Both the position numbers and the translations under genes were made by a program. Of a stretch of DNA of 64,000 nt, positions 1 to 64,000 are shown one piece after another. Every line of letters begins with the position of its first letter. The stretch's first letter is position 1. Origin of the DNA: Candidatus Alloclostridium intestinigallinarum (lineage in GTDB: Bacteria; Bacillota; Clostridia; Christensenellales; UBA3700). The notes below the pieces were generated by a model. It had not been told where the DNA came from, made no database searches, and saw only the letters and a list, made by a program, of their open reading frames with translations. Location of the stretch: the NCBI GenBank assembly GCA_904382605.1, contig CAJFJA010000001.1, positions 130,793 through 194,792 on the forward strand, read 5' to 3'.

Positions 1-438
1 GGCAGCGACGCCGGCGAGCTGACCAATATGCGTAAGGCGATAGTTTCCAAACAGCCGATTGCAAAGCTTGAAGCCGCCCTAGAATTGCATAAATGCTCGG
101 ATTGCGCCAAAAATATTCCCCTGAACGACAAGCGCATATGCGATATTTACGAATCGGTGATAGGCGCGTTGTGTATAGACGGCGGTATCGAAACGGCGCG
201 CGGATTCGTTCTTAAAACGGTTGGCGAGGCGGTAAAATCCCACCCCGGCTACCGCGACTACAAATCGGAAGTGAACGAACGCTTCTCCGATTACCGTTAT
301 TGTGTGGTAAGGGAGTCGGACGGCGTCGTCGAAGTGGAACTTGTCGCAGGCGGAAGGACGGTCGCTTCCGGGACGGGAGCGTCCAAAAAACAAGCCGAGA
401 TAAACTGCGCGAAAAACGCGATTGAAGGGTTGAAATAA
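1..438 (+). CDS. rnc: Ribonuclease III, C-terminal part (5' end outside window)
   Basis: The reading frame is open from base 1, so the start lies upstream; 145 residues are visible. RNase III cuts double-stranded RNA during rRNA processing and mRNA turnover. The end of the catalytic domain is seen as DIYESVIGALCIDGG, whose Asp and Glu match the metal-binding pair of the family. A double-stranded RNA-binding domain follows (about visible residues 76-145), ending in the conserved SKKQAEINCAKNAI helix. The rnc-smc-ftsY order is typical of Bacillota. A hairpin terminator follows, and smc has its own promoter, so rnc is the end of an upstream operon. Confidence 0.93.
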   Translation, partial: GSDAGELTNMRKAIVSKQPIAKLEAALELHKCSDCAKNIPLNDKRICDIYESVIGALCIDGGIETARGFVLKTVGEAVKSHPGYRDYKSEVNERFSDYRYCVVRESDGVVEVELVAGGRTVASGTGASKKQAEINCAKNAIEGLK

Positions 439-450
439 GTTTAACTGTTG

Positions 451-490
451 CGCCCGTGTTCGATACCGCGGATACGGGCGTTTATTGTTT
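451..490 (+). terminator. Rho-independent terminator after rnc
   Basis: The arms CGCCCGT (451-457) and ACGGGCG (474-480) form a 7 bp GC-rich stem, followed by a T-rich tail (TTTATTGTTTT). Confidence 0.7.
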
Positions 491-627
491 TGAATTAGCC
501 GTCCCGCTCAATGCCGATTAAAGGCGTGCGGCGGGTGCGGTTATGCCTTTGCGGCGCAATTTGTTTACCGCTTCCGTTAAAAAGTCAAAACATTACATTA
601 TACGCGGAGGCATTTGCGGCTAAATGC

Positions 628-657
628 TTGCTTTAATAAGCGGTTTATTGTTATAAT
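628..657 (+). promoter_or_regulatory. Sigma-A promoter of smc-ftsY
   Basis: TTGCTT (628-633), an 18 nt spacer and TATAAT (652-657). TG at 649-650 gives an extended -10 (TGtTATAAT). The predicted start near 664 leaves a leader of about 23 nt before smc. Confidence 0.65.
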
Positions 658-686
658 AATTATAATATGATCAGGAGAATCGGCTT

Positions 687-3600
687 TTGAATTTTAAAAA
701 GATTGAAGTTTTCGGTTTCAAATCCTTTGCCGACCGCAAGATAATAGAAATCAACGACGGTATCACGGGTATTGTCGGGCCTAACGGCTGCGGCAAGAGC
801 AACGTCGCCGACGCGGTCCGTTGGGTTCTGGGCGAACAGAGCGCAAAGGCTTTGCGCGGAAAAAGTATGCAGGACGTAATATTCAACGGTACTAAGGTCA
901 GAAAGTCCATGTCGTTTGCGGAAGTGTCGCTTTATTTCGACAACAAGGACAAACTGTTCCCCACGCTTGCGTTCGACGAAGTGAAGATAACGCGTAAGCT
1001 GTTCCGCTCCGGCGAAAGCGAATATTACATAAACGACACGCAGTGCCGTCTGAGGGATATACAGGAGATAATCCGCAATACCGGTCTGGGCAAGGAAGGT
1101 TACAGCATAATAGGACAGGGCAGAGTTTCCGAGATAATCAACGCCAAGCCCGTGGACAGAAGGGCTATTTTCGAGGACGCCGCCGGTATTTCCACGCATA
1201 AAAAGCGTAAAAAGGAGGCGCAGTCAAAACTCGAACAGACGGAGAATAACCTGCAGAGGATAGAGTCCATATTGCAGGAACTCGACCGTCAGCTTGAGCC
1301 GCTCGAACGCCAGAGCGCGGACGCGAGAAAATATCTGCAATTGCGCGACGAGCTGCGCGATCTTGAAATAAACGAGTTCGTATACGGATACGAACACAAC
1401 GCGGAGCTTAAAGCGCAGGTGCAGGCGGCGCTCGATTCCATCAACTCCCAGCTTGAAAGTTTGAAGGCGGAGCAGGAAGAGGCGGATAAAAAATATTCGC
1501 GCATGACCATGGACAGGAATAACACGGACGTGTATATTTCGCGTTTGCGTGACGAACTTACGGAACTTGCCGTGGCGGCGGAGAGTATAAAAGGAACGGG
1601 CAATACGCTGTCCGAACGTATGGCGCACCTGACTTCAAACAGGCAGGAGGCGGAAAGCCGCCTGGTTGCGATAGAGGACGACATAGATAAAAAGGACGGT
1701 CAGCTGACTTACCACAAGTCACAGCTGAACATGGCTAAGGAAGAAAAAGCCGAGGTACAGCAGGAACACGACGAGCTCGACGGGGAATACGAGGAGCTGC
1801 TGGCGAAACTGACGGAAGGCGAACGCGAGATGGAAAGCCGCAACGACGAGTTGCTTAAAGCCATGGCGAGCATCGCCGACATCAAGGAAAACTACGGCAA
1901 ACTTACCGCCGAGCGCGATACTCTTACCGAGCGCGAGGACGAACTCAGCGAGGAGATGACGGACCTCAAAGCCGAGCTGAGACAGGCGGAAGAGAGCAAG
2001 CTGGAACTTGAAAGCACCGTGCAGAAGTTGCGCAAACAGCGCGACAGGCTGGCGTCTTCCCGCAACGAGATAATGTTTTCTCTGCGTGAAGCGAACGTCA
2101 AGGTGGAAAAATACCGTTCCGCAGCCACAGATATACAGTCGAATATCAGCGGTCTGGAATCGAGAATAAAACTGCTTGCCGATTACAGCAGGGATTACTC
2201 CAATTTCCGCGATTCGGTCAAGCGGCTCATGACGGCGGCAAAACATAACGACGAATTGGCTTCGCATATCGAAGGCGTCGTGGCGGATATAATCAAGGTT
2301 CCCGCAAAATACGAAACGGCAATGACCGTAGCGTTAGGCGGTTCCGTACAAAACGTTGTTACGGAGAGCGAAGAGGACGCAAAGTATCTGATAAGATATC
2401 TGAAAGCCAACGGACTTGCCTACGTCACCTTCCTGCCGCTCACCAGCTATAAGAGAAGGGATCTTGATTCCCGTTATTCGGGCATACTGCGCGAAAGAGG
2501 CTGTATGGGCGAGGCGTCCAAACTGGTGTCGTTCGATAAAAAATACGACAGTATAGTTAGCGGTCTGCTGGGCAGTACGGTCATTTTCGACAATATGGAC
2601 AACGCCATTGCCGCCGCGCGCAGATACTCTTACGGAGTGAGAATCGTAACGCTCGAAGGCGAAATGCTCGCCACCACGGGCGCGATAAGCGGCGGTTCAA
2701 TGAATAAATCAGCCATGGCGAACGTGTTCGGTCACGAGCGTACTTTGCAGGAGTACAGGGATAACGCGGAAAAGCTGAAAAAAGATTACGAAAAAGCAGT
2801 TGCGGCGTACAAGGCGGCGCAGGAAGAAGCGGACGAGTTGCAGGAACAGCTCAAAGTATTCGACGAAGACTTCCACAACGCGGAAGTAGAGCTTGCCACC
2901 GCCACGCAGAAATTGGAGAAAGCCGCAGGAAAGTGCGAGGAACTTTCCTCCTCGCTCACCGCGAAAACGGAAGCGCGCGACGGAATACAGCGCAGAATCC
3001 AACTTATCAACAACGCTTTGAGCAGCGTGGATACGGGCAAGGATATGCCCGAACGCGACGACGAAGCGGAAAAGGAGCGCAGGGCGGGATATGCCAGAAT
3101 GCGCGAACGCAGCAAACAGCTTTCTTCCCAGCTTACCGAACTGCGCGTACAGCTGACCAATCTGGAAAACGCCATCGCCACGCATACGGAAGCCATATCC
3201 AGGCTTGAAGGCGAAATGGCTTCCCTCAAGGAAGAGCACTCCGCCATAAGAAAGGCGCTTTCCGATACGGAAGACAAGATAAAGCAGACGGAATCGGATA
3301 TAGACAACGCCGTTGTAAGTTCCGAGGACAAGAAGCGCCAGACGGAGATAAAGGAAAAAATATCCAGACTGGACGAATACAAGACCAAGCTGGATGAGGA
3401 TATTGCCGCCATTCTGGTATCCAAGGACAATCTGACCAAGAGCACCATTTCCGCAAACGAGGAAAAGGTGAGGCAGGAAACCAGGATGCAGAAGATAGAC
3501 GAAGACGCGGAAGAAATGCGCGTGCATATCGCCGAAGAATACGAGCTGGATTACGCGGGAGCGGTACGTTTCCGCCGCGCGGACTTCGACCACGAGAAGG

Positions 3601-4268
3601 CTGTGGGTGAAATAGGCAAGTTAAGACGCGCCATGTCCAAGCTGGGTCCCGTCAGTCTCGAATCCATTGATATGTACAAGGAAACGCAGGGCAGACACGA
3701 CGAACTTGCCGCCCAGCGCGACGATATGCGCAAGGCGCAGGCGGATATTATGGAGATAATCGCCACGCTCAGCAAGGAGATGAGCGAACGCTTCGACAGG
3801 GAATTCAAGAAGATCAATTCCAACTTCCAGACGATATTTTCCGAAATGTTCGGCGGCGGTACGGGCAGGCTCGAAGTTGATTTGGAAAATGCGGAAGATC
3901 CGCTCGAAGCGGGCATCGAGATATATGCCGAGCCTCCCGGCAAGAATCTGCGCAATCTTTCACAGCTTTCGGGCGGAGAACAGGCGTTTACCGCAATTTG
4001 TATACTGTTTGCCATTCTGCGTCTGCGCCCCATGCCGTTCTGTATTCTGGACGAAATAGACGCGGCGCTGGACGAAAGCAACGTCGACTTGTTCGCGCGC
4101 TATCTGAAGAGATTTTCCGACAGCACGCAGTTCATAGTTATCACGCACCGCAAGCCCACGATGGAGCAGGCGGATATGCTTTACGGCGTGACCATGCAGG
4201 AACTCGGTGTTTCCGACGTGGTATCCGTATCGCTGAAAGAGGCGGTTAAACACAGCAGTTCCGAATGA
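687..4268 (+). CDS. smc: Chromosome partition protein SMC
   Basis: SMC is the core ATPase of the SMC-ScpAB condensin, which compacts and separates the origin regions. It has 1193 residues, the usual length. In order: Walker A GPNGCGKSN (about 32-40); long coiled coil; hinge (about 520-680, starting HIEGVVADII); second coiled coil; ABC signature LSGGEQ (about 1094-1099); Walker B FCILDEIDAALDE (about 1118-1130). I chose the TTG start at 687 because AGGAG lies 9 nt upstream and the protein then begins with the family N-terminus NFKKIEVFGFKSFAD. ftsY follows 9 nt after the stop, and its ribosome site overlaps the smc stop, so the two are probably coupled. Confidence 0.97.
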   Translation: MNFKKIEVFGFKSFADRKIIEINDGITGIVGPNGCGKSNVADAVRWVLGEQSAKALRGKSMQDVIFNGTKVRKSMSFAEVSLYFDNKDKLFPTLAFDEVKITRKLFRSGESEYYINDTQCRLRDIQEIIRNTGLGKEGYSIIGQGRVSEIINAKPVDRRAIFEDAAGISTHKKRKKEAQSKLEQTENNLQRIESILQELDRQLEPLERQSADARKYLQLRDELRDLEINEFVYGYEHNAELKAQVQAALDSINSQLESLKAEQEEADKKYSRMTMDRNNTDVYISRLRDELTELAVAAESIKGTGNTLSERMAHLTSNRQEAESRLVAIEDDIDKKDGQLTYHKSQLNMAKEEKAEVQQEHDELDGEYEELLAKLTEGEREMESRNDELLKAMASIADIKENYGKLTAERDTLTEREDELSEEMTDLKAELRQAEESKLELESTVQKLRKQRDRLASSRNEIMFSLREANVKVEKYRSAATDIQSNISGLESRIKLLADYSRDYSNFRDSVKRLMTAAKHNDELASHIEGVVADIIKVPAKYETAMTVALGGSVQNVVTESEEDAKYLIRYLKANGLAYVTFLPLTSYKRRDLDSRYSGILRERGCMGEASKLVSFDKKYDSIVSGLLGSTVIFDNMDNAIAAARRYSYGVRIVTLEGEMLATTGAISGGSMNKSAMANVFGHERTLQEYRDNAEKLKKDYEKAVAAYKAAQEEADELQEQLKVFDEDFHNAEVELATATQKLEKAAGKCEELSSSLTAKTEARDGIQRRIQLINNALSSVDTGKDMPERDDEAEKERRAGYARMRERSKQLSSQLTELRVQLTNLENAIATHTEAISRLEGEMASLKEEHSAIRKALSDTEDKIKQTESDIDNAVVSSEDKKRQTEIKEKISRLDEYKTKLDEDIAAILVSKDNLTKSTISANEEKVRQETRMQKIDEDAEEMRVHIAEEYELDYAGAVRFRRADFDHEKAVGEIGKLRRAMSKLGPVSLESIDMYKETQGRHDELAAQRDDMRKAQADIMEIIATLSKEMSERFDREFKKINSNFQTIFSEMFGGGTGRLEVDLENAEDPLEAGIEIYAEPPGKNLRNLSQLSGGEQAFTAICILFAILRLRPMPFCILDEIDAALDESNVDLFARYLKRFSDSTQFIVITHRKPTMEQADMLYGVTMQELGVSDVVSVSLKEAVKHSSSE

Positions 4269-4277
4269 GGTATATAA

Positions 4278-5174
4278 ATGGGAATATTCAGCAAACTTGC
4301 ACAGGGACTTAAAAAGACCAAGGAAGCCATTGCCAAAAAGTTCTACTCGCTGTTTACGGGCAGGGCGCTGGACGAGGAGTTTTTCGACGACTTGGAAAAC
4401 GTGCTTATATCTTCCGATCTGGGCGTTGAAGCTACGGAACAGATACTCGAACGCTTTAAGGACGAGTGCTTTGAAAGGCGCATTTCCAAGGCGGAAGACG
4501 CGCGGGAACTTTTGAAGGATATTATGGTGGAGAGCATAGATTATGAAGTTGCTCCATATGAATATCCGCTCATAATTTTAGTTGCCGGCGTGAACGGCGT
4601 GGGTAAGACCACGGCTATAGGAAAGTTGGCAAAATATTTCAAAAACAAGGGAAAAAGCGTTGTTATGGCGGCTGCCGACACGTTCAGGGCCGCCGCGGGT
4701 GAACAGCTGGAAGTCTGGTCGCAGCGCGCGGGAGTGCGCCTTATCAAACACGAGGAAGGTTCCGACCCGGCGGCGGTGGTGTTCGACGCGCTTTCGTCGG
4801 CGAAGGCGAAGGGTACGGACGTTGTGCTGATAGATACCGCAGGCAGATTGCAGAACAAGAAAAACCTGATGAACGAACTTTCCAAAATAAACAAAGTGGT
4901 GGAAAGGGAGTGTCCCGACGCGGACTACCGCACGTATATCGTGCTTGACGCAACCACGGGTCAGAACGCGCTTTCGCAAGTGGAGGCGTTTGACGAGATA
5001 ATCGACGTGGACGGCATAATTCTGAACAAGATGGACGGCACGGCAAAGGGCGGAGTGGTGTTCGCAATTTCAGCCGAGCGCGAACTGCCGGTGATCTTCG
5101 TGGGAGTGGGCGAAAAGATAGACGACCTTGCCGAATTCGACGCGCAGACGTTCATTGATTCGTTATTCGAGTAA
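4278..5174 (+). CDS. ftsY: Signal recognition particle receptor FtsY
   Basis: FtsY is the membrane-associated SRP receptor GTPase. It docks with Ffh and hands ribosome-nascent chain complexes to the Sec translocon. The 298-residue protein is a compact NG form without the long acidic A domain of E. coli FtsY. It carries the N helical bundle, the G1 loop GVNGVGKTT (about 104-112), DTFRAAAGEQ, DTAGRLQNK, TTGQNA and the specificity loop LNKMDGTAKGG. The N-terminal stretch GIFSKLAQGLKKTKEAIAKK looks like the lipid-contacting amphipathic helix. It shares an operon with smc and is followed by a terminator. Confidence 0.97.
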   Translation: MGIFSKLAQGLKKTKEAIAKKFYSLFTGRALDEEFFDDLENVLISSDLGVEATEQILERFKDECFERRISKAEDARELLKDIMVESIDYEVAPYEYPLIILVAGVNGVGKTTAIGKLAKYFKNKGKSVVMAAADTFRAAAGEQLEVWSQRAGVRLIKHEEGSDPAAVVFDALSSAKAKGTDVVLIDTAGRLQNKKNLMNELSKINKVVERECPDADYRTYIVLDATTGQNALSQVEAFDEIIDVDGIILNKMDGTAKGGVVFAISAERELPVIFVGVGEKIDDLAEFDAQTFIDSLFE

Positions 5175-5206
5175 GGCTTTTCCGCTGTAAAACATATGGA
5201 TAAAAG

Positions 5207-5240
5207 ATATTGCCTTCTGAAAAAGAGGGCAATATTTTGT
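5207..5240 (+). terminator. Rho-independent terminator after ftsY
   Basis: The arms ATATTGCC (5207-5214) and GGCAATAT (5228-5235) form a perfect 8 bp stem with a 13 nt loop, then a short T run. It separates smc-ftsY from the ylxM-ffh unit. Confidence 0.65.
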
Positions 5241-5249
5241 ATTATCTTG

Positions 5250-5278
5250 TTGACAGGCGCGGCTTTCGTATGTATAAT
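5250..5278 (+). promoter_or_regulatory. Consensus sigma-A promoter of ylxM-ffh
   Basis: TTGACA (5250-5255), exactly 17 nt, TATAAT (5273-5278): a perfect consensus. Transcription should start near 5285, about 36 nt before the ylxM ATG. This makes ylxM-ffh an independent unit from smc-ftsY. Confidence 0.85.
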
Positions 5279-5320
5279 ATAAAGGAAAAATGCTTTAACA
5301 AGTATTTTTACTTGACAGTT

Positions 5321-5644
5321 ATGGAAAAGAAAGATAAACTGTATATCGGACTGTACAACGACTATTACGGAGCTTTGCTTACGGATTACCAGCGCGAGCT
5401 GGTGGATATGTATTACAACCGCGATATGTCGCTGGGCGAAATAGCGGAAGCGCATTCCATATCGCCGCAGGGGGTGTCCGACGCGTTGAAGCGCGCGGAG
5501 CGCACCCTGACGGAAACGGAACGCAAACTGAAGCTGGTGGAAAAGTCCGATAAATTACGCGCGCTGCTCGACGAAATAGAAAAGACGGGCGGAGAGCGGG
5601 TGGCGCAGACCGTACGGAAGGCGAAAGACCTTCTGGACAACTGA
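5321..5644 (+). CDS. ylxM: YlxM/p13-like SRP-associated DNA-binding protein
   Basis: This is a small helix-turn-helix protein of the UPF0122 family, which accompanies ffh in Gram-positive bacteria; streptococcal YlxM binds the SRP and modulates Ffh. The visible core is LLTDYQRELVDMYYNRDMSL, then an HTH with SPQGVSDALKRAE, like a sigma-70 region 4. It has 107 residues from ATG 5321. The frame stays open further upstream, but those codons fall in and before the promoter, so ATG 5321 is preferred although its ribosome binding site is poor. ffh starts 13 nt downstream. Confidence 0.88.
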   Translation: MEKKDKLYIGLYNDYYGALLTDYQRELVDMYYNRDMSLGEIAEAHSISPQGVSDALKRAERTLTETERKLKLVEKSDKLRALLDEIEKTGGERVAQTVRKAKDLLDN

Positions 5645-5657
5645 TAAGGAGAAACAG

Positions 5658-6983
5658 ATGGGCGCATTCAGCGGACTTAGTGAAAGATTGTCGCATATAT
5701 TTTCCAAGCTTAAGGATAAGGGTAAACTTACCGAGCTGGAAGTGAAGGGCGCAATGCGTGAAGTGCGTATCGCGCTGCTTGAAGCCGACGTAAATCTTTC
5801 CGTTGTAAAGCAATTTATAAATAACGTGACCGAAAAAGCCGTGGGCGAGCAGGTACTCAAAAGCCTTTCCCCCGCGCAGCAGGTTATAGCGATAGTAAAG
5901 GACGAACTTACCGCCGTCATGGGCGGAGATTCTTCCAAATTAAAGGTTGCGGACAAGCCGCCCACGATAATTTTAATGTGCGGACTTCAGGGCGGCGGCA
6001 AGACCACCATGTGCGGCAAACTCGCAGTAATGCTGAGAAAGCAGGGTAAAAAGCCGCTTTTGGTGGCGTGCGACATATATCGTCCCGCCGCGATAAAGCA
6101 GCTGCAGGTCGTTGGAAAGAACGCTGACGTGCCCGTATTCGAAATGGGGCAGATAGACCCGCAGAAGATAGTCAAAGGAGCGCTCAAAGAGGCGGAATCG
6201 AAAGGGTACGATACTCTGATTGTGGATACGGCGGGCAGACTGCATATCGACGACCAGCTGATGGATGAAATATCCGGTCTTAAAAAGACGTTCAATCCCG
6301 ACGAAATACTGCTTGTGGTGGACGCGATGACCGGTCAGGACGCGGTGAACGTGGCAAAAGCGTTCAACGACGTCATGGACGTCACGGGCGTTGTGCTGAC
6401 CAAACTCGACGGCGACACACGCGGCGGCGCGGCACTCTCGATAAGGGCTGTCACGGGTAAACCCATCAAATTCTGCGGCACGGGCGAAAAACTTTCGGAT
6501 ATAGAAGTTTTCCACCCCGAACGCATGGCGTCACGTATTCTCGGCATGGGCGACGTGCTTACGCTGATAGAAAAGGCGCAGAACGCATATACGGAAGAAG
6601 AAGCGCGTGAAATGCAGCGTAAGATGAGGGAAAAAACCTTCACGCTCGAAGACTATCTGGCGCAGATAGACAAGATGAAGAATATGGGCGACGTTTCGCA
6701 GATGATAGGCATGATTCCCGGTATGGCGGGCAAGCTGAAAGGGCAGGACGTGAGCGTGGACGAGAGTAAAATGAAGAAGGTGAAAGCCATTATCCAATCC
6801 ATGACCCCCGCTGAAAGGCAGAATCCCGACAGCATAAAAGGCTCGCATAAAAAGAGAATCGCCGCCGGAAGCGGTACCACCATACAGGACGTAAACTCCC
6901 TGCTCAAACAATTTGCGCAGGTAAGGGAAATGATGAGCCGTATGTCGAATATCGGCAAACGCGGTTTCAGAATGCCCTTTTGA
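5658..6983 (+). CDS. ffh: Signal recognition particle protein Ffh (SRP54)
   Basis: Ffh is the GTPase of the bacterial SRP; it binds 4.5S/6S RNA and signal sequences and delivers nascent membrane proteins to FtsY. It has 441 residues, the usual size. The N domain (about 1-90) is followed by the G domain with GLQGGGKTT (about 108-116), DIYRPAAIKQ, DTAGRLHID and LTKLDGDTRGG. The methionine-rich M domain (about 300-441) includes GMIPGM and the RNA-binding helix SHKKRIAAGSGT. AAGGAG lies about 6 nt before the ATG. rpsP follows after 42 nt with no terminator, so transcription may continue into the ribosome-maturation genes. Confidence 0.97.
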   Translation: MGAFSGLSERLSHIFSKLKDKGKLTELEVKGAMREVRIALLEADVNLSVVKQFINNVTEKAVGEQVLKSLSPAQQVIAIVKDELTAVMGGDSSKLKVADKPPTIILMCGLQGGGKTTMCGKLAVMLRKQGKKPLLVACDIYRPAAIKQLQVVGKNADVPVFEMGQIDPQKIVKGALKEAESKGYDTLIVDTAGRLHIDDQLMDEISGLKKTFNPDEILLVVDAMTGQDAVNVAKAFNDVMDVTGVVLTKLDGDTRGGAALSIRAVTGKPIKFCGTGEKLSDIEVFHPERMASRILGMGDVLTLIEKAQNAYTEEEAREMQRKMREKTFTLEDYLAQIDKMKNMGDVSQMIGMIPGMAGKLKGQDVSVDESKMKKVKAIIQSMTPAERQNPDSIKGSHKKRIAAGSGTTIQDVNSLLKQFAQVREMMSRMSNIGKRGFRMPF

Positions 6984-7025
6984 TAAATAAAGACAATAAT
7001 TTTTTATATAAAGGAGAAAACAACA

Positions 7026-7268
7026 ATGGTTAAAATCAGACTTACCAGAATGGGCAGCAAGAAGGCGCCTTTCTACCGCATCGTGGCTATCGACGAGCGC
7101 AAAGCCCGCGACGCGCAGTACCTTGACAACATCGGCTACTACGATCCCACCAAGGAACCCGCAGTCGTGAAGGTCGATACCGCAAAAGCTACCGAATGGC
7201 TGAACAAGGGCGCTCAACCCACCGATACCGTCAGGAGCATTTTCAAACAGCAGAATATCATAAAGTAA
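7026..7268 (+). CDS. rpsP: 30S ribosomal protein bS16
   Basis: bS16 is a primary-binding small-subunit protein that stabilises the 5' domain of 16S rRNA. The 80 residues open with the diagnostic [20 protein letters not shown] and contain the conserved [26 protein letters not shown] precedes the ATG. It heads the rpsP-khpA-rimM-trmD set, the standard Bacillota arrangement, with khpA only one base beyond the stop. Confidence 0.97.
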
Positions 7269-7269
7269 A

Positions 7270-7503
7270 ATGGAAGAGCTGGTAAAATATATCATCTCCG
7301 CTCTTGTCGACGACAAGGACAGTTTTTCCGTGCAAACGGTCATGGAAGGCGATAATACCGTGATAAACATAACCGTCGACAAGAAGGAGATAGGAAAGGT
7401 TATAGGCAAGCAGGGCAGGATAGCCAAGGCAATCCGTATGCTTGTCAAAGCGGCAGGCAAGGACGCCGGCGGCAAATACTACGTGGATATAATCGAAAAA
7501 TGA
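7270..7503 (+). CDS. khpA: KH-domain RNA-binding protein KhpA (YlqC)
   Basis: This 77-residue single KH-domain protein pairs with KhpB in other Gram-positive bacteria to bind RNA and influence cell division and envelope synthesis. The KH signature is VIGKQGRIAKAIRMLV (GxxG = GKQG). It lies between rpsP and rimM, where this gene is normally found, and overlaps rimM by 4 bases. Confidence 0.93.
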   Translation: MEELVKYIISALVDDKDSFSVQTVMEGDNTVINITVDKKEIGKVIGKQGRIAKAIRMLVKAAGKDAGGKYYVDIIEK

Positions 7504-8009
7504 AAAGTATGGTCACGGTCGGAACCGTGGCTAAGCCGCAGGGAATTAAGGGCGAGATAAAGGTCAACCCCCTGACCGACGATAACAAGCGCTTTTTCGA
7601 CTTGAAAAGAGTCGTAATCGGCGGAGCGGAATACTCCGTCGCTTCTGCGCGCGTAACGCCGGCGGGGGTTTTTATAAAATTAACGGGCGTAGACGACCGC
7701 AATGCCGCGGAGCTTTTGCGCGGCAGGGAAATACGCGTAAAGCGTGAGGACGCCGTACCTCTGCCCGAGGACAGATACTTTATCGCCGACATAATCGGCT
7801 GTCGCCTGATAAGGAACGGCAAGCCTTACGGCACGGTGAAGGACGTATTGCAGTATTCGTCCACGGACATTTATCAAGCCGCCCTGGATAAGGGCGGCAG
7901 CGTTGCTTTCCCCGCCTTGAAGGAAGTGATAGAAAAGGTGGATATAGAAAAGGGCGAGATATACGTCAATGCGGAAAAACTTGCGGAGGTGGCGCTTTAT
8001 GAGGATTGA
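7500..8009 (+). CDS. rimM: 16S rRNA processing protein RimM
   Basis: RimM binds bS19 and helps mature the 30S head. The 169-residue protein has the N-terminal RimM barrel, starting TVGTVAKPQGIKGEIKVNPL, and a C-terminal PRC-type barrel (about 90-169) with YFIADIIGC and VAFPALKEVIEKVD. It starts in a 4 bp overlap with khpA and its end overlaps trmD by 11 bases. Confidence 0.95.
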   Translation: MKSMVTVGTVAKPQGIKGEIKVNPLTDDNKRFFDLKRVVIGGAEYSVASARVTPAGVFIKLTGVDDRNAAELLRGREIRVKREDAVPLPEDRYFIADIIGCRLIRNGKPYGTVKDVLQYSSTDIYQAALDKGGSVAFPALKEVIEKVDIEKGEIYVNAEKLAEVALYED

Positions 8010-8673
8010 CGTTGCGACCCTTTTCCCCGAAATGTTCGACTGTATGAAGTGCGGCGTTATCGGCAAGGCGATAGAGCGCGGACTTATCCGCGTAAACGCC
8101 GTCAATATCCGCGATTATACCCTGGACAGGCACGGCAAGTGCGACGACACGCCTTTCGGCGGCGGCGCGGGAATGGTTATGACTCCCCAGCCCATTCACG
8201 ACGCGATAGACGCGCTGGATCCGGAACACGAAGCCTTGCGCATATATATGTCGCCCAAGGGAAAGACGTTGGACCAGTCCACGGTGCTCCGCCTTGCAAA
8301 ATGCGAAAGACTGCTATTGCTTTGCGGCAATTACGAAGGCGTGGACCAAAGGGTGATAGACGCGGACATAGACGAGGAAATTTCCATCGGCGACTATGTG
8401 CTTACGGGCGGGGAACTGCCGGCAATGGTGCTGATAAACGCCTGCGCGCGCTATCTCAAAGGGGTGCTTGGGAGCGAGCAGTCCACCGACGAGGAGAGTT
8501 TCTCCGACGGACTTCTGGAATATCCGCAATACACCCGCCCGCGCGAGTATCTGGGAAGGGAAGTGCCCGAAGTTCTGCTTTCGGGCGACCATGCGGCCAT
8601 TGCCGGGTGGCGGCGCGAAAAACAGCTTGAAATCACGCGGGAGCGCAGACCCGACCTTTTGGAGAAGAAATAA
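7999..8673 (+). CDS. trmD: tRNA (guanine-N1-)-methyltransferase TrmD
   Basis: TrmD methylates G37 of tRNAs that read CNN codons, using S-adenosylmethionine, and so prevents +1 frameshifting. It has 224 residues from ATG 7999. An in-frame ATG lies at 7969, but GGAGGT sits 8 nt before 7999 and the family N-terminus MRIDVATLFPEMF begins there. The trefoil-knot SAM site is visible as LLLLCGNYEGVDQRV and IGDYVLTGGELPAM. It overlaps rimM and touches rbgA (TAATG). Confidence 0.96.
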   Translation: MRIDVATLFPEMFDCMKCGVIGKAIERGLIRVNAVNIRDYTLDRHGKCDDTPFGGGAGMVMTPQPIHDAIDALDPEHEALRIYMSPKGKTLDQSTVLRLAKCERLLLLCGNYEGVDQRVIDADIDEEISIGDYVLTGGELPAMVLINACARYLKGVLGSEQSTDEESFSDGLLEYPQYTRPREYLGREVPEVLLSGDHAAIAGWRREKQLEITRERRPDLLEKK

Positions 8674-9530
8674 TGTATATACAATGGTATCCGGGACATA
8701 TGACAAAAGCCATGCGCATGATGGAGGCAAGCCTTAAAGCTGCCGACTGCGTCATATACGTGCTGGACGCCCGTGTGATAAATTCTTCGCGCAATCCCGC
8801 TTTCGATAAAATGATATGCGGAATGCCCGTTTTGTACGTGTTCAACAAATGCGACATGGTGGAGCGCGCGGACGTTGCGGAATGGGAAAAATATTACCGC
8901 GATAAAGGGGAAATGTGCGTTTCCGTAAACAGTACTTCTCCCAGATTCCGTGCGGAAGTCATCTCAAAACTGCTTTTGCTGAATAAGAGCGTAATAGAAA
9001 AATATGCAAGCAAAGGCGTAAACAAGACGGTGCGCGCGCTTGTCGCGGGCGTGCCGAATACGGGTAAATCCACCCTTATCAACTGTCTGTGCGGCAGTAA
9101 AAGGGCGGTTACGGGCAACCGTCCGGGCGTAACGCGCGGCAAGCAGTGGGTAAAACTTGCTTCCAATATAGAACTGCTCGACACTCCCGGTACTTTGCCG
9201 CCCGCGTTCGAGGACGGTCAAAAGGCGGTCAGGCTTGCAATGATAGGCAGTATCAAAGAAGAAATTCTCGACGTGGCGGAACTCGGGCTTGAAGCGGTAA
9301 AGTTTTTCGCGGAGAGAAAATACAAGCCGTTTGCAGAACGCTACGGGCTGGAAGATTTAAGCGGAGAGCCGCTTGAAATTATGGACAAAATAGCAAAAAA
9401 GCGCGGGTTTTTGCTCAGCAGGGACAACTACGATTACGAACGCGCCGCAAGAGCGGTACTAGACGATTTGCGTAAGCTGAGATTGGGAAAAGTGATGCTC
9501 GACAAGGTGGAGGAAGACAATGGCAGATAA
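8673..9530 (+). CDS. rbgA: Ribosome biogenesis GTPase RbgA (YlqF)
   Basis: RbgA is a circularly permuted GTPase needed late in 50S assembly. The order of motifs shows the permutation: G4 FNKCD (about 50) comes before G1 GVPNTGKST (about 126-134) and G3 DTPGTL. The N-terminal IQWYPGHMTKAMR is the family signature. It has 285 residues, a normal length. GGAG precedes the ATG, and the end overlaps rnhB by 11 bases, as is usual in this phylum. Confidence 0.96.
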   Translation: MYIQWYPGHMTKAMRMMEASLKAADCVIYVLDARVINSSRNPAFDKMICGMPVLYVFNKCDMVERADVAEWEKYYRDKGEMCVSVNSTSPRFRAEVISKLLLLNKSVIEKYASKGVNKTVRALVAGVPNTGKSTLINCLCGSKRAVTGNRPGVTRGKQWVKLASNIELLDTPGTLPPAFEDGQKAVRLAMIGSIKEEILDVAELGLEAVKFFAERKYKPFAERYGLEDLSGEPLEIMDKIAKKRGFLLSRDNYDYERAARAVLDDLRKLRLGKVMLDKVEEDNGR

Positions 9531-10122
9531 CCTCGAATACGAAAAAGCCTGCCTCGGGCAGGGCTTTGGATATATCGCCGGAGTGGACGAAGTGGGCAGG
9601 GGTCCGCTGGCGGGACCCGTCACCGTATGCGCGGTGATAATGCCGCTCGGTGAAGGGCAAATCATACCCGAAGTGACGGACAGTAAGAAACTTTCCGCAA
9701 AAAAGAGGGAAAAACTGTGCGCTCTGATACTTGAAAGGGCGGTTGCGTGCAACGTTGTTTCCCTGCCGCCGGAGTATATAGACGAAGTGAATATATTGCA
9801 GGCGACGAAAGAGGCGATGAGGCGCGCTCTTTCCGGACTTGAAGTAAAACCGGATATTGCGCTGATAGACGCGGTGGATATAGAAACCGTGTGTCCCGTA
9901 AAGCCGATAATCAAGGGCGATTTGCTCAGTTATTCCATATCGTGCGCTTCGATAGTGGCAAAAGTCACGCGAGATAAAATTATGGACGATTACGCACTTG
10001 TTTATCCGCAGTACGCCTTTGAGAAAAATAAAGGTTACGGCACGGCGGCGCACATTGCCGCCATTAAGGAATACGGCATCACGCCCATACACAGGCGTAC
10101 GTTCGTCAAAAATTTCATATGA
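9520..10122 (+). CDS. rnhB: Ribonuclease HII
   Basis: RNase HII removes ribonucleotides and RNA primers from DNA-RNA hybrids. The 200-residue protein has the motif GVDEVGRGPLAGP (catalytic Asp23 and Glu24), DSKKLSAKKRE, and the third acidic motif around LIDAVDIE. SCASIVAKVTRD and KNKGYGTAAHIAAI complete the family pattern. It lies between rbgA and yraN with overlaps on both sides. Confidence 0.96.
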   Translation: MADNLEYEKACLGQGFGYIAGVDEVGRGPLAGPVTVCAVIMPLGEGQIIPEVTDSKKLSAKKREKLCALILERAVACNVVSLPPEYIDEVNILQATKEAMRRALSGLEVKPDIALIDAVDIETVCPVKPIIKGDLLSYSISCASIVAKVTRDKIMDDYALVYPQYAFEKNKGYGTAAHIAAIKEYGITPIHRRTFVKNFI

Positions 10123-10472
10123 ACACGCGCAGAGAAGGCACTATAGGAGAACAGCTTGTCTGTGAATATATGAAAGACAGGGGGATGCGCGTTTTGCAGC
10201 GCAATTTTCTCTGCCGCGGCGGAGAAGCGGATATCATTGCGCGCGACGGCGCGTACCTGGTATTTACGGAAGTGAAGAGCCGTAACAGCGATGAATACGG
10301 CGTGGGCGCGGAGGCTGTCACGCGCACCAAGCGCAGAAGACTGGTGCACACGGCGCGCTGTTTTTTGGCAATGAAGGGTCTGGCGGATGTGGACGTAAGA
10401 TTCGACGTGGCGGTGGTCACGCGCGGCGAAGTGGAGTATATCGAGGGCGCTTTCGACATGAACGATATATGA
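10119..10472 (+). CDS. yraN: UPF0102 family protein YraN (predicted endonuclease fold)
   Basis: A 117-residue member of the YraN/UPF0102 family, which has a Holliday-junction-resolvase-like (PD-(D/E)XK) fold. The conserved pieces are GEQLVCEYMKDRG, RNFLCRGGEADIIARD and VFTEVKSRN, giving the D...ExK constellation. Its cellular role is not settled. It overlaps rnhB by 4 bases and is commonly found beside rnhB in Bacillota. It appears to end the operon; rplS has its own promoter. Confidence 0.9.
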   Translation: MNTRREGTIGEQLVCEYMKDRGMRVLQRNFLCRGGEADIIARDGAYLVFTEVKSRNSDEYGVGAEAVTRTKRRRLVHTARCFLAMKGLADVDVRFDVAVVTRGEVEYIEGAFDMNDI

Positions 10473-10499
10473 CTTTTGCCGAAAACAGGTAAAAAACAG

Positions 10500-10528
10500 T
10501 TGCATAACTATTTTTTTTATGGTAGAAT
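10500..10528 (+). promoter_or_regulatory. Promoter of rplS
   Basis: TTGCAT (10500-10505), 17 nt, TAGAAT (10523-10528). It leaves a leader of about 85 nt before rplS, long enough for a ribosomal-protein leader structure of the kind known for rplS in low-GC Gram-positives; I could not fold it convincingly. Confidence 0.6.
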
Positions 10529-10618
10529 ATGCAGGCAAATAAGACTTCGGGTGTTCCGCCGACGTATCAAAATCCCAAGACGATCGTGAACATCGCGTAA
10601 ATTCGGAGGTATAAGTCA

Positions 10619-10966
10619 ATGAGTAATTTGATCGACGTAATCGAAAAAGAGGGCATGCGCAAGGACCTGCCCAAACTTGCAATCGGCGACACCGTTAAAG
10701 TGTTCGTGAAAGTCGTTGAAGGCAACAAGGAAAGACTTCAGGCTTTCGAGGGTATCGTTATCGCGTTCAGGGGCGGCAGCATAAGCGAAACCATGACCGT
10801 GCGTAAGATTTCCAACGGCGTGGGCGTGGAAAGAACTTTCCCCATGCATTCCCCCAAGATCGACCATATCGACATTATCCGTCACGGTAAGGTCAGAAGG
10901 GCCAAGCTTTACTATCTCAGACAGAGGAGCGGTAAGGCGGCGAAGCTCGCGGAAGTCATCAAGTAA
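10619..10966 (+). CDS. rplS: 50S ribosomal protein bL19
   Basis: bL19 sits at the 30S-50S interface. The 115 residues include the conserved [20 protein letters not shown], then [13 protein letters not shown] and [18 protein letters not shown] strong GGAGG lies ahead of the ATG. It is monocistronic: its own promoter lies upstream and a clear terminator follows. Confidence 0.97.
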
Positions 10967-10991
10967 TTGTTTTCCGTACGAAACCTATCTG

Positions 10992-11024
10992 CCCCTGCGC
11001 GAAAGGCGCGGGGGTTTGTTTTTT
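10992..11024 (+). terminator. Rho-independent terminator after rplS
   Basis: CCCC-T-GCGC (10992-11000) pairs with GCGCGGGG around a GAAAG loop, with one bulged T, followed by TTTGTTTTTT. Confidence 0.8.
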
Positions 11025-11263
11025 ATAAACGCGAAACCGACCGCGGCGGAAGGTATTTTGCCGCCGCGCGCGGAATATGCCGGGTTGTAAAACGCCTTTC
11101 CTAAACTTGCGGTCCGGATGCCGGATTCCGGAAAACTTCAAAAAAGAAGAATAATAAACGCCGGCTTCTTTCCCGGGGGAGTAATTACGGGCGGAGCGCG
11201 GCGCTGTTTTTTGTTTGAAAAATAAAAAATTTTCGTTTAAGGCGCGGAAATTGCAAAAAACGC

Positions 11264-11292
11264 TTGCAAACGCTTTTTATATTTATTATTAT
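11264..11292 (+). promoter_or_regulatory. Candidate promoter of the membrane glycosyltransferase-like gene
   Basis: TTGCAA (11264-11269), 17 nt, TATTAT (11287-11292), with AGGAG and the ATG about 30 nt further on. The region is AT-rich, so a chance match is possible. Confidence 0.45.
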
Positions 11293-11320
11293 ATATCTAG
11301 TATATCTAGGAGTACTTCGA

Positions 11321-13561
11321 ATGAGAACTCGCAAAAGTCTTTTGATTGCAGTCGTTTGTCTTGTGGCAATTTGCGCCGCAGTATTGCTTTCCGCATGCGC
11401 AGACAACGGAGCCGCGATAGTTACGAACGGCGATTTTGAAAACGGCACCATAGACGGCTGGACGCTCAACGACACGTCCAGCGGCAACGTTACCGTACAG
11501 CCCAGCGGCGACGACGACGCCACGGCGCATAACGGCACGGCTTATTCGGTATCCGTAAACGCTTCTTCGGCATGGACTTACATGACGCAGGAAGTTTCAT
11601 TGAAAAACAACAGCTACTACCGCCTTTCCGTCAGGATAAGAATCCAGAATCTGACTTCCGCGGTAATAGACGAGGGGGAGGATACCGAACGCGAAATAGG
11701 CGTGGTGCTCGGTTTCACGGAGGACAGCGATTTCGAAGGTCTGAACATCACTTCCGCAAACATCTCCGATTACGGTTCGACCTCCGGCAGAAAGTGGGTG
11801 GAATGTTATATCTACTTCCAGGCAAAAGCCACTTCCGACTTTACGCTGTTCGTGGGCATCGGCAACAGTTCCGCATCCCCCAGCGGACTTGTTTACTTTG
11901 ACGATATTTCCATTGTGGAGACGGATTCTTCCGTCGCAACCGACGTGCATTACGCGGGCATGCTGAAGGAAGACGGTACTTACAGTATGGCGGGCGCGGG
12001 TTCTTACGTCTACGTGGTTCTGCTCGCGGTATTCACCGTTGTCGTTGCGTATCTACTCGTTAAATTCGTAAGATACGCCATGGGCAGGGACGCCATGGAC
12101 CGTCTGCGCGAAACGAATCCCGACGGCGGAAACGACGGGGGCGTTTCAGGGGCGGCAAAAGCCGGCAGGGTGCTTACTTCTCCGCTTGCGCTGTTCACAT
12201 ACGCTATGCTGGGCGCGTTCCTCGTCAGGTTTATCGTGGCTATAACCACGTTCGGGTTCGGACAGGTGTCTTCGCAATATTACGACCTGTACAGTACCGT
12301 AAATACTGACGGCTGGGGTCAGGCGTACAGCGTAATTCCGGGAGTACCTTCGCTTTCCGCTTACGTCATCTGGATATTCGCACGCATAGCCGCTATGCTG
12401 GGCGTGCAGGGCGGCAGTATGGCAATGGCGATTACGCTCCGTATCCCCACCATACTCGCGGATATAATTACCTGCTATCTCATCTACTCGTTCGCCGCAC
12501 GCTACACGTCGGTAAAGCAGGCGGCATGCTATGCAGGACTTTACGCGCTGCTTCCCGTGTTCTTCACGCAGAGCGCGCTTTACGGCTCGTATCTCAGTCT
12601 GGCTATGCCTTTTGTGATGGGCATGATACACGTAATGCTGCTCGATTCGAAAGAAACGGCAGGTTACGCCGCCGGCAAGAGCGCGTTTGCGGGCGTCCTC
12701 TATACGTTAGCATTGCTGTTCAGTAACTGGGTCATACTGCTTCTGCCCATGATTCTGATATATCAGGTGGGCGCGGTTGTCAAAACCGATAAAGCCGGCA
12801 GAGGAAAAGTCGCGGGTATAACCGCCGCGCAGGCAGTCGGCTGTCTGGTTGTCTTCTACCTGCTGGCCCTGCCCATGATGATGCCTTACTATTCCCAGGG
12901 CAGCTATTTCGCGGTGTTCGACCAGATGTACGCGGGCTTTAAGACGAACAGCGCCTTTATGTCCACGGACGCCTTCAATATGTATGCGATGTTCGGGCTT
13001 GCAAACAGCGGCACGGTAAGTACCGCGCTGGAAGTCTGCACGTGGCTGTTCGGGGCATTGCTCGGAATTCTCGCCGCACTCAATTACTTCCTCAACGGGA
13101 AATCAAACGCGGATCTTATCCTGATAAGCGGAGTATCGGTCATTTTGTTTGCCGCAATCGGTACCGGGGTTACCGTGGAAATAATGACCCTCGGACTGCT
13201 TTTGCTACTTGCGTATATCATAATCGTGCCCGACATCAGGCTTATCACGGTGTTTTCGGGACTTGCTCTCACGCATTTCCTCAACGTGGCGCAGCTTGTG
13301 GGCAGGGGCGGTTTCATAGCTTCTTCCGGCGATATGGAATATCTCATGTTCCCGTCAAAGTCGGCGTTTGTGATAGTGTTCAGCGTGTTTACCGTTCTCA
13401 TGGCATTCGTGCTCATCTATATCACGCTCGATATATGCTACTACAACCGTGAAAGGACGCTTAAACCTTACAACGGCAAGTTCTTCGGTATGGTGAAATC
13501 CGACTTCAGACTTGAATGGCTGAAAGCCGCCGTCCAAAAGAGAAAGGAAAAGAACAACTGA
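11321..13561 (+). CDS. Lipobox and jelly-roll domain fused to a GT-C-like multi-pass membrane protein
   Basis: Exact function not recognised; 746 residues from ATG 11321, with AGGAG 8 nt upstream. Residues 1-26 form a signal peptide ending in LLSAC, a lipobox with Cys26. A carbohydrate-binding-like beta-sandwich follows (about 33-215), with VTNGDFENGTIDGW and VYFDDISIVE typical of CBM4/9-like modules. A single transmembrane helix (about 228-252) leads to a polytopic region of about ten helices (about 285-715). The RIPTILADIITCYLIY and FFTQSALYGSYLS stretches resemble GT-C mannosyltransferase-like proteins. The inferred role is envelope glycan transfer from a polyprenyl sugar donor. The stop overlaps the comM start by one base. 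Confidence 0.6.
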   Translation: MRTRKSLLIAVVCLVAICAAVLLSACADNGAAIVTNGDFENGTIDGWTLNDTSSGNVTVQPSGDDDATAHNGTAYSVSVNASSAWTYMTQEVSLKNNSYYRLSVRIRIQNLTSAVIDEGEDTEREIGVVLGFTEDSDFEGLNITSANISDYGSTSGRKWVECYIYFQAKATSDFTLFVGIGNSSASPSGLVYFDDISIVETDSSVATDVHYAGMLKEDGTYSMAGAGSYVYVVLLAVFTVVVAYLLVKFVRYAMGRDAMDRLRETNPDGGNDGGVSGAAKAGRVLTSPLALFTYAMLGAFLVRFIVAITTFGFGQVSSQYYDLYSTVNTDGWGQAYSVIPGVPSLSAYVIWIFARIAAMLGVQGGSMAMAITLRIPTILADIITCYLIYSFAARYTSVKQAACYAGLYALLPVFFTQSALYGSYLSLAMPFVMGMIHVMLLDSKETAGYAAGKSAFAGVLYTLALLFSNWVILLLPMILIYQVGAVVKTDKAGRGKVAGITAAQAVGCLVVFYLLALPMMMPYYSQGSYFAVFDQMYAGFKTNSAFMSTDAFNMYAMFGLANSGTVSTALEVCTWLFGALLGILAALNYFLNGKSNADLILISGVSVILFAAIGTGVTVEIMTLGLLLLLAYIIIVPDIRLITVFSGLALTHFLNVAQLVGRGGFIASSGDMEYLMFPSKSAFVIVFSVFTVLMAFVLIYITLDICYYNRERTLKPYNGKFFGMVKSDFRLEWLKAAVQKRKEKNN

Positions 13562-15093
13562 TGCTGTCAAAGATTAAAAGTTATACATTGGAAGGGCTTG
13601 CGGGTCTGGGCGTCGATATAGAAATCGACATCAACGCGGGTCTTCCCGGATACGAAACGGTGGGGCTTCCGGATACCGCCGTAAAGGAGTCGCGCGAGCG
13701 CGTCCGCGCCGCAATCAAAAACAGCGGCTTCAAGTATCCGACCAAGCGTATAACCGTCAATCTTGCGCCTGCGGACAGCAAGAAAGAAGGCGCGCTGTTC
13801 GACCTGCCCATTGCCGTGGGAATTCTGGCGGCAAGCGACCAGCTGAAAGGGGCGAGATACAGCGATCTGACGATATTGGGCGAACTTTCGCTTGACGGTG
13901 GAATCAGACCCGTGAACGGCATAATGCCGATAATCATCTCCGCGTTGCAGGAGGGAAGAAGGCGTTTTCTGATTCCGTTCGGCAACGAAAGGGAGGCGTC
14001 TTATGTGGAAGGCGCGGAGGTATATACCGCAGCCACTTTAAGCGAGGCGTGCAGGTTTTTGTGCGACAGGGCGTCAATTTCGCCCGTTCCCACGAAAAAC
14101 TTCCGCCCGGAGGCAGGCGCGGACAGATACGGAGTGGACTTTGCCGACGTCAAAGGGCAGTTTTATGCGCGGCGCGCGATAGAAATCGCCGTAGCGGGCG
14201 GACACAATATTTTAATGATAGGTCCTCCCGGAGCGGGTAAAACGCTTATGGCGAAGTGCGTTCCCACGATTATGCCCGATATGACCTTTGAAGAGGCTAT
14301 CGAGGTGACGAAGATACATTCCGTTGCGGGTATACTCGACCCCAATAAGGGCATTGTAACCACCCGCCCGTTCAGGGCGCCGCATCATACGGCGACGATT
14401 CCCGCACTGACCGGCGGCGGAGTTTTCGCAAGGCCGGGCGAGGTGTCGCTTGCGCATAACGGAGTGCTGTTTTTGGACGAAGTGCCCGAATATCAGCGGC
14501 GTACGCTGGAATCACTTCGCCAGCCGCTCGAAGACGGAGTAGTGACCGTGGCGCGGGCAAGAGCGACTGCGGAATATCCCGCGCGTTTTATGCTGGTTGC
14601 GGGTATGAATCCGTGCCCTTGCGGCAACTTCGGCAGTCCCACGCGCGAATGTAGGTGTACGCCGGCGGAAATAAGGCGGTACGTAAACAAGCTGTCCGGA
14701 CCTTTGCTCGACAGAATAGATTTGCACGTAGAGGTAGACGGCGTGAGTTACGACGAATTGCAGGGCGATGAGCCGTCTGAGGACAGCGCGACCATCAAAG
14801 CGAGGGTGGAGAAGGCGCGCGCCGTTCAGCGCGAACGCTATGCGGGCAAGAAATACTTCACCAACGCGGGTATGGATAACGCGGATATGCGCAGATACTG
14901 CCGACTTTCGCGTGAGGGCGACGAAATATTGCGCGAAGCGTACAACCGCCTGAATCTTACCGCGCGTGCGGGTACGAGAATATTGAAAGTCGCGCGCACG
15001 ATAGCGGATCTTGCAGGCGACGAAGATATAAAACCGGAATACGTTGCGGAGGCGGTGCAGTACCGCTCTCTTGACAGGAAGTATTGGGAGTGA
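13561..15093 (+). CDS. comM: YifB/ComM-family Mg-chelatase-like AAA+ ATPase
   Basis: The 510-residue AAA+ protein is related to ComM, a branch-migration helicase that helps integrate DNA taken up by transformation. The N-terminal Lon-protease-like fold begins KIKSYTLEGLAGLGVDIE. It is followed by Walker A GPPGAGKT (about residue 222), the Mg-chelatase signature VLFLDEVPEYQR, and a cysteine-containing segment NPCPCGNFGSPTRECRC. I placed the start at ATG 13561, which overlaps the previous stop and gives the family N-terminus. An in-frame upstream extension is not needed. dprA follows with an overlapping GTGA, which supports a DNA-processing role. Confidence 0.92.
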   Translation: MLSKIKSYTLEGLAGLGVDIEIDINAGLPGYETVGLPDTAVKESRERVRAAIKNSGFKYPTKRITVNLAPADSKKEGALFDLPIAVGILAASDQLKGARYSDLTILGELSLDGGIRPVNGIMPIIISALQEGRRRFLIPFGNEREASYVEGAEVYTAATLSEACRFLCDRASISPVPTKNFRPEAGADRYGVDFADVKGQFYARRAIEIAVAGGHNILMIGPPGAGKTLMAKCVPTIMPDMTFEEAIEVTKIHSVAGILDPNKGIVTTRPFRAPHHTATIPALTGGGVFARPGEVSLAHNGVLFLDEVPEYQRRTLESLRQPLEDGVVTVARARATAEYPARFMLVAGMNPCPCGNFGSPTRECRCTPAEIRRYVNKLSGPLLDRIDLHVEVDGVSYDELQGDEPSEDSATIKARVEKARAVQRERYAGKKYFTNAGMDNADMRRYCRLSREGDEILREAYNRLNLTARAGTRILKVARTIADLAGDEDIKPEYVAEAVQYRSLDRKYWE

Positions 15094-16100
15094 AAGAGTA
15101 TACCGACAGGGAAAAGGCTTTGCTGCTTGCAAGCGGCGAGCAGAGTCTGAAAAGGCGCTGCTCCGTTGCGGCGGACGCGCTTTCGTATTATCCCGACACG
15201 GGCGGAGCGAAAAAGATTATCTCCGCGCTGGAAAAGAGGCATATCTCTTTTATAACCTGCGACGACGCGGAGTACCCCGAAAGTCTGGACGGGCTTTACG
15301 AACCGCCGCCCGTGCTCTATTACAAGGGCGATATAAGTCTGCTGAAATCAAACTGCGTTACCATTGTAGGTTCGCGCAGGGCGACGAGATACGGAATAGA
15401 AGCGGCTCAGTATTTTGCGGAAGGTCTGGCGAAAAAGGGAGTGACGATAGTCAGCGGTCTTGCCAGAGGGATAGATACCGCCGCGCACAAAGCCGCGCTT
15501 GACTGCGGAGGAAAGACGATAGCCGTCACGGCGTGCGGTTTGGATACGGTATATCCCGCCGAAAACGCGGACCTTATGGACGAGATTGCCGCAAAAGGAC
15601 TGGTTATCACGGAGTATCCGCCGGACACACCGCCGCTTTCGTTCCGTTTTCCCGAACGCAACCGCATAATGGCGGCGATAAGCAAGGGCGTGCTCGTAAC
15701 GGAAGCCGCAAAAGGTAGCGGAGCGCTCATCACCGCCGATTGCGCGGTGGAGTTGGGCAGGGAATTGTGGATAACGCCCGGAAGTATATTCTCGCGCATG
15801 AGCGAGGGCAGCAACGAACTGCTCAAAGAATGCGGAAGACCCGTCACTAGGATAGGAGATATTCTGGCGGATACGGGAGGAGAGGACGACGGAGAAAACG
15901 CAGCGGGGCTTACGGACGTGCAAAAGCGGGTGTTGGAGGTTATAGAACACGAAGGCAGCGCGCATTATTCGCTCATAGCAAGGGAAACGGGAGTTACGAT
16001 TCCCGAGGTTGCGAAAGTATTGATGAAGCTGGAACTTGACGGCTATGTGAAGAGATTGGCGGGCAATTATTATACGCTTGCAAGGAATAGACGATACTGA
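15090..16100 (+). CDS. dprA: DNA processing protein DprA
   Basis: DprA binds incoming single-stranded DNA and loads RecA during natural transformation. It has 336 residues. The Rossmann-like DprA domain shows VTIVGSRRATRYG, IVSGLARGIDTAAHKAAL and FPERNRIMAAIS. The C-terminal winged-helix segment (about 275-335) has the ARETGVTIPEVAKVLMKLEL pattern. I favour GTG 15090, 8 nt after AGGAAG and overlapping the comM stop; TTG 15084 is also possible. In many Bacillota dprA sits next to topA, as here. Confidence 0.94.
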   Translation: MKEYTDREKALLLASGEQSLKRRCSVAADALSYYPDTGGAKKIISALEKRHISFITCDDAEYPESLDGLYEPPPVLYYKGDISLLKSNCVTIVGSRRATRYGIEAAQYFAEGLAKKGVTIVSGLARGIDTAAHKAALDCGGKTIAVTACGLDTVYPAENADLMDEIAAKGLVITEYPPDTPPLSFRFPERNRIMAAISKGVLVTEAAKGSGALITADCAVELGRELWITPGSIFSRMSEGSNELLKECGRPVTRIGDILADTGGEDDGENAAGLTDVQKRVLEVIEHEGSAHYSLIARETGVTIPEVAKVLMKLELDGYVKRLAGNYYTLARNRRY

Positions 16101-16117
16101 GGGAGTGAGAGGTAAGA

Positions 16118-18226
16118 ATGGATTTAATCATAGTGGAGTCGCCTCATAAGGCAAAAACCATCTCCAAATATCTTGGCAGACAATATACGGTAATGGCGTC
16201 GGGAGGGCATATCAGGGATTTGCCAGAACATCGCATGGGTATAGACATAGAGCATAATTTCAAGCCCGAATACGTCATAACCGAGTCTAAAAAGAACATA
16301 ATCGAAAGTATGCGCAAGGCGATAGGCAAGGCGGATAAAGTTTATCTCGCGTCCGACCCCGACCGCGAAGGAGAGGCGATTTCCTGGCATATATCCCAGG
16401 TTTTCAAACTTGCGGATAACGACATACGCATAGAGTTCAACGAAATATCAAAAAAAGCGGTGCTTGCGGCGTTGCAGCACCCCAGGAAGATTAATCTCAA
16501 TCTCGTAAACGCGCAACAGGCGCGCAGGGTGCTTGACAGGCTTGTGGGTTACGAGGTATCTCCCATATTGTCGAGAAAGATAAAAAGCGGCTTGTCCGCG
16601 GGAAGAGTGCAGTCCGTCGCCCTTAAAATGGTCGTGGACCGCGAAAGGGAAATACGCAACTTCGTGCCCGAAGAGTATTGGAATATATCCGCGATACTGT
16701 TCAAGTACGACGTCCCCGCCATGCTCAAATGCGACTTCAACGACATCGACGGCAAAAAAGTCAAGGTAGGAAACAAGGAGCTTGCCGACAGCATAGTAAA
16801 CGGCAGTAAGGCGGGAAAGTGGTACGCGGACAGCGTGAAACGCGATACTTCCGTATCCCGTCCGCACCCGCCGTTCACCACGTCCACCATGCAGCAGGAC
16901 GCGGCTTCCAAGCTGAATATGACCCCCGTGCAGGTAATGCAGATAGCCCAGCAGCTTTACGAGGGTATCGACATTCCCGGAATGGGGCATACCGCGCTGG
17001 TAACCTATATCAGAACGGACAGCACGCGCGTTTCGGCGGAGGCGCAGAACGAAGCGCTGGCGTATATCCGCGGAACTTACGGCGACGATTACGCGCCCGC
17101 CAAACCCAACGTGTACAAGGCGAAAAGCAGCGCCCAGGACGCGCACGAGGCAATCCGCCCCATTTCGCTTTCCATGACGCCGGAATCGCTCAAAGACAAA
17201 CTGCAAAAGAATACTTACAAGTTGTATAAACTCATATACGACAGGTTTGTGGCAAGCCAGATGGCTCCCGCGCTTTACGATACCCTGACCGTGCATATAA
17301 TATCGGAATCGGATAAAAATTACGGATACGTGCTCAAAGGCAAGACCTTGAAGTTCAAGGGCTGGCAGGCTGCATATATGCCCGCGGGCGAAAACAACGA
17401 CAAGGACGCAAAGACTTTGCCGAATATAAAGGACGGCGAGGACTTTACTCTGAAGGAGATGAAGGCGGAACAGAAGTTCACCACGCCTCCCGCAAGATTT
17501 ACCGACGCCACCCTGGTCAAGGGAATGGAAGACAACGGCATAGGCCGTCCGAGCACTTACGCCGCGACGATATCCGTCATATCCAAGCGCAACTATATCG
17601 AAAAGGACGGCAAGTTCATTAAACCCACGGAGTTGGGCGAAACGGTATGCGATATGCTGGTTAAGTACTTCCCCAACATCATGGACGTGAAGTTTACTTC
17701 CGATATGGAGCTTAACCTGGACAGGATAGAAGGCGGCGGCGTACAGTGGGAAAAGATAATATCCGACTTTTATCCCGACTTCAAAAAGCGTTGCGCCATG
17801 GCGAGGTTTGACGGCGAAAAAATGCGCCTCAAACCGGAAGAGACGGACGAAGTATGCCCCAACTGCGGATCGAAACTCGTTGTCCGCGAGGGCAGATACG
17901 GAAAGTTTCTGGCTTGCCCCAACTATCCGCACTGCAAGTTTACCAAGCCTTACGAAGGCTACGTGACCACTTGTCCCGTATGCGGCAGGGGCGTTTCGCG
18001 CAAAGTGTCCAAGAAGGGCAACGTGTTCTACTCCTGTTCGGGGTATCCGCAGTGCGACTTTATCTCGTGGGACTTGCCCGCACCCGTGAGGTGCCCCAAG
18101 TGCGGAGGATTCATGAAACAGGCGGGCAAGGGCGAAAAGCACAGGTACGTCTGTCTTAACAAACAGTGCGGCTACACGGAATCGGTACCTCTTCCCGAAG
18201 AGGGCGCGGACGGAGAAGATAAGTGA
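16118..18226 (+). CDS. topA: DNA topoisomerase I
   Basis: TopA relaxes negative supercoils behind RNA polymerase. It has 702 residues. The toprim domain is seen as IVESPHKAKTISKYLG and ASDPDREGEAISWH. The active-site tyrosine is in YIRTDSTRVS (Tyr297). Three C-terminal C4 zinc ribbons are present: CPNCG..CPNYPHC, CPVCG..CSGYPQC and CPKCG..CLNKQC. GAGGTAAG precedes the ATG. Its stop overlaps the GTG start of trmFO, the usual neighbour. Confidence 0.97.
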   Translation: MDLIIVESPHKAKTISKYLGRQYTVMASGGHIRDLPEHRMGIDIEHNFKPEYVITESKKNIIESMRKAIGKADKVYLASDPDREGEAISWHISQVFKLADNDIRIEFNEISKKAVLAALQHPRKINLNLVNAQQARRVLDRLVGYEVSPILSRKIKSGLSAGRVQSVALKMVVDREREIRNFVPEEYWNISAILFKYDVPAMLKCDFNDIDGKKVKVGNKELADSIVNGSKAGKWYADSVKRDTSVSRPHPPFTTSTMQQDAASKLNMTPVQVMQIAQQLYEGIDIPGMGHTALVTYIRTDSTRVSAEAQNEALAYIRGTYGDDYAPAKPNVYKAKSSAQDAHEAIRPISLSMTPESLKDKLQKNTYKLYKLIYDRFVASQMAPALYDTLTVHIISESDKNYGYVLKGKTLKFKGWQAAYMPAGENNDKDAKTLPNIKDGEDFTLKEMKAEQKFTTPPARFTDATLVKGMEDNGIGRPSTYAATISVISKRNYIEKDGKFIKPTELGETVCDMLVKYFPNIMDVKFTSDMELNLDRIEGGGVQWEKIISDFYPDFKKRCAMARFDGEKMRLKPEETDEVCPNCGSKLVVREGRYGKFLACPNYPHCKFTKPYEGYVTTCPVCGRGVSRKVSKKGNVFYSCSGYPQCDFISWDLPAPVRCPKCGGFMKQAGKGEKHRYVCLNKQCGYTESVPLPEEGADGEDK

Positions 18227-19521
18227 AAATTACGGTGATCGGCGGCGGACTTGCCGGCTGTGAGGCGGCTTGCTACCTTGCAAAGCGCGGCTACGACGTC
18301 ACGATAATCGAAATGAGGGGAGTGAAAACCACTCCTTGCCATAAAACGGACAGGCTGGCTGAACTGGTATGCAGTAACAGTCTGAAAGCCACGGGAGACG
18401 ATACCGCTTCGGGAATGCTGAAAGCGGAGATAGACCGGTTGGGCGGAACGCTGCTTTCGCTTGCGCGTAAAGCTGCCGTGCCCGCCGGCGGAGCGCTCGC
18501 CGTGGACAGGGAAGAGTTTTCGCGGCTTGTGGAAGAAGAATTGGGCAGGCTGGGCGTAAACGTGGTGCGCAAAGAGGCAGACTCTGTACCCGGAGAAGGC
18601 ATAACGCTTGTGGCGTGCGGTCCCATGGTGTCCGACAAAATGGCGGAATATCTGTCGGAAAAGTGCGGCGGAGGGTTGCATTTTTACGACGCGGTCGCCC
18701 CTATCGTGAGCGCGGCGGGTGTGGATACGAACAGCGCGTTCTTTGCCGCGAGATACGATAAAGGAGAAGCCGACTACCTCAACTGTCCGATGGACAAGGA
18801 AGAGTACCTTGCCTTCCGCGAGGCTCTTTTAAGTGCGGAAAAAGCCGTGTTGCACGACTTTGAAAAGGGCGACGTGTTCGAAGGGTGTATGCCGATAGAA
18901 GCGCTTGCCGCACGCGGCGAGGACGCCATGCGTTACGGCCCGCTGCGCCCGGTTGGTTTAAGACTTCCGGACGGGAGCAAGCCTTATGCGGTATTGCAGC
19001 TGAGAAAGGAGAATCTGGCGGGAGACGCGTACAATCTGGTGGGATTTCAGACGAATCTGAAATTCTCCGAACAAAAGCGGGTGTTTTCGCTTATTCCCGC
19101 GCTCAAAAACGCAGAGTTTTTGCGCTACGGCATAATGCACCGCAATACGTATATAAACGCACCCGGTTGTCTTGACGCGGACTTTTCCCTGAAAAGCGCG
19201 CCAGACGTGTTTGTCGTCGGACAGCTCAGCGGCGTAGAGGGATACGTGGAGAGCATGGCTTCGGGACTTATCGGAGCGATAAACGCCGTAAGAAGGGCGG
19301 AAGGAGAAAAGGCGTTTATTCCGCCGCCAACCACCATATGCGGCGCGCTGTGCCTGCATCTTACGGCGGCAACGGACAACTACCAGCCGATGAATGCGAA
19401 TTTCGGCATACTTCCGCCACTTGAAGGCGGTAAAATAAAGGATAAAAAAATGCGCAAGCGCGCATACACGACGCGCGGAATGCACGATTTGGAAAATGCG
19501 TGCGCCGCGGCGGGACTGTAA
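18223..19521 (+). CDS. trmFO: Methylenetetrahydrofolate--tRNA-(uracil-5-)-methyltransferase TrmFO
   Basis: TrmFO is the folate- and FAD-dependent enzyme that makes m5U54 in the T loop of tRNA in most Gram-positives. The 432-residue protein begins with the dinucleotide-binding motif [12 protein letters not shown], followed by the family segment [33 protein letters not shown] is the C-terminal FAD-binding signature. It starts at GTG 18223 inside the topA stop, with GGAG 8 nt upstream. xerC and codY, which flank hslVU in Bacillus, are absent here. Confidence 0.96.
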
Positions 19522-19534
19522 AAAAGGAGAAATT

Positions 19535-20068
19535 ATGGAATTCAGAGGAACTACCATTTGCGCAGTAAGGCGCGACGGCAAAATAGCCGTTGCCGGCGAC
19601 GGGCAGGTTACGGTCGGGGAAAGCGTAGTGTTCAAGTCGAACGCGAGAAAGGTAAAGCGTATTTACGACGATAAAGTGGTCATAGGTTTTGCCGGCAGTG
19701 TGGCTGACGCCTTTTCGCTTTCGGAAAAGTTTGAAGGTATGTTGCAGAAATATTCGGGCAATCTTATGCGCAGCGCGGTGGAACTTGCCGAAATGTGGCG
19801 CGGAGATAAATACCAGCGCAAGCTGGACGCGATGATGATTGTCGCGGATAAGGACAATCTGTTTATAGTTTCGGGCAACGGCGACGTTATAGATCCCGAC
19901 GGCAATGCGTGCGCGATAGGTTCGGGCGGTAATTACGCACTTGCCGCGGCACGCGCGCTTTTGCAGGAGACAGAGCTTTCCGCCGCCGAAATAGCAAAAA
20001 AAGCGTTGCTTATCGCAAGCGAACTGTGCGTTTTCACTAACGACCACATCGTCGTAGAGGAGGTGTAA
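19535..20068 (+). CDS. hslV: ATP-dependent protease peptidase subunit HslV (ClpQ)
   Basis: HslV is the proteasome-like double hexamer that degrades proteins unfolded by HslU. It has 177 residues from ATG 19535, chosen because AAGGAG lies just upstream; an earlier in-frame codon at 19496 falls within trmFO. The N-terminus [15 protein letters not shown] predicts a five-residue propeptide and a catalytic Thr6, as in threonine-type HslV rather than the serine form of B. subtilis ClpQ. GDGQVT and [15 protein letters not shown] are conserved. hslU starts two bases after the stop. Confidence 0.96.
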
Positions 20069-20069
20069 C

Positions 20070-21383
20070 ATGGAATTTACTCCCAAACAGATAATAACGG
20101 AACTCGACAGATATATCATAGGGCAGGATAAGGCGAAGCGCGCGGTCGCCATCGCTTTGAGAAACCGCTACCGCCGCTCCCGCCTGACTCCCGAACTCAG
20201 ACAGGAGATAACGCCCAAAAATATCATTATGCAGGGTCCTACCGGCGTTGGTAAGACGGAGATAGCAAGAAGGCTCGCAAAACTTGTAAAGGCGCCTTTC
20301 GTAAAGGTGGAAGCCACCAAATTTACCGAAGTGGGATATGTCGGCAGGGATGTGGAATCTATGGTCAGGGACCTGGTCGAAGTTTCCGTCCGCCTCGTGA
20401 AAGAGGAAAAATACAAGGAAGTCGAGAGCAAGGCGGCAGCGAGCGTGGAAAAGATACTCATGCCCGTACTTATAGGTATCAAGGGCAAAGAACTGCCCGA
20501 AGGCACGGACGCCAAGGAGATACAGCAAGCCGCGCTTGCCGCCTACCGCAACGGAGAAATGGACGGTTACACCGTGGAGATAGAGATGGTGGAAAATCCC
20601 AAGCCGCAGCAGATAATGCCCGGTTCGGGAGTTGAAATAAATATAGGCGAAATGCTGGGCGGAATTTTGCCCAAACGCAAGAAAAAGCGCAAGCTTACGG
20701 TAAAGAAAGCGCGCGAACTGCTTATGCTGGCTGAATCGGACAAGCTCATAGATATGGAAAACGTGAATGCGGAAGCCATAGAGCGCGCCGAAAACGAAGG
20801 CATAATCTTTATCGACGAAATAGACAAGATCACCGCCCGCGGCAATACGAGCGGTCCCGACGTGTCCCGCGAGGGCGTTCAGCGCGATATTCTGCCCATA
20901 GTGGAAGGGTGCACGGTGAACACCAAGTACGGAATTATAAGGACGGACTTTATTCTGTTCATCGCCGCAGGCGCGTTCCATATCGCCAAGGTTTCCGACC
21001 TCATACCCGAATTGCAGGGCAGATTCCCCATTCTGGTCAAGCTTGACAGTCTGGGCAAGGAGGACTTCAAGCGTATTCTCACGCAGACGGACAACGCCAT
21101 TCTGAAGCAGTACACGGAACTTTTGCGCGTGGACAACGTGGAATTGAAGTTCACGCCCGAAGCAATCGACCTTATTGCGGAAATAGCCGTCAACGAAAAC
21201 GACAATAACGAGGATATCGGCGCGCGCAGACTGCATACGATTATGGAAAATCTGCTCGAAGACATATCTTTCAATGCGGGTAATCTTACGTCTACGGTGG
21301 AACTTGCCGTGGACAGGCACTATGTGGAAACGCATCTGGAAGGCTCAATCAAGGCGCAAAATCTGAAAAAATATATACTGTGA
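20070..21383 (+). CDS. hslU: ATP-dependent protease ATPase subunit HslU (ClpY)
   Basis: HslU is the AAA+ unfoldase that feeds HslV. The 437-residue protein has Walker A GPTGVGKTE (about 55-63), the I-domain insertion (about 110-240), Walker B IIFIDEIDKI and the C-terminal tail KKYIL, which inserts into HslV to activate it. GAGGAGG lies within the end of hslV, so the two are translated together. Confidence 0.97.
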   Translation: MEFTPKQIITELDRYIIGQDKAKRAVAIALRNRYRRSRLTPELRQEITPKNIIMQGPTGVGKTEIARRLAKLVKAPFVKVEATKFTEVGYVGRDVESMVRDLVEVSVRLVKEEKYKEVESKAAASVEKILMPVLIGIKGKELPEGTDAKEIQQAALAAYRNGEMDGYTVEIEMVENPKPQQIMPGSGVEINIGEMLGGILPKRKKKRKLTVKKARELLMLAESDKLIDMENVNAEAIERAENEGIIFIDEIDKITARGNTSGPDVSREGVQRDILPIVEGCTVNTKYGIIRTDFILFIAAGAFHIAKVSDLIPELQGRFPILVKLDSLGKEDFKRILTQTDNAILKQYTELLRVDNVELKFTPEAIDLIAEIAVNENDNNEDIGARRLHTIMENLLEDISFNAGNLTSTVELAVDRHYVETHLEGSIKAQNLKKYIL

Positions 21384-21390
21384 GGCTGAA

Positions 21391-22647
21391 ATGATAAATA
21401 TACCCAAAGGTACCAAGGACGTCGTTCCTTCGGAATCGTATAAGTGGCACTTTATAGAGGATAAGGCAAGGCAGATTGCAAAGGAATTCTGTATGCGTGA
21501 AATACGCACTCCGGTATTTGAACATACGGAGCTGTTTTTGCGCGGCGTGGGCGACACGACCGATATCGTAAACAAGGAGATGTACACTTTCAACGATAAG
21601 GGCGGCAGGAGCATAACGTTAAAGCCGGAAGGCACGGCGGGCGTTGCGCGCGCGTTTATAGAAAACGGACTGGGAGAAAATCCCCAGCCCACGAAAATGT
21701 ACTATATTACGCCCGTGTTCAGATACGAGCGGCCGCAGGCGGGCAGATTGCGCGAACACCACCAGTTCGGCGTGGAAATTTATGGCTCGGCATCTCCGCA
21801 GGCGGATGCGGAAGTGATTTTGATAGCGCGCGCAATGTTGAACAAGGTGGGTATTAAAGACGATATGCTGTCGCTCAATATAAATTCCATCGGCTGTCCC
21901 AAGTGCAGGGCGGACTATAACAGGGCGCTTAAAGAATATTTTTCCGCGCGTATAGACGGTATGTGCTCCACCTGCCGCGAAAGGCTGGATAAAAATCCGC
22001 TCCGCATATTAGACTGCAAGGAAGAAGGGTGCAGGAAGATAGCGGCGGACGCGCCCGTCATTCTGGACTATCTTTGCGACGACTGCAAAAATCACCACGA
22101 GCAGTTGTGCTCCGCGCTCGAAGCCGCGGGAGTGAAGTACACGATAAATCCGCATATAGTGCGCGGACTTGACTACTATACGCGCACGGTATTCGAGTTC
22201 ATAAGCACCGCAATAGGCGCCCAGGGCACCGTTTGCGGCGGCGGCAGATACGACGGACTTGTACAGGAAGTGGGCGGAAAACCCACTCCGGCGGCAGGTT
22301 TCGGCATGGGTATAGAACGCCTTCTGATGGTAATGCAGAACACGGGGATAGTAATCCCCGAACCTGCCGGTCCCGACGTGTACTTGGCGCCGCTTTGCGA
22401 GCAGGGCTATGCCGTTTCTCTTGCCATGGCTGAAAGACTGCGCGCAAAGGGCTTTGCCGTCGAGCGCGAAATTTCGGGCAGAAGTCTGAAAGCGCAGATG
22501 AAATACGCCGCCAAGACAGGAGCGAAAAAGGTGGTGTTTATCGGCGAGGACGAAATTGCAAAAGGAATATATACCGTAAAAAATATGGCGGACGGAACTT
22601 CCTCCGCCATGACGGAAGAAGAGCTTACGGAGGCTTTATATGAGTGA
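21391..22647 (+). CDS. hisS: Histidine--tRNA ligase
   Basis: A class II synthetase that charges tRNA-His. The 418-residue protein shows motif 1 near the N-terminus (FEHTELFLRGVG), motif 2 FRYERPQAGRLREHHQFGVE, the histidine-A signature GLDYYTRTVFEF and motif 3 GFGMGIERLLM, followed by the anticodon-binding domain (about 325-418). A zinc-ribbon-like CPKCR..CSTCR segment (about 170-200) is inserted, as seen in some clostridial enzymes. It overlaps aspS by 8 bases; hisS-aspS is a common pair. Confidence 0.96.
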   Translation: MINIPKGTKDVVPSESYKWHFIEDKARQIAKEFCMREIRTPVFEHTELFLRGVGDTTDIVNKEMYTFNDKGGRSITLKPEGTAGVARAFIENGLGENPQPTKMYYITPVFRYERPQAGRLREHHQFGVEIYGSASPQADAEVILIARAMLNKVGIKDDMLSLNINSIGCPKCRADYNRALKEYFSARIDGMCSTCRERLDKNPLRILDCKEEGCRKIAADAPVILDYLCDDCKNHHEQLCSALEAAGVKYTINPHIVRGLDYYTRTVFEFISTAIGAQGTVCGGGRYDGLVQEVGGKPTPAAGFGMGIERLLMVMQNTGIVIPEPAGPDVYLAPLCEQGYAVSLAMAERLRAKGFAVEREISGRSLKAQMKYAAKTGAKKVVFIGEDEIAKGIYTVKNMADGTSSAMTEEELTEALYE

Positions 22648-24436
22648 ATTGTTAAACGGAGCAAAACGCACCCATATGTGCGGACAGCTCAGGGCGGGCG
22701 ACGAAGGAAAGCGCGCGGTGGTAATGGGCTTTGTTGCCAAATACCGCAACCTGGGTAATCTTATCTTTATCGACGTGCGCGACCGCACGGGTATAGTGCA
22801 GGTGGCTTTCGATTCCGCACAGCACGAAGATATATTCGCAAAGGCGGAAAGTCTGCGCAACGAATATGTCGTATGCTGTGAAGGCGTCGTAAGAAGCAGG
22901 GGCGGCAATATCAATAAAAATCTGCCCACGGGCGAAATTGAAATTCTCGCCGATAATCTGAAAATACTTTCCGAAGCGGAAGTTGCGCCCTTTGTGATAT
23001 GCGAGGACGTAAAGGCGGCGGAAACGCTTAGACTGAAATACCGCTATCTGGATTTAAGAAGGGCATATCTGCAGCAAAAGCTGATAATGCGCGACAAGAT
23101 AACGCGTATCGTGAGAAATTACCTTTCCGATAACGGCTTTTTGGAGATAGAAACGCCGTTTCTGGGTAAGTCCACTCCCGAAGGCGCGCGCGACTACCTT
23201 GTGCCTTCGCGCGTACATCCGGGCGAATTTTACGCCCTGCCGCAGTCGCCGCAGCTGTATAAACAGCTTCTTATGATTGCGGGCATGGACAGGTATTATC
23301 AGGTGGCAAGGTGCTTCCGCGACGAGGATTTGCGCGCCAACCGCCAGCCCGAATTTACGCAGATAGACATGGAAATGAGCTACGTCGAGGACAGTGAAGA
23401 CGTAATGGAGATAGCCGAAGAGATGATCAAAAAGGTGTTCTCCGAGTGCTGCGGACTGAAATTCGAAGGCAAATTCCGCCGTATTCCCTATGCCGAAGCC
23501 ATGGCGCGCTGGGGAAGCGACAAGCCCGATACCCGTTTCGATCTGGAATTGAAGGACCTGACGCAGGTCGTAAAGGACTGCGGATTTTCCGTATTTGCGG
23601 CAGCATGCGAAAAGGGCGCCGTAAGGGCGATAAACGCAAAGGGATTGGGCAAGGTCATGACAAGGAAGGACATAGACGCCTGCACGGACTTTGCCAAGGG
23701 GTACGGTCTGGGCGGACTTGCCTTTGCCAACTATAAAAAGGAAGGCGTGACCGCTTCTTTCTACAAGTTCCTGACCCCAGAAACGATTGCCCGGATAGAG
23801 GAGATTACGGGAGCGGAAGAAGGCGACGTCATCTTCTTTGCCGCAAGCGAAAAAGGACAGCTGGTTACCGACTGCCTCGGCGGACTGAGGTGCTATCTTG
23901 CGGACAAGTATAACCTTTACGACAAGAGCAAATTCGACTTTTTGTGGGTGGTGGACTTCCCCATGTTCGAATACAGCGAAGAGGAAGGAAGGCTTGTTGC
24001 CGTGCACCATCCGTTTACCAGCGTGAAGAGCGCGGATATTCCTCTGCTCGACACAAATCCGCTTGCCGCGCGCGCCAACGCCTACGACCTTGTAATAAAC
24101 GGTCAGGAAGCGGGCGGCGGAAGTATAAGGATTCACGACCCGAATATGCAGCAGAAAATGTTTGAAAAACTCGGCATGAGCGACGAGGATATTAAAACGC
24201 GATTCGGCTTTTTCGTGGACGCTTTCAAATACGGCGCACCTCCGCACGGCGGACTTGCGTTCGGTCTTGACAGGCTGGTAATGCTGGTTACCGGCTGCGA
24301 CAATATAAAGGACGTCATCGCGTTCCCCAAGATCCAGAACGCGTCCTGCCTTATGACGGGCGCTCCCGCACAGGTGGACGACAAACAGCTTACCGAACTT
24401 TCAATCAGGATAAGCGACGAAAACGATAAAAAATAA
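22640..24436 (+). CDS. aspS: Aspartate--tRNA ligase
   Basis: A class II synthetase that charges tRNA-Asp (possibly also tRNA-Asn; discrimination cannot be read from sequence alone). It has 598 residues. The N-terminal OB-fold anticodon domain has IFIDVRDRTGIVQV. Motif 2 is in FRDEDLRANRQPEFTQIDME. The bacterial GAD insertion lies at about 290-420, and motif 3 is GLAFGLDRLVML. Its start overlaps the end of hisS; glyA follows 18 nt later. Confidence 0.97.
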   Translation: MSELLNGAKRTHMCGQLRAGDEGKRAVVMGFVAKYRNLGNLIFIDVRDRTGIVQVAFDSAQHEDIFAKAESLRNEYVVCCEGVVRSRGGNINKNLPTGEIEILADNLKILSEAEVAPFVICEDVKAAETLRLKYRYLDLRRAYLQQKLIMRDKITRIVRNYLSDNGFLEIETPFLGKSTPEGARDYLVPSRVHPGEFYALPQSPQLYKQLLMIAGMDRYYQVARCFRDEDLRANRQPEFTQIDMEMSYVEDSEDVMEIAEEMIKKVFSECCGLKFEGKFRRIPYAEAMARWGSDKPDTRFDLELKDLTQVVKDCGFSVFAAACEKGAVRAINAKGLGKVMTRKDIDACTDFAKGYGLGGLAFANYKKEGVTASFYKFLTPETIARIEEITGAEEGDVIFFAASEKGQLVTDCLGGLRCYLADKYNLYDKSKFDFLWVVDFPMFEYSEEEGRLVAVHHPFTSVKSADIPLLDTNPLAARANAYDLVINGQEAGGGSIRIHDPNMQQKMFEKLGMSDEDIKTRFGFFVDAFKYGAPPHGGLAFGLDRLVMLVTGCDNIKDVIAFPKIQNASCLMTGAPAQVDDKQLTELSIRISDENDKK

Positions 24437-24454
24437 ACATAAGAGGTATAAATT

Positions 24455-25711
24455 ATGGTAGATCTCAAAATTATCAAGGACTTCGACCCGGAACTTTACA
24501 AATCTTTCGAGCTGGAACTTGCCCGTCAGCGCGGCAATCTGGAACTGATTGCGAGCGAAAATATAGTATCTCCCGCGGTTATGGCGGCAATGGGTACCTT
24601 CTTCACCAACAAGTATGCGGAAGGTTATCCCGGTAAGAGATATTACGGCGGATGTGAATTCGTGGATATGGCGGAAAATCTGGCGATCGAAAGGGCTAAA
24701 AAGCTGTTCGGCGCAAACTTCGCAAATGTGCAGGCGCACAGCGGAGCAAGCGCGAACCTTGCCGTATTCTTCGCGCTCATTCAGCCCGGCGATACCGTGC
24801 TGAGCATGAATCTGGCGCACGGCGGACACCTCAGCCACGGCTCGCCCGTGAATATTTCCGGTAAATATTTCAATATCGTGCCTTACGGTGTGGACAAGGA
24901 AACCTGCATGATAAATTACGACGAGGTCGAGCGTATCGCAAAGGAATGCAAGCCTAAACTCATTCTCGCGGGAGCAAGCGCATATCCCAGAACCATCGAC
25001 TTCAAGCGTTTCAGGGAAATAGCCGACGAAGTGGGCGCTTACCTCATGGTGGATATGGCCCACATTGCCGGTCTTGTGGCGGCGGGAGAACATCCTTCGC
25101 CCGTTCCTTACGCCCACGTGACTTCCACCACCACCCATAAGACATTGCGCGGACCCCGCGGAGGACTTATACTCACCAACGACGAAGAACTCGCAAAGAA
25201 GATTGACAAGGCAATCTTCCCCGGCACGCAGGGCGGTCCGCTCATGCACATAATCGCCGCAAAGGCGGTAGCCTTCAAGGAGGCAATGATGCCCGAATTC
25301 AAAGAGTATCAGCACAGAGTCGTGCTCAATGCAAAGTCGCTTGCCGAAGGACTTATGAAGAGGGGCGTTTCCCTTGTTTCCGGCGGCACGGACAACCACC
25401 TGATGCTCGTAGACCTCACCTCCAAGGGCAAGACGGGTAAGGAGATAGAAAAACTGCTCGATCTGGCGCACATCACCGTCAACAAGAACGCCATACCGTT
25501 CGACCCTCAAAAGCCGTTCGTCACTTCCGGCATAAGGCTGGGCACTCCCGCAACGGCTACAAGAGGTATGCAACCCGAAGATATGGACGTGGTCGCCGAG
25601 TGCATCGCCGACGTTATCGACAGGGGCGAAGCCGCCGTGGAAGAAGTGGGTAAAAAGGTCGCCGCTTTGTGCGAAAAATATCCTATCTACCAAAACGATA
25701 TTAACTGCTGA
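24455..25711 (+). CDS. glyA: Serine hydroxymethyltransferase
   Basis: GlyA is a PLP enzyme that converts serine and tetrahydrofolate to glycine and methylene-THF. It supplies one-carbon units that TrmFO, Fmt and purine synthesis use. The 418 residues show the N-terminal [31 protein letters not shown], and the PLP-lysine motif [18 protein letters not shown] ribosome site precedes the ATG. A terminator follows the stop, so the hisS-aspS-glyA stretch ends here. Confidence 0.97.
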
Positions 25712-25733
25712 TTTTACTGCAACAGCATTTCTA

Positions 25734-25767
25734 GGGCGTGTCGCAATGCGGTGCGCCCGTATTTTTT
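25734..25767 (+). terminator. Rho-independent terminator after glyA
   Basis: Arms GGGCG (25734-25738) and CGCCC (25754-25758), with an inner CGC-AAT-GCG helix, then GTATTTTTT. Confidence 0.7.
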
Positions 25768-25866
25768 ACTGCAAATGAAACAAGTCTGCCGCGATGTATG
25801 CCGCTAAAGGGGCGCGACGGATTTTACCTTATTTGCATACGCATTTTTTCCTTGCAGATACTATGC

Positions 25867-25895
25867 TTGACAGCAGGGGATAGGTATGGTAAAAT
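25867..25895 (+). promoter_or_regulatory. Promoter of the Rrf2-desulfurase fusion
   Basis: TTGACA (25867-25872), 17 nt, TAAAAT (25890-25895). Because the gene product carries an Rrf2 DNA-binding domain, this is a likely site of autoregulation. It also fixes the start codon: frame-compatible codons upstream would not be transcribed from it. Confidence 0.75.
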
Positions 25896-25920
25896 AATCT
25901 ACGGTAAAAAGGTAAAGATT

Positions 25921-27450
25921 ATGGTTTTTTCTCAAAAAGTAAAAATAGCGCTCAACGCCGTAAAACTGCTCTCAGGACTTGAAGAGAGTGAAGTTATGGA
26001 TGTAAACGATTGCGCCCGTAAGCTGGGGGTAAGTCCGCGTTATCTGGAACAGGTATTATATATTCTGCGAAAAAACGGATTTGTCGCCGCCCGCCGCGGC
26101 GCGGACGGCGGATACCGCCTTTCCGACAGGGGGAGGAATTGCAGTGCAAACGATATAATCGCAGCAATAAGCGGAAACGATCAGGAGTGTACGGACGATT
26201 TTTCCGGCAAAGTATGCCGCATTATGGAGTCTGCGGCGGATAAAATAGCGTTTTCGCCCGAAGAAAGCGGTGGAATATACCTTGATAACGCCGCAACCAC
26301 CGCCGCGGACAGCGATGTGGTTGAGAAAATGCTGCCTTATTTTTCGGATATATACGGAAACGCCTCGTCCCTGCACGCCATGGGCAGGCGCGCTCTGAAT
26401 GCCGTGGACGAAGCCAGAGAGCGGATTGCCGCCTGTATAAACGCAAAACCTTGGGAGATATATTTCACCTGCGGCGGCAGCGAGAGCGATAACTGGGCGA
26501 TAAAAGGCGCGGCATACGCTATGAAAGATAAGGGAAGACATATAATTACTACGTCGGTGGAACATCCCGCGGTGCTGGAATCGTGCCGTGCGCTCGAGCG
26601 TTGCGGCTTTGAAGTAACGTATCTGCCGGTAAACACTCAGGGAACAATCGATATTTCTGACCTTGAAAACGCGATAAGAAAGGATACGGTTTTAATAAGT
26701 GTAATGACCGCAAACAACGAGACGGGCGCGGTAATGGATATTGCTAGGGTTGGTGAAGTTGCAAAATCGCATTCAGTCGTCTTCCATACCGACGCGGTGC
26801 AGGCGGCTGGGCATCTCGACCTTGACGTGGGCAAGTCGCATGCGGATATGCTTTCGCTCAGCGGGCATAAGTTTTACTGTCCTAAGGGTGTCGGTATACT
26901 TTACAAACGCAACGGAGTGAGGTGCGAAAGATTTATGGACGGCGGAGAACAGGAGCGCGGCAGAAGAGCGGGCACTCTCAACACTCCCGGAATAGTTGCA
27001 ATCGGATACGCTTTGGAAAAGGCGTGCCGTGAACGCGTGCAAAACGACGCGCGCATTCTTGCAATGAGAAACGCTTTCGAGGACAGACTGCTTTCGCATA
27101 AGGGCATAGGACAGATAACGGTGCATAGCAGGGATAGCAGACTTTCGTCACATTCCTGTCTTACTTTCCACGGCATTAACGGTCATGCGCTTCTTGCTCG
27201 CCTTGACGAAAACAAGGTTTATGCGTCCATAGGTTCGGCATGTTCTTCTGGGTCTGCGGTGCTTTCGCACGTGCTTACCGCCATGGGTGTCTCCGAAGAG
27301 GACGCGCGTTCGACGCTCCGCTTCACATTCGGAAAATACAATACTCTCAGACAGGCGGAACAGGCGGCGGACATAGTGGCGCAACAGGCGGAAAATCTTC
27401 GCATATCCGACCTGTTCGCAAGGGATAACGCGGACAAAAAGTCCGTCTGA
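25921..27450 (+). CDS. Rrf2-type regulator fused to a NifS/IscS cysteine desulfurase
   Basis: One 509-residue frame joins two proteins that are normally separate. Residues 1-105 are an Rrf2/IscR winged helix (LNAVKLLSGLEE, CARKLGVSPRYLEQVLYILR, RRGADGGYRLS). Only Cys90 and Cys99 lie in the usual Fe-S cluster region, one fewer than in IscR. Residues 118-490 are a class V desulfurase: IYLDNAATT (119-127), HPAV, the PLP lysine in SGHKFYC (Lys317) and the sulfur-accepting cysteine in GSACSSGS (Cys441). The inferred role is cysteine desulfuration for Fe-S or tRNA thiolation, with built-in transcriptional feedback. ATG 25921 follows the promoter; the frame is open upstream, but that part precedes the promoter. 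No iscU follows. Confidence 0.9.
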   Translation: MVFSQKVKIALNAVKLLSGLEESEVMDVNDCARKLGVSPRYLEQVLYILRKNGFVAARRGADGGYRLSDRGRNCSANDIIAAISGNDQECTDDFSGKVCRIMESAADKIAFSPEESGGIYLDNAATTAADSDVVEKMLPYFSDIYGNASSLHAMGRRALNAVDEARERIAACINAKPWEIYFTCGGSESDNWAIKGAAYAMKDKGRHIITTSVEHPAVLESCRALERCGFEVTYLPVNTQGTIDISDLENAIRKDTVLISVMTANNETGAVMDIARVGEVAKSHSVVFHTDAVQAAGHLDLDVGKSHADMLSLSGHKFYCPKGVGILYKRNGVRCERFMDGGEQERGRRAGTLNTPGIVAIGYALEKACRERVQNDARILAMRNAFEDRLLSHKGIGQITVHSRDSRLSSHSCLTFHGINGHALLARLDENKVYASIGSACSSGSAVLSHVLTAMGVSEEDARSTLRFTFGKYNTLRQAEQAADIVAQQAENLRISDLFARDNADKKSV

Positions 27451-27479
27451 TTGACAACGCGGCGTAAGTGGTATATAAT
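27451..27479 (+). promoter_or_regulatory. Consensus promoter of the leucine-rich-repeat lipoprotein
   Basis: TTGACA (27451-27456), 17 nt, TATAAT (27474-27479), starting one base after the previous stop. The start point near 27486 leaves only about 8 nt before ATG 27494. Confidence 0.85.
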
Positions 27480-27493
27480 AAAAACAAGTGGTT

Positions 27494-29140
27494 ATGAGGA
27501 AAAAAGCGCTTATCGTAACGGTTATATCCGTACTGGCGGTTATCGCGTGCGCGGTAACTCTTTTTGCCTGCAAACCTACGGAATATACCGTTACGTTCGA
27601 GCTGGGCGGCGGTGAAATGCAGGTGCAGTCGCTTATGGTGGAAAAGGGAGAAGCAGTCGATCTTTCCGCCTATACTCCGACAAGACAAGGCTACGTCTTT
27701 ACCGGCTGGACGGATGAAAGCGGCAATGCGGTTACGCTTACCGTTGTCAATTCTGACGTCACGTTTACGGCGGGCTGGCAGGCGGCGCAGAATACCGTGA
27801 CGTACTATGTGAACGGGGAAGAATATCTTGTAATAAGCGCGCTTACGGGGGAAACGGTAACGCTTGCCTCATACGATTCAGAAGATACGGGCGAATTTTT
27901 CGGCTGGTTTACCGACGGGGAAATGACTTCGCTTGCAGGAACTGCCGTTGTCGTTGCTCCCGCCGGCACGGTTCTTTACGGCGCGTTTATAGACGGCGGC
28001 TATTTTACCGAAACGTTTGACTATTCGATATTGTCAGGAGAAATGAGAATAAACGGATTGAAAGACGCGTCCGTCGAATCGGTGTTTATTCCTTCCGCTT
28101 ACGAAAATTATTCTGTTCGGGTAGACGCCGAAGCGTTCAGGAATATTACCTCACTCAAAACAGTTTATCTCGGCGAAACCGTTACGATTGACGGCGGCGC
28201 TTTTGCGGGGTCGGGCGTGGACGAGGTGGTGTGCATGGGCGAAAATTACCGCGTGAGCAACGGCGCGCTTTATTATGAGCACGAGCTGGTGTTTGCATTG
28301 GCGGATACGGGCGGCGATTACGAGGTTTTCGAAGGAACCACAGCGATAAGAGCGTACGCCTTTGCGGGGAATAAGAAGTTGACGGGCGTTACTTTGCCCG
28401 CGTCGCTTACCAAAGTAGAAAACAGGATATTCGCCGATTGCGACGATGAGCTCAAAGTGGTTTTGAGGGCAAACGTCAATTCGGGATTTTTTACCGAATG
28501 GAACTGCAAAGGCTATACGGGAGCGGAAACGTATTCATATACCTTCGCCGTTGACGGCAAAGAAAACGGTTATACCTATACCGTCAGCAACGGAAAGGCT
28601 TATATTTTTGAGTATGAAGGAAGCGGCGGCGATATAGTTGTACCCCGAACGCTGGGAGGCTATTCCGTGTGCGGAATAGGCGGAAGGGCGTTTGCCGGGA
28701 CGGATATTACATCGGTAACCGTCCACAGCGGAATAGAATATGCCGCAAACGAGGCGTTTGCTTCCTGTCAAAGCCTTGTAAGCGTGGAATTCGAGGGCGA
28801 GGCAACGACTTTGGGTGCGGGCATATTTGCCGGCTGTTCCGCACTTAAGAACGTAATACTGCCTTCGGCTCTGGCGTCTATCCCGTCGGACGCGTTTACG
28901 GGCTGTTCATCGCTGGACAACATAATTTTGCCGGATACGCTTGAAATTATAGAAGCGTACGCCTTTTATGAAACGGCTATAAAAGAAATAACCATTCCCG
29001 CAAGCGTTATAAGTATAGAGGAAGGGGCTTTGGGCGGTACCGTGCCGCCGGAGACGCCCGTGGTTATCAGCGTTTACGACGACAAGGGTTTTGATTGGTA
29101 CAACATTGTCGGCGGCAATTTCGAACTCAGATATATTTAG
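27494..29140 (+). CDS. BspA-type leucine-rich-repeat surface lipoprotein
   Basis: A 548-residue predicted surface lipoprotein of unknown ligand. Residues 1-25 are a signal peptide ending in the lipobox LFAC. Two InlB-B-type (Listeria-Bacteroides) repeats follow: one ends GYVFTGWTDESG, the other EFFGWFTDGEMTS. The rest is made of BspA-like LRR_5 repeats, for example VTLPASLTKVENRIFADC and NIILPDTLEIIEAYAFYETA. Such proteins bind host or bacterial surfaces, so an adhesion role is inferred. The predicted mRNA leader is very short and has no clear ribosome site. GTG 27488 is an alternative start. Confidence 0.85.
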   Translation: MRKKALIVTVISVLAVIACAVTLFACKPTEYTVTFELGGGEMQVQSLMVEKGEAVDLSAYTPTRQGYVFTGWTDESGNAVTLTVVNSDVTFTAGWQAAQNTVTYYVNGEEYLVISALTGETVTLASYDSEDTGEFFGWFTDGEMTSLAGTAVVVAPAGTVLYGAFIDGGYFTETFDYSILSGEMRINGLKDASVESVFIPSAYENYSVRVDAEAFRNITSLKTVYLGETVTIDGGAFAGSGVDEVVCMGENYRVSNGALYYEHELVFALADTGGDYEVFEGTTAIRAYAFAGNKKLTGVTLPASLTKVENRIFADCDDELKVVLRANVNSGFFTEWNCKGYTGAETYSYTFAVDGKENGYTYTVSNGKAYIFEYEGSGGDIVVPRTLGGYSVCGIGGRAFAGTDITSVTVHSGIEYAANEAFASCQSLVSVEFEGEATTLGAGIFAGCSALKNVILPSALASIPSDAFTGCSSLDNIILPDTLEIIEAYAFYETAIKEITIPASVISIEEGALGGTVPPETPVVISVYDDKGFDWYNIVGGNFELRYI

Positions 29141-29205
29141 CCGGGGTCTTGGACGGGGTAAAAATAAATATCCGTATTATCCGCCCTATTTAGCGCATAC
29201 ATTCC

Positions 29206-29234
29206 TTGCAAAATTCCGCGTTTTGTGATAATAT
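29206..29234 (+). promoter_or_regulatory. Candidate promoter of pcrA-ligA
   Basis: TTGCAA (29206-29211), 17 nt, TAATAT (29229-29234). A TATAAT at 29232-29237 with a 20 nt spacer is the alternative -10. Confidence 0.5.
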
Positions 29235-29263
29235 AATATAAATTCACTAAAAGGCAGAAAGTT

Positions 29264-33365
<4,102 letters not shown>

Positions 33366-33389
33366 AAAAAGTTTTTTAGTACGATTGCA

Positions 33390-33441
33390 AAAGCGGATAG
33401 CAGAGCCGGAAAAGTGCGGTAAAAAGCTCTCCGCTTTTTTT
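33390..33441 (+). terminator. Rho-independent terminator after ligA
   Basis: AGCGGA and AGAGC on the left arm pair with GCTCT and TCCGCT on the right, with TAGC bulged; the hairpin ends in TTTTTTT. Confidence 0.75.
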
Positions 33442-33452
33442 ATTATATTTAT

Positions 33453-33481
33453 TTGTGTTTTTTCCGCGCATATGCTATAAT
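33453..33481 (+). promoter_or_regulatory. Promoter of the yicC-gmk-rpoZ-coaBC-priA operon
   Basis: TTGTGT (33453-33458), 17 nt, TATAAT (33476-33481), with TGC immediately before the -10 (extended -10). It lies just after the ligA terminator and serves the long run of overlapping genes that follows. Confidence 0.7.
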
Positions 33482-33516
33482 GTTTTAACAGTATGAACGG
33501 ATAAAGAGGTTTGCCA

Positions 33517-34386
33517 ATGAACAGTATGACCGGATACGGCAAGGGAGTTGCGGAAAGCGCGGGCAGAAAAGTCGGTGTGGAGATCAAGTCCGTAAACCAC
33601 CGATTTCTGGATATGAACATCAAATTGCCGCGTACGCTGGGCTTTGCCGAGGATATAATCCGGAGCGAGGTAAAAGGCGCGGTTACTCGCGGACATTTGG
33701 ACATATACGTCAATTACGAGCGCGAATCGGGCGGCAAGATAAGCATGGACGAGCAGCTTGCGCGCGATTACTGCACCATGGCTGCGAAAGCGGCGATGAA
33801 GTTTTCTATAACCAACGACCTGAGCGTTTCCGCGTTATTCAGAATGCCCGAAGTGGTGGTCGTGAAGGAAGAGGACGAGGATGAAGAAGCGGTCGGGAAA
33901 CTTGTGGAACAGGCCGTAAGAGAGGCTTTGAAAGGACTGTCCGTCATGCGCGCCAAGGAAGGGGAAATGCTCATGCGCGACTTTTCGGAAAAACTTGCGA
34001 ACATTTCCGCTTTCGTGGACGAGGTGGAGAAACTTGCCCCCGTAACCGTGGAAGAACACAAGAACCGTATGCGTGAAAGAATTACCGAAATGCTCGGCGA
34101 CGTCGCTTTCGACGAGGCGAGGCTTATGAATGAAGCGGCGTTTTTCGCCGATAAAGTGGCTGTGGACGAGGAAATTGCCCGTTTAAGGTCGCATATCGCA
34201 CACTTCAAGGATATTTGCGCGGCGGGCGGCGCTTTGGGTAAAAAACTGGATTTTATCGTGCAGGAGATGAACAGGGAGACAAATACGATAGGTTCAAAGT
34301 GCAGCGATTCCAAAATAGCGCAATGCGTTATAAGCGCCAAGTGCGAAATAGAAAAAGTGCGCGAACAAGTGCAGAACGTGGAATAA
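33517..34386 (+). CDS. yicC: YicC family endoribonuclease-like protein
   Basis: The 289-residue protein begins MNSMTGYGKG, the family signature, and contains VKSVNHRFLD-like IKSVNHRFLDMNIKLP. The C-terminal half has DFIVQEMNRETNTIGSKCSD, the DUF1732 core. E. coli YicC cuts small RNAs, so an RNA-degrading role is the best inference. ATG 33517 follows AAAGAGGT by 6 nt; the TTG at 33511 is too close to that site. gmk starts two bases after the stop, as in many bacteria. Confidence 0.92.
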   Translation: MNSMTGYGKGVAESAGRKVGVEIKSVNHRFLDMNIKLPRTLGFAEDIIRSEVKGAVTRGHLDIYVNYERESGGKISMDEQLARDYCTMAAKAAMKFSITNDLSVSALFRMPEVVVVKEEDEDEEAVGKLVEQAVREALKGLSVMRAKEGEMLMRDFSEKLANISAFVDEVEKLAPVTVEEHKNRMRERITEMLGDVAFDEARLMNEAAFFADKVAVDEEIARLRSHIAHFKDICAAGGALGKKLDFIVQEMNRETNTIGSKCSDSKIAQCVISAKCEIEKVREQVQNVE

Positions 34387-34387
34387 T

Positions 34388-35038
34388 ATGGAAAGAAAAG
34401 GTTTGCTTATCGTTCTCTCCGGTCCTTCCGGAGTGGGAAAGGATACGGTGCTTAAAGGGGTTATGCAGATGGATTCCGATCTGGTAAGGTCGGTGTCGGT
34501 AACCACGCGCGCACCCCGCGCCGGCGAAACGGACGGCGTCAGTTACCACTTCATTACCCAAAGCAAATACGACGAAATGCTTGCCGAAGGCGACTTTCTG
34601 GAACACGAAACGGTGCACGGCAACAGTTACGCCACGCCGAAATCGTATGTTGAAAAAATGCGCGGCGAAGGGCGCGACGTGGCGTTGGTTATAGACGTGA
34701 AGGGCGGACTTTCCGTTAAAAGAATAATGCCGGAAGCGGTGCTTATCTTCATTCTTCCCGACAGTATTGACGGGCTTTACGCCAGACTGAGCGGCAGACA
34801 GACGGACAAAGCGGACGTGATAGCGCTGCGTATGCGCAACGCCGCCGGCGAAATAGAAAAGGCGCTCGAATACGACTATGCGGTGGTGAACGACAAGCTT
34901 GACGAGTGCCGCGCCGAGGTGCTGGAAATTATTAGGGCGCTCAGGAGCGACAAGCGCGAAGAGCGCGCAAAAGCGGAAAAATATTGCGTAAAAAACAATA
35001 TCGAATACATAAAAAATCTTATAGGCGGAGGTAATTGA
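34388..35038 (+). CDS. gmk: Guanylate kinase
   Basis: Gmk phosphorylates GMP to GDP. The P-loop is LSGPSGVGKDTV (about 10-21), with Asp in place of the usual Ser/Thr after Lys. The GMP-binding segment is SVTTRAPRAGETDGVSYHFI. It has 216 residues, with a normal lid and C-terminus. It lies between yicC and rpoZ, a standard Bacillota order linking nucleotide supply and RNA polymerase. Confidence 0.96.
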   Translation: MERKGLLIVLSGPSGVGKDTVLKGVMQMDSDLVRSVSVTTRAPRAGETDGVSYHFITQSKYDEMLAEGDFLEHETVHGNSYATPKSYVEKMRGEGRDVALVIDVKGGLSVKRIMPEAVLIFILPDSIDGLYARLSGRQTDKADVIALRMRNAAGEIEKALEYDYAVVNDKLDECRAEVLEIIRALRSDKREERAKAEKYCVKNNIEYIKNLIGGGN

Positions 35039-35040
35039 AT

Positions 35041-35241
35041 ATGATGATCGATCCCCCCATCGACAAACTTATCAAAAAGGCGGAGTGCCGTTACGCACTC
35101 GTATGCGGCGTTGCAAAAAGGGCAAGACAGCTTGACGCTCAGTATCCCGAACTGCTCAAGGAAGCGGGCATGAAGTCCATCAGCTATGCCGCAAAGGAAG
35201 TTTACGAAGACAAGATAGTTATCAGGAGCGAAAACGTCTGA
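35041..35241 (+). CDS. rpoZ: RNA polymerase omega subunit
   Basis: Omega folds and stabilises the beta-prime subunit. The 66-residue protein begins MMIDPPIDKLIKKAECRYAL, the family pattern, and contains VAKRARQL. GGAGGT lies 8 nt before ATG 35041; the adjacent ATG 35044 is an alternative. Its stop overlaps the coaBC start by one base. Confidence 0.93.
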   Translation: MMIDPPIDKLIKKAECRYALVCGVAKRARQLDAQYPELLKEAGMKSISYAAKEVYEDKIVIRSENV

Positions 35242-36422
35242 TGAACGTCCTTCTCGGAGTAAGCGGCGGCATAGCTTGCTATAAAAGCTGCGGAATAGCT
35301 TCCGCACTTACGAAAAGCGGCTTTGAAGTAAACGTCGTTCTGACTGCGAACGCCGCCGAATTTGTCACGCCGCTTACTTTCCAGGCGCTCACGCACAGGC
35401 GCGTGTATTGCGAAATGTTCGACGGCGTGGCAGACAGGGAGATTGCGCATATCAACCTGGCAAAGCAAGCCGACGTGTTCGTAATCGCACCCGCAACGGC
35501 TAACGTGATTGCAAAACTTGCGTGCGGCATAGCAGACGACCTGCTTACTTCCGCGGCGCTTGCGGTCAGGTGCCCCGTAATTATCTGCCCGGCTATGAAC
35601 GTGAATATGTATGAAAACGCCGCTACGCAAAAAAATTTGGCTACTCTCAAAGAGCGCGGAGCGGTTATCATATCTCCCTCCGAGGGAAACCTTGCCTGCG
35701 GCGACGTGGGAAAGGGGCGTATGGCGGAACCCGGCGATATCGTTGCGGCGATAAAGGATACGTTAAACGTATCCTCTTCTCTTGCGGGCAAAAAGTTTCT
35801 CGTCACCGCGGGCGGCACGATGGAGAATATCGACGGCGTCAGATACATCACCAATCGTTCCAGCGGCAAGATGGGCTGCGCTATCGTCCGCGAATTAAAG
35901 CGGCGCGGCGCCGCGGTGACGCTTGTAGCCGCGAATATGAAAGTTCCCGCACCTGATGCGGACAAGGTTATCCGCGTTGTAAGCGCAAAAGATATGCTCG
36001 ACGCCTGTATGGCGGAATACGGGGACTGCGACTGTATAGTCAAAGCGGCGGCTGTTGGCGATTACTCGCCCGTGCAGGAGTATGCAAACAAGATAAAGGG
36101 AGACGAGATAACCCTGCGCCTTAAAAAGAATCCGGACATAGCTGCGGCTCTGGGAAAAGTGAAGGGCGGAAGAAAACTGGTCATTTTCTGTGCGGAAACG
36201 CAGAATTTGCTCGAAAGCGCGGCGAATAAACTGAAAGCAAAGGGCGCGGATATGGTAGTTGCAAACGACGTATCCAAGCCGGGAATAGGTTTTGATTCGG
36301 ATAAAAACGCCGTTACGGTTATGAAGAACGGCGGTTACAAGGCGGAATATTCCGCCGCATCCAAAGATACGATAGCCAAAGAGGTAGTTGACGAAATTCA
36401 AAGTTTATGGTTGCAAGCGTAA
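35241..36422 (+). CDS. coaBC: Bifunctional phosphopantothenoylcysteine synthetase/decarboxylase CoaBC
   Basis: CoaBC carries out two consecutive steps of coenzyme A synthesis: joining cysteine to 4'-phosphopantothenate (CoaB) and FMN-dependent decarboxylation (CoaC). It has 393 residues. CoaC (about 1-175) has GVSGGIACYKS, IAPATANVIAKLA, PAMNVNMYE and the cysteine-containing GNLACGDVGKGRMAEP. CoaB (about 180-393) has VTAGGTMENIDGVRYITNRS and KIKGDEITLRLKKNPDI. It overlaps priA by 16 bases. Confidence 0.96.
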   Translation: MNVLLGVSGGIACYKSCGIASALTKSGFEVNVVLTANAAEFVTPLTFQALTHRRVYCEMFDGVADREIAHINLAKQADVFVIAPATANVIAKLACGIADDLLTSAALAVRCPVIICPAMNVNMYENAATQKNLATLKERGAVIISPSEGNLACGDVGKGRMAEPGDIVAAIKDTLNVSSSLAGKKFLVTAGGTMENIDGVRYITNRSSGKMGCAIVRELKRRGAAVTLVAANMKVPAPDADKVIRVVSAKDMLDACMAEYGDCDCIVKAAAVGDYSPVQEYANKIKGDEITLRLKKNPDIAAALGKVKGGRKLVIFCAETQNLLESAANKLKAKGADMVVANDVSKPGIGFDSDKNAVTVMKNGGYKAEYSAASKDTIAKEVVDEIQSLWLQA

Positions 36423-38596
36423 TCGTCGATATAAGCACGGCGGAAATAGACAGAATTTTCGAATATATCGCGCCGGATGAGCTGGGTGTGAAGAAGGGCG
36501 ACAGAGTGCTTGTTCCGTTCGGCAGTAAAACGATAGAAGGCTTTTGCATCGATTTGAAGGAAACGGCGGATACCTCGCATACTTTGAAGGAAATCAAAGC
36601 GCGCCTGGACCCGTACAGCGCGATAACGGAAGAGCAGCTCGAACTTGCAAAATTCATGCGCGAGCGCTATTTTATCCGTTATGTGGACTGCCTGAGGCTG
36701 TTTATTCCTTCAAAACTGCGCGGCGGCAGAGTGCGCGAATTAAAGCGCGTATTCGTATCGCTCGCGCAGGACAAGCCGTACGATCAACTGCTTGAAGAGG
36801 CGGGTTCTCCGGCAAGAAGAGCGGTAATAGAAAGACTGAAAGACGGCGGCGAGTTTCTGTCGCGTCTGACAAGCGAAGTTTCGGTATCGTGCGTCAATAC
36901 GCTGATAAAGCGCAAACTTCTGATAAAATCGGATAAGGAAATTTTCCGTTCGCCCCAAGGGTTGGCGCCGTCAACGGCAACTCTTCCGACGCTTCGTCCT
37001 TCGCAACAGGCGGCGCTGGATACAATCAATGCTACGTCCAGAACGGTCAGTCTGCTTTACGGAGTGACGGGAAGCGGAAAAACTGAAGTTTATATGCGGT
37101 GTATCGCGCAGGCGCTTTCCTGCGGCAAAACCGCAATAATGCTCGTTCCGGAAATATCGCTTACGCCGCAGACGCTGAAGATATTCCGTTCGCGTTTCGG
37201 CGATATTGTGGCAATGCTGCACAGCGGACTGTCGGACGGCGAAAGGTTCGACGAATGGCGCAGGATTGTTACGGGCGACGCAAAAGTAGTAGTAGGGGCA
37301 AGGTCGGCGATATTCGCCCCCGTGCGCGATTTGGGAGTGATAATAATCGACGAAGAGCACGATTCCTCTTACGTGAGCGAATCCAACCCGAGGTATATAA
37401 CCGCCGATATAGCCAAGTGGCGCGCTCGTTACAACGGCGGAAAAGTCATACTTGGTAGCGCGACGCCTTCTATAGAAAGTTTCCTGCTTGCAAAGAAAGG
37501 TCAGTATGAGCTTGTCCGTATGGATGAAAGGATAAGCGGGAATATGCCTGCAATGCAGATTGTGGATATGAAGGAAGAGGTTATTGCGGGTAATATCGGT
37601 ATATTTTCCGCGGCGCTTATGCAGGCGCTCAGACAGACGGTTGAGCGCGGCGAACAGGCGATGATATTCCTCAACAGGCGCGGACATTCGTCCTTCGTAA
37701 TGTGTAAAAAGTGCGGATATATCGCAAAATGCACGGACTGCGACATAACGCTTACGTATCATTCGGTGGATAATCTGCTTAAATGCCATTATTGCGGCAA
37801 GAGATACAAAATGCTTGAATGCTGCCCCGAATGCGGTAGCAGGGATATAAGATACGGAAAAATAGGCACGCAACGCGTGGTTGCGGAGCTGGAAAAGGCT
37901 TTTCCCGGCGTGAATATTCTGCGCATGGACAACGAAACGACCGCTACAAAGTCTGCCTATCTCGATATTCTGGGAGCGTTTGCGGCGGGCGAGGCGCAAA
38001 TTCTCGTTGGTACGCAGATGATAGCAAAAGGGCACGACTTTCCGAACGTGACTCTCGTGGGAATACTCGACGCGGATATGAGCCTTTATTTCAGCGACTA
38101 CCGCTCGGCGGAACGCACGTTCCAGCTTGTCACACAGGTGGCGGGAAGAGCGGGCAGAGCGGCAAAATCTGGCAAGGTTATTTTGCAGACGTTTTCGCCC
38201 AGACACTATGTTTTCCGTTATGCGGCGAATTACGATTACGACGGTTTTTTCGAAAAGGAAAACAATACGCGCATGGTTTCCGATTATCCGCCGTATACCA
38301 CAATCATGCGTCTGCTGATGACCGGGCAGAACGAGGACGACGTTGTCAGATGCGCAAAAAACATATACTATAAGGTAAAACCGCTTGAAAAAAAGTACGG
38401 GTACGATATAGTGTATATGCAGGCTATGAAAAGCCCGATAAACAAGATAGAAAACAAATTCAGGTATCAGATTCTCATGCGTTTCAAACGTACGCGCGAA
38501 CGCAGTATCATCGCGGACGCTTATGCGGCCATGGATGAAAACAAGGTGAAGGGAGTAAGCGTATTCGCGGAGATAAATCCGCAGAATTTGAATTAG
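36407..38596 (+). CDS. priA: Primosomal helicase PriA
   Basis: PriA recognises stalled forks and reloads the replicative helicase. The 729-residue protein begins with the DNA-binding domain ASVIVDISTAEIDRIFEY. Walker A is GVTGSGKT (219-226) and the DEAH-type box is IIDEEHDSSY. Eight cysteines in two zinc-binding sites (CKKCGYIAKCTDC and CHYCGKR..CPECGS, about 430-485) are intact. The helicase C-terminal motifs include GTQMIAKGHDFPNVTLV. def follows 9 nt later after AGGAGG. Confidence 0.96.
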   Translation: MVASVIVDISTAEIDRIFEYIAPDELGVKKGDRVLVPFGSKTIEGFCIDLKETADTSHTLKEIKARLDPYSAITEEQLELAKFMRERYFIRYVDCLRLFIPSKLRGGRVRELKRVFVSLAQDKPYDQLLEEAGSPARRAVIERLKDGGEFLSRLTSEVSVSCVNTLIKRKLLIKSDKEIFRSPQGLAPSTATLPTLRPSQQAALDTINATSRTVSLLYGVTGSGKTEVYMRCIAQALSCGKTAIMLVPEISLTPQTLKIFRSRFGDIVAMLHSGLSDGERFDEWRRIVTGDAKVVVGARSAIFAPVRDLGVIIIDEEHDSSYVSESNPRYITADIAKWRARYNGGKVILGSATPSIESFLLAKKGQYELVRMDERISGNMPAMQIVDMKEEVIAGNIGIFSAALMQALRQTVERGEQAMIFLNRRGHSSFVMCKKCGYIAKCTDCDITLTYHSVDNLLKCHYCGKRYKMLECCPECGSRDIRYGKIGTQRVVAELEKAFPGVNILRMDNETTATKSAYLDILGAFAAGEAQILVGTQMIAKGHDFPNVTLVGILDADMSLYFSDYRSAERTFQLVTQVAGRAGRAAKSGKVILQTFSPRHYVFRYAANYDYDGFFEKENNTRMVSDYPPYTTIMRLLMTGQNEDDVVRCAKNIYYKVKPLEKKYGYDIVYMQAMKSPINKIENKFRYQILMRFKRTRERSIIADAYAAMDENKVKGVSVFAEINPQNLN

Positions 38597-38605
38597 GAGG
38601 GAGAT

Positions 38606-39073
38606 ATGTCTTTAAGAGATATAGTAAAAGACGGCGATCCCATTTTGCGCAGGATAAGCCGCAGAGTGGACAATTTCGACGGAAAATTGGGCAAGTTGCT
38701 TGACGATATGCGCGAGACGATGAAACACGCCGACGGCGTGGGACTGGCGGGACCGCAGATAGGCATTGCACGCAGACTTGCAGTCGTGGAGGTAGGCGAT
38801 ACTTATATCGAACTGGTAAATCCCGTTATCGTGGCGAAATCCGGAAGTCAGGTCGGGCAGGAAGCATGTCTCAGCGTGCCCGGCAAGGCGTGCATGGTGG
38901 AACGCCCGATGAACATAGTCGTGCAGTATTCGGACAGATTCGGCAAACAGCATACCGGAGAATACAGCGGCTTTATCGCGCGCGCCTGCTGCCATGAAAT
39001 AGACCATCTTGACGGACATCTGTTCTACGACTTTGAATATAAGGGCGGTTACCGCCAGGCGGATAAGAAATGA
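38606..39073 (+). CDS. def: Peptide deformylase
   Basis: Def removes the formyl group from the N-terminus of new proteins. It has 155 residues. The three metal-site motifs are present: GVGLAGPQIG, EACLSVPG (Ala in place of the common Gly, with the metal-ligand Cys kept) and CCHEIDHLDG (HExxH). fmt, which adds the same formyl group to the initiator tRNA, begins in a 4 bp overlap. Confidence 0.96.
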   Translation: MSLRDIVKDGDPILRRISRRVDNFDGKLGKLLDDMRETMKHADGVGLAGPQIGIARRLAVVEVGDTYIELVNPVIVAKSGSQVGQEACLSVPGKACMVERPMNIVVQYSDRFGKQHTGEYSGFIARACCHEIDHLDGHLFYDFEYKGGYRQADKK

Positions 39074-39981
39074 GGATAGTATTTTTCGGAACCCCCGATT
39101 TTGCGTTGGAATCGCTGCGCGCCTGCGTGGAAAGCGGGCACGAAGTGGTTGCCGTGGTAACCCAACCGGACAGGGAGCGCGACAGGCGCAAAGTAACCTA
39201 TTCGCCGGTAAAACAGCTTGCTCTTGAGTTGGGATTGAAAGTGCTTCAATACGAAAAAGTCAGTCGCGAGGGTGTGGAAGAACTTGGCGCGCTTAAAGCG
39301 GACTTGTTCGTAACCTGCGCGTTCGGACAGATTTTATCGCAGAAAATTCTCGATATTCCGCCTCTGGGCACAATCAACGTGCACGGCTCGCTTCTTCCTA
39401 AGTACCGCGGTTCCGCGCCCATACAATGGGCGATAATAAACGGGGACGAAATCACCGGAATAACCATTATGCGCACCGCGCTTAAAGTGGATTCCGGCGA
39501 TATTTTAATACAGGAATCCACACCCATAGGAAAGGAAGAAACGGCGGGAGAGCTTTTCGACAGGCTGGCGGTCATGGGCGGGGTGCTTCTTAAAAAGGCT
39601 CTCGCTTTGATAAGCTCCGGGAAAGCCGTATATACTCCGCAGGAGGAAGAAAAGGCCGTGCATTGCCGTATGCTTGGCAAATCGGACGGACTTTTGGACT
39701 TTTCCTTAGGTGCAAAGCAACTCGACTGTCTTATACGCGGGCTTACTCCGTGGCCTTCGGCTTTCACTAAACTGGAAGGGAAGACCCTGAAAATTCTGAA
39801 AGCGGCGCCGTGCGGCAGAAAAGGCGTGCCCGGCTGCGTAACCGTGGAATGCGGCGGAGTTTACGTGGGGTGCGGAAGCGGAAGCCTGCAGCTTCTGGAA
39901 GTACAGCTTGAAGGCGGAAAGAAGATGGATATATCCGCATTCATGCTCGGACATAAACTTAACGGGGTAAAGTTGGGATGA
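39070..39981 (+). CDS. fmt: Methionyl-tRNA formyltransferase
   Basis: Fmt formylates initiator Met-tRNA with 10-formyl-THF. The 303-residue protein has FFGTPDFALESL at the N-terminus and the catalytic region SLLPKYRGSAPIQWAIINGD (Asn-His-Asp type, with NVHGSLLP). The C-terminal Fmt_C domain covers about 205-303. It overlaps def and rsmB by 4 bases each. Confidence 0.96.
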   Translation: MRIVFFGTPDFALESLRACVESGHEVVAVVTQPDRERDRRKVTYSPVKQLALELGLKVLQYEKVSREGVEELGALKADLFVTCAFGQILSQKILDIPPLGTINVHGSLLPKYRGSAPIQWAIINGDEITGITIMRTALKVDSGDILIQESTPIGKEETAGELFDRLAVMGGVLLKKALALISSGKAVYTPQEEEKAVHCRMLGKSDGLLDFSLGAKQLDCLIRGLTPWPSAFTKLEGKTLKILKAAPCGRKGVPGCVTVECGGVYVGCGSGSLQLLEVQLEGGKKMDISAFMLGHKLNGVKLG

Positions 39982-41195
39982 AGGAAGACTTGTATATATA
40001 CGATATATTATCCGATATATATAAGGGCGAAAGCTACGGCGAGCGCGCTCTCGGTCGTTCGCGGGCGAAAGGCGCGTTCGTAACGCGCACCGTTTACGGC
40101 GTCCTGGAAAGGGATACCCATTACGAATACGTGATAGGAAAGCTGGTACAAAAGCGCCCCAAGCCGTATGCCGTCATTTTGCTTAAAATGGGCTTTTATA
40201 TGCTCGATTACATGGATTCGGTACCCGATTATGCCGCCGTGAACAGGATACTCGATTGCGCGCAGGAATTGGGAAAAGGCGCAATAAAGGGTTTTTTGAA
40301 CGCGGTTTTCCAAAGATATCTGAAGGACGGAGTCAAACTTCCCAAATCTCCCGCCGAGAAACTTTCCGTAACCGCTTCCGTGCCGCTCTGGATAGTCAAT
40401 AAGTATATTTCACAGTACGGCTGGGAGCGCGCCGAAGAGTTTTTGTGCAGAGAACCGTTTACGAAACAGCATATCCGCCACAACGCGCGCAGGACTACCC
40501 ATGCCGAGCTTGGTAAAATGCTCGAAATCGCCGGCGTCGGATACGAAGACAGCGGTCTCGGATATTTTGTGGATTGGGGAGAAAAACTGTATTCTCTTTT
40601 CAAACAGGGATATATGACCATGCAGTCGCTCACGTCCATGAAGTGTTGCCGCATGGCGGAAGTCGCGGACGGCGACAACGTGCTGGATATGTGCAGCGCC
40701 CCGGGAGGCAAAGCCATATATCTGGGCGAACTTGCGGATATAAAGGTCACCTGCTACGACATTCACGAACACCGTGTGGAACTTATCAAAGCTTATGCCG
40801 AACGCATGGGCGCGGATAATCTGGAATATAAAGTGTGCGACTGCGCCGTCGAACCGTTCAAGCCCGTATACGACGTTGTTTTATGCGATGTGCCGTGCAG
40901 CGGACTCGGAGTCGCGGCTTCAAAGCCGGATATATATCTGAGAAGAAAACGCGAAGATATAACCGCGCTTTCACAAAAACAATCCGCAATTTTGAACAAT
41001 GCGGCGGGCGCAGTCAAAAACGGCGGAAAGATTGCATATTCAACCTGTACCACGCTCAAAGAGGAAAACTTTGACGTGGTGTCGGAATTTTTGCGCACAC
41101 ATATAAATTTCGACCTGGAATTTTCCAACCAGTTTTTACCCGACGGGAAGGGTGAGGAAGGCTTTTATGCGGCGGTACTCAGGAGGAAGCAATGA
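39978..41195 (+). CDS. rsmB: 16S rRNA (cytosine-967-C5)-methyltransferase RsmB
   Basis: RsmB methylates C967 of 16S rRNA with SAM. It has 405 residues. The N-terminal NusB-like domain (about 1-140) is followed by the methyltransferase with CSAPGGKAIYLGEL (SAM site), VLCDVPCSGLG (catalytic-cycle cysteine) and YSTCTTLKEEN (second conserved cysteine). It sits between fmt and rlmN with 4 bp overlaps, the standard order. Confidence 0.95.
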   Translation: MKEDLYIYDILSDIYKGESYGERALGRSRAKGAFVTRTVYGVLERDTHYEYVIGKLVQKRPKPYAVILLKMGFYMLDYMDSVPDYAAVNRILDCAQELGKGAIKGFLNAVFQRYLKDGVKLPKSPAEKLSVTASVPLWIVNKYISQYGWERAEEFLCREPFTKQHIRHNARRTTHAELGKMLEIAGVGYEDSGLGYFVDWGEKLYSLFKQGYMTMQSLTSMKCCRMAEVADGDNVLDMCSAPGGKAIYLGELADIKVTCYDIHEHRVELIKAYAERMGADNLEYKVCDCAVEPFKPVYDVVLCDVPCSGLGVAASKPDIYLRRKREDITALSQKQSAILNNAAGAVKNGGKIAYSTCTTLKEENFDVVSEFLRTHINFDLEFSNQFLPDGKGEEGFYAAVLRRKQ

Positions 41196-42232
41196 GGTTT
41201 TTGCAGGATCTCACCTATGAAGAGGTTGAAAAAACGGTCCTTGACTGCGGTATGCCGAAATATCGCGCAGGGCAGCTTTTTTCATGGATAACGCGCGGAG
41301 CGAAGTACGGTGAGATGAGCAATATTCCGCAGTCGCTTAAAGACTTTCTGGTAAGTCAAGGGTATAACGACGAGCCTGTCCGCATTATCAGAACGTTGGA
41401 ATCAAAGCTTGACGGCACGGTTAAATTTTTGTACGCACTGCAAGATAATAACGTAATCGAGGGCGTGCTTATGAAATATAAGTACGGCAATACTTTATGC
41501 GTATCCACACAGGTGGGATGCAGAATGAATTGCGCATTCTGCGCTTCCGGACTTGACGGGCTGGTGAGGAATCTGGCTTCGGGCGAGATTTTGGGACAGA
41601 TAATCGCGGTAAACGGCACATACGGCGCGGGAACGGTGGGCAATGTGGTGCTGATGGGTAGCGGAGAACCGCTCGACAATTATGACAATACGGTAAAATT
41701 TTTGACCAACGTTTCCGATCCGCGCGGACTGAATATCTCAAAGCGCGGGGTTTCGCTTTCAACGTGCGGTTTATGCGATAAAATGCGCCTTCTTTGCGAT
41801 CAGGGCTATACGCCCACTTTGACGGTATCCCTGCACGCGCCCAACGATGAAATACGGAAAAAGATAATGCCGATAGCCGTCAGATATTCCGTAAGCGAAG
41901 TGGTCGACGCCGCAAAATATTACTTTAACGTGACGGGTCGCAGGGTGATATTCGAATATTCGCTGATAAAAGGGGTAAACGACTCCATGGATTGCGCAAA
42001 GGAACTCGCGCGCCTGATAAAAGGCTTTCCCTGTCATGTAAATCTGATTGCATTGAACAGCGTGAAGGAAAGGGGACTTGCCGGAACGTTGAAAGAGCAG
42101 GTGGAGCAGTTCAGAGCGTGTTTGGAAAAGTTAAACGTAAGCGTCACTCTGCGCCGCAGTATGGGCGCCGATATAGACGGGGCCTGCGGTCAGCTGAGGC
42201 GTAAATTCATAAAAGCCGGAGGCGGAGAATGA
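41192..42232 (+). CDS. rlmN: Dual-specificity 23S rRNA/tRNA methyltransferase RlmN
   Basis: RlmN is a radical-SAM enzyme that makes m2A2503 in 23S rRNA and m2A37 in some tRNAs. The 346-residue protein has the radical-SAM cluster CRMNCAFC (CxxxCxxC) and the conserved GCRMNCAFCASGLDG. A C-terminal cysteine in DIDGACGQLR would be the methyl-carrying residue. It overlaps the next gene, rsgA, by 4 bases. In many relatives prpC and prkC would lie here. Confidence 0.96.
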   Translation: MRFLQDLTYEEVEKTVLDCGMPKYRAGQLFSWITRGAKYGEMSNIPQSLKDFLVSQGYNDEPVRIIRTLESKLDGTVKFLYALQDNNVIEGVLMKYKYGNTLCVSTQVGCRMNCAFCASGLDGLVRNLASGEILGQIIAVNGTYGAGTVGNVVLMGSGEPLDNYDNTVKFLTNVSDPRGLNISKRGVSLSTCGLCDKMRLLCDQGYTPTLTVSLHAPNDEIRKKIMPIAVRYSVSEVVDAAKYYFNVTGRRVIFEYSLIKGVNDSMDCAKELARLIKGFPCHVNLIALNSVKERGLAGTLKEQVEQFRACLEKLNVSVTLRRSMGADIDGACGQLRRKFIKAGGGE

Positions 42233-43113
42233 AGCGCAGATTTGTCGGTCAGGTCGTAAAAGGCGTGGGCGGAGTCTATACCGTCAGCGACGGGGAAAGC
42301 ACGATAAAATGCTACCCCCGCGGCAAACTGCGCAGGCAGGGCGAAATATATATAGGCGATATGGTGGAAGTGGAGTGCGACAAGGAGGGTATCATTGAAA
42401 GCGTAAAGCCGAGGAAATCCTGTCTTGTGCGCCCGTATGTGGCGAATATCGACGCGGTAATAATCGTGATTGCGCCCGTGCCGAAGCCTGACTTCACCCT
42501 TGTGGACAAGCTGCTGATCGGTTCGCTCGAACAGGGAATAGAGGCGTTTATCGTGATAAACAAGTGCGAACTGGACGGAGCGAAAGAGCTTGAAGAATAT
42601 GTGCGCAATGATTACCGCGATCAGGCGGAGATATTCGCGACGTCCGTCGATGAAAATATCGGAATACAGAACCTGTGCAAAAGAATAGGAAGTATGTTCG
42701 TCTGTATGGCGGGACAGTCGGGGGTAGGTAAATCATCCATACTCAACGCCTTGTTGGGTGAAGATAAGTGCGCAATCGGCGATATTTCGGTGAAAAGTGC
42801 ACGTGGAAGACATACTACCCGCCACGTCGAAATATTCAGAAGTGCATATGGCGGACAGATTGCCGATACCTGCGGCTTTTCAATGCTGGAAATGCCGGTT
42901 ATCGACCCCGCCGTACTGAGGGAATACTATCCCGACTTTGAACAATTTGCGGAAAACTGCAAATACCGCGACTGTCGCCACGATTGCGAAGAAGATTGCG
43001 GAGTACGCAGCGCCGCTTCGGAGGGAAAACTGTCCGGCGGCAGGTATGAACGCTATTTGAAATTATATAAAGATGCTGTAAAAAGGTGGAATAACAGATA
43101 TGGAAACCGTTAA
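42229..43113 (+). CDS. rsgA: Small-subunit ribosome biogenesis GTPase RsgA (CpgA)
   Basis: RsgA is a circularly permuted GTPase that checks late 30S maturation. It has 294 residues. The N-terminal OB fold (about 1-65) is followed by G4 INKCELDG, G1 GQSGVGKSSILNALLG and G3 DTCGFSML. A C-terminal zinc knuckle (CKYRDCRHDCEEDCGV, about 244-259) is present. Its end overlaps rpe by 14 bases. Confidence 0.95.
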   Translation: MKRRFVGQVVKGVGGVYTVSDGESTIKCYPRGKLRRQGEIYIGDMVEVECDKEGIIESVKPRKSCLVRPYVANIDAVIIVIAPVPKPDFTLVDKLLIGSLEQGIEAFIVINKCELDGAKELEEYVRNDYRDQAEIFATSVDENIGIQNLCKRIGSMFVCMAGQSGVGKSSILNALLGEDKCAIGDISVKSARGRHTTRHVEIFRSAYGGQIADTCGFSMLEMPVIDPAVLREYYPDFEQFAENCKYRDCRHDCEEDCGVRSAASEGKLSGGRYERYLKLYKDAVKRWNNRYGNR

Positions 43114-43744
43114 AATATCTCCGTCGCTTCTTTCGGCGGATTGGATGAATCTGGAACAGGAATTGAAAAATCTTTCCGCGTGGGGTGCGGATATGGTGCA
43201 TTGCGACGTCATTGACGGATTGTTCGCGCCAAATATAACGTTCGGAATGCCTATGATAAGCGCTCTTAAACGTAAGTCAAAACTTCCGCTTGACGTTCAC
43301 CTGATGATAGTCAAGCCGGAAAGATATATAGACAAATTCATCGCCGCGGGAAGCGATACCATCGCTTTTCATCCCGAAGCGAGCGATAAACCGCTGGAAG
43401 TGCTCGACAAGATAAGGAAAAGCGGAATAAAGGCGGGTATAGCTATAAATCCCGATATTTCCGCAAGCGTAGTAAAGCAATATCTCGATAATATCGACTA
43501 CATTCTTCTTATGGGTGTGTTCCCCGGATTCGGAGGACAGAAATTCATTCCCGAAGTCATGGATAAGATAGATGAGTGCAAAAAATATACAGTAGGCAGG
43601 AATATCTATATCGAGCTTGACGGCGGAGTTACCGTAGAGAATATCGGTGAAATGAAAAGGCGCGGACTTAATGCCGCCGTTGCGGGAAATGCGGTTTTTG
43701 CGGCGGCCGATCCTGCCGGGGCGGTTAAAATGTTAAAGGCTTAA
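43100..43744 (+). CDS. rpe: Ribulose-phosphate 3-epimerase
   Basis: Rpe interconverts ribulose-5-phosphate and xylulose-5-phosphate in the pentose phosphate pathway. The 214-residue TIM barrel has KISPSLLSADW, CDVIDGLFAPNITFG, DVHLMIVKPERYI, MGVFPGFGGQKFIPEV and ELDGGVTVENI, which carry the metal-binding His and Asp residues. It is the last clear housekeeping gene of this operon. Confidence 0.97.
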   Translation: METVKISPSLLSADWMNLEQELKNLSAWGADMVHCDVIDGLFAPNITFGMPMISALKRKSKLPLDVHLMIVKPERYIDKFIAAGSDTIAFHPEASDKPLEVLDKIRKSGIKAGIAINPDISASVVKQYLDNIDYILLMGVFPGFGGQKFIPEVMDKIDECKKYTVGRNIYIELDGGVTVENIGEMKRRGLNAAVAGNAVFAAADPAGAVKMLKA

Positions 43745-43793
43745 TCACCATATTTTTCTTTCGGTCATATCTATGATTGACAGGAGGGAAAAT

Positions 43794-43874
43794 ATGGTTA
43801 TTGCGTGTATAAATCCGCCGGCTCCGATAAAACGGGTTTTAAGGTTGATATTCGTACATAAGGATAAAAACTAG
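43794..43874 (+). CDS. spoVM: SpoVM-like 26-residue peptide (candidate)
   Basis: A 26-codon ORF with a near-perfect AGGAGG (43782-43787) 6 nt before its ATG, 49 bases after rpe. B. subtilis SpoVM is also 26 residues, and its gene lies between rpe/thiN and rpmB, exactly the position here. Aligned without gaps, Ile6, Pro9 and Arg17 of SpoVM coincide with the same residues here, and positions 12-20 (IKRVLRLIF) can form a basic amphipathic helix. SpoVM marks the forespore membrane by sensing curvature and anchors SpoIVA and the coat. The match is short, so homology is an inference from position, length, ribosome site and a few residues. Confidence 0.6.
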   Translation: MVIACINPPAPIKRVLRLIFVHKDKN

Positions 43875-43922
43875 TATATACGCAGGAAATGCATAAAAAA
43901 TACACTATTTGACGAAAAATAT

Positions 43923-43942
43923 GCGCACCGTTTCCGGTGCGC
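43923..43942. terminator. Bidirectional terminator between rpe/spoVM-like ORF and rpmB
   Basis: A perfect 8 bp stem GCGCACCG / CGGTGCGC with a TTTC loop. A TTCATTTTTT tail follows on the plus strand and ATATTTTTC on the minus strand, so it can serve the converging units. Confidence 0.8.
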
Positions 43943-43954
43943 TTCATTTTTTAA

Positions 43955-44146
43955 TTACGCTCTGCTGACTTTGCCGCTCTTGAGGCACTTGGTGCAAACG
44001 TAAACGCTTTCCGTTGCGCCGTTTTCTTTAACGACCCTCACTTTTTGAACGTTCACTCCCCAACTTTTTCTGTATTTACGGTTGGAGTGGCTCACTTTAT
44101 TACCGCTGAGCTGAGTTTTATTGCATACGCTGCATACCCTAGACAT
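43955..44146 (-). CDS. rpmB: 50S ribosomal protein bL28
   Basis: A 63-residue bL28 starting MSRVCSVCNK, with CSVC near the N-terminus and CTKC near the C-terminus: the zinc-binding four-cysteine form. NKVSHSNRKYRKSWGVNVQ is the rRNA-binding core. The ATG at 44146 follows GGAGGTG, so the longer in-frame start upstream is not used. It is the only minus-strand housekeeping gene here, as in B. subtilis, where rpmB also opposes its neighbours. Confidence 0.96.
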   Translation of the reverse strand: MSRVCSVCNKTQLSGNKVSHSNRKYRKSWGVNVQKVRVVKENGATESVYVCTKCLKSGKVSRA

Positions 44147-44175
44147 AGTTTCACCTCCGTTTATGTTGCTGATAT

Positions 44176-44204
44176 ATGATACCATTTATTTAAGGATAAA
44201 GCAA
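44176..44204 (-). promoter_or_regulatory. Promoter of rpmB
   Basis: On the minus strand, TTGCTT (44204-44199), 17 nt, TATCAT (44181-44176), with TGG before the -10 (extended -10). Confidence 0.65.
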
Positions 44205-44286
44205 CAGATTTTACGCACTTTTATTCATATTTTTTCGTAAATTTCTCAAAAAAATCATTTGTATCGGTAAAAATAAGGTGATATGC

Positions 44287-44319
44287 TTGCAAATTATGCG
44301 CGCATTATAGTAATATAAT
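44287..44319 (+). promoter_or_regulatory. Candidate promoter of asp23-fakA-recG
   Basis: TTGCAA (44287-44292) with TAATAT (44311-44316, 18 nt spacer) or TATAAT (44314-44319, 21 nt spacer). Either places the transcript start almost on ATG 44326. Confidence 0.5.
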
Positions 44320-44325
44320 TATAGT

Positions 44326-44676
44326 ATGGCAGTCAAAACATCCAATATTTACGGCAAAATAACGATTTCCGACACATCGGTTGCAAAGATAGCGCATTAT
44401 TCCGCTATTGATTGTTACGGTATTTCCGATCTTGTGTCGCGCCGTTTTACTGACAGCCTCGTGGAGCTTTTCAATAAGTCTTCCGCCGCTAAGGGCGTCA
44501 GAGTGGAAACTGTCAATAATAAAATAAATATCGACTTATACGTTATATTAAAGGACGGAATCAATATAAATGCGGTAAAGGAATCGGTTGCCGCCACCGT
44601 CAGATATAACGTTGAAACTTTTACGGGCATGCGTGTCAACAAGATAAACGTGAACGTTGTCGGCGTAAGAGTGTGA
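44326..44676 (+). CDS. Asp23/Gls24 family protein (YloU-like)
   Basis: A 116-residue Asp23/DUF322 protein, a family tied to envelope stress and alkaline-shock responses in Bacillota. The typical pattern is ITISDTSVAKIAHYSAIDC at the N-terminus, then VNNKINIDLYVILKDGININ and VNKINVNVVGVRV. No ribosome site is visible ahead of the ATG, and the promoter -10 lies only 6-9 nt upstream, which suggests a leaderless mRNA. fakA starts 11 nt after the stop behind its own AGGAG; the pair is conserved downstream of rpmB. Confidence 0.92.
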   Translation: MAVKTSNIYGKITISDTSVAKIAHYSAIDCYGISDLVSRRFTDSLVELFNKSSAAKGVRVETVNNKINIDLYVILKDGININAVKESVAATVRYNVETFTGMRVNKINVNVVGVRV

Positions 44677-44687
44677 CAGGAGTATAG

Positions 44688-46328
44688 ATGAAGGTATTGA
44701 CCCCCGCCGTGTTGAAAGACATGATTATAGGCGGATATAAATATTTATCGGCGAATAAAGAGATGGTGAACGCGCTCAACGTCTTTCCCGTGCCGGACGG
44801 AGATACGGGTACGAATATGAGCCTGACCATATCCTCCGCCGTTAACGAATTGGAAGGGCTGGGCGACAAATTTGACATGAGCGACGTGCTCAAATGTATC
44901 TCGCACGGCACGCTGAGGGGTGCAAGAGGCAATTCGGGCGTGATATTGTCGCAGATAATGCGCGGTCTGACCAAATCGTTGGAGGATGTAGAGCAAATCA
45001 CCACGAAAGCGTTTGCAAAAGCGCTCGCCGCGGCAAGAGAAATGGCATACAACGCCGTTACCAAACCCAAGGAAGGCACGGTTTTAACCGTTATCAGATA
45101 TATTGCGGAAAGAGCTCCGCAGATTGCAAATAAAAAGTCGGATTTTACCGAATTTTTTGACGGAATAATCAAAAAGGGCGATGAGATATTGCAAAAAACG
45201 CCCGATATGCTTCCTGTTTTGAAAAAAGCCGGAGTTGTTGACGCGGGCGGCAAGGGTCTGCTGTGCGTACTTACGGGCGCATACAAGGTGCTTGCCGGAG
45301 AAGAGATAACCCAGCAGCCGGAAGCGAGCGCGGATTTCGTCGCGCCCGCACAGACGGCGCTCAGTGAAAATATCAGCGAAGAGCACGATTACGACAATAT
45401 CAAATTCGCCTATTGCACGGAATATTTCGTAGTAAATCTCAAAAAACACTGCACGGAAGAAGACGTGGAAAAATTGCGCGACAAACTGATGGCGATAGGC
45501 GACTGCGTGATAGTTATTGGCGATATAAGTCTGATAAAAGTACACGTGCATACCAACCAGCCCAATAAGGCGCTCGGATATGCGTTGCAGCTGGGCGAGT
45601 TGGATAAGGTTAAAATAGAGAATATGCTCCAACAGCACCGCGCAATCGTCGAAGAGCGCGAACGGAACAAAAAGCCTCTCGGTATGGTTGCCGTATGCGC
45701 CGGTAGCGGTTTGTCCAGAATATTCAAGGATATGGGCGTAGACTACGTTATAGAGGGCGGACAGACGATGAACCCCAGCGTGGAAGATATTCTGGTAGCG
45801 GTGGAAAAAGTAAATGCGGACAATATTATAGTGCTACCCAATAACAAGAACATCATAATGGCTGCGGATAAGGTGAACGAGCTGAGCGGAAAAAACGTAA
45901 GCGTAGTACCTACCGTTAGCGTTGCCCAGGGAATACGCGCCGCAATGGCGTTTGACTCGGAGCAGGATATGTCTGTTAATTGCACTAATATGACGAATGC
46001 CTATAAGGATCTTTCGTTCGGGGAAGTGACGCACGCCGTGAGAAACACCAATATGGACGGATTTTCACTGCATGAAGGAGACATTATCGGAATAAGCGGT
46101 GATAAGATAGTCGCCCAGAGCAGAGATATAGGCGAAACCACGGAAAGGGTTGTCCAGCAATTGGTCGGCGATTTTTCCGAAACAATCACGCTGTATTACG
46201 GCTCCGACGTCAACAAAAACGATGCGGAAAAACTGAAAGGCGAGCTTGCGGAAAAATACCCTGATTTCGACGTGGCTTGCTATGAGGGCGATCAACCGCA
46301 CTATTACTATTTTGTGGCTGTAGAATGA
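44688..46328 (+). CDS. fakA: DAK-domain fatty acid kinase catalytic subunit FakA (YloV)
   Basis: FakA phosphorylates fatty acids presented by FakB proteins, feeding exogenous fatty acids into phospholipid synthesis. The 546-residue protein has the N-terminal DhaL nucleotide-binding domain with VFPVPDGDTGTNMSLT and GARGNSGVILSQIMRG. A middle domain and the C-terminal FakB-binding domain follow (about 300-546, with VLPNNKNIIMAA). recG follows with a 4 bp overlap, matching the yloV-recG order of other Bacillota. Confidence 0.94.
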   Translation: MKVLTPAVLKDMIIGGYKYLSANKEMVNALNVFPVPDGDTGTNMSLTISSAVNELEGLGDKFDMSDVLKCISHGTLRGARGNSGVILSQIMRGLTKSLEDVEQITTKAFAKALAAAREMAYNAVTKPKEGTVLTVIRYIAERAPQIANKKSDFTEFFDGIIKKGDEILQKTPDMLPVLKKAGVVDAGGKGLLCVLTGAYKVLAGEEITQQPEASADFVAPAQTALSENISEEHDYDNIKFAYCTEYFVVNLKKHCTEEDVEKLRDKLMAIGDCVIVIGDISLIKVHVHTNQPNKALGYALQLGELDKVKIENMLQQHRAIVEERERNKKPLGMVAVCAGSGLSRIFKDMGVDYVIEGGQTMNPSVEDILVAVEKVNADNIIVLPNNKNIIMAADKVNELSGKNVSVVPTVSVAQGIRAAMAFDSEQDMSVNCTNMTNAYKDLSFGEVTHAVRNTNMDGFSLHEGDIIGISGDKIVAQSRDIGETTERVVQQLVGDFSETITLYYGSDVNKNDAEKLKGELAEKYPDFDVACYEGDQPHYYYFVAVE

Positions 46329-48319
46329 ATTTAACGGAAATAAAAGGAATAGGTGAAAAAACAGTGCCCAAGCTGAATAAGCTGGGCATTTATTCAACGC
46401 GCGACCTTATTGACTTTCTTCCGGGAAAGTATTGGGATATGACGCGGTTTTCCGATCTGGAAAACACTCGGTTCGGAGATTACGTCCTACTAAGCGGAAT
46501 AATCGTATCGGTGACAAAGGTACAGTATATCCGCCGCAATATGAACGTATTCAAGGCTTCATATTTGGCGCAGGGCAAAAAAATAACCCTTACATGGTTC
46601 AACGCCCCGTATCTCCGGGAAAAGCTGGTTGCAGGCGGCGAATACGTCGTGTGGGGAAAGCTTCTGGAAAATAAAGGGGCGCCTTTTCTTTCCAATCCCA
46701 GCTTTGAACAGGGAAGTAAGGGTGAAAGGCTGAGCGGCATTACCCCCATCTATCCGACAAAAAATATCATAGCCCAGCCCACCATGGGGAAATTTATCCG
46801 CGGTGCGATAGAGAAAGAGGAATTTCCTTCAGTTATAGAAAGCGTGTGCGACGATATGCCGCTTAAACAGGCGTATCTGCTTTCCCATTTTCCGTACGTA
46901 AAAGAGGACGTCATTTCGGGGCGGCGCAGGTTGAACAAGGAAAAAATTTCCGCCCAGCTTTTTTCATATAAAATATTAAAGCAGGGGAAAGCCCCCAAGG
47001 TAAAACATTACGGAAAACCGCTGAGCATAATTGACGACGCAGTCAAGGCGTTGCCTTACAGTCTGACTGCTTCACAGAACAAGGCGATAGAAGATATAGT
47101 ATCCGACTTCAACAGCGGCGAAAAGATGAACAGGCTGCTTGCGGGCGATGTGGGAAGCGGTAAAACGGTGGTTGCCCTTATGGCGGCAGTTTACGCCGTG
47201 CGTTGCGGCTACCAGGTTGCTTTTATGGCGCCGACTGAAATTCTTGCAAGACAGCACTATTCCACAGCCTGCAAACTGCTGGAAGGACAGAATATAAAAA
47301 TCGGCGTTCTCACGGGCGTAAGCAGTACTGCGGAAAAGAAAGAAGTAAAGGCTGCGGTGAAAGCCGGCGCATTGAATCTTCTTATCGGTACGCACTCCGT
47401 GATAGGCGACAAGGTCGAATTTTCAAACCTTGGATTTATCATTATAGACGAACTTCAGCGTTTCGGTGTGCGTCATAAGTCCTCACTCGAAAACAAGTCG
47501 GAGAACGTGGACGTGCTTGTTATGAGCGCCACTCCTATCCCGCGCGCCATGGCGCTGACCTTGTACGGCGATTTGAAATTGTCTTCGCTCGAAGCGCGCG
47601 GCAGTATGGCGGATAATATCGCCACAAGTGTCGTCGGCGACGCAGACTTGTCCGAGGTGTACGATTTTATCCATAAAAGAATAGACTGCGGCGAACAGGC
47701 ATATATAGTTTGTCCTCTGGTGGAAGACAGCGATGGACTTGAAAGAATATCCGCAAAATCTCTTTATGCAAGCCTTGTCTCAGGGCCTTTCAGGGGTGTG
47801 AACATAGGGCTTGTATATTCCGGAATGAAGGAGAATCTGAAAGCGGACGTAATGAACCGTTTTTACAGCGGCGAACTGAAAGTGCTTGTGGCTACAACCG
47901 TTATAGAAGTTGGTATAGACTGCAAAAGCGCAAGCGTGATGCTGGTGCTCAATGCGGATTGTTTCGGTCTTGCAACTCTTCACCAGTTGAGGGGCAGAGT
48001 AGGGCGCAGGGAAGGTTTGAAGTCTTATTGTATATTGCACACTTCGGTTAAAGGCGAATGCGAAAGATTGACAAGTCTGTGCGAAAGCAGAGACGGATTC
48101 GAGATTGCGCAAAAGGACGCGGACATGCGCGGTTACGGAGATTTCTTCGGTATGAGACAAAGCGGTGGCGGCGGAGAGTGGAGCAAAATAGATGCAAAAT
48201 TGATACTGGAATGCAGAAATATCGCCGAAAAACTCTATAAGGAACGCATGAACGAAACAATGCGATTTGATATAGTCCAAAAGTATCTCGAAACACTCAA
48301 AGACGTCAGTCTGAGTTGA
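46325..48319 (+). CDS. recG: ATP-dependent DNA helicase RecG
   Basis: RecG reverses stalled forks and migrates branched DNA. It has 664 residues. The N-terminal wedge (OB) domain covers about 50-150. Walker A is GDVGSGKT (274-281), and motif Ia is MAPTEILARQHY. The Walker B box reads DELQRFGV instead of the common DEQHRFGV: the catalytic DE pair is kept but the following residues differ. ATTVIEVGID and QLRGRVGR are the C-terminal helicase motifs. It starts inside the fakA stop. Confidence 0.96.
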   Translation: MNLTEIKGIGEKTVPKLNKLGIYSTRDLIDFLPGKYWDMTRFSDLENTRFGDYVLLSGIIVSVTKVQYIRRNMNVFKASYLAQGKKITLTWFNAPYLREKLVAGGEYVVWGKLLENKGAPFLSNPSFEQGSKGERLSGITPIYPTKNIIAQPTMGKFIRGAIEKEEFPSVIESVCDDMPLKQAYLLSHFPYVKEDVISGRRRLNKEKISAQLFSYKILKQGKAPKVKHYGKPLSIIDDAVKALPYSLTASQNKAIEDIVSDFNSGEKMNRLLAGDVGSGKTVVALMAAVYAVRCGYQVAFMAPTEILARQHYSTACKLLEGQNIKIGVLTGVSSTAEKKEVKAAVKAGALNLLIGTHSVIGDKVEFSNLGFIIIDELQRFGVRHKSSLENKSENVDVLVMSATPIPRAMALTLYGDLKLSSLEARGSMADNIATSVVGDADLSEVYDFIHKRIDCGEQAYIVCPLVEDSDGLERISAKSLYASLVSGPFRGVNIGLVYSGMKENLKADVMNRFYSGELKVLVATTVIEVGIDCKSASVMLVLNADCFGLATLHQLRGRVGRREGLKSYCILHTSVKGECERLTSLCESRDGFEIAQKDADMRGYGDFFGMRQSGGGGEWSKIDAKLILECRNIAEKLYKERMNETMRFDIVQKYLETLKDVSLS

Positions 48320-48331
48320 TTAGTTATGAAA

Positions 48332-48368
48332 ATTGCTATATTTCAGAATAATATGGCAATATATTTTC
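48332..48368 (+). terminator. Probable terminator after recG
   Basis: ATTGCTATAT (48332-48341) pairs with ATATGGCAAT (48351-48360), with one G-T pair, followed by ATATTTTC. AT-rich and therefore weaker than the others. Confidence 0.45.
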
Positions 48369-48608
48369 TAAAGATATAACATTAATTTATAACAATTAAA
48401 TCGATAAAAATGTCCATTGCATAACTTATTGATATATCCATTTTTGCCGGCATTATAATTTCCGCAAGGCTTAATAGCTTTAGCTTGAATGGCAATATCA
48501 GGAAAATGCCGAAAAATTTTTGTAAGCCGTACAGCGGATTTAGCAGAGTAATTTAGAGAAGGAAGAGTATTATGCTTTACTATAAATCAAACATATATTG
48601 GAGTATAT

Positions 48609-48797
48609 ATGAAGCGATTTATTATTGCCGCGCTTTTAATCACCATAAATTTTTACCGCTGTAACGACGGCGCAATACAGGGGTGCAATACAAAGGTTGA
48701 ACAAAACTTTATGTGGAGAAGCGGAAAACGTAACAACCGCCTATATTACCTTCTGCAAAAAATTGAGCGCGTACTCGGATTGCAAAGAGAAGGGTGA
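48609..48797 (+). CDS. Hypothetical small ORF (weak)
   Basis: A 62-codon frame with GGAG 5 nt before the ATG. The first 17 residues (MKRFIIAALLITINFY) are hydrophobic like a signal or membrane segment; the remainder is basic and unlike any family I know. It overlaps another weak frame, and nothing conserved supports it. It may not be translated. Confidence 0.2.
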   Translation: MKRFIIAALLITINFYRCNDGAIQGCNTKVEQNFMWRSGKRNNRLYYLLQKIERVLGLQREG

Positions 48798-49182
48798 ACT
48801 TTGGCTGACGGCTTTTCTTATGATCTTTGCTTTTCTCGTTTGCTACGTTGCGTACTAAATTTTCGTCGTATAATAAATAATAATGTAAATGCGGTTAATA
48901 ATCGGTATCTTGCTTCTGTCGTTTGTTTAAGGCGATAACTGTTATAAGTATTTTTTTTGCTAATCAACCATATTCATTCAAAAGCGAATAGTCAGTTTTA
49001 TCCATATAAATTTCAATTAAGACTTTATTACCTATAAAAAATATGAGGGCGACGTTCTCTTGTTTTAGAAACAACAACATAAACATATTTTAATGCAAAG
49101 TGCGCACCCTTGTAAAAACTTGCATACACTTGATATTTTCTGTAAGCTCTAAAATTATGTGCATATCGTGTATATAGCTTGT

Positions 49183-49211
49183 TTGATTGTTACTTTAATA
49201 TGTGTTATAAT
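49183..49211 (+). promoter_or_regulatory. Promoter of the DUF262 gene
   Basis: TTGATT (49183-49188), 17 nt, TATAAT (49206-49211), with TGT before the -10 (extended -10). AGGAGAGG and the ATG follow about 35-45 nt later. Confidence 0.7.
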
Positions 49212-49254
49212 AATAAAAAACTTTGTTTATACACCCACATATAGGAGAGGATAC

Positions 49255-50952
49255 ATGAAGTACGAGAGTATCTCAATAAAAAAAGCAATGAGTATGATTG
49301 CGCAAGGGCAAATGTACCTTCCTGAAATTCAAAGAAATTTTGTCTGGCATGAGGAACAGATAGAAAATCTTTTCGATTCCATTATTATGGGCTATCCCAT
49401 AGGTACATTGCTGTTTTGGAAAACTACAAAAAAAGCAGTTGCTCAGAGTAATCTTGTTCTTTATGAATTTATTAAAGACTATCATCAAAGGGACTGTGCT
49501 GAAAATAAGAAAGCTCCGGAAAGGTTAATTACCGACTTCGAGTATTACTATATTGTTTTGGATGGACAGCAAAGGCTGTCATCCCTTTATATTGCATTGC
49601 AGGGAAGTGTTGCATTCAAAATTAAGAAAAAATGGTGGAATACGAATGAGGCATTTCCAAAGAAAAAGCTCTATTTCAATTTGGACTCCATTTCTTCCCA
49701 GAAACAAGATGACGATGGTTTTATTAAACGCTTTAAATTTTATAGTGAACAGGATGTTTCTACTGACCACGTGTGGTTTAGAGTCTGTGATATTATTAAT
49801 TTTGATACGGAATTTGAGGTGTTGCAATATATAACGGAGCACGGATTGAACGAAGCTCAAAGCAAAAACTTGCTTAAGCTATACAAAATTTACAATGCCT
49901 GTGGTGATGAATCAATTTTAAACTTTTACTCTATTGATGAAGTTAGCTACGATGACGTATTAAATATTTTTGTTCGTATAAACTCATCGGGGACATATCT
50001 TTCTAAGACCGACCTGTTGTTCTCAACCATAGTTTCGGGTTGGAAAGACGGCAGGGAAAAAATTCAGAACCTCATTAAAGAAATGAATAATAAGGGAGGC
50101 GGGTTTAATTTCAATAGGGACTTTATTATGAGAACTTGCCTTGTGTTTACAGGTTCGGCGGTAAATCTTAAAATTGATTCATTCAAAAAAGACACGGTCG
50201 ATAGTATTCGTAACGAATTTGATAATATTAAAAAGGCACTGATAAAAACAGTTAAAATGCTTGTCGATTTGGGCTTTTGTCGTGATAATATTTCATCTTA
50301 CAATGCATTGATTCCCGTTGCTTACTATATATATAGAGGTGGAACGGATTCAGAGGAATCACTTAATGGACTTCGAAAGTATCTTGTAGTTTCGTTTTTG
50401 AAAAATATATATGGCGTTGCAAGCAATTCAGCGCTTACCAATACAAGGGCTGTGTTGAATAAAACGAAATGTGCATCGACTCCTTTTGGGCTTGAAATAT
50501 TTAAAGATATAGTCCTTGTCGGTAATAGAAAGTTCACCATGAGCAGGGATGAAATAGAGGGCTATTTCAATAAGGAAAAAAGCTGGTATACTTTTTTGTT
50601 ACTTACGGTTTTGTATCCAAATATGAAATTAGGACAAATCGAATGGCACCAGGATCATGTTCACCCATATACTAGCTTTAACATAGGCAAGCTGAGAGCA
50701 GCGGGAATAACCGATAGAGAAACAGTCAAGTTATGGCAGTATCAAGGCAATACACTTCCTAATTTGCAACTTTTGGAAGGGAAAGAAAACGAAAGTAAAA
50801 ATAAAACGACACTTATTGAATGGTGTAATAAGGGGAATGCCATTGCTTATTTGGATGATGCGATTTCAAAAGATATTAAAGATTTTGCAACATTTTATGA
50901 ACACCGTAAGCTGAGAATGCTTGATGAGCTTACAAGAGCATTAAATCTTTAA
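49255..50952 (+). CDS. DUF262 / HNH-nuclease (GmrSD-like) protein
   Basis: A 565-residue protein with a ParB-like DUF262 N-terminal domain: YLPEIQRNFVW, SIIMGYPIGTLLFW and the DGQQR signature (103-107) linked to nucleotide-dependent action. A C-terminal HNH/DUF1524-like motif is seen as HQDHVHP (465-471), followed by LPNLQLLEGKENESKNK. This layout matches GmrSD-type enzymes that cut modified DNA, and related anti-phage proteins. ATG 49255 follows AGGAGAGG; upstream in-frame codons lie before the promoter. The gene is AT-rich compared with its neighbours and has no methyltransferase partner, so a horizontally acquired stand-alone defence gene is inferred. Confidence 0.8.
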   Translation: MKYESISIKKAMSMIAQGQMYLPEIQRNFVWHEEQIENLFDSIIMGYPIGTLLFWKTTKKAVAQSNLVLYEFIKDYHQRDCAENKKAPERLITDFEYYYIVLDGQQRLSSLYIALQGSVAFKIKKKWWNTNEAFPKKKLYFNLDSISSQKQDDDGFIKRFKFYSEQDVSTDHVWFRVCDIINFDTEFEVLQYITEHGLNEAQSKNLLKLYKIYNACGDESILNFYSIDEVSYDDVLNIFVRINSSGTYLSKTDLLFSTIVSGWKDGREKIQNLIKEMNNKGGGFNFNRDFIMRTCLVFTGSAVNLKIDSFKKDTVDSIRNEFDNIKKALIKTVKMLVDLGFCRDNISSYNALIPVAYYIYRGGTDSEESLNGLRKYLVVSFLKNIYGVASNSALTNTRAVLNKTKCASTPFGLEIFKDIVLVGNRKFTMSRDEIEGYFNKEKSWYTFLLLTVLYPNMKLGQIEWHQDHVHPYTSFNIGKLRAAGITDRETVKLWQYQGNTLPNLQLLEGKENESKNKTTLIEWCNKGNAIAYLDDAISKDIKDFATFYEHRKLRMLDELTRALNL

Positions 50953-51100
50953 GTCAATTGTTATAAGCAGTCCTTAGTTGCTGGTTATGTTTGTGTCGAA
51001 ATTTGCGATGAGTTATAATTCAAAAGAAAAATATGCTTTTTGAAAACGACATAGCAATCAGGAAATTATAAATCGTTTAAAAAATCACACATTTTTGCAA

Positions 51101-51135
51101 AAGAAAAAGGGATTGATACTTGTTTGTATCAATCC
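51101..51135 (-). terminator. Terminator of the minus-strand tRNA cluster
   Basis: A perfect 10 bp stem, GGATTGATAC (51110-51119) / GTATCAATCC (51126-51135). On the minus strand it is followed by CTTTTTCTTTT. Confidence 0.75.
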
Positions 51136-51148
51136 ATTCTTTTAATTT

Positions 51149-51234
51149 TGGTGCCGATGACCGGACTCGAACCGGTACGGAGTTGCCCCCGAGGGATTTT
51201 AAGTCCCTTGCGTCTGCCATTTCGCCACATCGGC
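51149..51234 (-). tRNA. tRNA-Leu (anticodon UAA)
   Basis: An 86-base class II tRNA including an encoded CCA. The acceptor arms GCCGATG and CATCGGC pair, the anticodon loop reads CT-TAA-AA, and there is a long variable arm and a GGTTCGAGTCC T-arm. It is last in a four-tRNA minus-strand cluster. Confidence 0.95.
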
Positions 51235-51243
51235 TAATGAAAA

Positions 51244-51268
51244 AAGGTTCTTGCGCGGCAAGAACCTT
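51244..51268 (-). terminator. Hairpin between tRNA-Cys and tRNA-Leu
   Basis: An 11 bp perfect stem AAGGTTCTTGC / GCAAGAACCTT with a 3 nt loop. On the minus strand it is followed by TTTTTT, so it may partly terminate transcription before tRNA-Leu or act as a processing site. Confidence 0.6.
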
Positions 51269-51272
51269 CATC

Positions 51273-51346
51273 TGGAGGCACCACCCAGATTTGAACTGGG
51301 GGTTAAGCTTTTGCAGAGCTCTGCCTTACCACTTGGCTATGGTGCC
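51273..51346 (-). tRNA. tRNA-Cys (anticodon GCA)
   Basis: 74 bases with encoded CCA. The acceptor is GGCACCA..TGGTGCC, the anticodon loop CT-GCA-AA, and the T-arm carries GGTTCAAATCC-type TTCAAAT. Confidence 0.95.
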
Positions 51347-51350
51347 ATAT

Positions 51351-51426
51351 TGGAGCGGGAGACGGGACTCGAACCCGCGGCCTTCGCCTTGGCAAGGCGA
51401 CGCTCTACCAACTGAGCCACTCCCGC
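51351..51426 (-). tRNA. tRNA-Gly (anticodon GCC)
   Basis: 76 bases with encoded CCA. Acceptor GCGGGAG..CTCCCGC, anticodon loop TT-GCC-AA, T-arm GGGTTCGAGTCCC. Confidence 0.96.
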
Positions 51427-51433
51427 ATATGTG

Positions 51434-51509
51434 TGGTGGGAACAACAGGGCTCGAACCTGTGACCCCCTGCTTGTAAGGCAGATGCTCTCCCAGCTGAGC
51501 TATGCTCCC
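51434..51509 (-). tRNA. tRNA-Val (anticodon UAC)
   Basis: 76 bases with encoded CCA. Acceptor GGGAGCA against TGTTCCC (one G-T pair), anticodon loop TT-TAC-AA, T-arm CAGGTTCGAGCCCTG. It is first in the cluster. Confidence 0.95.
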
Positions 51510-51523
51510 ACGTCACGCATACT

Positions 51524-51552
51524 AATATACCAAAATTCAGCCGACTTGTAAA
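51524..51552 (-). promoter_or_regulatory. Promoter of the tRNA-Val-Gly-Cys-Leu cluster
   Basis: On the minus strand, TTTACA (51552-51547), 17 nt, TATATT (51529-51524), ending about 14 nt before the first tRNA. Confidence 0.65.
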
Positions 51553-51676
51553 GAGTTTTTCACTATCTTTTTTTATAATATTCAAACTTTTTCCCGATTA
51601 TGACGGCTTTCCGGTCGTTGAAATTACCGTATACGTACGCATAACGCAGCTTTCGTGAATATTTGTCGCAAAACAG

Positions 51677-51705
51677 TTGAAAAGAAAATGCGAATGTGGT
51701 ATCAT
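51677..51705 (+). promoter_or_regulatory. Promoter of tRNA-Pro
   Basis: TTGAAA (51677-51682), 17 nt, TATCAT (51700-51705), with TGG before the -10 (extended -10). The tRNA begins 9 nt further on. Confidence 0.65.
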
Positions 51706-51714
51706 TTTTCTTGC

Positions 51715-51791
51715 CGAGGTGTAGCGCAGTTTGGTAGCGCGCATGGTTCGGGACCATGAGGTCGTGGGTTCAAATCCCGTCACCTCGACCA
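51715..51791 (+). tRNA. tRNA-Pro (anticodon CGG)
   Basis: 77 bases with encoded CCA. Acceptor CGAGGTG..CACCTCG, anticodon loop TT-CGG-GA closed by CATGG/CCATG, T-arm GGGTTCAAATCCC. Confidence 0.95.
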
Positions 51792-51793
51792 TC

Positions 51794-51816
51794 AGGACGC
51801 TTATGCGTCCTTTTTA
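51794..51816 (+). terminator. Terminator of tRNA-Pro
   Basis: A perfect 7 bp stem AGGACGC / GCGTCCT with a TTAT loop, followed by TTTTATTTG. Confidence 0.8.
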
Positions 51817-51860
51817 TTTGCCCGTATACTCCGTAAACTCTGATTAGTGCTTTCCGTAGG

Positions 51861-51889
51861 TTGAATATCCTTATTATATATGGTATAAT
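51861..51889 (+). promoter_or_regulatory. Promoter of the 139-residue hypothetical gene
   Basis: TTGAAT (51861-51866), 17 nt, TATAAT (51884-51889), with TGG before the -10. Confidence 0.65.
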
Positions 51890-51917
51890 ATTACAAGGTA
51901 ACAAAAGAGGGATAATT

Positions 51918-52337
51918 ATGCTTTCAATGCGTATCAAACTTGATAAAGAACTTATCGAAAAGGACGGCGTTTATAATTACGACGAATTACTTGTATACCT
52001 TCAGGATACGATAGAAACCATGGGCGCGGAAACCTGGGTTGACGATTATAATTATCTGCATTGCGACGTATACGATTGGCTTTATCATCCGCCGTGCGAT
52101 GAAATGGGTCAGATTTATCTTTGGCTCAGGACGATAGACTGGTTCGGCAGATATTGTCTGCGTTGGGGATTGATTTCCGATTACGACCTGGAATACAGAA
52201 AGATTAAGAATGGCGTTTACACGGAAGATCTTCTCGCAACCGAGCGTTCGTGCAATCCTTTGTTTACCAGAGGCAAGAGCAGGGAAGAGCTTGAAAGTTA
52301 TAAACCTGTAGATTACCGTAAAGGAATTTTTGAATAA
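51918..52337 (+). CDS. Hypothetical protein, 139 residues
   Basis: Not recognised. ATG 51918 follows a GAGGG ribosome site; an in-frame codon at 51861 coincides with the promoter and is unlikely. The protein is acidic and rich in Trp and Tyr (AETWVDDYNYLHCDVYDWLY, LRTIDWFGRY), with no signal peptide or membrane segment, so it looks like a soluble cytoplasmic protein. It is a single-gene unit between the tRNA block and the orphan ATPase. Codon use looks closer to the housekeeping genes than to the DUF262 gene. Confidence 0.7.
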   Translation: MLSMRIKLDKELIEKDGVYNYDELLVYLQDTIETMGAETWVDDYNYLHCDVYDWLYHPPCDEMGQIYLWLRTIDWFGRYCLRWGLISDYDLEYRKIKNGVYTEDLLATERSCNPLFTRGKSREELESYKPVDYRKGIFE

Positions 52338-52477
52338 GGCAGCCGCACCGTACCTATCGTTCGGAGATTAAGAGAAAACAGTTTGCGGTTTCAGCGGTTG
52401 AGTTACTATTGGCGTGCCGAAGAAAAACAAATAGACGGTATTTTGCAGTAAGTCTTAATTGACTGTGGTCAATAAAG

Positions 52478-53203
52478 CTAATCATTAAATAAATACTTTT
52501 GCATTTTTTCGGGACACTCCAAAAAACGGCGGTAAATAGAGTAATTTTCAGTATCTTTATATGCTATAGGTTTCAAATTGTTGTCGGCGTCCAGGATTTG
52601 CCCGTCTATATACGAAAGTAATAACGATGAGTGCGTTACTATTATAAACTGCGAGTTTTTGGCAAGAGAATGAATTTTTGACAATAACTGCATCTGACTT
52701 TTAGGCGATAACGCCGATTCGGGTTCATCCATCAGATATAAGCCGTTTGGCGAAAAACGGGAAAATATCTCGTTGAATGCTTCGCCGTGCGACTGGTTAA
52801 AAATACTCGGGTTATTGTCATCATATTCTGAAAAAGCCTTCGCCATAGTATAAAATGTTTCCGCGCGTAAAAAGTATTTCCATTGCGGGTGAAGCCCCGA
52901 TTTTATTATCGTTAAATATCTGTCAAGCGTCGATGTGGAATTGAACGTTTCGTAAACCATGTTCCTCGTACCGCCTTCTGCACTCAATCCTAAAGATATA
53001 GCGATAGCTTCAATTATGGTCGATTTTCCCGAGCCGTTTTCACCCATAATAAAAGTCACGGGGTTTTCGAATCGAATTTCCTTTAAATTTTTAATTATCG
53101 GAATATTAAAGGGGTACTCGTCAAAATCTTCGACGAGGTTTCTGTTCAACCTTATACCTTTAATAAATAATTGCCGCATAGAAGTTGTTTTGTCGTAAGT
53201 CAT
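52478..53203 (-). CDS. Orphan AAA/ABC-type ATPase (COG3910-like)
   Basis: A 241-residue soluble ATPase with a single complete ABC-like head: Walker A GENGSGKS (54-61), signature QSHGEAF (137-143), Walker B LYLMDEPESALSP (Asp159, Glu160) and the switch histidine His191 in VTHSSLL. There is no membrane part and no coiled coil. Such small predicted ATPases occur widely, often in mobile or defence regions, and their substrate is unknown. It is a lone minus-strand gene. AGGT lies ahead of the ATG, and the region upstream is the MITE-like element, which may supply its promoter. Confidence 0.82.
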   Translation of the reverse strand: MTYDKTTSMRQLFIKGIRLNRNLVEDFDEYPFNIPIIKNLKEIRFENPVTFIMGENGSGKSTIIEAIAISLGLSAEGGTRNMVYETFNSTSTLDRYLTIIKSGLHPQWKYFLRAETFYTMAKAFSEYDDNNPSIFNQSHGEAFNEIFSRFSPNGLYLMDEPESALSPKSQMQLLSKIHSLAKNSQFIIVTHSSLLLSYIDGQILDADNNLKPIAYKDTENYSIYRRFLECPEKMQKYLFND

Positions 53204-53216
53204 AATTATCTTTACC

Positions 53217-53548
53217 TACCCGTACCCAACCTCAGTAGAACACATTTTACGGTAAAACATAAAATATGTGTATATGTCGGGTTGTAAAATGCCTTGCTTT
53301 AAGCGGGAGCGCGTGGCGCTCCACCCATGATAATCTGCGAAGCAACCAAGCTATAATGCCAAATTGCTTTCTTCGCAGAGTAATCAGCCTGCGGCGGCTC
53401 GAGAGCGTGTGACGCTCCACCCATGATAATCTGCGAAGTAACAAAGCTATAATGCCGAATTGCTTTCTTCGTAGAGTAATCAGCCTGCGGCGGCTCGCCG
53501 CCCGGAAGCAGTACGATTAAAATGTTCTACTGAGATTGGGTACGGGTA
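53217..53548. mobile_element. MITE-like inverted-repeat element (about 330 bp, no transposase)
   Basis: The left end (53217-53248) and the right end (53521-53548, reverse complement) share TACCCGTACCCAA-y-CTCAG and TAGAACA, then TTTTA. TA dinucleotides flank the CCCGTACCC/GGGTACGGG tips on both sides, as expected for TA target duplication by IS630/Tc1-type transposases. The interior holds a 96 bp tandem repeat and no credible gene, so it would need a transposase elsewhere. It fills the gap between the orphan ATPase and the next gene; the rest of that gap (53549-53698) is AT-rich, with nothing recognised. Confidence 0.7.
53307..53498. repeat. Two tandem 96 bp repeats inside the MITE-like element
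   Basis: Copy 1 is 53307-53402 and copy 2 is 53403-53498, differing at only a few positions. Each begins with a GTG-loop hairpin (GAGCGC/GCGCTC in copy 1, GAGCGT/ACGCTC in copy 2). Each then has a larger stem, CTGCGAAG with CTTCGCAG or CTTCGTAG. Several differences keep base pairing, which points to a structured RNA or DNA. Confidence 0.85.
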
Positions 53549-53698
53549 CCTATTTAATCATACAACAATTAACCGGTTATATCAATACAGCACGGTAAAA
53601 AACAATTTTGGCTGCTTTTTTGTTCTGAATATCGCCGTCGTCCCATTTTCGGTACTCGATTCGGTTTATCATTAAGAAAAACGGAAAGGAGTAATCTT

Positions 53699-54184
53699 AT
53701 GAAAAAATTTGAAAAAGCAAACATCTTTCACAATTCGACGAATGTCGGAAACCTGCCGGGTTCAACGGCGGAAGTCCATAACGGAAATATAAAGAGGGGA
53801 GGCATTATCGCTGCGGCGAAAGTTGCCGTAATTGTATTGCTGATTCTCTCGGTTATTGTACTTTCTGCAGCCTGTACAAACAGAAATATAGAAATAGTAC
53901 AAAAACCTACATTTGCCATTGCATACAACAGTCAGAAAGGCGGAATCATTCCCACAGTAGCCGTTGTGGTAAAAAATACGTCCGATAAACCGATAAAGTG
54001 TATGTTTCATTGTTATATATATGACGGGGACGGTAACAGAACTACGACTGTATCGTCACAATACGAAATGATTATGCCCGGAGAAAGCGTGACAATAAAA
54101 GGCACCTCGTCAGATGTGTTTTCAACGGTGGACTTTTACGAAAAGTGCGTTAAGATAGATAACGTTACATATGACGTAATTTAG
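53699..54184 (+). CDS. Hypothetical membrane-anchored protein
   Basis: Function not recognised; 161 residues with AAAGGAG ahead of the ATG. A hydrophilic stretch of 35 residues, with NSTNVGNLPGSTAEVHNGN, precedes one hydrophobic segment (about 37-58) ending in SAAC. The end resembles a lipobox, but the preceding region is too long for a normal lipoprotein signal, so a type II membrane anchor is equally likely. The external part (about 60-161) reads as a beta-rich domain (TVAVVVKNTSDKPIKCMFH, YEMIMPGESVTIKG), like small extracellular FxLYD-type immunoglobulin-like folds. Confidence 0.65.
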   Translation: MKKFEKANIFHNSTNVGNLPGSTAEVHNGNIKRGGIIAAAKVAVIVLLILSVIVLSAACTNRNIEIVQKPTFAIAYNSQKGGIIPTVAVVVKNTSDKPIKCMFHCYIYDGDGNRTTTVSSQYEMIMPGESVTIKGTSSDVFSTVDFYEKCVKIDNVTYDVI

Positions 54185-54253
54185 AGCTTAGTATAGAAAG
54201 CGGAATAAACGATAATGCGCTTATTCCGCTTTGATAAAAATATAGGAGATATC

Positions 54254-55102
54254 ATGATAATAAATAGTGTTATAGGAAAGGTGGACGGATTGGAGATAGA
54301 TTTGAAACTGTCCGACGGTGTAAATTTCATTTTTTATACAGATAAGAGTAAGCGGCTGTTATACGAAAAGATATTCCGGCTTGCTTTTGACGAATATTAT
54401 TATGCGGACGATTTTTATGAAAACCACGATATAGAACTTGAATTTAATATGAAGTGCAGTATTGACTGTAAATTGCACTACAAAACTTATACGATATCGG
54501 ATATCGGCACGCATTTGGATGAAGAATTCGAATTTGCGGGGATGAGGTTGAATGCAAATAGAAGCGAGTTGAAATTAGCAGCCGATCTTACTAATGGCCT
54601 TCTGAAAAAGAGGGGGTATAAAAGATTCTTCAACTGTTACGATTTTTTACCTACCGAAGACGACGATATAGAATGCATTCTTAAAGAAGCGTATTCGCAG
54701 GAGGAATTTTTTAATACGTCGCTTATTGCGAAATTGTACGGTTATATCAGGGGGCTAAGTCCCAAATTTGTAGACGCGGAAAAGACCTGCAAGCTGTATA
54801 TACTTGCAAACGGTAAATTTTATTTGGAAGGATTTGATGACGACGACGAGATGTTCTGTTTATCGGAATATTTTAAATTTATCACGGCAGAAAAAGTGGC
54901 AGACAGATACGCACATTTAATAAAAGATGCGGACAGATTTCCGCTGTTTATCTGCGGTCTGTTGGAAAATGCGGGAAAAAAGGCCGACATAAATGCGATA
55001 TTATCCGAACTTGAAGATTACCGATGGCAGACTATCTTTTTATGTCCGAAAGAGGACAAAAATAAAATAGAGGGCTCGAACCATAATTATTTGTTGAACT
55101 GA
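54254..55102 (+). CDS. Hypothetical protein, possibly a degenerate P-loop ATPase
   Basis: 282 residues from ATG 54254, 5 nt after AGGAG; an in-frame start at 54215 lacks a ribosome site. The layout recalls RecF/SMC-like heads: an N-terminal strand pair IINSVIGKVDGLEIDLKLSD, then GVNFIFYTDKSKRLLYEKI where a Walker A loop would be. Near the end, RFPLFICGLLENAGKKADIN and then WQTIFLCPKED stand where Walker B and the switch region would be. None of the catalytic Gly, Lys or Asp-Glu residues is present. No family was recognised; this reading is a hypothesis. It is strongly acidic and without membrane segments. Confidence 0.6.
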   Translation: MIINSVIGKVDGLEIDLKLSDGVNFIFYTDKSKRLLYEKIFRLAFDEYYYADDFYENHDIELEFNMKCSIDCKLHYKTYTISDIGTHLDEEFEFAGMRLNANRSELKLAADLTNGLLKKRGYKRFFNCYDFLPTEDDDIECILKEAYSQEEFFNTSLIAKLYGYIRGLSPKFVDAEKTCKLYILANGKFYLEGFDDDDEMFCLSEYFKFITAEKVADRYAHLIKDADRFPLFICGLLENAGKKADINAILSELEDYRWQTIFLCPKEDKNKIEGSNHNYLLN

Positions 55103-55120
55103 GATAATGGTATTTAGACA

Positions 55121-55140
55121 GGGTACGGGTACCCGTACCC
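55121..55140. repeat. 20 bp perfect palindrome sharing the MITE tip
   Basis: GGGTACGGGT followed directly by ACCCGTACCC. It equals the right MITE tip, TA, and the left MITE tip joined head to tail, and it shares 13 bases with 53538-53550. Confidence 0.85.
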
Positions 55141-55179
55141 GGAAACAGAAGTCATTTTAAAAGTGCAGCGCAATAATTT

Positions 55180-55214
55180 AGCGGCAGTATTTACACTGCC
55201 GCTTACTGTTTTAC
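55180..55214 (+). terminator. Probable terminator after the degenerate P-loop gene
   Basis: A perfect 9 bp stem AGCGGCAGT / ACTGCCGCT with an ATTTAC loop, then TACTGTTTTACTG; the T run is short. Confidence 0.5.
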
Positions 55215-55270
55215 TGCTTGCTAGGGCGGCACTTATATTAACGTGTCGTCCGCAGAGACGTCCATGGTTG

Positions 55271-55540
55271 CTATTCTTTACGGGCTTTTTCTGTTTCTAT
55301 CAGATCATATATCCTTGCCGCTTCCGGATATCCTACGCGCAATAACTTTTGAATATCACATCTGGTAACGGGGTGCTTGTTTCGGAGTTTGTTTATTACC
55401 TCTTGCAGTAACTCCCCGGAGAGAGGAATATCATGCGAGTCGTACTTCTCGATTTTACATTGTCCGAGCAAGTTGAGCAGATCGTCCATTGAATTGCATA
55501 TTTCGGATATCTTTGTCAACGGCATATTTGAGTCAACCAT
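55271..55540 (-). CDS. Small protein with an FtsK-gamma-like winged helix
   Basis: 89 residues; on the minus strand GAGG precedes the ATG at 55540. The C-terminal third (HPVTRCDIQKLLRVGYPEAA, then RIYDLIETEK) closely resembles the FtsK/SpoIIIE gamma domain pattern (LLQRxFRIGYNRAARxxDxLE), a DNA-binding winged helix that reads KOPS/SRS sites. The rest is helical and unrecognised. It may be the third gene of the WYL-nuclease operon, 66 bases beyond the nuclease stop, and could act as its DNA-recognition partner. The domain match is by eye only. Confidence 0.65.
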   Translation of the reverse strand: MVDSNMPLTKISEICNSMDDLLNLLGQCKIEKYDSHDIPLSGELLQEVINKLRNKHPVTRCDIQKLLRVGYPEAARIYDLIETEKARKE

Positions 55541-55606
55541 GGTAAACCTCGTATACTTATAAGAATTGTGCGACAGATAGTAAAGCGCCGCCGTTGGCTA
55601 TTTTAA

Positions 55607-56794
55607 TTAAAACTCATGCTTTGCATATCGTCTTAGGTTTTTTACGAGATTTTTTATAGCCTGTTTTTTCTCGTCTTCGTCTTTATAATACCATTCCACA
55701 ATGTAATTATTATCGTCAGTCAGCGTTTTGCAATTTATCGCCACTTTTTTAGCTTTTGAAATTTTCAAAACGTCTTGGGGTTTAAACCACTCTTTCGTGA
55801 TGTAGCTCCACTCTTCGATATTTTTATCGTCTTCCGAATCAGATTTGTTTCTCCTGCAATAAAGGTTATCGCCTACGCAAACAGCAAGATACTTATCATC
55901 GAATTCCAATATGCTTTTGATATTGTTAGCGTCGGTCCAGCCTTCGTTTTTAGCTTTTGATCTGTCGTCATAAGCTATTTTAACGTCATCGGCACATTCG
56001 GAGATTTTATCAAAGAAAGTTTTGAGTATCTCTTCACGCATTGAGGGAAAAGAATTGTATATGTTCTTTGCTATATTAAATTTGTCTCGACCTGTATTGA
56101 TATATTCGTTATATTTATTCATTTTATACCACCTCTCAAATATTTCATTATAGTGTTTAATCAATGCTGTCGACGTTTCATCCTTGGCATCGATTTTTTT
56201 CAGCCAATTTTCGATGTCCCTAAAGCTCTTTCTTATGACTTCATTTTCGATATTTTTCTTCGGGCACTTATCACAGTCGTATTCGCAGGATATGCTGTTT
56301 TTCGACGGATCTTTGCTGTCCAAAGTAAGATAAACGGGGCGTACCATATATCCGTTATGCGAAAAATGATAATAGTAGCGGATAAGTTGTAACGGTTGAT
56401 CACCGGCGTAGAGTTTTACTTCTATGGGCATATAGATTGTTTCATCAGTGCTTTTGTTTTTCCATACCAAAAGAATGTCGATAAAGCCGTGCTTGTTTTT
56501 ACCATCGAAATATTTGCAACCTTTTATAAAAACGCAAGGGACTTCGCAATAGCTTTCATCTGTGGATAATTCAAAGTCGGTACCGTTAAAACCGTCGCAG
56601 TTTGAAAGAAAATTTTCTGCAAACTCGGCAGGGTAGTGCTTTATCAAAAAAAGCAGTATCCGGCAATGCGTCCTTTCGTCCCATTCTTTGTTCAAAATAT
56701 AAAAAATATTATCGTCGCTTATAGGAGAAAGTGCGTTTTTGGAAAAGTAGTCGAACATTTCCGGTAATTTAAGAATATCTGTATCTTTGCCCAT
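55607..56794 (-). CDS. PD-(D/E)XK nuclease-fold protein
   Basis: A 395-residue protein with the core of the PD-(D/E)XK superfamily: an N-terminal helix with ERTHCRILLFLI, then GFID (Asp106), IEVKL (Glu125, Lys127) and QPLQLIRYY (Gln133/Gln136). That pattern is typical of the PDDEXK_4-type restriction-like nucleases. A possible metal site CEYDCDKC (Cys170, 174, 177) follows. The C-terminal half is charged and unrecognised. GAGGAGG lies ahead of the ATG, and the WYL gene ends 17 bases upstream. The inferred role is a regulated nuclease in a conflict or defence module; the substrate is unknown. Confidence 0.75.
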   Translation of the reverse strand: MGKDTDILKLPEMFDYFSKNALSPISDDNIFYILNKEWDERTHCRILLFLIKHYPAEFAENFLSNCDGFNGTDFELSTDESYCEVPCVFIKGCKYFDGKNKHGFIDILLVWKNKSTDETIYMPIEVKLYAGDQPLQLIRYYYHFSHNGYMVRPVYLTLDSKDPSKNSISCEYDCDKCPKKNIENEVIRKSFRDIENWLKKIDAKDETSTALIKHYNEIFERWYKMNKYNEYINTGRDKFNIAKNIYNSFPSMREEILKTFFDKISECADDVKIAYDDRSKAKNEGWTDANNIKSILEFDDKYLAVCVGDNLYCRRNKSDSEDDKNIEEWSYITKEWFKPQDVLKISKAKKVAINCKTLTDDNNYIVEWYYKDEDEKKQAIKNLVKNLRRYAKHEF

Positions 56795-56811
56795 TTTATA
56801 CCTCCTCTATA

Positions 56812-57810
56812 TTAGTTATATAACTTATTCATCTCCGCAATGTCGGACCTTATTTGATCAACAAGGCTTTGCGGGGATAAAATTTTAACGTATTTGCCGT
56901 ATTGCAACAGCCAGAAACGCATCGAGCGCGGAGTTGCGGTAAGCGCGAATTTGTAATTCCCGTCGCCCATATCGGTTATATCTATATTTTGTCCGAAAGT
57001 ATCGATTACGTTGTCTATCATGTGTGCGGCATAATTTGCCGTTACAAATTCTATTCCGGTGGGAGTATCGGCATACATGAAAGGGTAGTAGCTGTCGATT
57101 TTTCCGAGATTTATCCCGTCTTTGCAATTTTCGACTTGCTTTAACGGTTTTGCGGCGCACTTCAATATCTCCACTTCGCTCATTCTGTCAAGCCGGATAA
57201 ACACGAGATTATTGTGCTTGTTATAGTTGCATGCAAGATAATAGTGCCCGTTTTTCAAAAACAGGCGATACGGGCTGACAGTCGACTTTTCCGGCTTGTT
57301 CTTGCGTCTGAGTTTATCAATATCAAAGTAGTTGTAGTAAAACGCAATCTGCCGCTCCGTATCAATCGCTTCACAGCAAATTTCTATATTGTAAAAATAA
57401 TCGCGGTTATCATCTTTTTGCCAATCGTCGAGATTCGTTACGTGTTTGGCGTAATTTCTGAAATACTTTCCGCCTTCATCCGTGAGTTTTTTAATCAATT
57501 CTTTTGTGTGCGCTTTGCATACGTTGCGGTTGGACAAGACAGAATCAATTAGCAGACGGAGTTCACCCGGCTCGAACTTGCGCGATGCAAGATAAATGCC
57601 GTCGCCGCCGGTGACGATATCGTAGCCCGCCTGCTGCAAAAACTCTATATTCCTTGCTACCGCTTTACGCTCACACTCTATATCATATTGTACTTTGAGC
57701 AGAGAAATTATATCGCCCTGACGAAGTTTGTGGTCGCAGTCGGAAAATTCCTGCAATACTTGCAGAATACGCAATATGAGTAATTTTTTCGGTTCAAAAT
57801 TTTCCGTCAT
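56812..57810 (-). CDS. WYL-domain transcriptional regulator
   Basis: 332 residues. An N-terminal winged helix (about 1-75, with LLKVQYDIECERKAVARNIE) is followed by a WYL domain (about 140-220: VSPYRLFLKNGHYYLACNYN, FIRLDRM) and a C-terminal WCX extension (about 250-325). WYL proteins often sense nucleic-acid or nucleotide ligands and repress phage-defence operons. I place the start at ATG 57810, 8 nt after GGGGGAG; the codon before it (57813) is TTG. A 25-codon frame ends on this start (TGATG), which suggests coupled translation. Confidence 0.85.
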   Translation of the reverse strand: MTENFEPKKLLILRILQVLQEFSDCDHKLRQGDIISLLKVQYDIECERKAVARNIEFLQQAGYDIVTGGDGIYLASRKFEPGELRLLIDSVLSNRNVCKAHTKELIKKLTDEGGKYFRNYAKHVTNLDDWQKDDNRDYFYNIEICCEAIDTERQIAFYYNYFDIDKLRRKNKPEKSTVSPYRLFLKNGHYYLACNYNKHNNLVFIRLDRMSEVEILKCAAKPLKQVENCKDGINLGKIDSYYPFMYADTPTGIEFVTANYAAHMIDNVIDTFGQNIDITDMGDGNYKFALTATPRSMRFWLLQYGKYVKILSPQSLVDQIRSDIAEMNKLYN

Positions 57811-57900
57811 CAAAGATTCTCCCCCGCGGTATATATATGCGCTGTCTTGTTAAAGACCTGCTCAGTATATGAAAATAGAATATCCATTTTTACATCATAA

Positions 57901-57929
57901 ATTATAACATAGAAAATCAGTAATTGCAA
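57901..57929 (-). promoter_or_regulatory. Promoter of the WYL-nuclease operon
   Basis: On the minus strand, TTGCAA (57929-57924), 17 nt, TATAAT (57906-57901), with TGT before the -10 (extended -10). It leaves a leader of about 85 nt. Confidence 0.75.
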
Positions 57930-58054
57930 TGAGCCTTTTTCAATCAGTACTATCAAATTCATATACCGTCTCCGTAAAAATTTTGTCATATACATAATAC
58001 AGCAGTTAGTGTACCGAAAAAGGTACAATCAAGCGCAATCATAATAAAATAATC

Positions 58055-58084
58055 AGCCTGAAAATCAAATCAGGCTTGTTTTTA
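58055..58084 (+). terminator. Orphan plus-strand terminator
   Basis: AGCCTGA (58055-58061) and TCAGGCT (58070-58076) followed by TGTTTTTA. No plus-strand gene lies upstream within 2.9 kb. Confidence 0.6.
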
Positions 58085-58206
58085 TGCGGAAACAACAGAA
58101 CTCGCTTTACAGCGATTGGTATAGGAATTATAAATACTGCAGTTACTTTCAAATACAATGTGCTCCCCCTTTTTCAAAAAATTTTCAAAACTACACCGCA
58201 AAATAT

Positions 58207-58235
58207 TTGCATATACGGAAATTTTGTGTTATCAT
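58207..58235 (+). promoter_or_regulatory. Promoter of tRNA-Val(CAC)
   Basis: TTGCAT (58207-58212), 17 nt, TATCAT (58230-58235), with TGT before the -10 (extended -10). Confidence 0.6.
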
Positions 58236-58251
58236 AATTTAGCATTCGCTT

Positions 58252-58328
58252 GGAGGTATAGCACAGTTGGTTAGTGCGCTCGCTTCACATGCGAGAGGTC
58301 ATAGGTTCGAGTCCTATTATCTCCACCA
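58252..58328 (+). tRNA. tRNA-Val (anticodon CAC)
   Basis: 77 bases with encoded CCA. Acceptor GGAGGTA..TATCTCC, anticodon loop TT-CAC-AT closed by CTCGC/GCGAG, T-arm ATAGGTTCGAGTCCTAT. Confidence 0.93.
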
Positions 58329-58335
58329 AAATTTG

Positions 58336-58366
58336 CAAGCCGATTTGTTGTCGGCTTGTTTTTTTT
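58336..58366 (+). terminator. Terminator of tRNA-Val(CAC)
   Basis: A perfect 8 bp stem CAAGCCGA / TCGGCTTG followed by eight T. Confidence 0.85.
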
Positions 58367-58496
58367 GAGAGATAGAAACTCAAATGCTATGACTGCAAGC
58401 CGCGATTTGGCGAACAATTTTTTCTTCATGACATACTATTCCCCGCAACGGGTATCGCAATATAAATATATATTTAATTTTTTAAATTTTGCGGTA

Positions 58497-58525
58497 TTGA
58501 CATTTTATTCCAAAAAACTTATAAT
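58497..58525 (+). promoter_or_regulatory. Consensus promoter of the metallophosphoesterase gene
   Basis: TTGACA (58497-58502), 17 nt, TATAAT (58520-58525): a perfect consensus. Confidence 0.85.
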
Positions 58526-58553
58526 TTAACCGATTATATTTGAGGAGAAAATT

Positions 58554-59612
58554 ATGGCTTTAAGCGGCAGGAAGAAGATTATAATCGGCGTAGCGGCAGC
58601 GTTGCTTGTTGTTATCATAGTTTTGGTTCTGGCTTTGTTTATTCCCCGTACGGGTGAAAAACGTGTGGACGTCTGGGGCGTCGACAGCGAATTTTCCATT
58701 GAAAACGTCCAAAGTCTGGAAGCCGGCGACGAGCAGTTCAAAATTTTGATGTTTACCGACTTGCAACTGTGGAGCAATCTCGGAGACAATAATGAAACAT
58801 TCGATTTGATGGATGAGCTTGTCGCGCGCGTTCAGCCTGATATGATAGTTTTGCCGGGCGACAACGTGTCGGGACTTACTACCGATATACTGCTGAAAGG
58901 GCTTATAAAACATACGGAATCGTATAAAATTCCATGGGCGTGTACATACGGCAACCATGACGCCGAAGGCAATGCGACCTTATCCTGGCAGTCGGACAGG
59001 TATGAAGAGGCGGAATATTGCTTGTTTGAGCGCGGGCCTTCCAATCTTTACGGAATGGGCAACTACGCCGTGAATATTACGCGGAACGGTAATTTGGACA
59101 AGACCTTGTTCTTCTTGGATAACGGCAGATATTACGAATATGCAAACGGCAACGATGAAATTTATATTGGGTATGAACAGATAGCCTGGTATGAATGGAT
59201 GGTGCGGGGCATTGCGGAGGCAAACAGCGGAACTGTCGTGCCGTCGATGGTGTTTTCGCATTTTGCCCAGCCGGAGATGTATGAAGCGATCGAAGCGGTA
59301 TGTGTGCAGGATGAGCAGGGGCGGTACGTGGTTCCCGAAGAATACGGATTCGGTTACTGCTCGTATCTTCCCGGCGTGTCGCCCGTCAATTCGGGCTTTG
59401 TCGACGTGGCAAAAGCTAACGGAACGACGCACTTTTTCTGTGGTCACGACCATGAGAACAATGCGTCCGTAACCTATGAAGGGATAACGTATACTTACGG
59501 CTTAAAGACGGGACCTTCGCCCAGATACTGGAACGACGCGGAATATTACGGCGGTACGGTGATAACCCTCGATCCCGGCGGTGCGGTGTATATAAATAAT
59601 GTGGTAATATAG
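58554..59612 (+). CDS. Membrane-anchored calcineurin-like metallophosphoesterase
   Basis: 352 residues with GAGGAG ahead of the ATG. An N-terminal transmembrane helix (about 9-30) anchors an extracytoplasmic phosphoesterase domain. Metal-site motifs are FTDLQL (Asp69-Leu-Gln71, where most members have Asp-x-His), GDN (102-104), GNHD (133-136), FSHFAQPE and GHDHEN. This matches the Dcr2/YvnB-like group of cell-surface phosphoesterases. The substrate is unknown; phosphodiesters of the envelope or nucleotides are possible. It is a single-gene unit. Confidence 0.87.
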   Translation: MALSGRKKIIIGVAAALLVVIIVLVLALFIPRTGEKRVDVWGVDSEFSIENVQSLEAGDEQFKILMFTDLQLWSNLGDNNETFDLMDELVARVQPDMIVLPGDNVSGLTTDILLKGLIKHTESYKIPWACTYGNHDAEGNATLSWQSDRYEEAEYCLFERGPSNLYGMGNYAVNITRNGNLDKTLFFLDNGRYYEYANGNDEIYIGYEQIAWYEWMVRGIAEANSGTVVPSMVFSHFAQPEMYEAIEAVCVQDEQGRYVVPEEYGFGYCSYLPGVSPVNSGFVDVAKANGTTHFFCGHDHENNASVTYEGITYTYGLKTGPSPRYWNDAEYYGGTVITLDPGGAVYINNVVI

Positions 59613-59660
59613 CGCATTGTCTGCGATACGGCGCAATTGCCGTTTCAGCAGTTATTATTC

Positions 59661-59689
59661 TTGACAAGACGTCCGTAATACTGTAAACT
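59661..59689 (+). promoter_or_regulatory. Promoter of the sodium symporter gene
   Basis: TTGACA (59661-59666), 17 nt, TAAACT (59684-59689). Confidence 0.65.
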
Positions 59690-59720
59690 TATATATACTC
59701 GACTTACAAAGGAAGGGTAG

Positions 59721-61172
59721 ATGGCAAACAGCGACGGATTTTCAAAACACGACTTGTACGGCGCCGAACTTTTGGGCGAGCGCAGTAAGAACGCTGCGGG
59801 AGGATTGGCTCCCGTACAGCAGAAGCATAAGGGATTTGCTTCGAAGCTCGGCTTTGTCCTTGCTGCTGCGGGAAGCGCAGTTGGTCTTGGCAATTTATGG
59901 AGATTTCCTTATCTTGCGGCAAAATACGGCGGCGGCGCGTTTATTTTGTGTTATCTTATCCTGGCGATTACGTTCGGCTTTTGCCTGCTCGTTCTGGAAA
60001 TAGCGATAGGCAGAAAGACGGGAAAGAATATCATAGGCGCATTTGCGGCGCTTAACAGAAAGTTCAAATGGCTGGGAATCCTCGTGCTTGCGGTTCCTAT
60101 TATAATAGTCCCGTATTACTGCGTTATAGGCGGTTGGGTTACCAATTATATTTACGCATTTGCTTCAGGCAACGAAATGTTGGTGGGCGAGGGTGCTTCC
60201 GTTGCGACTTCCCAGGAATATTTTAACGGTTTTATATCGAATTCGTGGATGCCGCTCGTATTTTTCCTGATATTCGGGCTGATTACCGTGTTCGTGGTGG
60301 TATTCGGCGTACAGAAGGGAATAGAGCGCATGAGCAAAATACTTATGCCCGCGCTTGCCGCTATTGCCATTGCGCTGATGATATATGTGCTGTGTCAGCC
60401 GGGCGCGCTTGCCGGACTGAAAGTACTGTTCGTGCCCGATTTTGAAAATTTCAAGATTGAAACCCTGCTAGCCGCCCTAGGACAGCTTTTTTATTCGATG
60501 TCCCTTGCGATGGGAATTATGGTGACGTACGGGTCATATATGAAGAAGGATGCCAGAATAACTTCTTCCGCACGCCAGATTTCCATATGCGACAGTGCGT
60601 TTGCGATAGTTGCGGCGGTAATTATAATACCTTCGATTTTCGCTTATTCGGACGATCCCCAAAATGCGATGACGCAGTCCGGTCCTTCGCTTATGTTCGT
60701 CCAGCTTCCCGCGGTGTTCAACAATATCATCGGGGGCAGATGGCTGGGCATGGTGTTCTTCATTCTGGTGTTTTTCGCCGCGCTTACGTCGTCCATTTCT
60801 CTTGTGGAAACGATTGTTGCGGTGCTCAAGGCCAACGGGTTGAGCAGGGCTGTTTCGTGCATTATCGTATTCGGTATAATGCTTGTGCTGGGCACGCTTT
60901 CGTCGCTGGGATACGGACCCCTTTCCGACTTTACCATCGGCGGAATGGCGCTGCTTGATTTCTTCGATTATATTTCAAACAGTATTATAATGCCGATAGT
61001 GGCGATAGCAACGTGCGTATTGGTAGGATATTTTTGCGATACCCGCCTTATCATGGACGAAGCGGGACTTTTGGGCAAGCACACCAGAACGTATTTCCGC
61101 ATTATGATACGCTACGTCGCGCCCGTCTGTATGGCGCTTATATTGATAAGCGGCATATTTATGGATCTGTAA
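59721..61172 (+). CDS. Neurotransmitter:sodium symporter (NSS) family transporter
   Basis: A 483-residue LeuT-fold transporter that imports amino acids or tryptamine-like compounds with Na+. The first-helix signature AAAGSAVGLGNLWRFPYLAAK and the following YGGGAFILCYLI are diagnostic; the unwound helix 1 and helix 6 (LFYSMSLAMGIMVTYGSYM) hold the substrate and Na+ sites. About 11-12 helices fit, as in bacterial NSS proteins that lack helix 12. A hydrophilic N-terminal extension of about 35 residues precedes helix 1. AAGGAAGGG precedes the ATG and a terminator follows. Confidence 0.94.
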   Translation: MANSDGFSKHDLYGAELLGERSKNAAGGLAPVQQKHKGFASKLGFVLAAAGSAVGLGNLWRFPYLAAKYGGGAFILCYLILAITFGFCLLVLEIAIGRKTGKNIIGAFAALNRKFKWLGILVLAVPIIIVPYYCVIGGWVTNYIYAFASGNEMLVGEGASVATSQEYFNGFISNSWMPLVFFLIFGLITVFVVVFGVQKGIERMSKILMPALAAIAIALMIYVLCQPGALAGLKVLFVPDFENFKIETLLAALGQLFYSMSLAMGIMVTYGSYMKKDARITSSARQISICDSAFAIVAAVIIIPSIFAYSDDPQNAMTQSGPSLMFVQLPAVFNNIIGGRWLGMVFFILVFFAALTSSISLVETIVAVLKANGLSRAVSCIIVFGIMLVLGTLSSLGYGPLSDFTIGGMALLDFFDYISNSIIMPIVAIATCVLVGYFCDTRLIMDEAGLLGKHTRTYFRIMIRYVAPVCMALILISGIFMDL

Positions 61173-61194
61173 TACGGTTGACCGATAACAAAAG

Positions 61195-61217
61195 TGCGGC
61201 GGAAGCGCCGCATTTTT
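61195..61217 (+). terminator. Terminator after the symporter gene
   Basis: A perfect 7 bp stem TGCGGCG / CGCCGCA with a GAAG loop, then TTTTTATT. Confidence 0.85.
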
Positions 61218-61237
61218 ATTATTTTATTATGCTGATA

Positions 61238-61266
61238 TTGAAAAAGCGGACGGAATGTGTTATACT
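61238..61266 (+). promoter_or_regulatory. Promoter of the RCK-RyR membrane protein gene
   Basis: TTGAAA (61238-61243), 17 nt, TATACT (61261-61266), with TGT before the -10 (extended -10). Confidence 0.7.
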
Positions 61267-61296
61267 TAAATAAACTGACACGGAGCAGGGGACAAA

Positions 61297-63510
61297 ATGA
61301 GTGCTGCAGCGGTAAACACAATTGCGGGAATATGTTTCGCATTGCTGACAATCGAATTTGTTTACGTACTTTGCAGGCTGGCGTTTTCCGACAGAAGGCG
61401 CAGGCTTGTTTTTCTGAAAAATTTCAAGGTCGGCAGGTGCGCGATTGTATACGTAATCGCCATACCTCTCTATCTTATAGGGCATATGTACGGCGGGAAA
61501 ACGTTTTTCGACGGTCTTTTTTCCGCGATAAACCAATGCGTTAATCTGGTTGTATTGAAATACAGTACGGACAGCGTTGCGCAGTTGATGGGCGACAACG
61601 TATTTTATGCGACTACGATGTACTACTGCTTTATTTTGGTTGCATTCAACGCGCTGTTGTTTATATCGTCCGTGGCGGGGCAGAGCATATGGAGAAGCGC
61701 CAACGCCGCATACGTCAGACATTGCAAAAAGGATAAATTGTTTATATTCGGGTGGTGCGAGGAGAGCAGACAGCTTTACGCCAGCGACAAAAGCAGGGCG
61801 AAGTTGATAGTGGACGAACTGACTGCAGAAGATAAACAGGAACTTTACGTCGGAAAAATAGGCTATATGCCGCGCAAGGCGAAAAATTGCGTTTCGTCGA
61901 TATTTGCCGACATAAAAAGAAAAAATAACAACTATGTCATAGTGATAAACGAAAGCACGCAGGAACAGAATATGGATTTGTGCGACGCGTTCGTGCATGA
62001 GATAAGGAAATACGTGGCGGAAAGCGAACGAAAGAACGCCGAACAGGACATATTCGCAAGACTGCAGATATACGTTTACGGCAATCCGCAGTATGAGGCG
62101 ATATATAACGACCTGCAAAAGCGCGCTTACGGTTGTCTGCGTTACGTCAATAAGTACCAGAGGACGGCTATCGACTTTGTGAAGAAGTATCCTTTCGCCC
62201 TGTTTATGGATGAAAAACAGCTGGACTATTCTACATCGCTTGTAAGGGACGGGGTCGAAATAAACGCCCTTATGATAGGATTCGGCAAGGCGAACAGGCA
62301 GATATTCCTGACTTCCGTGGCGAATAACCAGTTTATGAAGCAGGGAAAGGACGGCCCGGTGAACAAGCAGGTAAACTATTATATTTACGACAGGGAAAAT
62401 GCGGAGAACAATAAAAATCTCAACCATTCATATTACCGGTTCAAAACGGAAACGGCGGGAGAGGATAAAGATAAATATCTTCCGCTTCCTGAAATGCCGG
62501 CAAACGAGATTTATTGCAAACTCGATATAAACGACAACACGTTCTATGCGCAGATCAAGAACGTGCTCGATTCCAATAAAAAGGGCGTGAATTTTGCGAT
62601 AATAGCCTTCGGCTCCGATCTGGACAATATCGACCTTGCGTATAAGCTGAACGAAAAGCGGCGCGAATGGAATGCGGACAATCTGATATTGTTCGTCAAG
62701 GTCAGGCAGGCGCATAATGAAATAGCTTTGTTCAACGAAAGGGACTGCTTTGAAATAGGCAATGAAAAGGACTGCGTCTACGATATAAATTCGCTCACCA
62801 ACGGCTGGCTGTATTCAATGGCGCGTTCGCGCGACGAATTGTATGCGCTCGAGTACGACTATACTTCGGGAGATGTGGACAAAGAAACAATAAAAACGCC
62901 CGAATACGTCGAACAATGCCGTAAGAAGTGTTATAAAAAGTGGTTTGTCGGGCGCAGCCAGCTCGAACGCGATTCAAATATATACGCCTGCCTGAGTCTG
63001 CGTTCCAAACTGAATCTTATCGGTCTTGACTGCGTTAAGAAAGAGGCGGAAGGGAAGGCGCTTTCCGATAAGGAGTACCTGGACGTTTATTCCAAAGGCT
63101 TTCCTCTTGTACAGCGTAAGGATAAAGCCGAATTACAGGGCAAGCCAATCATAGCGTACGACCTGGAGTTTCCGCCTTCGCTCAGGACGAATCTTGCAAT
63201 AAACGAACACCAGCGTTGGAATGCGTATATGATAAGCAAGGGACTTGTCCCCGCGACGATAGAGCAGATCCTGAACGAAACGGACGACAAAGGCAATTTT
63301 ACCAACGGTAAGAATTACGGGTTGCGCCGTCACGGCAACATTACGACAATGCAGGGACTTATTGACTTCCGTAAGCTCGTTGCGGAAAAACTGGGGAAAA
63401 GCGAAGAGGACTGCGACGTTATCAAGTACGACTACCAGCTTATGGACGACGCATGGTGGTTGCTGGACAAAAACGGATACAAGATTGTAAAAAAGAAGAA
63501 AATTGATTGA
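61297..63510 (+). CDS. Membrane protein with RCK/TrkA-like Rossmann segments and a C-terminal RyR domain
   Basis: A 737-residue protein of unknown function. Three hydrophobic helices (about 6-28, 46-65, 103-131) flank a loop that could re-enter the membrane (about 67-100). Cytoplasmic Rossmann-like segments follow: KLFIFGWCEESRQLY (148-161), INALMIGFGKANRQIFL (about 322) and NFAIIAFGSDLDNIDLAYKL (about 430). They recall tandem RCK/TrkA-N ligand-gating domains of ion channels. The C-terminus (about 629-725) has NLAINEHQRWNAYMISKGLV and NYGLRRHGNITTM, the pattern of the RyR domain found in ryanodine receptors and in some bacterial conflict and signalling proteins. A ligand-gated ion channel is the inferred role. 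GGAG and AGGGGA lie before the ATG. Confidence 0.72.
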   Translation: MSAAAVNTIAGICFALLTIEFVYVLCRLAFSDRRRRLVFLKNFKVGRCAIVYVIAIPLYLIGHMYGGKTFFDGLFSAINQCVNLVVLKYSTDSVAQLMGDNVFYATTMYYCFILVAFNALLFISSVAGQSIWRSANAAYVRHCKKDKLFIFGWCEESRQLYASDKSRAKLIVDELTAEDKQELYVGKIGYMPRKAKNCVSSIFADIKRKNNNYVIVINESTQEQNMDLCDAFVHEIRKYVAESERKNAEQDIFARLQIYVYGNPQYEAIYNDLQKRAYGCLRYVNKYQRTAIDFVKKYPFALFMDEKQLDYSTSLVRDGVEINALMIGFGKANRQIFLTSVANNQFMKQGKDGPVNKQVNYYIYDRENAENNKNLNHSYYRFKTETAGEDKDKYLPLPEMPANEIYCKLDINDNTFYAQIKNVLDSNKKGVNFAIIAFGSDLDNIDLAYKLNEKRREWNADNLILFVKVRQAHNEIALFNERDCFEIGNEKDCVYDINSLTNGWLYSMARSRDELYALEYDYTSGDVDKETIKTPEYVEQCRKKCYKKWFVGRSQLERDSNIYACLSLRSKLNLIGLDCVKKEAEGKALSDKEYLDVYSKGFPLVQRKDKAELQGKPIIAYDLEFPPSLRTNLAINEHQRWNAYMISKGLVPATIEQILNETDDKGNFTNGKNYGLRRHGNITTMQGLIDFRKLVAEKLGKSEEDCDVIKYDYQLMDDAWWLLDKNGYKIVKKKKID

Positions 63511-63519
63511 CTTTATTCG

Positions 63520-63547
63520 CCCTGCCGCTTTAATATTAGTGGCAGGG
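63520..63547 (+). promoter_or_regulatory. Hairpin overlapping the ribosome site of the MFS gene
   Basis: CCCTGCCGCT (63520-63529) and AGTGGCAGGG (63538-63547) form a 10 bp stem with one G-T pair. The only purine-rich element ahead of the next start (AGGGA, 63544-63548) lies in the right arm. TTCTTTT follows, so it could end the previous transcript, control translation, or both. Confidence 0.55.
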
Positions 63548-63557
63548 ATATTCTTTT

Positions 63558-64000
63558 ATGAGCTTGCTGAAAAATTACAACAATACGATTGTCGCGTGCT
63601 ATATAGGATATATCGTCCAGGCGATAGTCAATAATTTCGTCCCGCTGCTTTTTATTACGTTCCAGAATACTTATAATATATCGCTTGACAGGATAACGCT
63701 GCTCGTAACGGTAAACTTCGGCGTTCAGCTTTTAGTGGATTTGCTCTCATCCAAACTTGTGGATAAAACGGGGTGGAGGACTGCAATGATCGCCGCCCAC
63801 GTCTTTGCGGCGCTGGGGCTTGCGGGGCTGACGCTTTTGCCGGAATTGTTCGGGGACGCATTTTACGGATTACTGTTAGCCGTCATTTTCTACGCCGTAG
63901 GCGGCGGACTTCTGGAAGTGTGCGTAAGTCCCATAGTCGAAGCCTGTCCGACAAAGAGAAAGGCGGCGGCAATGAGTCTGCTCCACTCGTTCTACTGCTG
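63558..64000 (+). CDS. MFS transporter, N-terminal part (cut by window end)
   Basis: The frame is open from ATG 63558 to the end of the window (147 codons) with no stop. The N-terminus SLLKNYNNTIVACYIGYIVQ leads into hydrophobic helices. The loop LLSSKLVDKTGWRTAMIAAH resembles the conserved loop between helices 2 and 3 of major facilitator transporters. A third to fourth helix pair follows (LLLAVIFYAVGGGLLEVCVS). The substrate cannot be inferred. It begins 48 bases after the RCK-RyR gene. Confidence 0.8.
   Translation, partial: MSLLKNYNNTIVACYIGYIVQAIVNNFVPLLFITFQNTYNISLDRITLLVTVNFGVQLLVDLLSSKLVDKTGWRTAMIAAHVFAALGLAGLTLLPELFGDAFYGLLLAVIFYAVGGGLLEVCVSPIVEACPTKRKAAAMSLLHSFYC

Follow-up and report, generated by a model that had tools for sequence, protein, structure and literature searches.

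A divergent spoVM gene with a candidate sigma-K-type promoter between rpe and rpmB in an uncultured Christensenellales-type family

Introduction

SpoVM is a very small peptide of roughly 23–30 residues. In Bacillus subtilis, SpoVM requires Ile6 for binding to SpoIVA and Lys2 for cortex formation, which is blocked by mutation of Lys2. The promoter sites of sigma-E and sigma-K are alike, the textbook form of the sigma-K −10 element is CATAnnnTA, and dpaA is controlled by sigma-K in B. subtilis. Pro9 is the sole completely conserved residue of SpoVM, and the action of Lys2 depends on CmpA, a protein missing from Clostridia (PMC5607322); Lys2 was therefore not treated here as a defining SpoVM trait. 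In C. difficile, SpoVM is largely dispensable and SpoIVA encases the forespore without it (PMC5607322). Sigma-E controls spoVM in C. difficile (PMC5607322) as well as in B. subtilis (PMC517825); we regarded this as a trait of regulation that does not define SpoVM. The C. difficile promoter signatures are ATA-N16-CATA for sigma-E and an AC at −35 for sigma-K, and dpaAB is sigma-K dependent in this species (PMC3789822). Whether clostridia in which searches had failed might possess distant forms of SpoVM was a question posed by Galperin et al. (2012; PMC3533761).

We analyzed a 64,000-nt stretch of the genome of Candidatus Alloclostridium intestinigallinarum (contig CAJFJA010000001.1; hereafter the window), in which an earlier note had pointed to an unannotated ORF as a divergent SpoVM. 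We assign a probability of about 0.93 to the explanation that this ORF represents spoVM, as an orthologue, in an uncultured family of the Christensenellales type, with binding to the membrane and SpoIVA and late sigma-K timing as its conditional parts.

Gene and locus

The ORF (43794–43874, + strand) comprises 26 codons (MVIACINPPAPIKRVLRLIFVHKDKN), extends from ATG (43794–43796) to TAG (43872–43874), and is present as a single copy in its own genome. The Shine-Dalgarno sequence AGGAGG (43782–43787, + strand) is followed by 6 nt (GAAAAT) before the ATG. The 26-codon frame between rpe and rpmB given in the earlier note was exact on direct reading, and the AGGAGG that it had called near-perfect was also exact. 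The name spoVM was given to this frame on the basis of its conservation in the family and its link to canonical SpoVM, both described below. An upstream ATG at 43773 (33 aa) was rejected as the start; it has no Shine-Dalgarno sequence of its own, and the inspected ORFs of relatives contain no matching start.

Upstream of the ORF lie rsgA (42229–43113, + strand), which encodes a GTPase (TIGR00157, 203.5 bits; cut-off 100), and rpe (43100–43744, + strand), which encodes ribulose-phosphate 3-epimerase, was named by gene order and similarity, and ends 49 nt before the ATG. Downstream, rpmB for ribosomal protein L28 (43955–44185, − strand) is convergent with spoVM, and an asp23/yloU-like gene (44326–44676, + strand), named from the B. 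subtilis gene order, lies beyond it; these four genes served as syntenic markers. A GC-rich hairpin with a T run (43923–43952, + strand) between the convergent spoVM and rpmB is a probable terminator, and the folding energy of the surrounding region (43915–43960) was −15.9 kcal/mol (z −4.1). Nearly all relatives, like the window, lack prkC at the spoVM locus.

Conservation and selection

Homologues were found in 34 of the 46 genomes of the family by single-sequence search and in 41 by profile search; two of the latter were partial or at a contig edge, leaving 39 full-length genes. All 30 inspected ORFs of this GTDB family, which encode 23–30 residues, retained the frame, the ATG start, a strong Shine-Dalgarno sequence and the core C-[IV]-[ND]-P-P-x-x-[IV]-K-x-x-L-R, and each was adjoined by rpe and/or rpmB as far as the contig reached. 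Residues M1, I3, C5, P8, P9, K13, L16 and R17 were invariant in the family alignment; Pro9, which is also present in canonical SpoVM, was conserved in 20/20 aligned sequences. Position 6 is Ile in the window peptide and Ile, Val or Phe in relatives, and position 2 is Val or Leu in the window's genus and Lys or Arg in other genera.

The pooled pN/pS values of codons 2–18 were 0.24, 0.21 and 0.11 in three genera, the first being the window's own genus. Furthermore, third codon positions took 64% of the changes (permutation p 5e-5). The ORF is a real gene under purifying selection. The earlier note had asked for purifying selection (dN/dS below 1) and for a frame conserved in close relatives, and both were found. 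The basic amphipathic helix that it proposed, which in SpoVM follows Pro9, is less clear than the note stated: the helix moment of the window sequence was reached by 16% of shuffles, which is not significant, and that of the sister-genus consensus by 0.06%, which is.

Relationship to known SpoVM

We compared the peptide with B. subtilis SpoVM (PDB 2MVH, NCBIfam NF011327, Pfam PF08183) and with clostridial SpoVM (NCBIfam SpoVM_broad, NF033436). It shares with the B. subtilis protein the length of 26 residues and, as the earlier note had stated, Ile6, Pro9 and Arg17, together with a location downstream of rpe and adjacent to rpmB and the presence of SpoIVA in the genome. In contrast, Lys2, Lys7, Lys10, Phe11 and Gly13-Gly14 of B. 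subtilis are replaced by Val2, Asn7, Ala10, Pro11 and Lys13-Arg14, respectively, and Cys5 and the Pro8-Pro9 pair of the window peptide also differ. The locus itself differs in lacking thiN between rpe and spoVM and in carrying a sigma-K-type instead of a sigma-E promoter. In regards to clostridial SpoVM, including that of C. difficile, the likeness covers the length range, Pro9, the hydrophobic residues at positions 3, 6, 12, 15 and 16, and the basic residue at position 17; C. difficile spoVM, unlike the window gene with its sigma-K-type promoter, is under sigma-E control.

Neither the window peptide nor its 33-aa extension matched NF033436, NF011327, PF08183 or any other model of Pfam or NCBIfam. 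Against the canonical SpoVM profile, the score of the window peptide was equalled by 68 of 2000 shuffles. The lack of a model match would suit a conserved small basic membrane peptide, toxin-like or a leader, that is unrelated to SpoVM and lies between rpe and rpmB by chance, as would the NPP motif and Cys5, which are unlike B. subtilis. Against such a peptide stand the relatives. Sister-genus peptides (MRIICINPPKFIKAILRVFKRKD and others) scored above all 2000 shuffles against canonical SpoVM. Bridging loci found through Rpe, which are labelled as uncultured Clostridia or Christensenellaceae and include Candidatus Ornithoclostridium and Pumilibacter, gave a graded series of order-level intermediates, namely MKIICIKPPRFLRGILRLIFRKHLN, MRIICVKAPKFLSGVLRLFCKKEKRVS, MKIVCVKAPKFLSGLLRFFVRKRER and then MRIVCVKAPRFLSGFLKLLFCRKKQKDGE of the cultured Pumilibacter intestinalis. 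The A1 profile matched MKIICIKPPRFLRGILRLIFRKHLN (33 bits) and MRIICVKAPKFLSGVLRLFCKKEKRVS (30 bits), and the bridging peptides matched SpoVM_broad with E values from 8.2e-5 to 3.6e-7, all under the 31-bit cut-off (MKIICIKPPRFLRGILRLIFRKHLN, 8e-5; MRIICVKAPKFLSGVLRLFCKKEKRVS, 1.7e-5; P. intestinalis, 6.8e-7 and 29.2 bits). Moreover, when the profile of the family was matched against that of canonical SpoVM, 25 columns aligned without gaps (E 3.9e-8). With the shared gene position, and with the absence of the gene where sporulation genes are absent, these matches make an unrelated peptide very improbable. Homology of the ORF to SpoVM is supported by the transitive sequence chain, the profile–profile match and the gene position.

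The peptide of P. intestinalis (L160) bridges the two groups in that it shares Cys5, Pro9 and the rpe-spoVM-rpmB order with the window, but retains a canonical-looking KAPRFLSG core and has thiN directly upstream of spoVM. The order rpe-thiN-spoVM-rpmB, which is that of B. subtilis, occurs in Pumilibacter and other relatives; thiN, for thiamine diphosphokinase, was located between rpe and spoVM at L125:4648-5247 and L160:4636-5280 and is absent from 43100–43874 of the window.

No relative tested reached the 31-bit cut-off of NF033436, which, as the cut-off of a curated model, we treated as an annotation threshold and not as a defining property of SpoVM. SpoVM_broad is strict for the class Clostridia: in a class-wide sample it passed its cut-off in 9 of 291 genomes, with matches below the cut-off in 48 more.

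Sporulation genes

In the window's own genome, the matches to SpoIVA (598.8 bits; cut-off 459.9), Spo0A (268.3; 200), SigE (361; 339) and SigK (288; 252) exceeded their cut-offs. SigG and SigF were identified as best matches below cut-off, SpoIIGA gave a weak match below cut-off that adjoins sigE, and SpoIIIAA was present. Spo0A, SigF/E/G/K, SpoIIGA, SpoIIIAA and SpoIVA form a core set, which agrees with the sporulation capacity that the earlier note had drawn from the ORF; spoIVA and sigF/E/G/K, which it had named for a search, are all present at these scores, and the genome does not lack spo0A.

The presence of SpoVM was associated with that of SpoIVA at both levels, with 37/2/2/5 for the family (Fisher p 3e-4) and 77/3/169/48 for the order (Fisher p 9e-5). 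The order-level association is one-sided in that strong A1 matches were missing from many genomes with SpoIVA. The A1 matches are weak in many genomes of the order presumably because A1 is tuned to the window's family. Within genus g6 (G041–G045), four genomes lack SpoIVA, Spo0A, SigF, SigK and SpoIIIAA and also lack SpoVM, and their sister G044 keeps all of these genes, including a more canonical SpoVM (MKIICITMPKFLGKILGIFVRKK). There appears to have been a recent loss of sporulation in the four genomes.

Some genomes showed other combinations. G004 and G015 keep spoVM and spoIVA, and SigE/SigK or SpoIIIAA were not found in them; G004, a close relative with an assembly that is 88% complete, showed no SigF/E/G/K and no full Spo0A. 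An assembly gap is possible in both, because the genes for SigE, SigK and SpoIIIAA fall inside a 37-kb stretch of the window's genome. G031 and G036 gave no SpoIVA match in the presence of SpoVM, Spo0A and SigF-like genes.

That the ORF arose by chance or is a decaying spoVM remnant in a lineage no longer sporulating is extremely improbable given the pN/pS of 0.24 within the genus, the conserved frame, and the intact sporulation sigma factors and Spo0A of the genome, even though short ORFs abound, sporulation genes were lost in part of one sister genus, and G004 keeps spoVM and spoIVA with the genes listed above not found. The frame under purifying selection, the synteny, the transitive and profile–profile homology and the co-occurrence with SpoIVA support a divergent SpoVM, as the earlier note had proposed.

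Promoter

A candidate sigma-K-type promoter (43746–43769, + strand) begins directly 3' of the rpe stop codon and consists of a −35 CACC (43746–43749), 16 nt, and a −10 CATA (43766–43769), which corresponds to AC-N17-CATA. The earlier note had expected a sigma-E type promoter upstream, but the conserved element is of the sigma-K type: AC-N17-CATA was found before 29 of 30 spoVM genes of the family (0.49 expected by shuffling), with the −10 about 26–39 nt before the ATG, and ATA-N16-CATA before none of the 30, counts that come from related genomes and are not independent. A weighted sigma-E consensus scan of the spoVM upstream regions gave scores near background. The sigma-K pattern is post hoc, because it was seen on viewing the aligned upstream regions after that scan; spoIVA and dpaA serve as controls. 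ATA-N16-CATA preceded 10 of 12 spoIVA genes of the same family and AC-N17-CATA none; AC-N17-CATA preceded 5/5 dpaA genes, which were confirmed together with dpaB and come from genera g2 and g3 only (L275–L279). A second sigma-E control, spoIIIAA (AC-type site in 0/30), was not counted, because a single match to the strict sigma-E pattern was obtained and the start was uncertain in several genes.

Further members of the family (G014, G016, G018 and G044) also carry an AC-type site before spoVM. None of the genomes of genus g3, where thiN is directly upstream in 2/3 genomes, has such a site there, and AC-N17-CATA was not recognized before spoVM in relatives with thiN between rpe and spoVM. The −10 elements of the family mostly lack the TA of the textbook CATAnnnTA. 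At the presumed −35 specificity residue, SigE has Gln (GISQSYIS) and SigK has Arg (DISRSYIS); the role of this residue has been described (PMC517825).

The element could instead be the lineage's variant of a sigma-E site, or a second promoter, with sigma-E-directed spoVM expression of the kind known from B. subtilis and C. difficile. The CATA −10 is common to both sigma factors, and no clear ATA-N16-CATA site was found upstream of spoIVA in the window's own genome. This possibility is doubtful in view of the family's spoIVA genes (10/12 with the sigma-E pattern, never AC-N17-CATA), of dpaA, which depends on sigma-K in C. difficile and B. subtilis and here has AC-N17-CATA in 5/5 cases, and of the 0/30 count before spoVM. 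Since spoVM is sigma-E-driven in those two species and preceded by AC-N17-CATA here, we infer a shift of spoVM to sigma-K in this lineage.

The dipicolinate synthase genes dpaAB were convincing only in g2 and g3. In most of the family, the window's genome included, dipicolinate may therefore be produced by another route or be absent.

Discussion

From known SpoVM biology, we infer that the product binds the membrane and SpoIVA. By analogy, the 26-residue basic peptide would bind the convex side of the forespore membrane, which faces the mother cell, by means of an amphipathic helix kinked at Pro9, and would contact SpoIVA, dependent on Ile6, at the base of the spore coat. This coat-anchoring role may be minor, because SpoVM is largely dispensable in C. 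difficile.

Judged from the promoter elements, spoVM would be transcribed by sigma-K in most of the family and hence after SpoIVA, which would be sigma-E-driven. With SpoVM late and SpoIVA early, SpoVM could not be the first SpoIVA anchor in this lineage and, unlike in B. subtilis, would not first recruit SpoIVA. It would instead act on the already formed SpoIVA shell to mature, fasten or stabilize the coat base rather than to start it. A later-acting SpoVM is consistent with the encasement of the forespore by SpoIVA without SpoVM in C. difficile (PMC5607322). We consider the odds slightly better than even that SpoVM moved from early sigma-E to late sigma-K control while SpoIVA stayed early, with a coat base that is built without SpoVM and fastened or matured later, and with a lineage-specific Cys5/Asn7-Pro8-Pro9 core.

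The peptide is a divergent variant of known SpoVM, and the sigma-K-type spoVM promoter of the family is previously unreported. Many families of one order carry SpoVM versions under all model cut-offs, and surveys therefore under-count SpoVM. In one host set, the majority of Christensenellales genomes were classed as non-sporulating by the SpoMAG tool (PMC12536801); the divergent SpoVM supports sporulation potential in Christensenellales. If the sigma-K timing is true, SpoVM would be uncoupled from the step that first places SpoIVA; the fact that C. difficile can nearly dispense with SpoVM had raised this question (PMC5607322).
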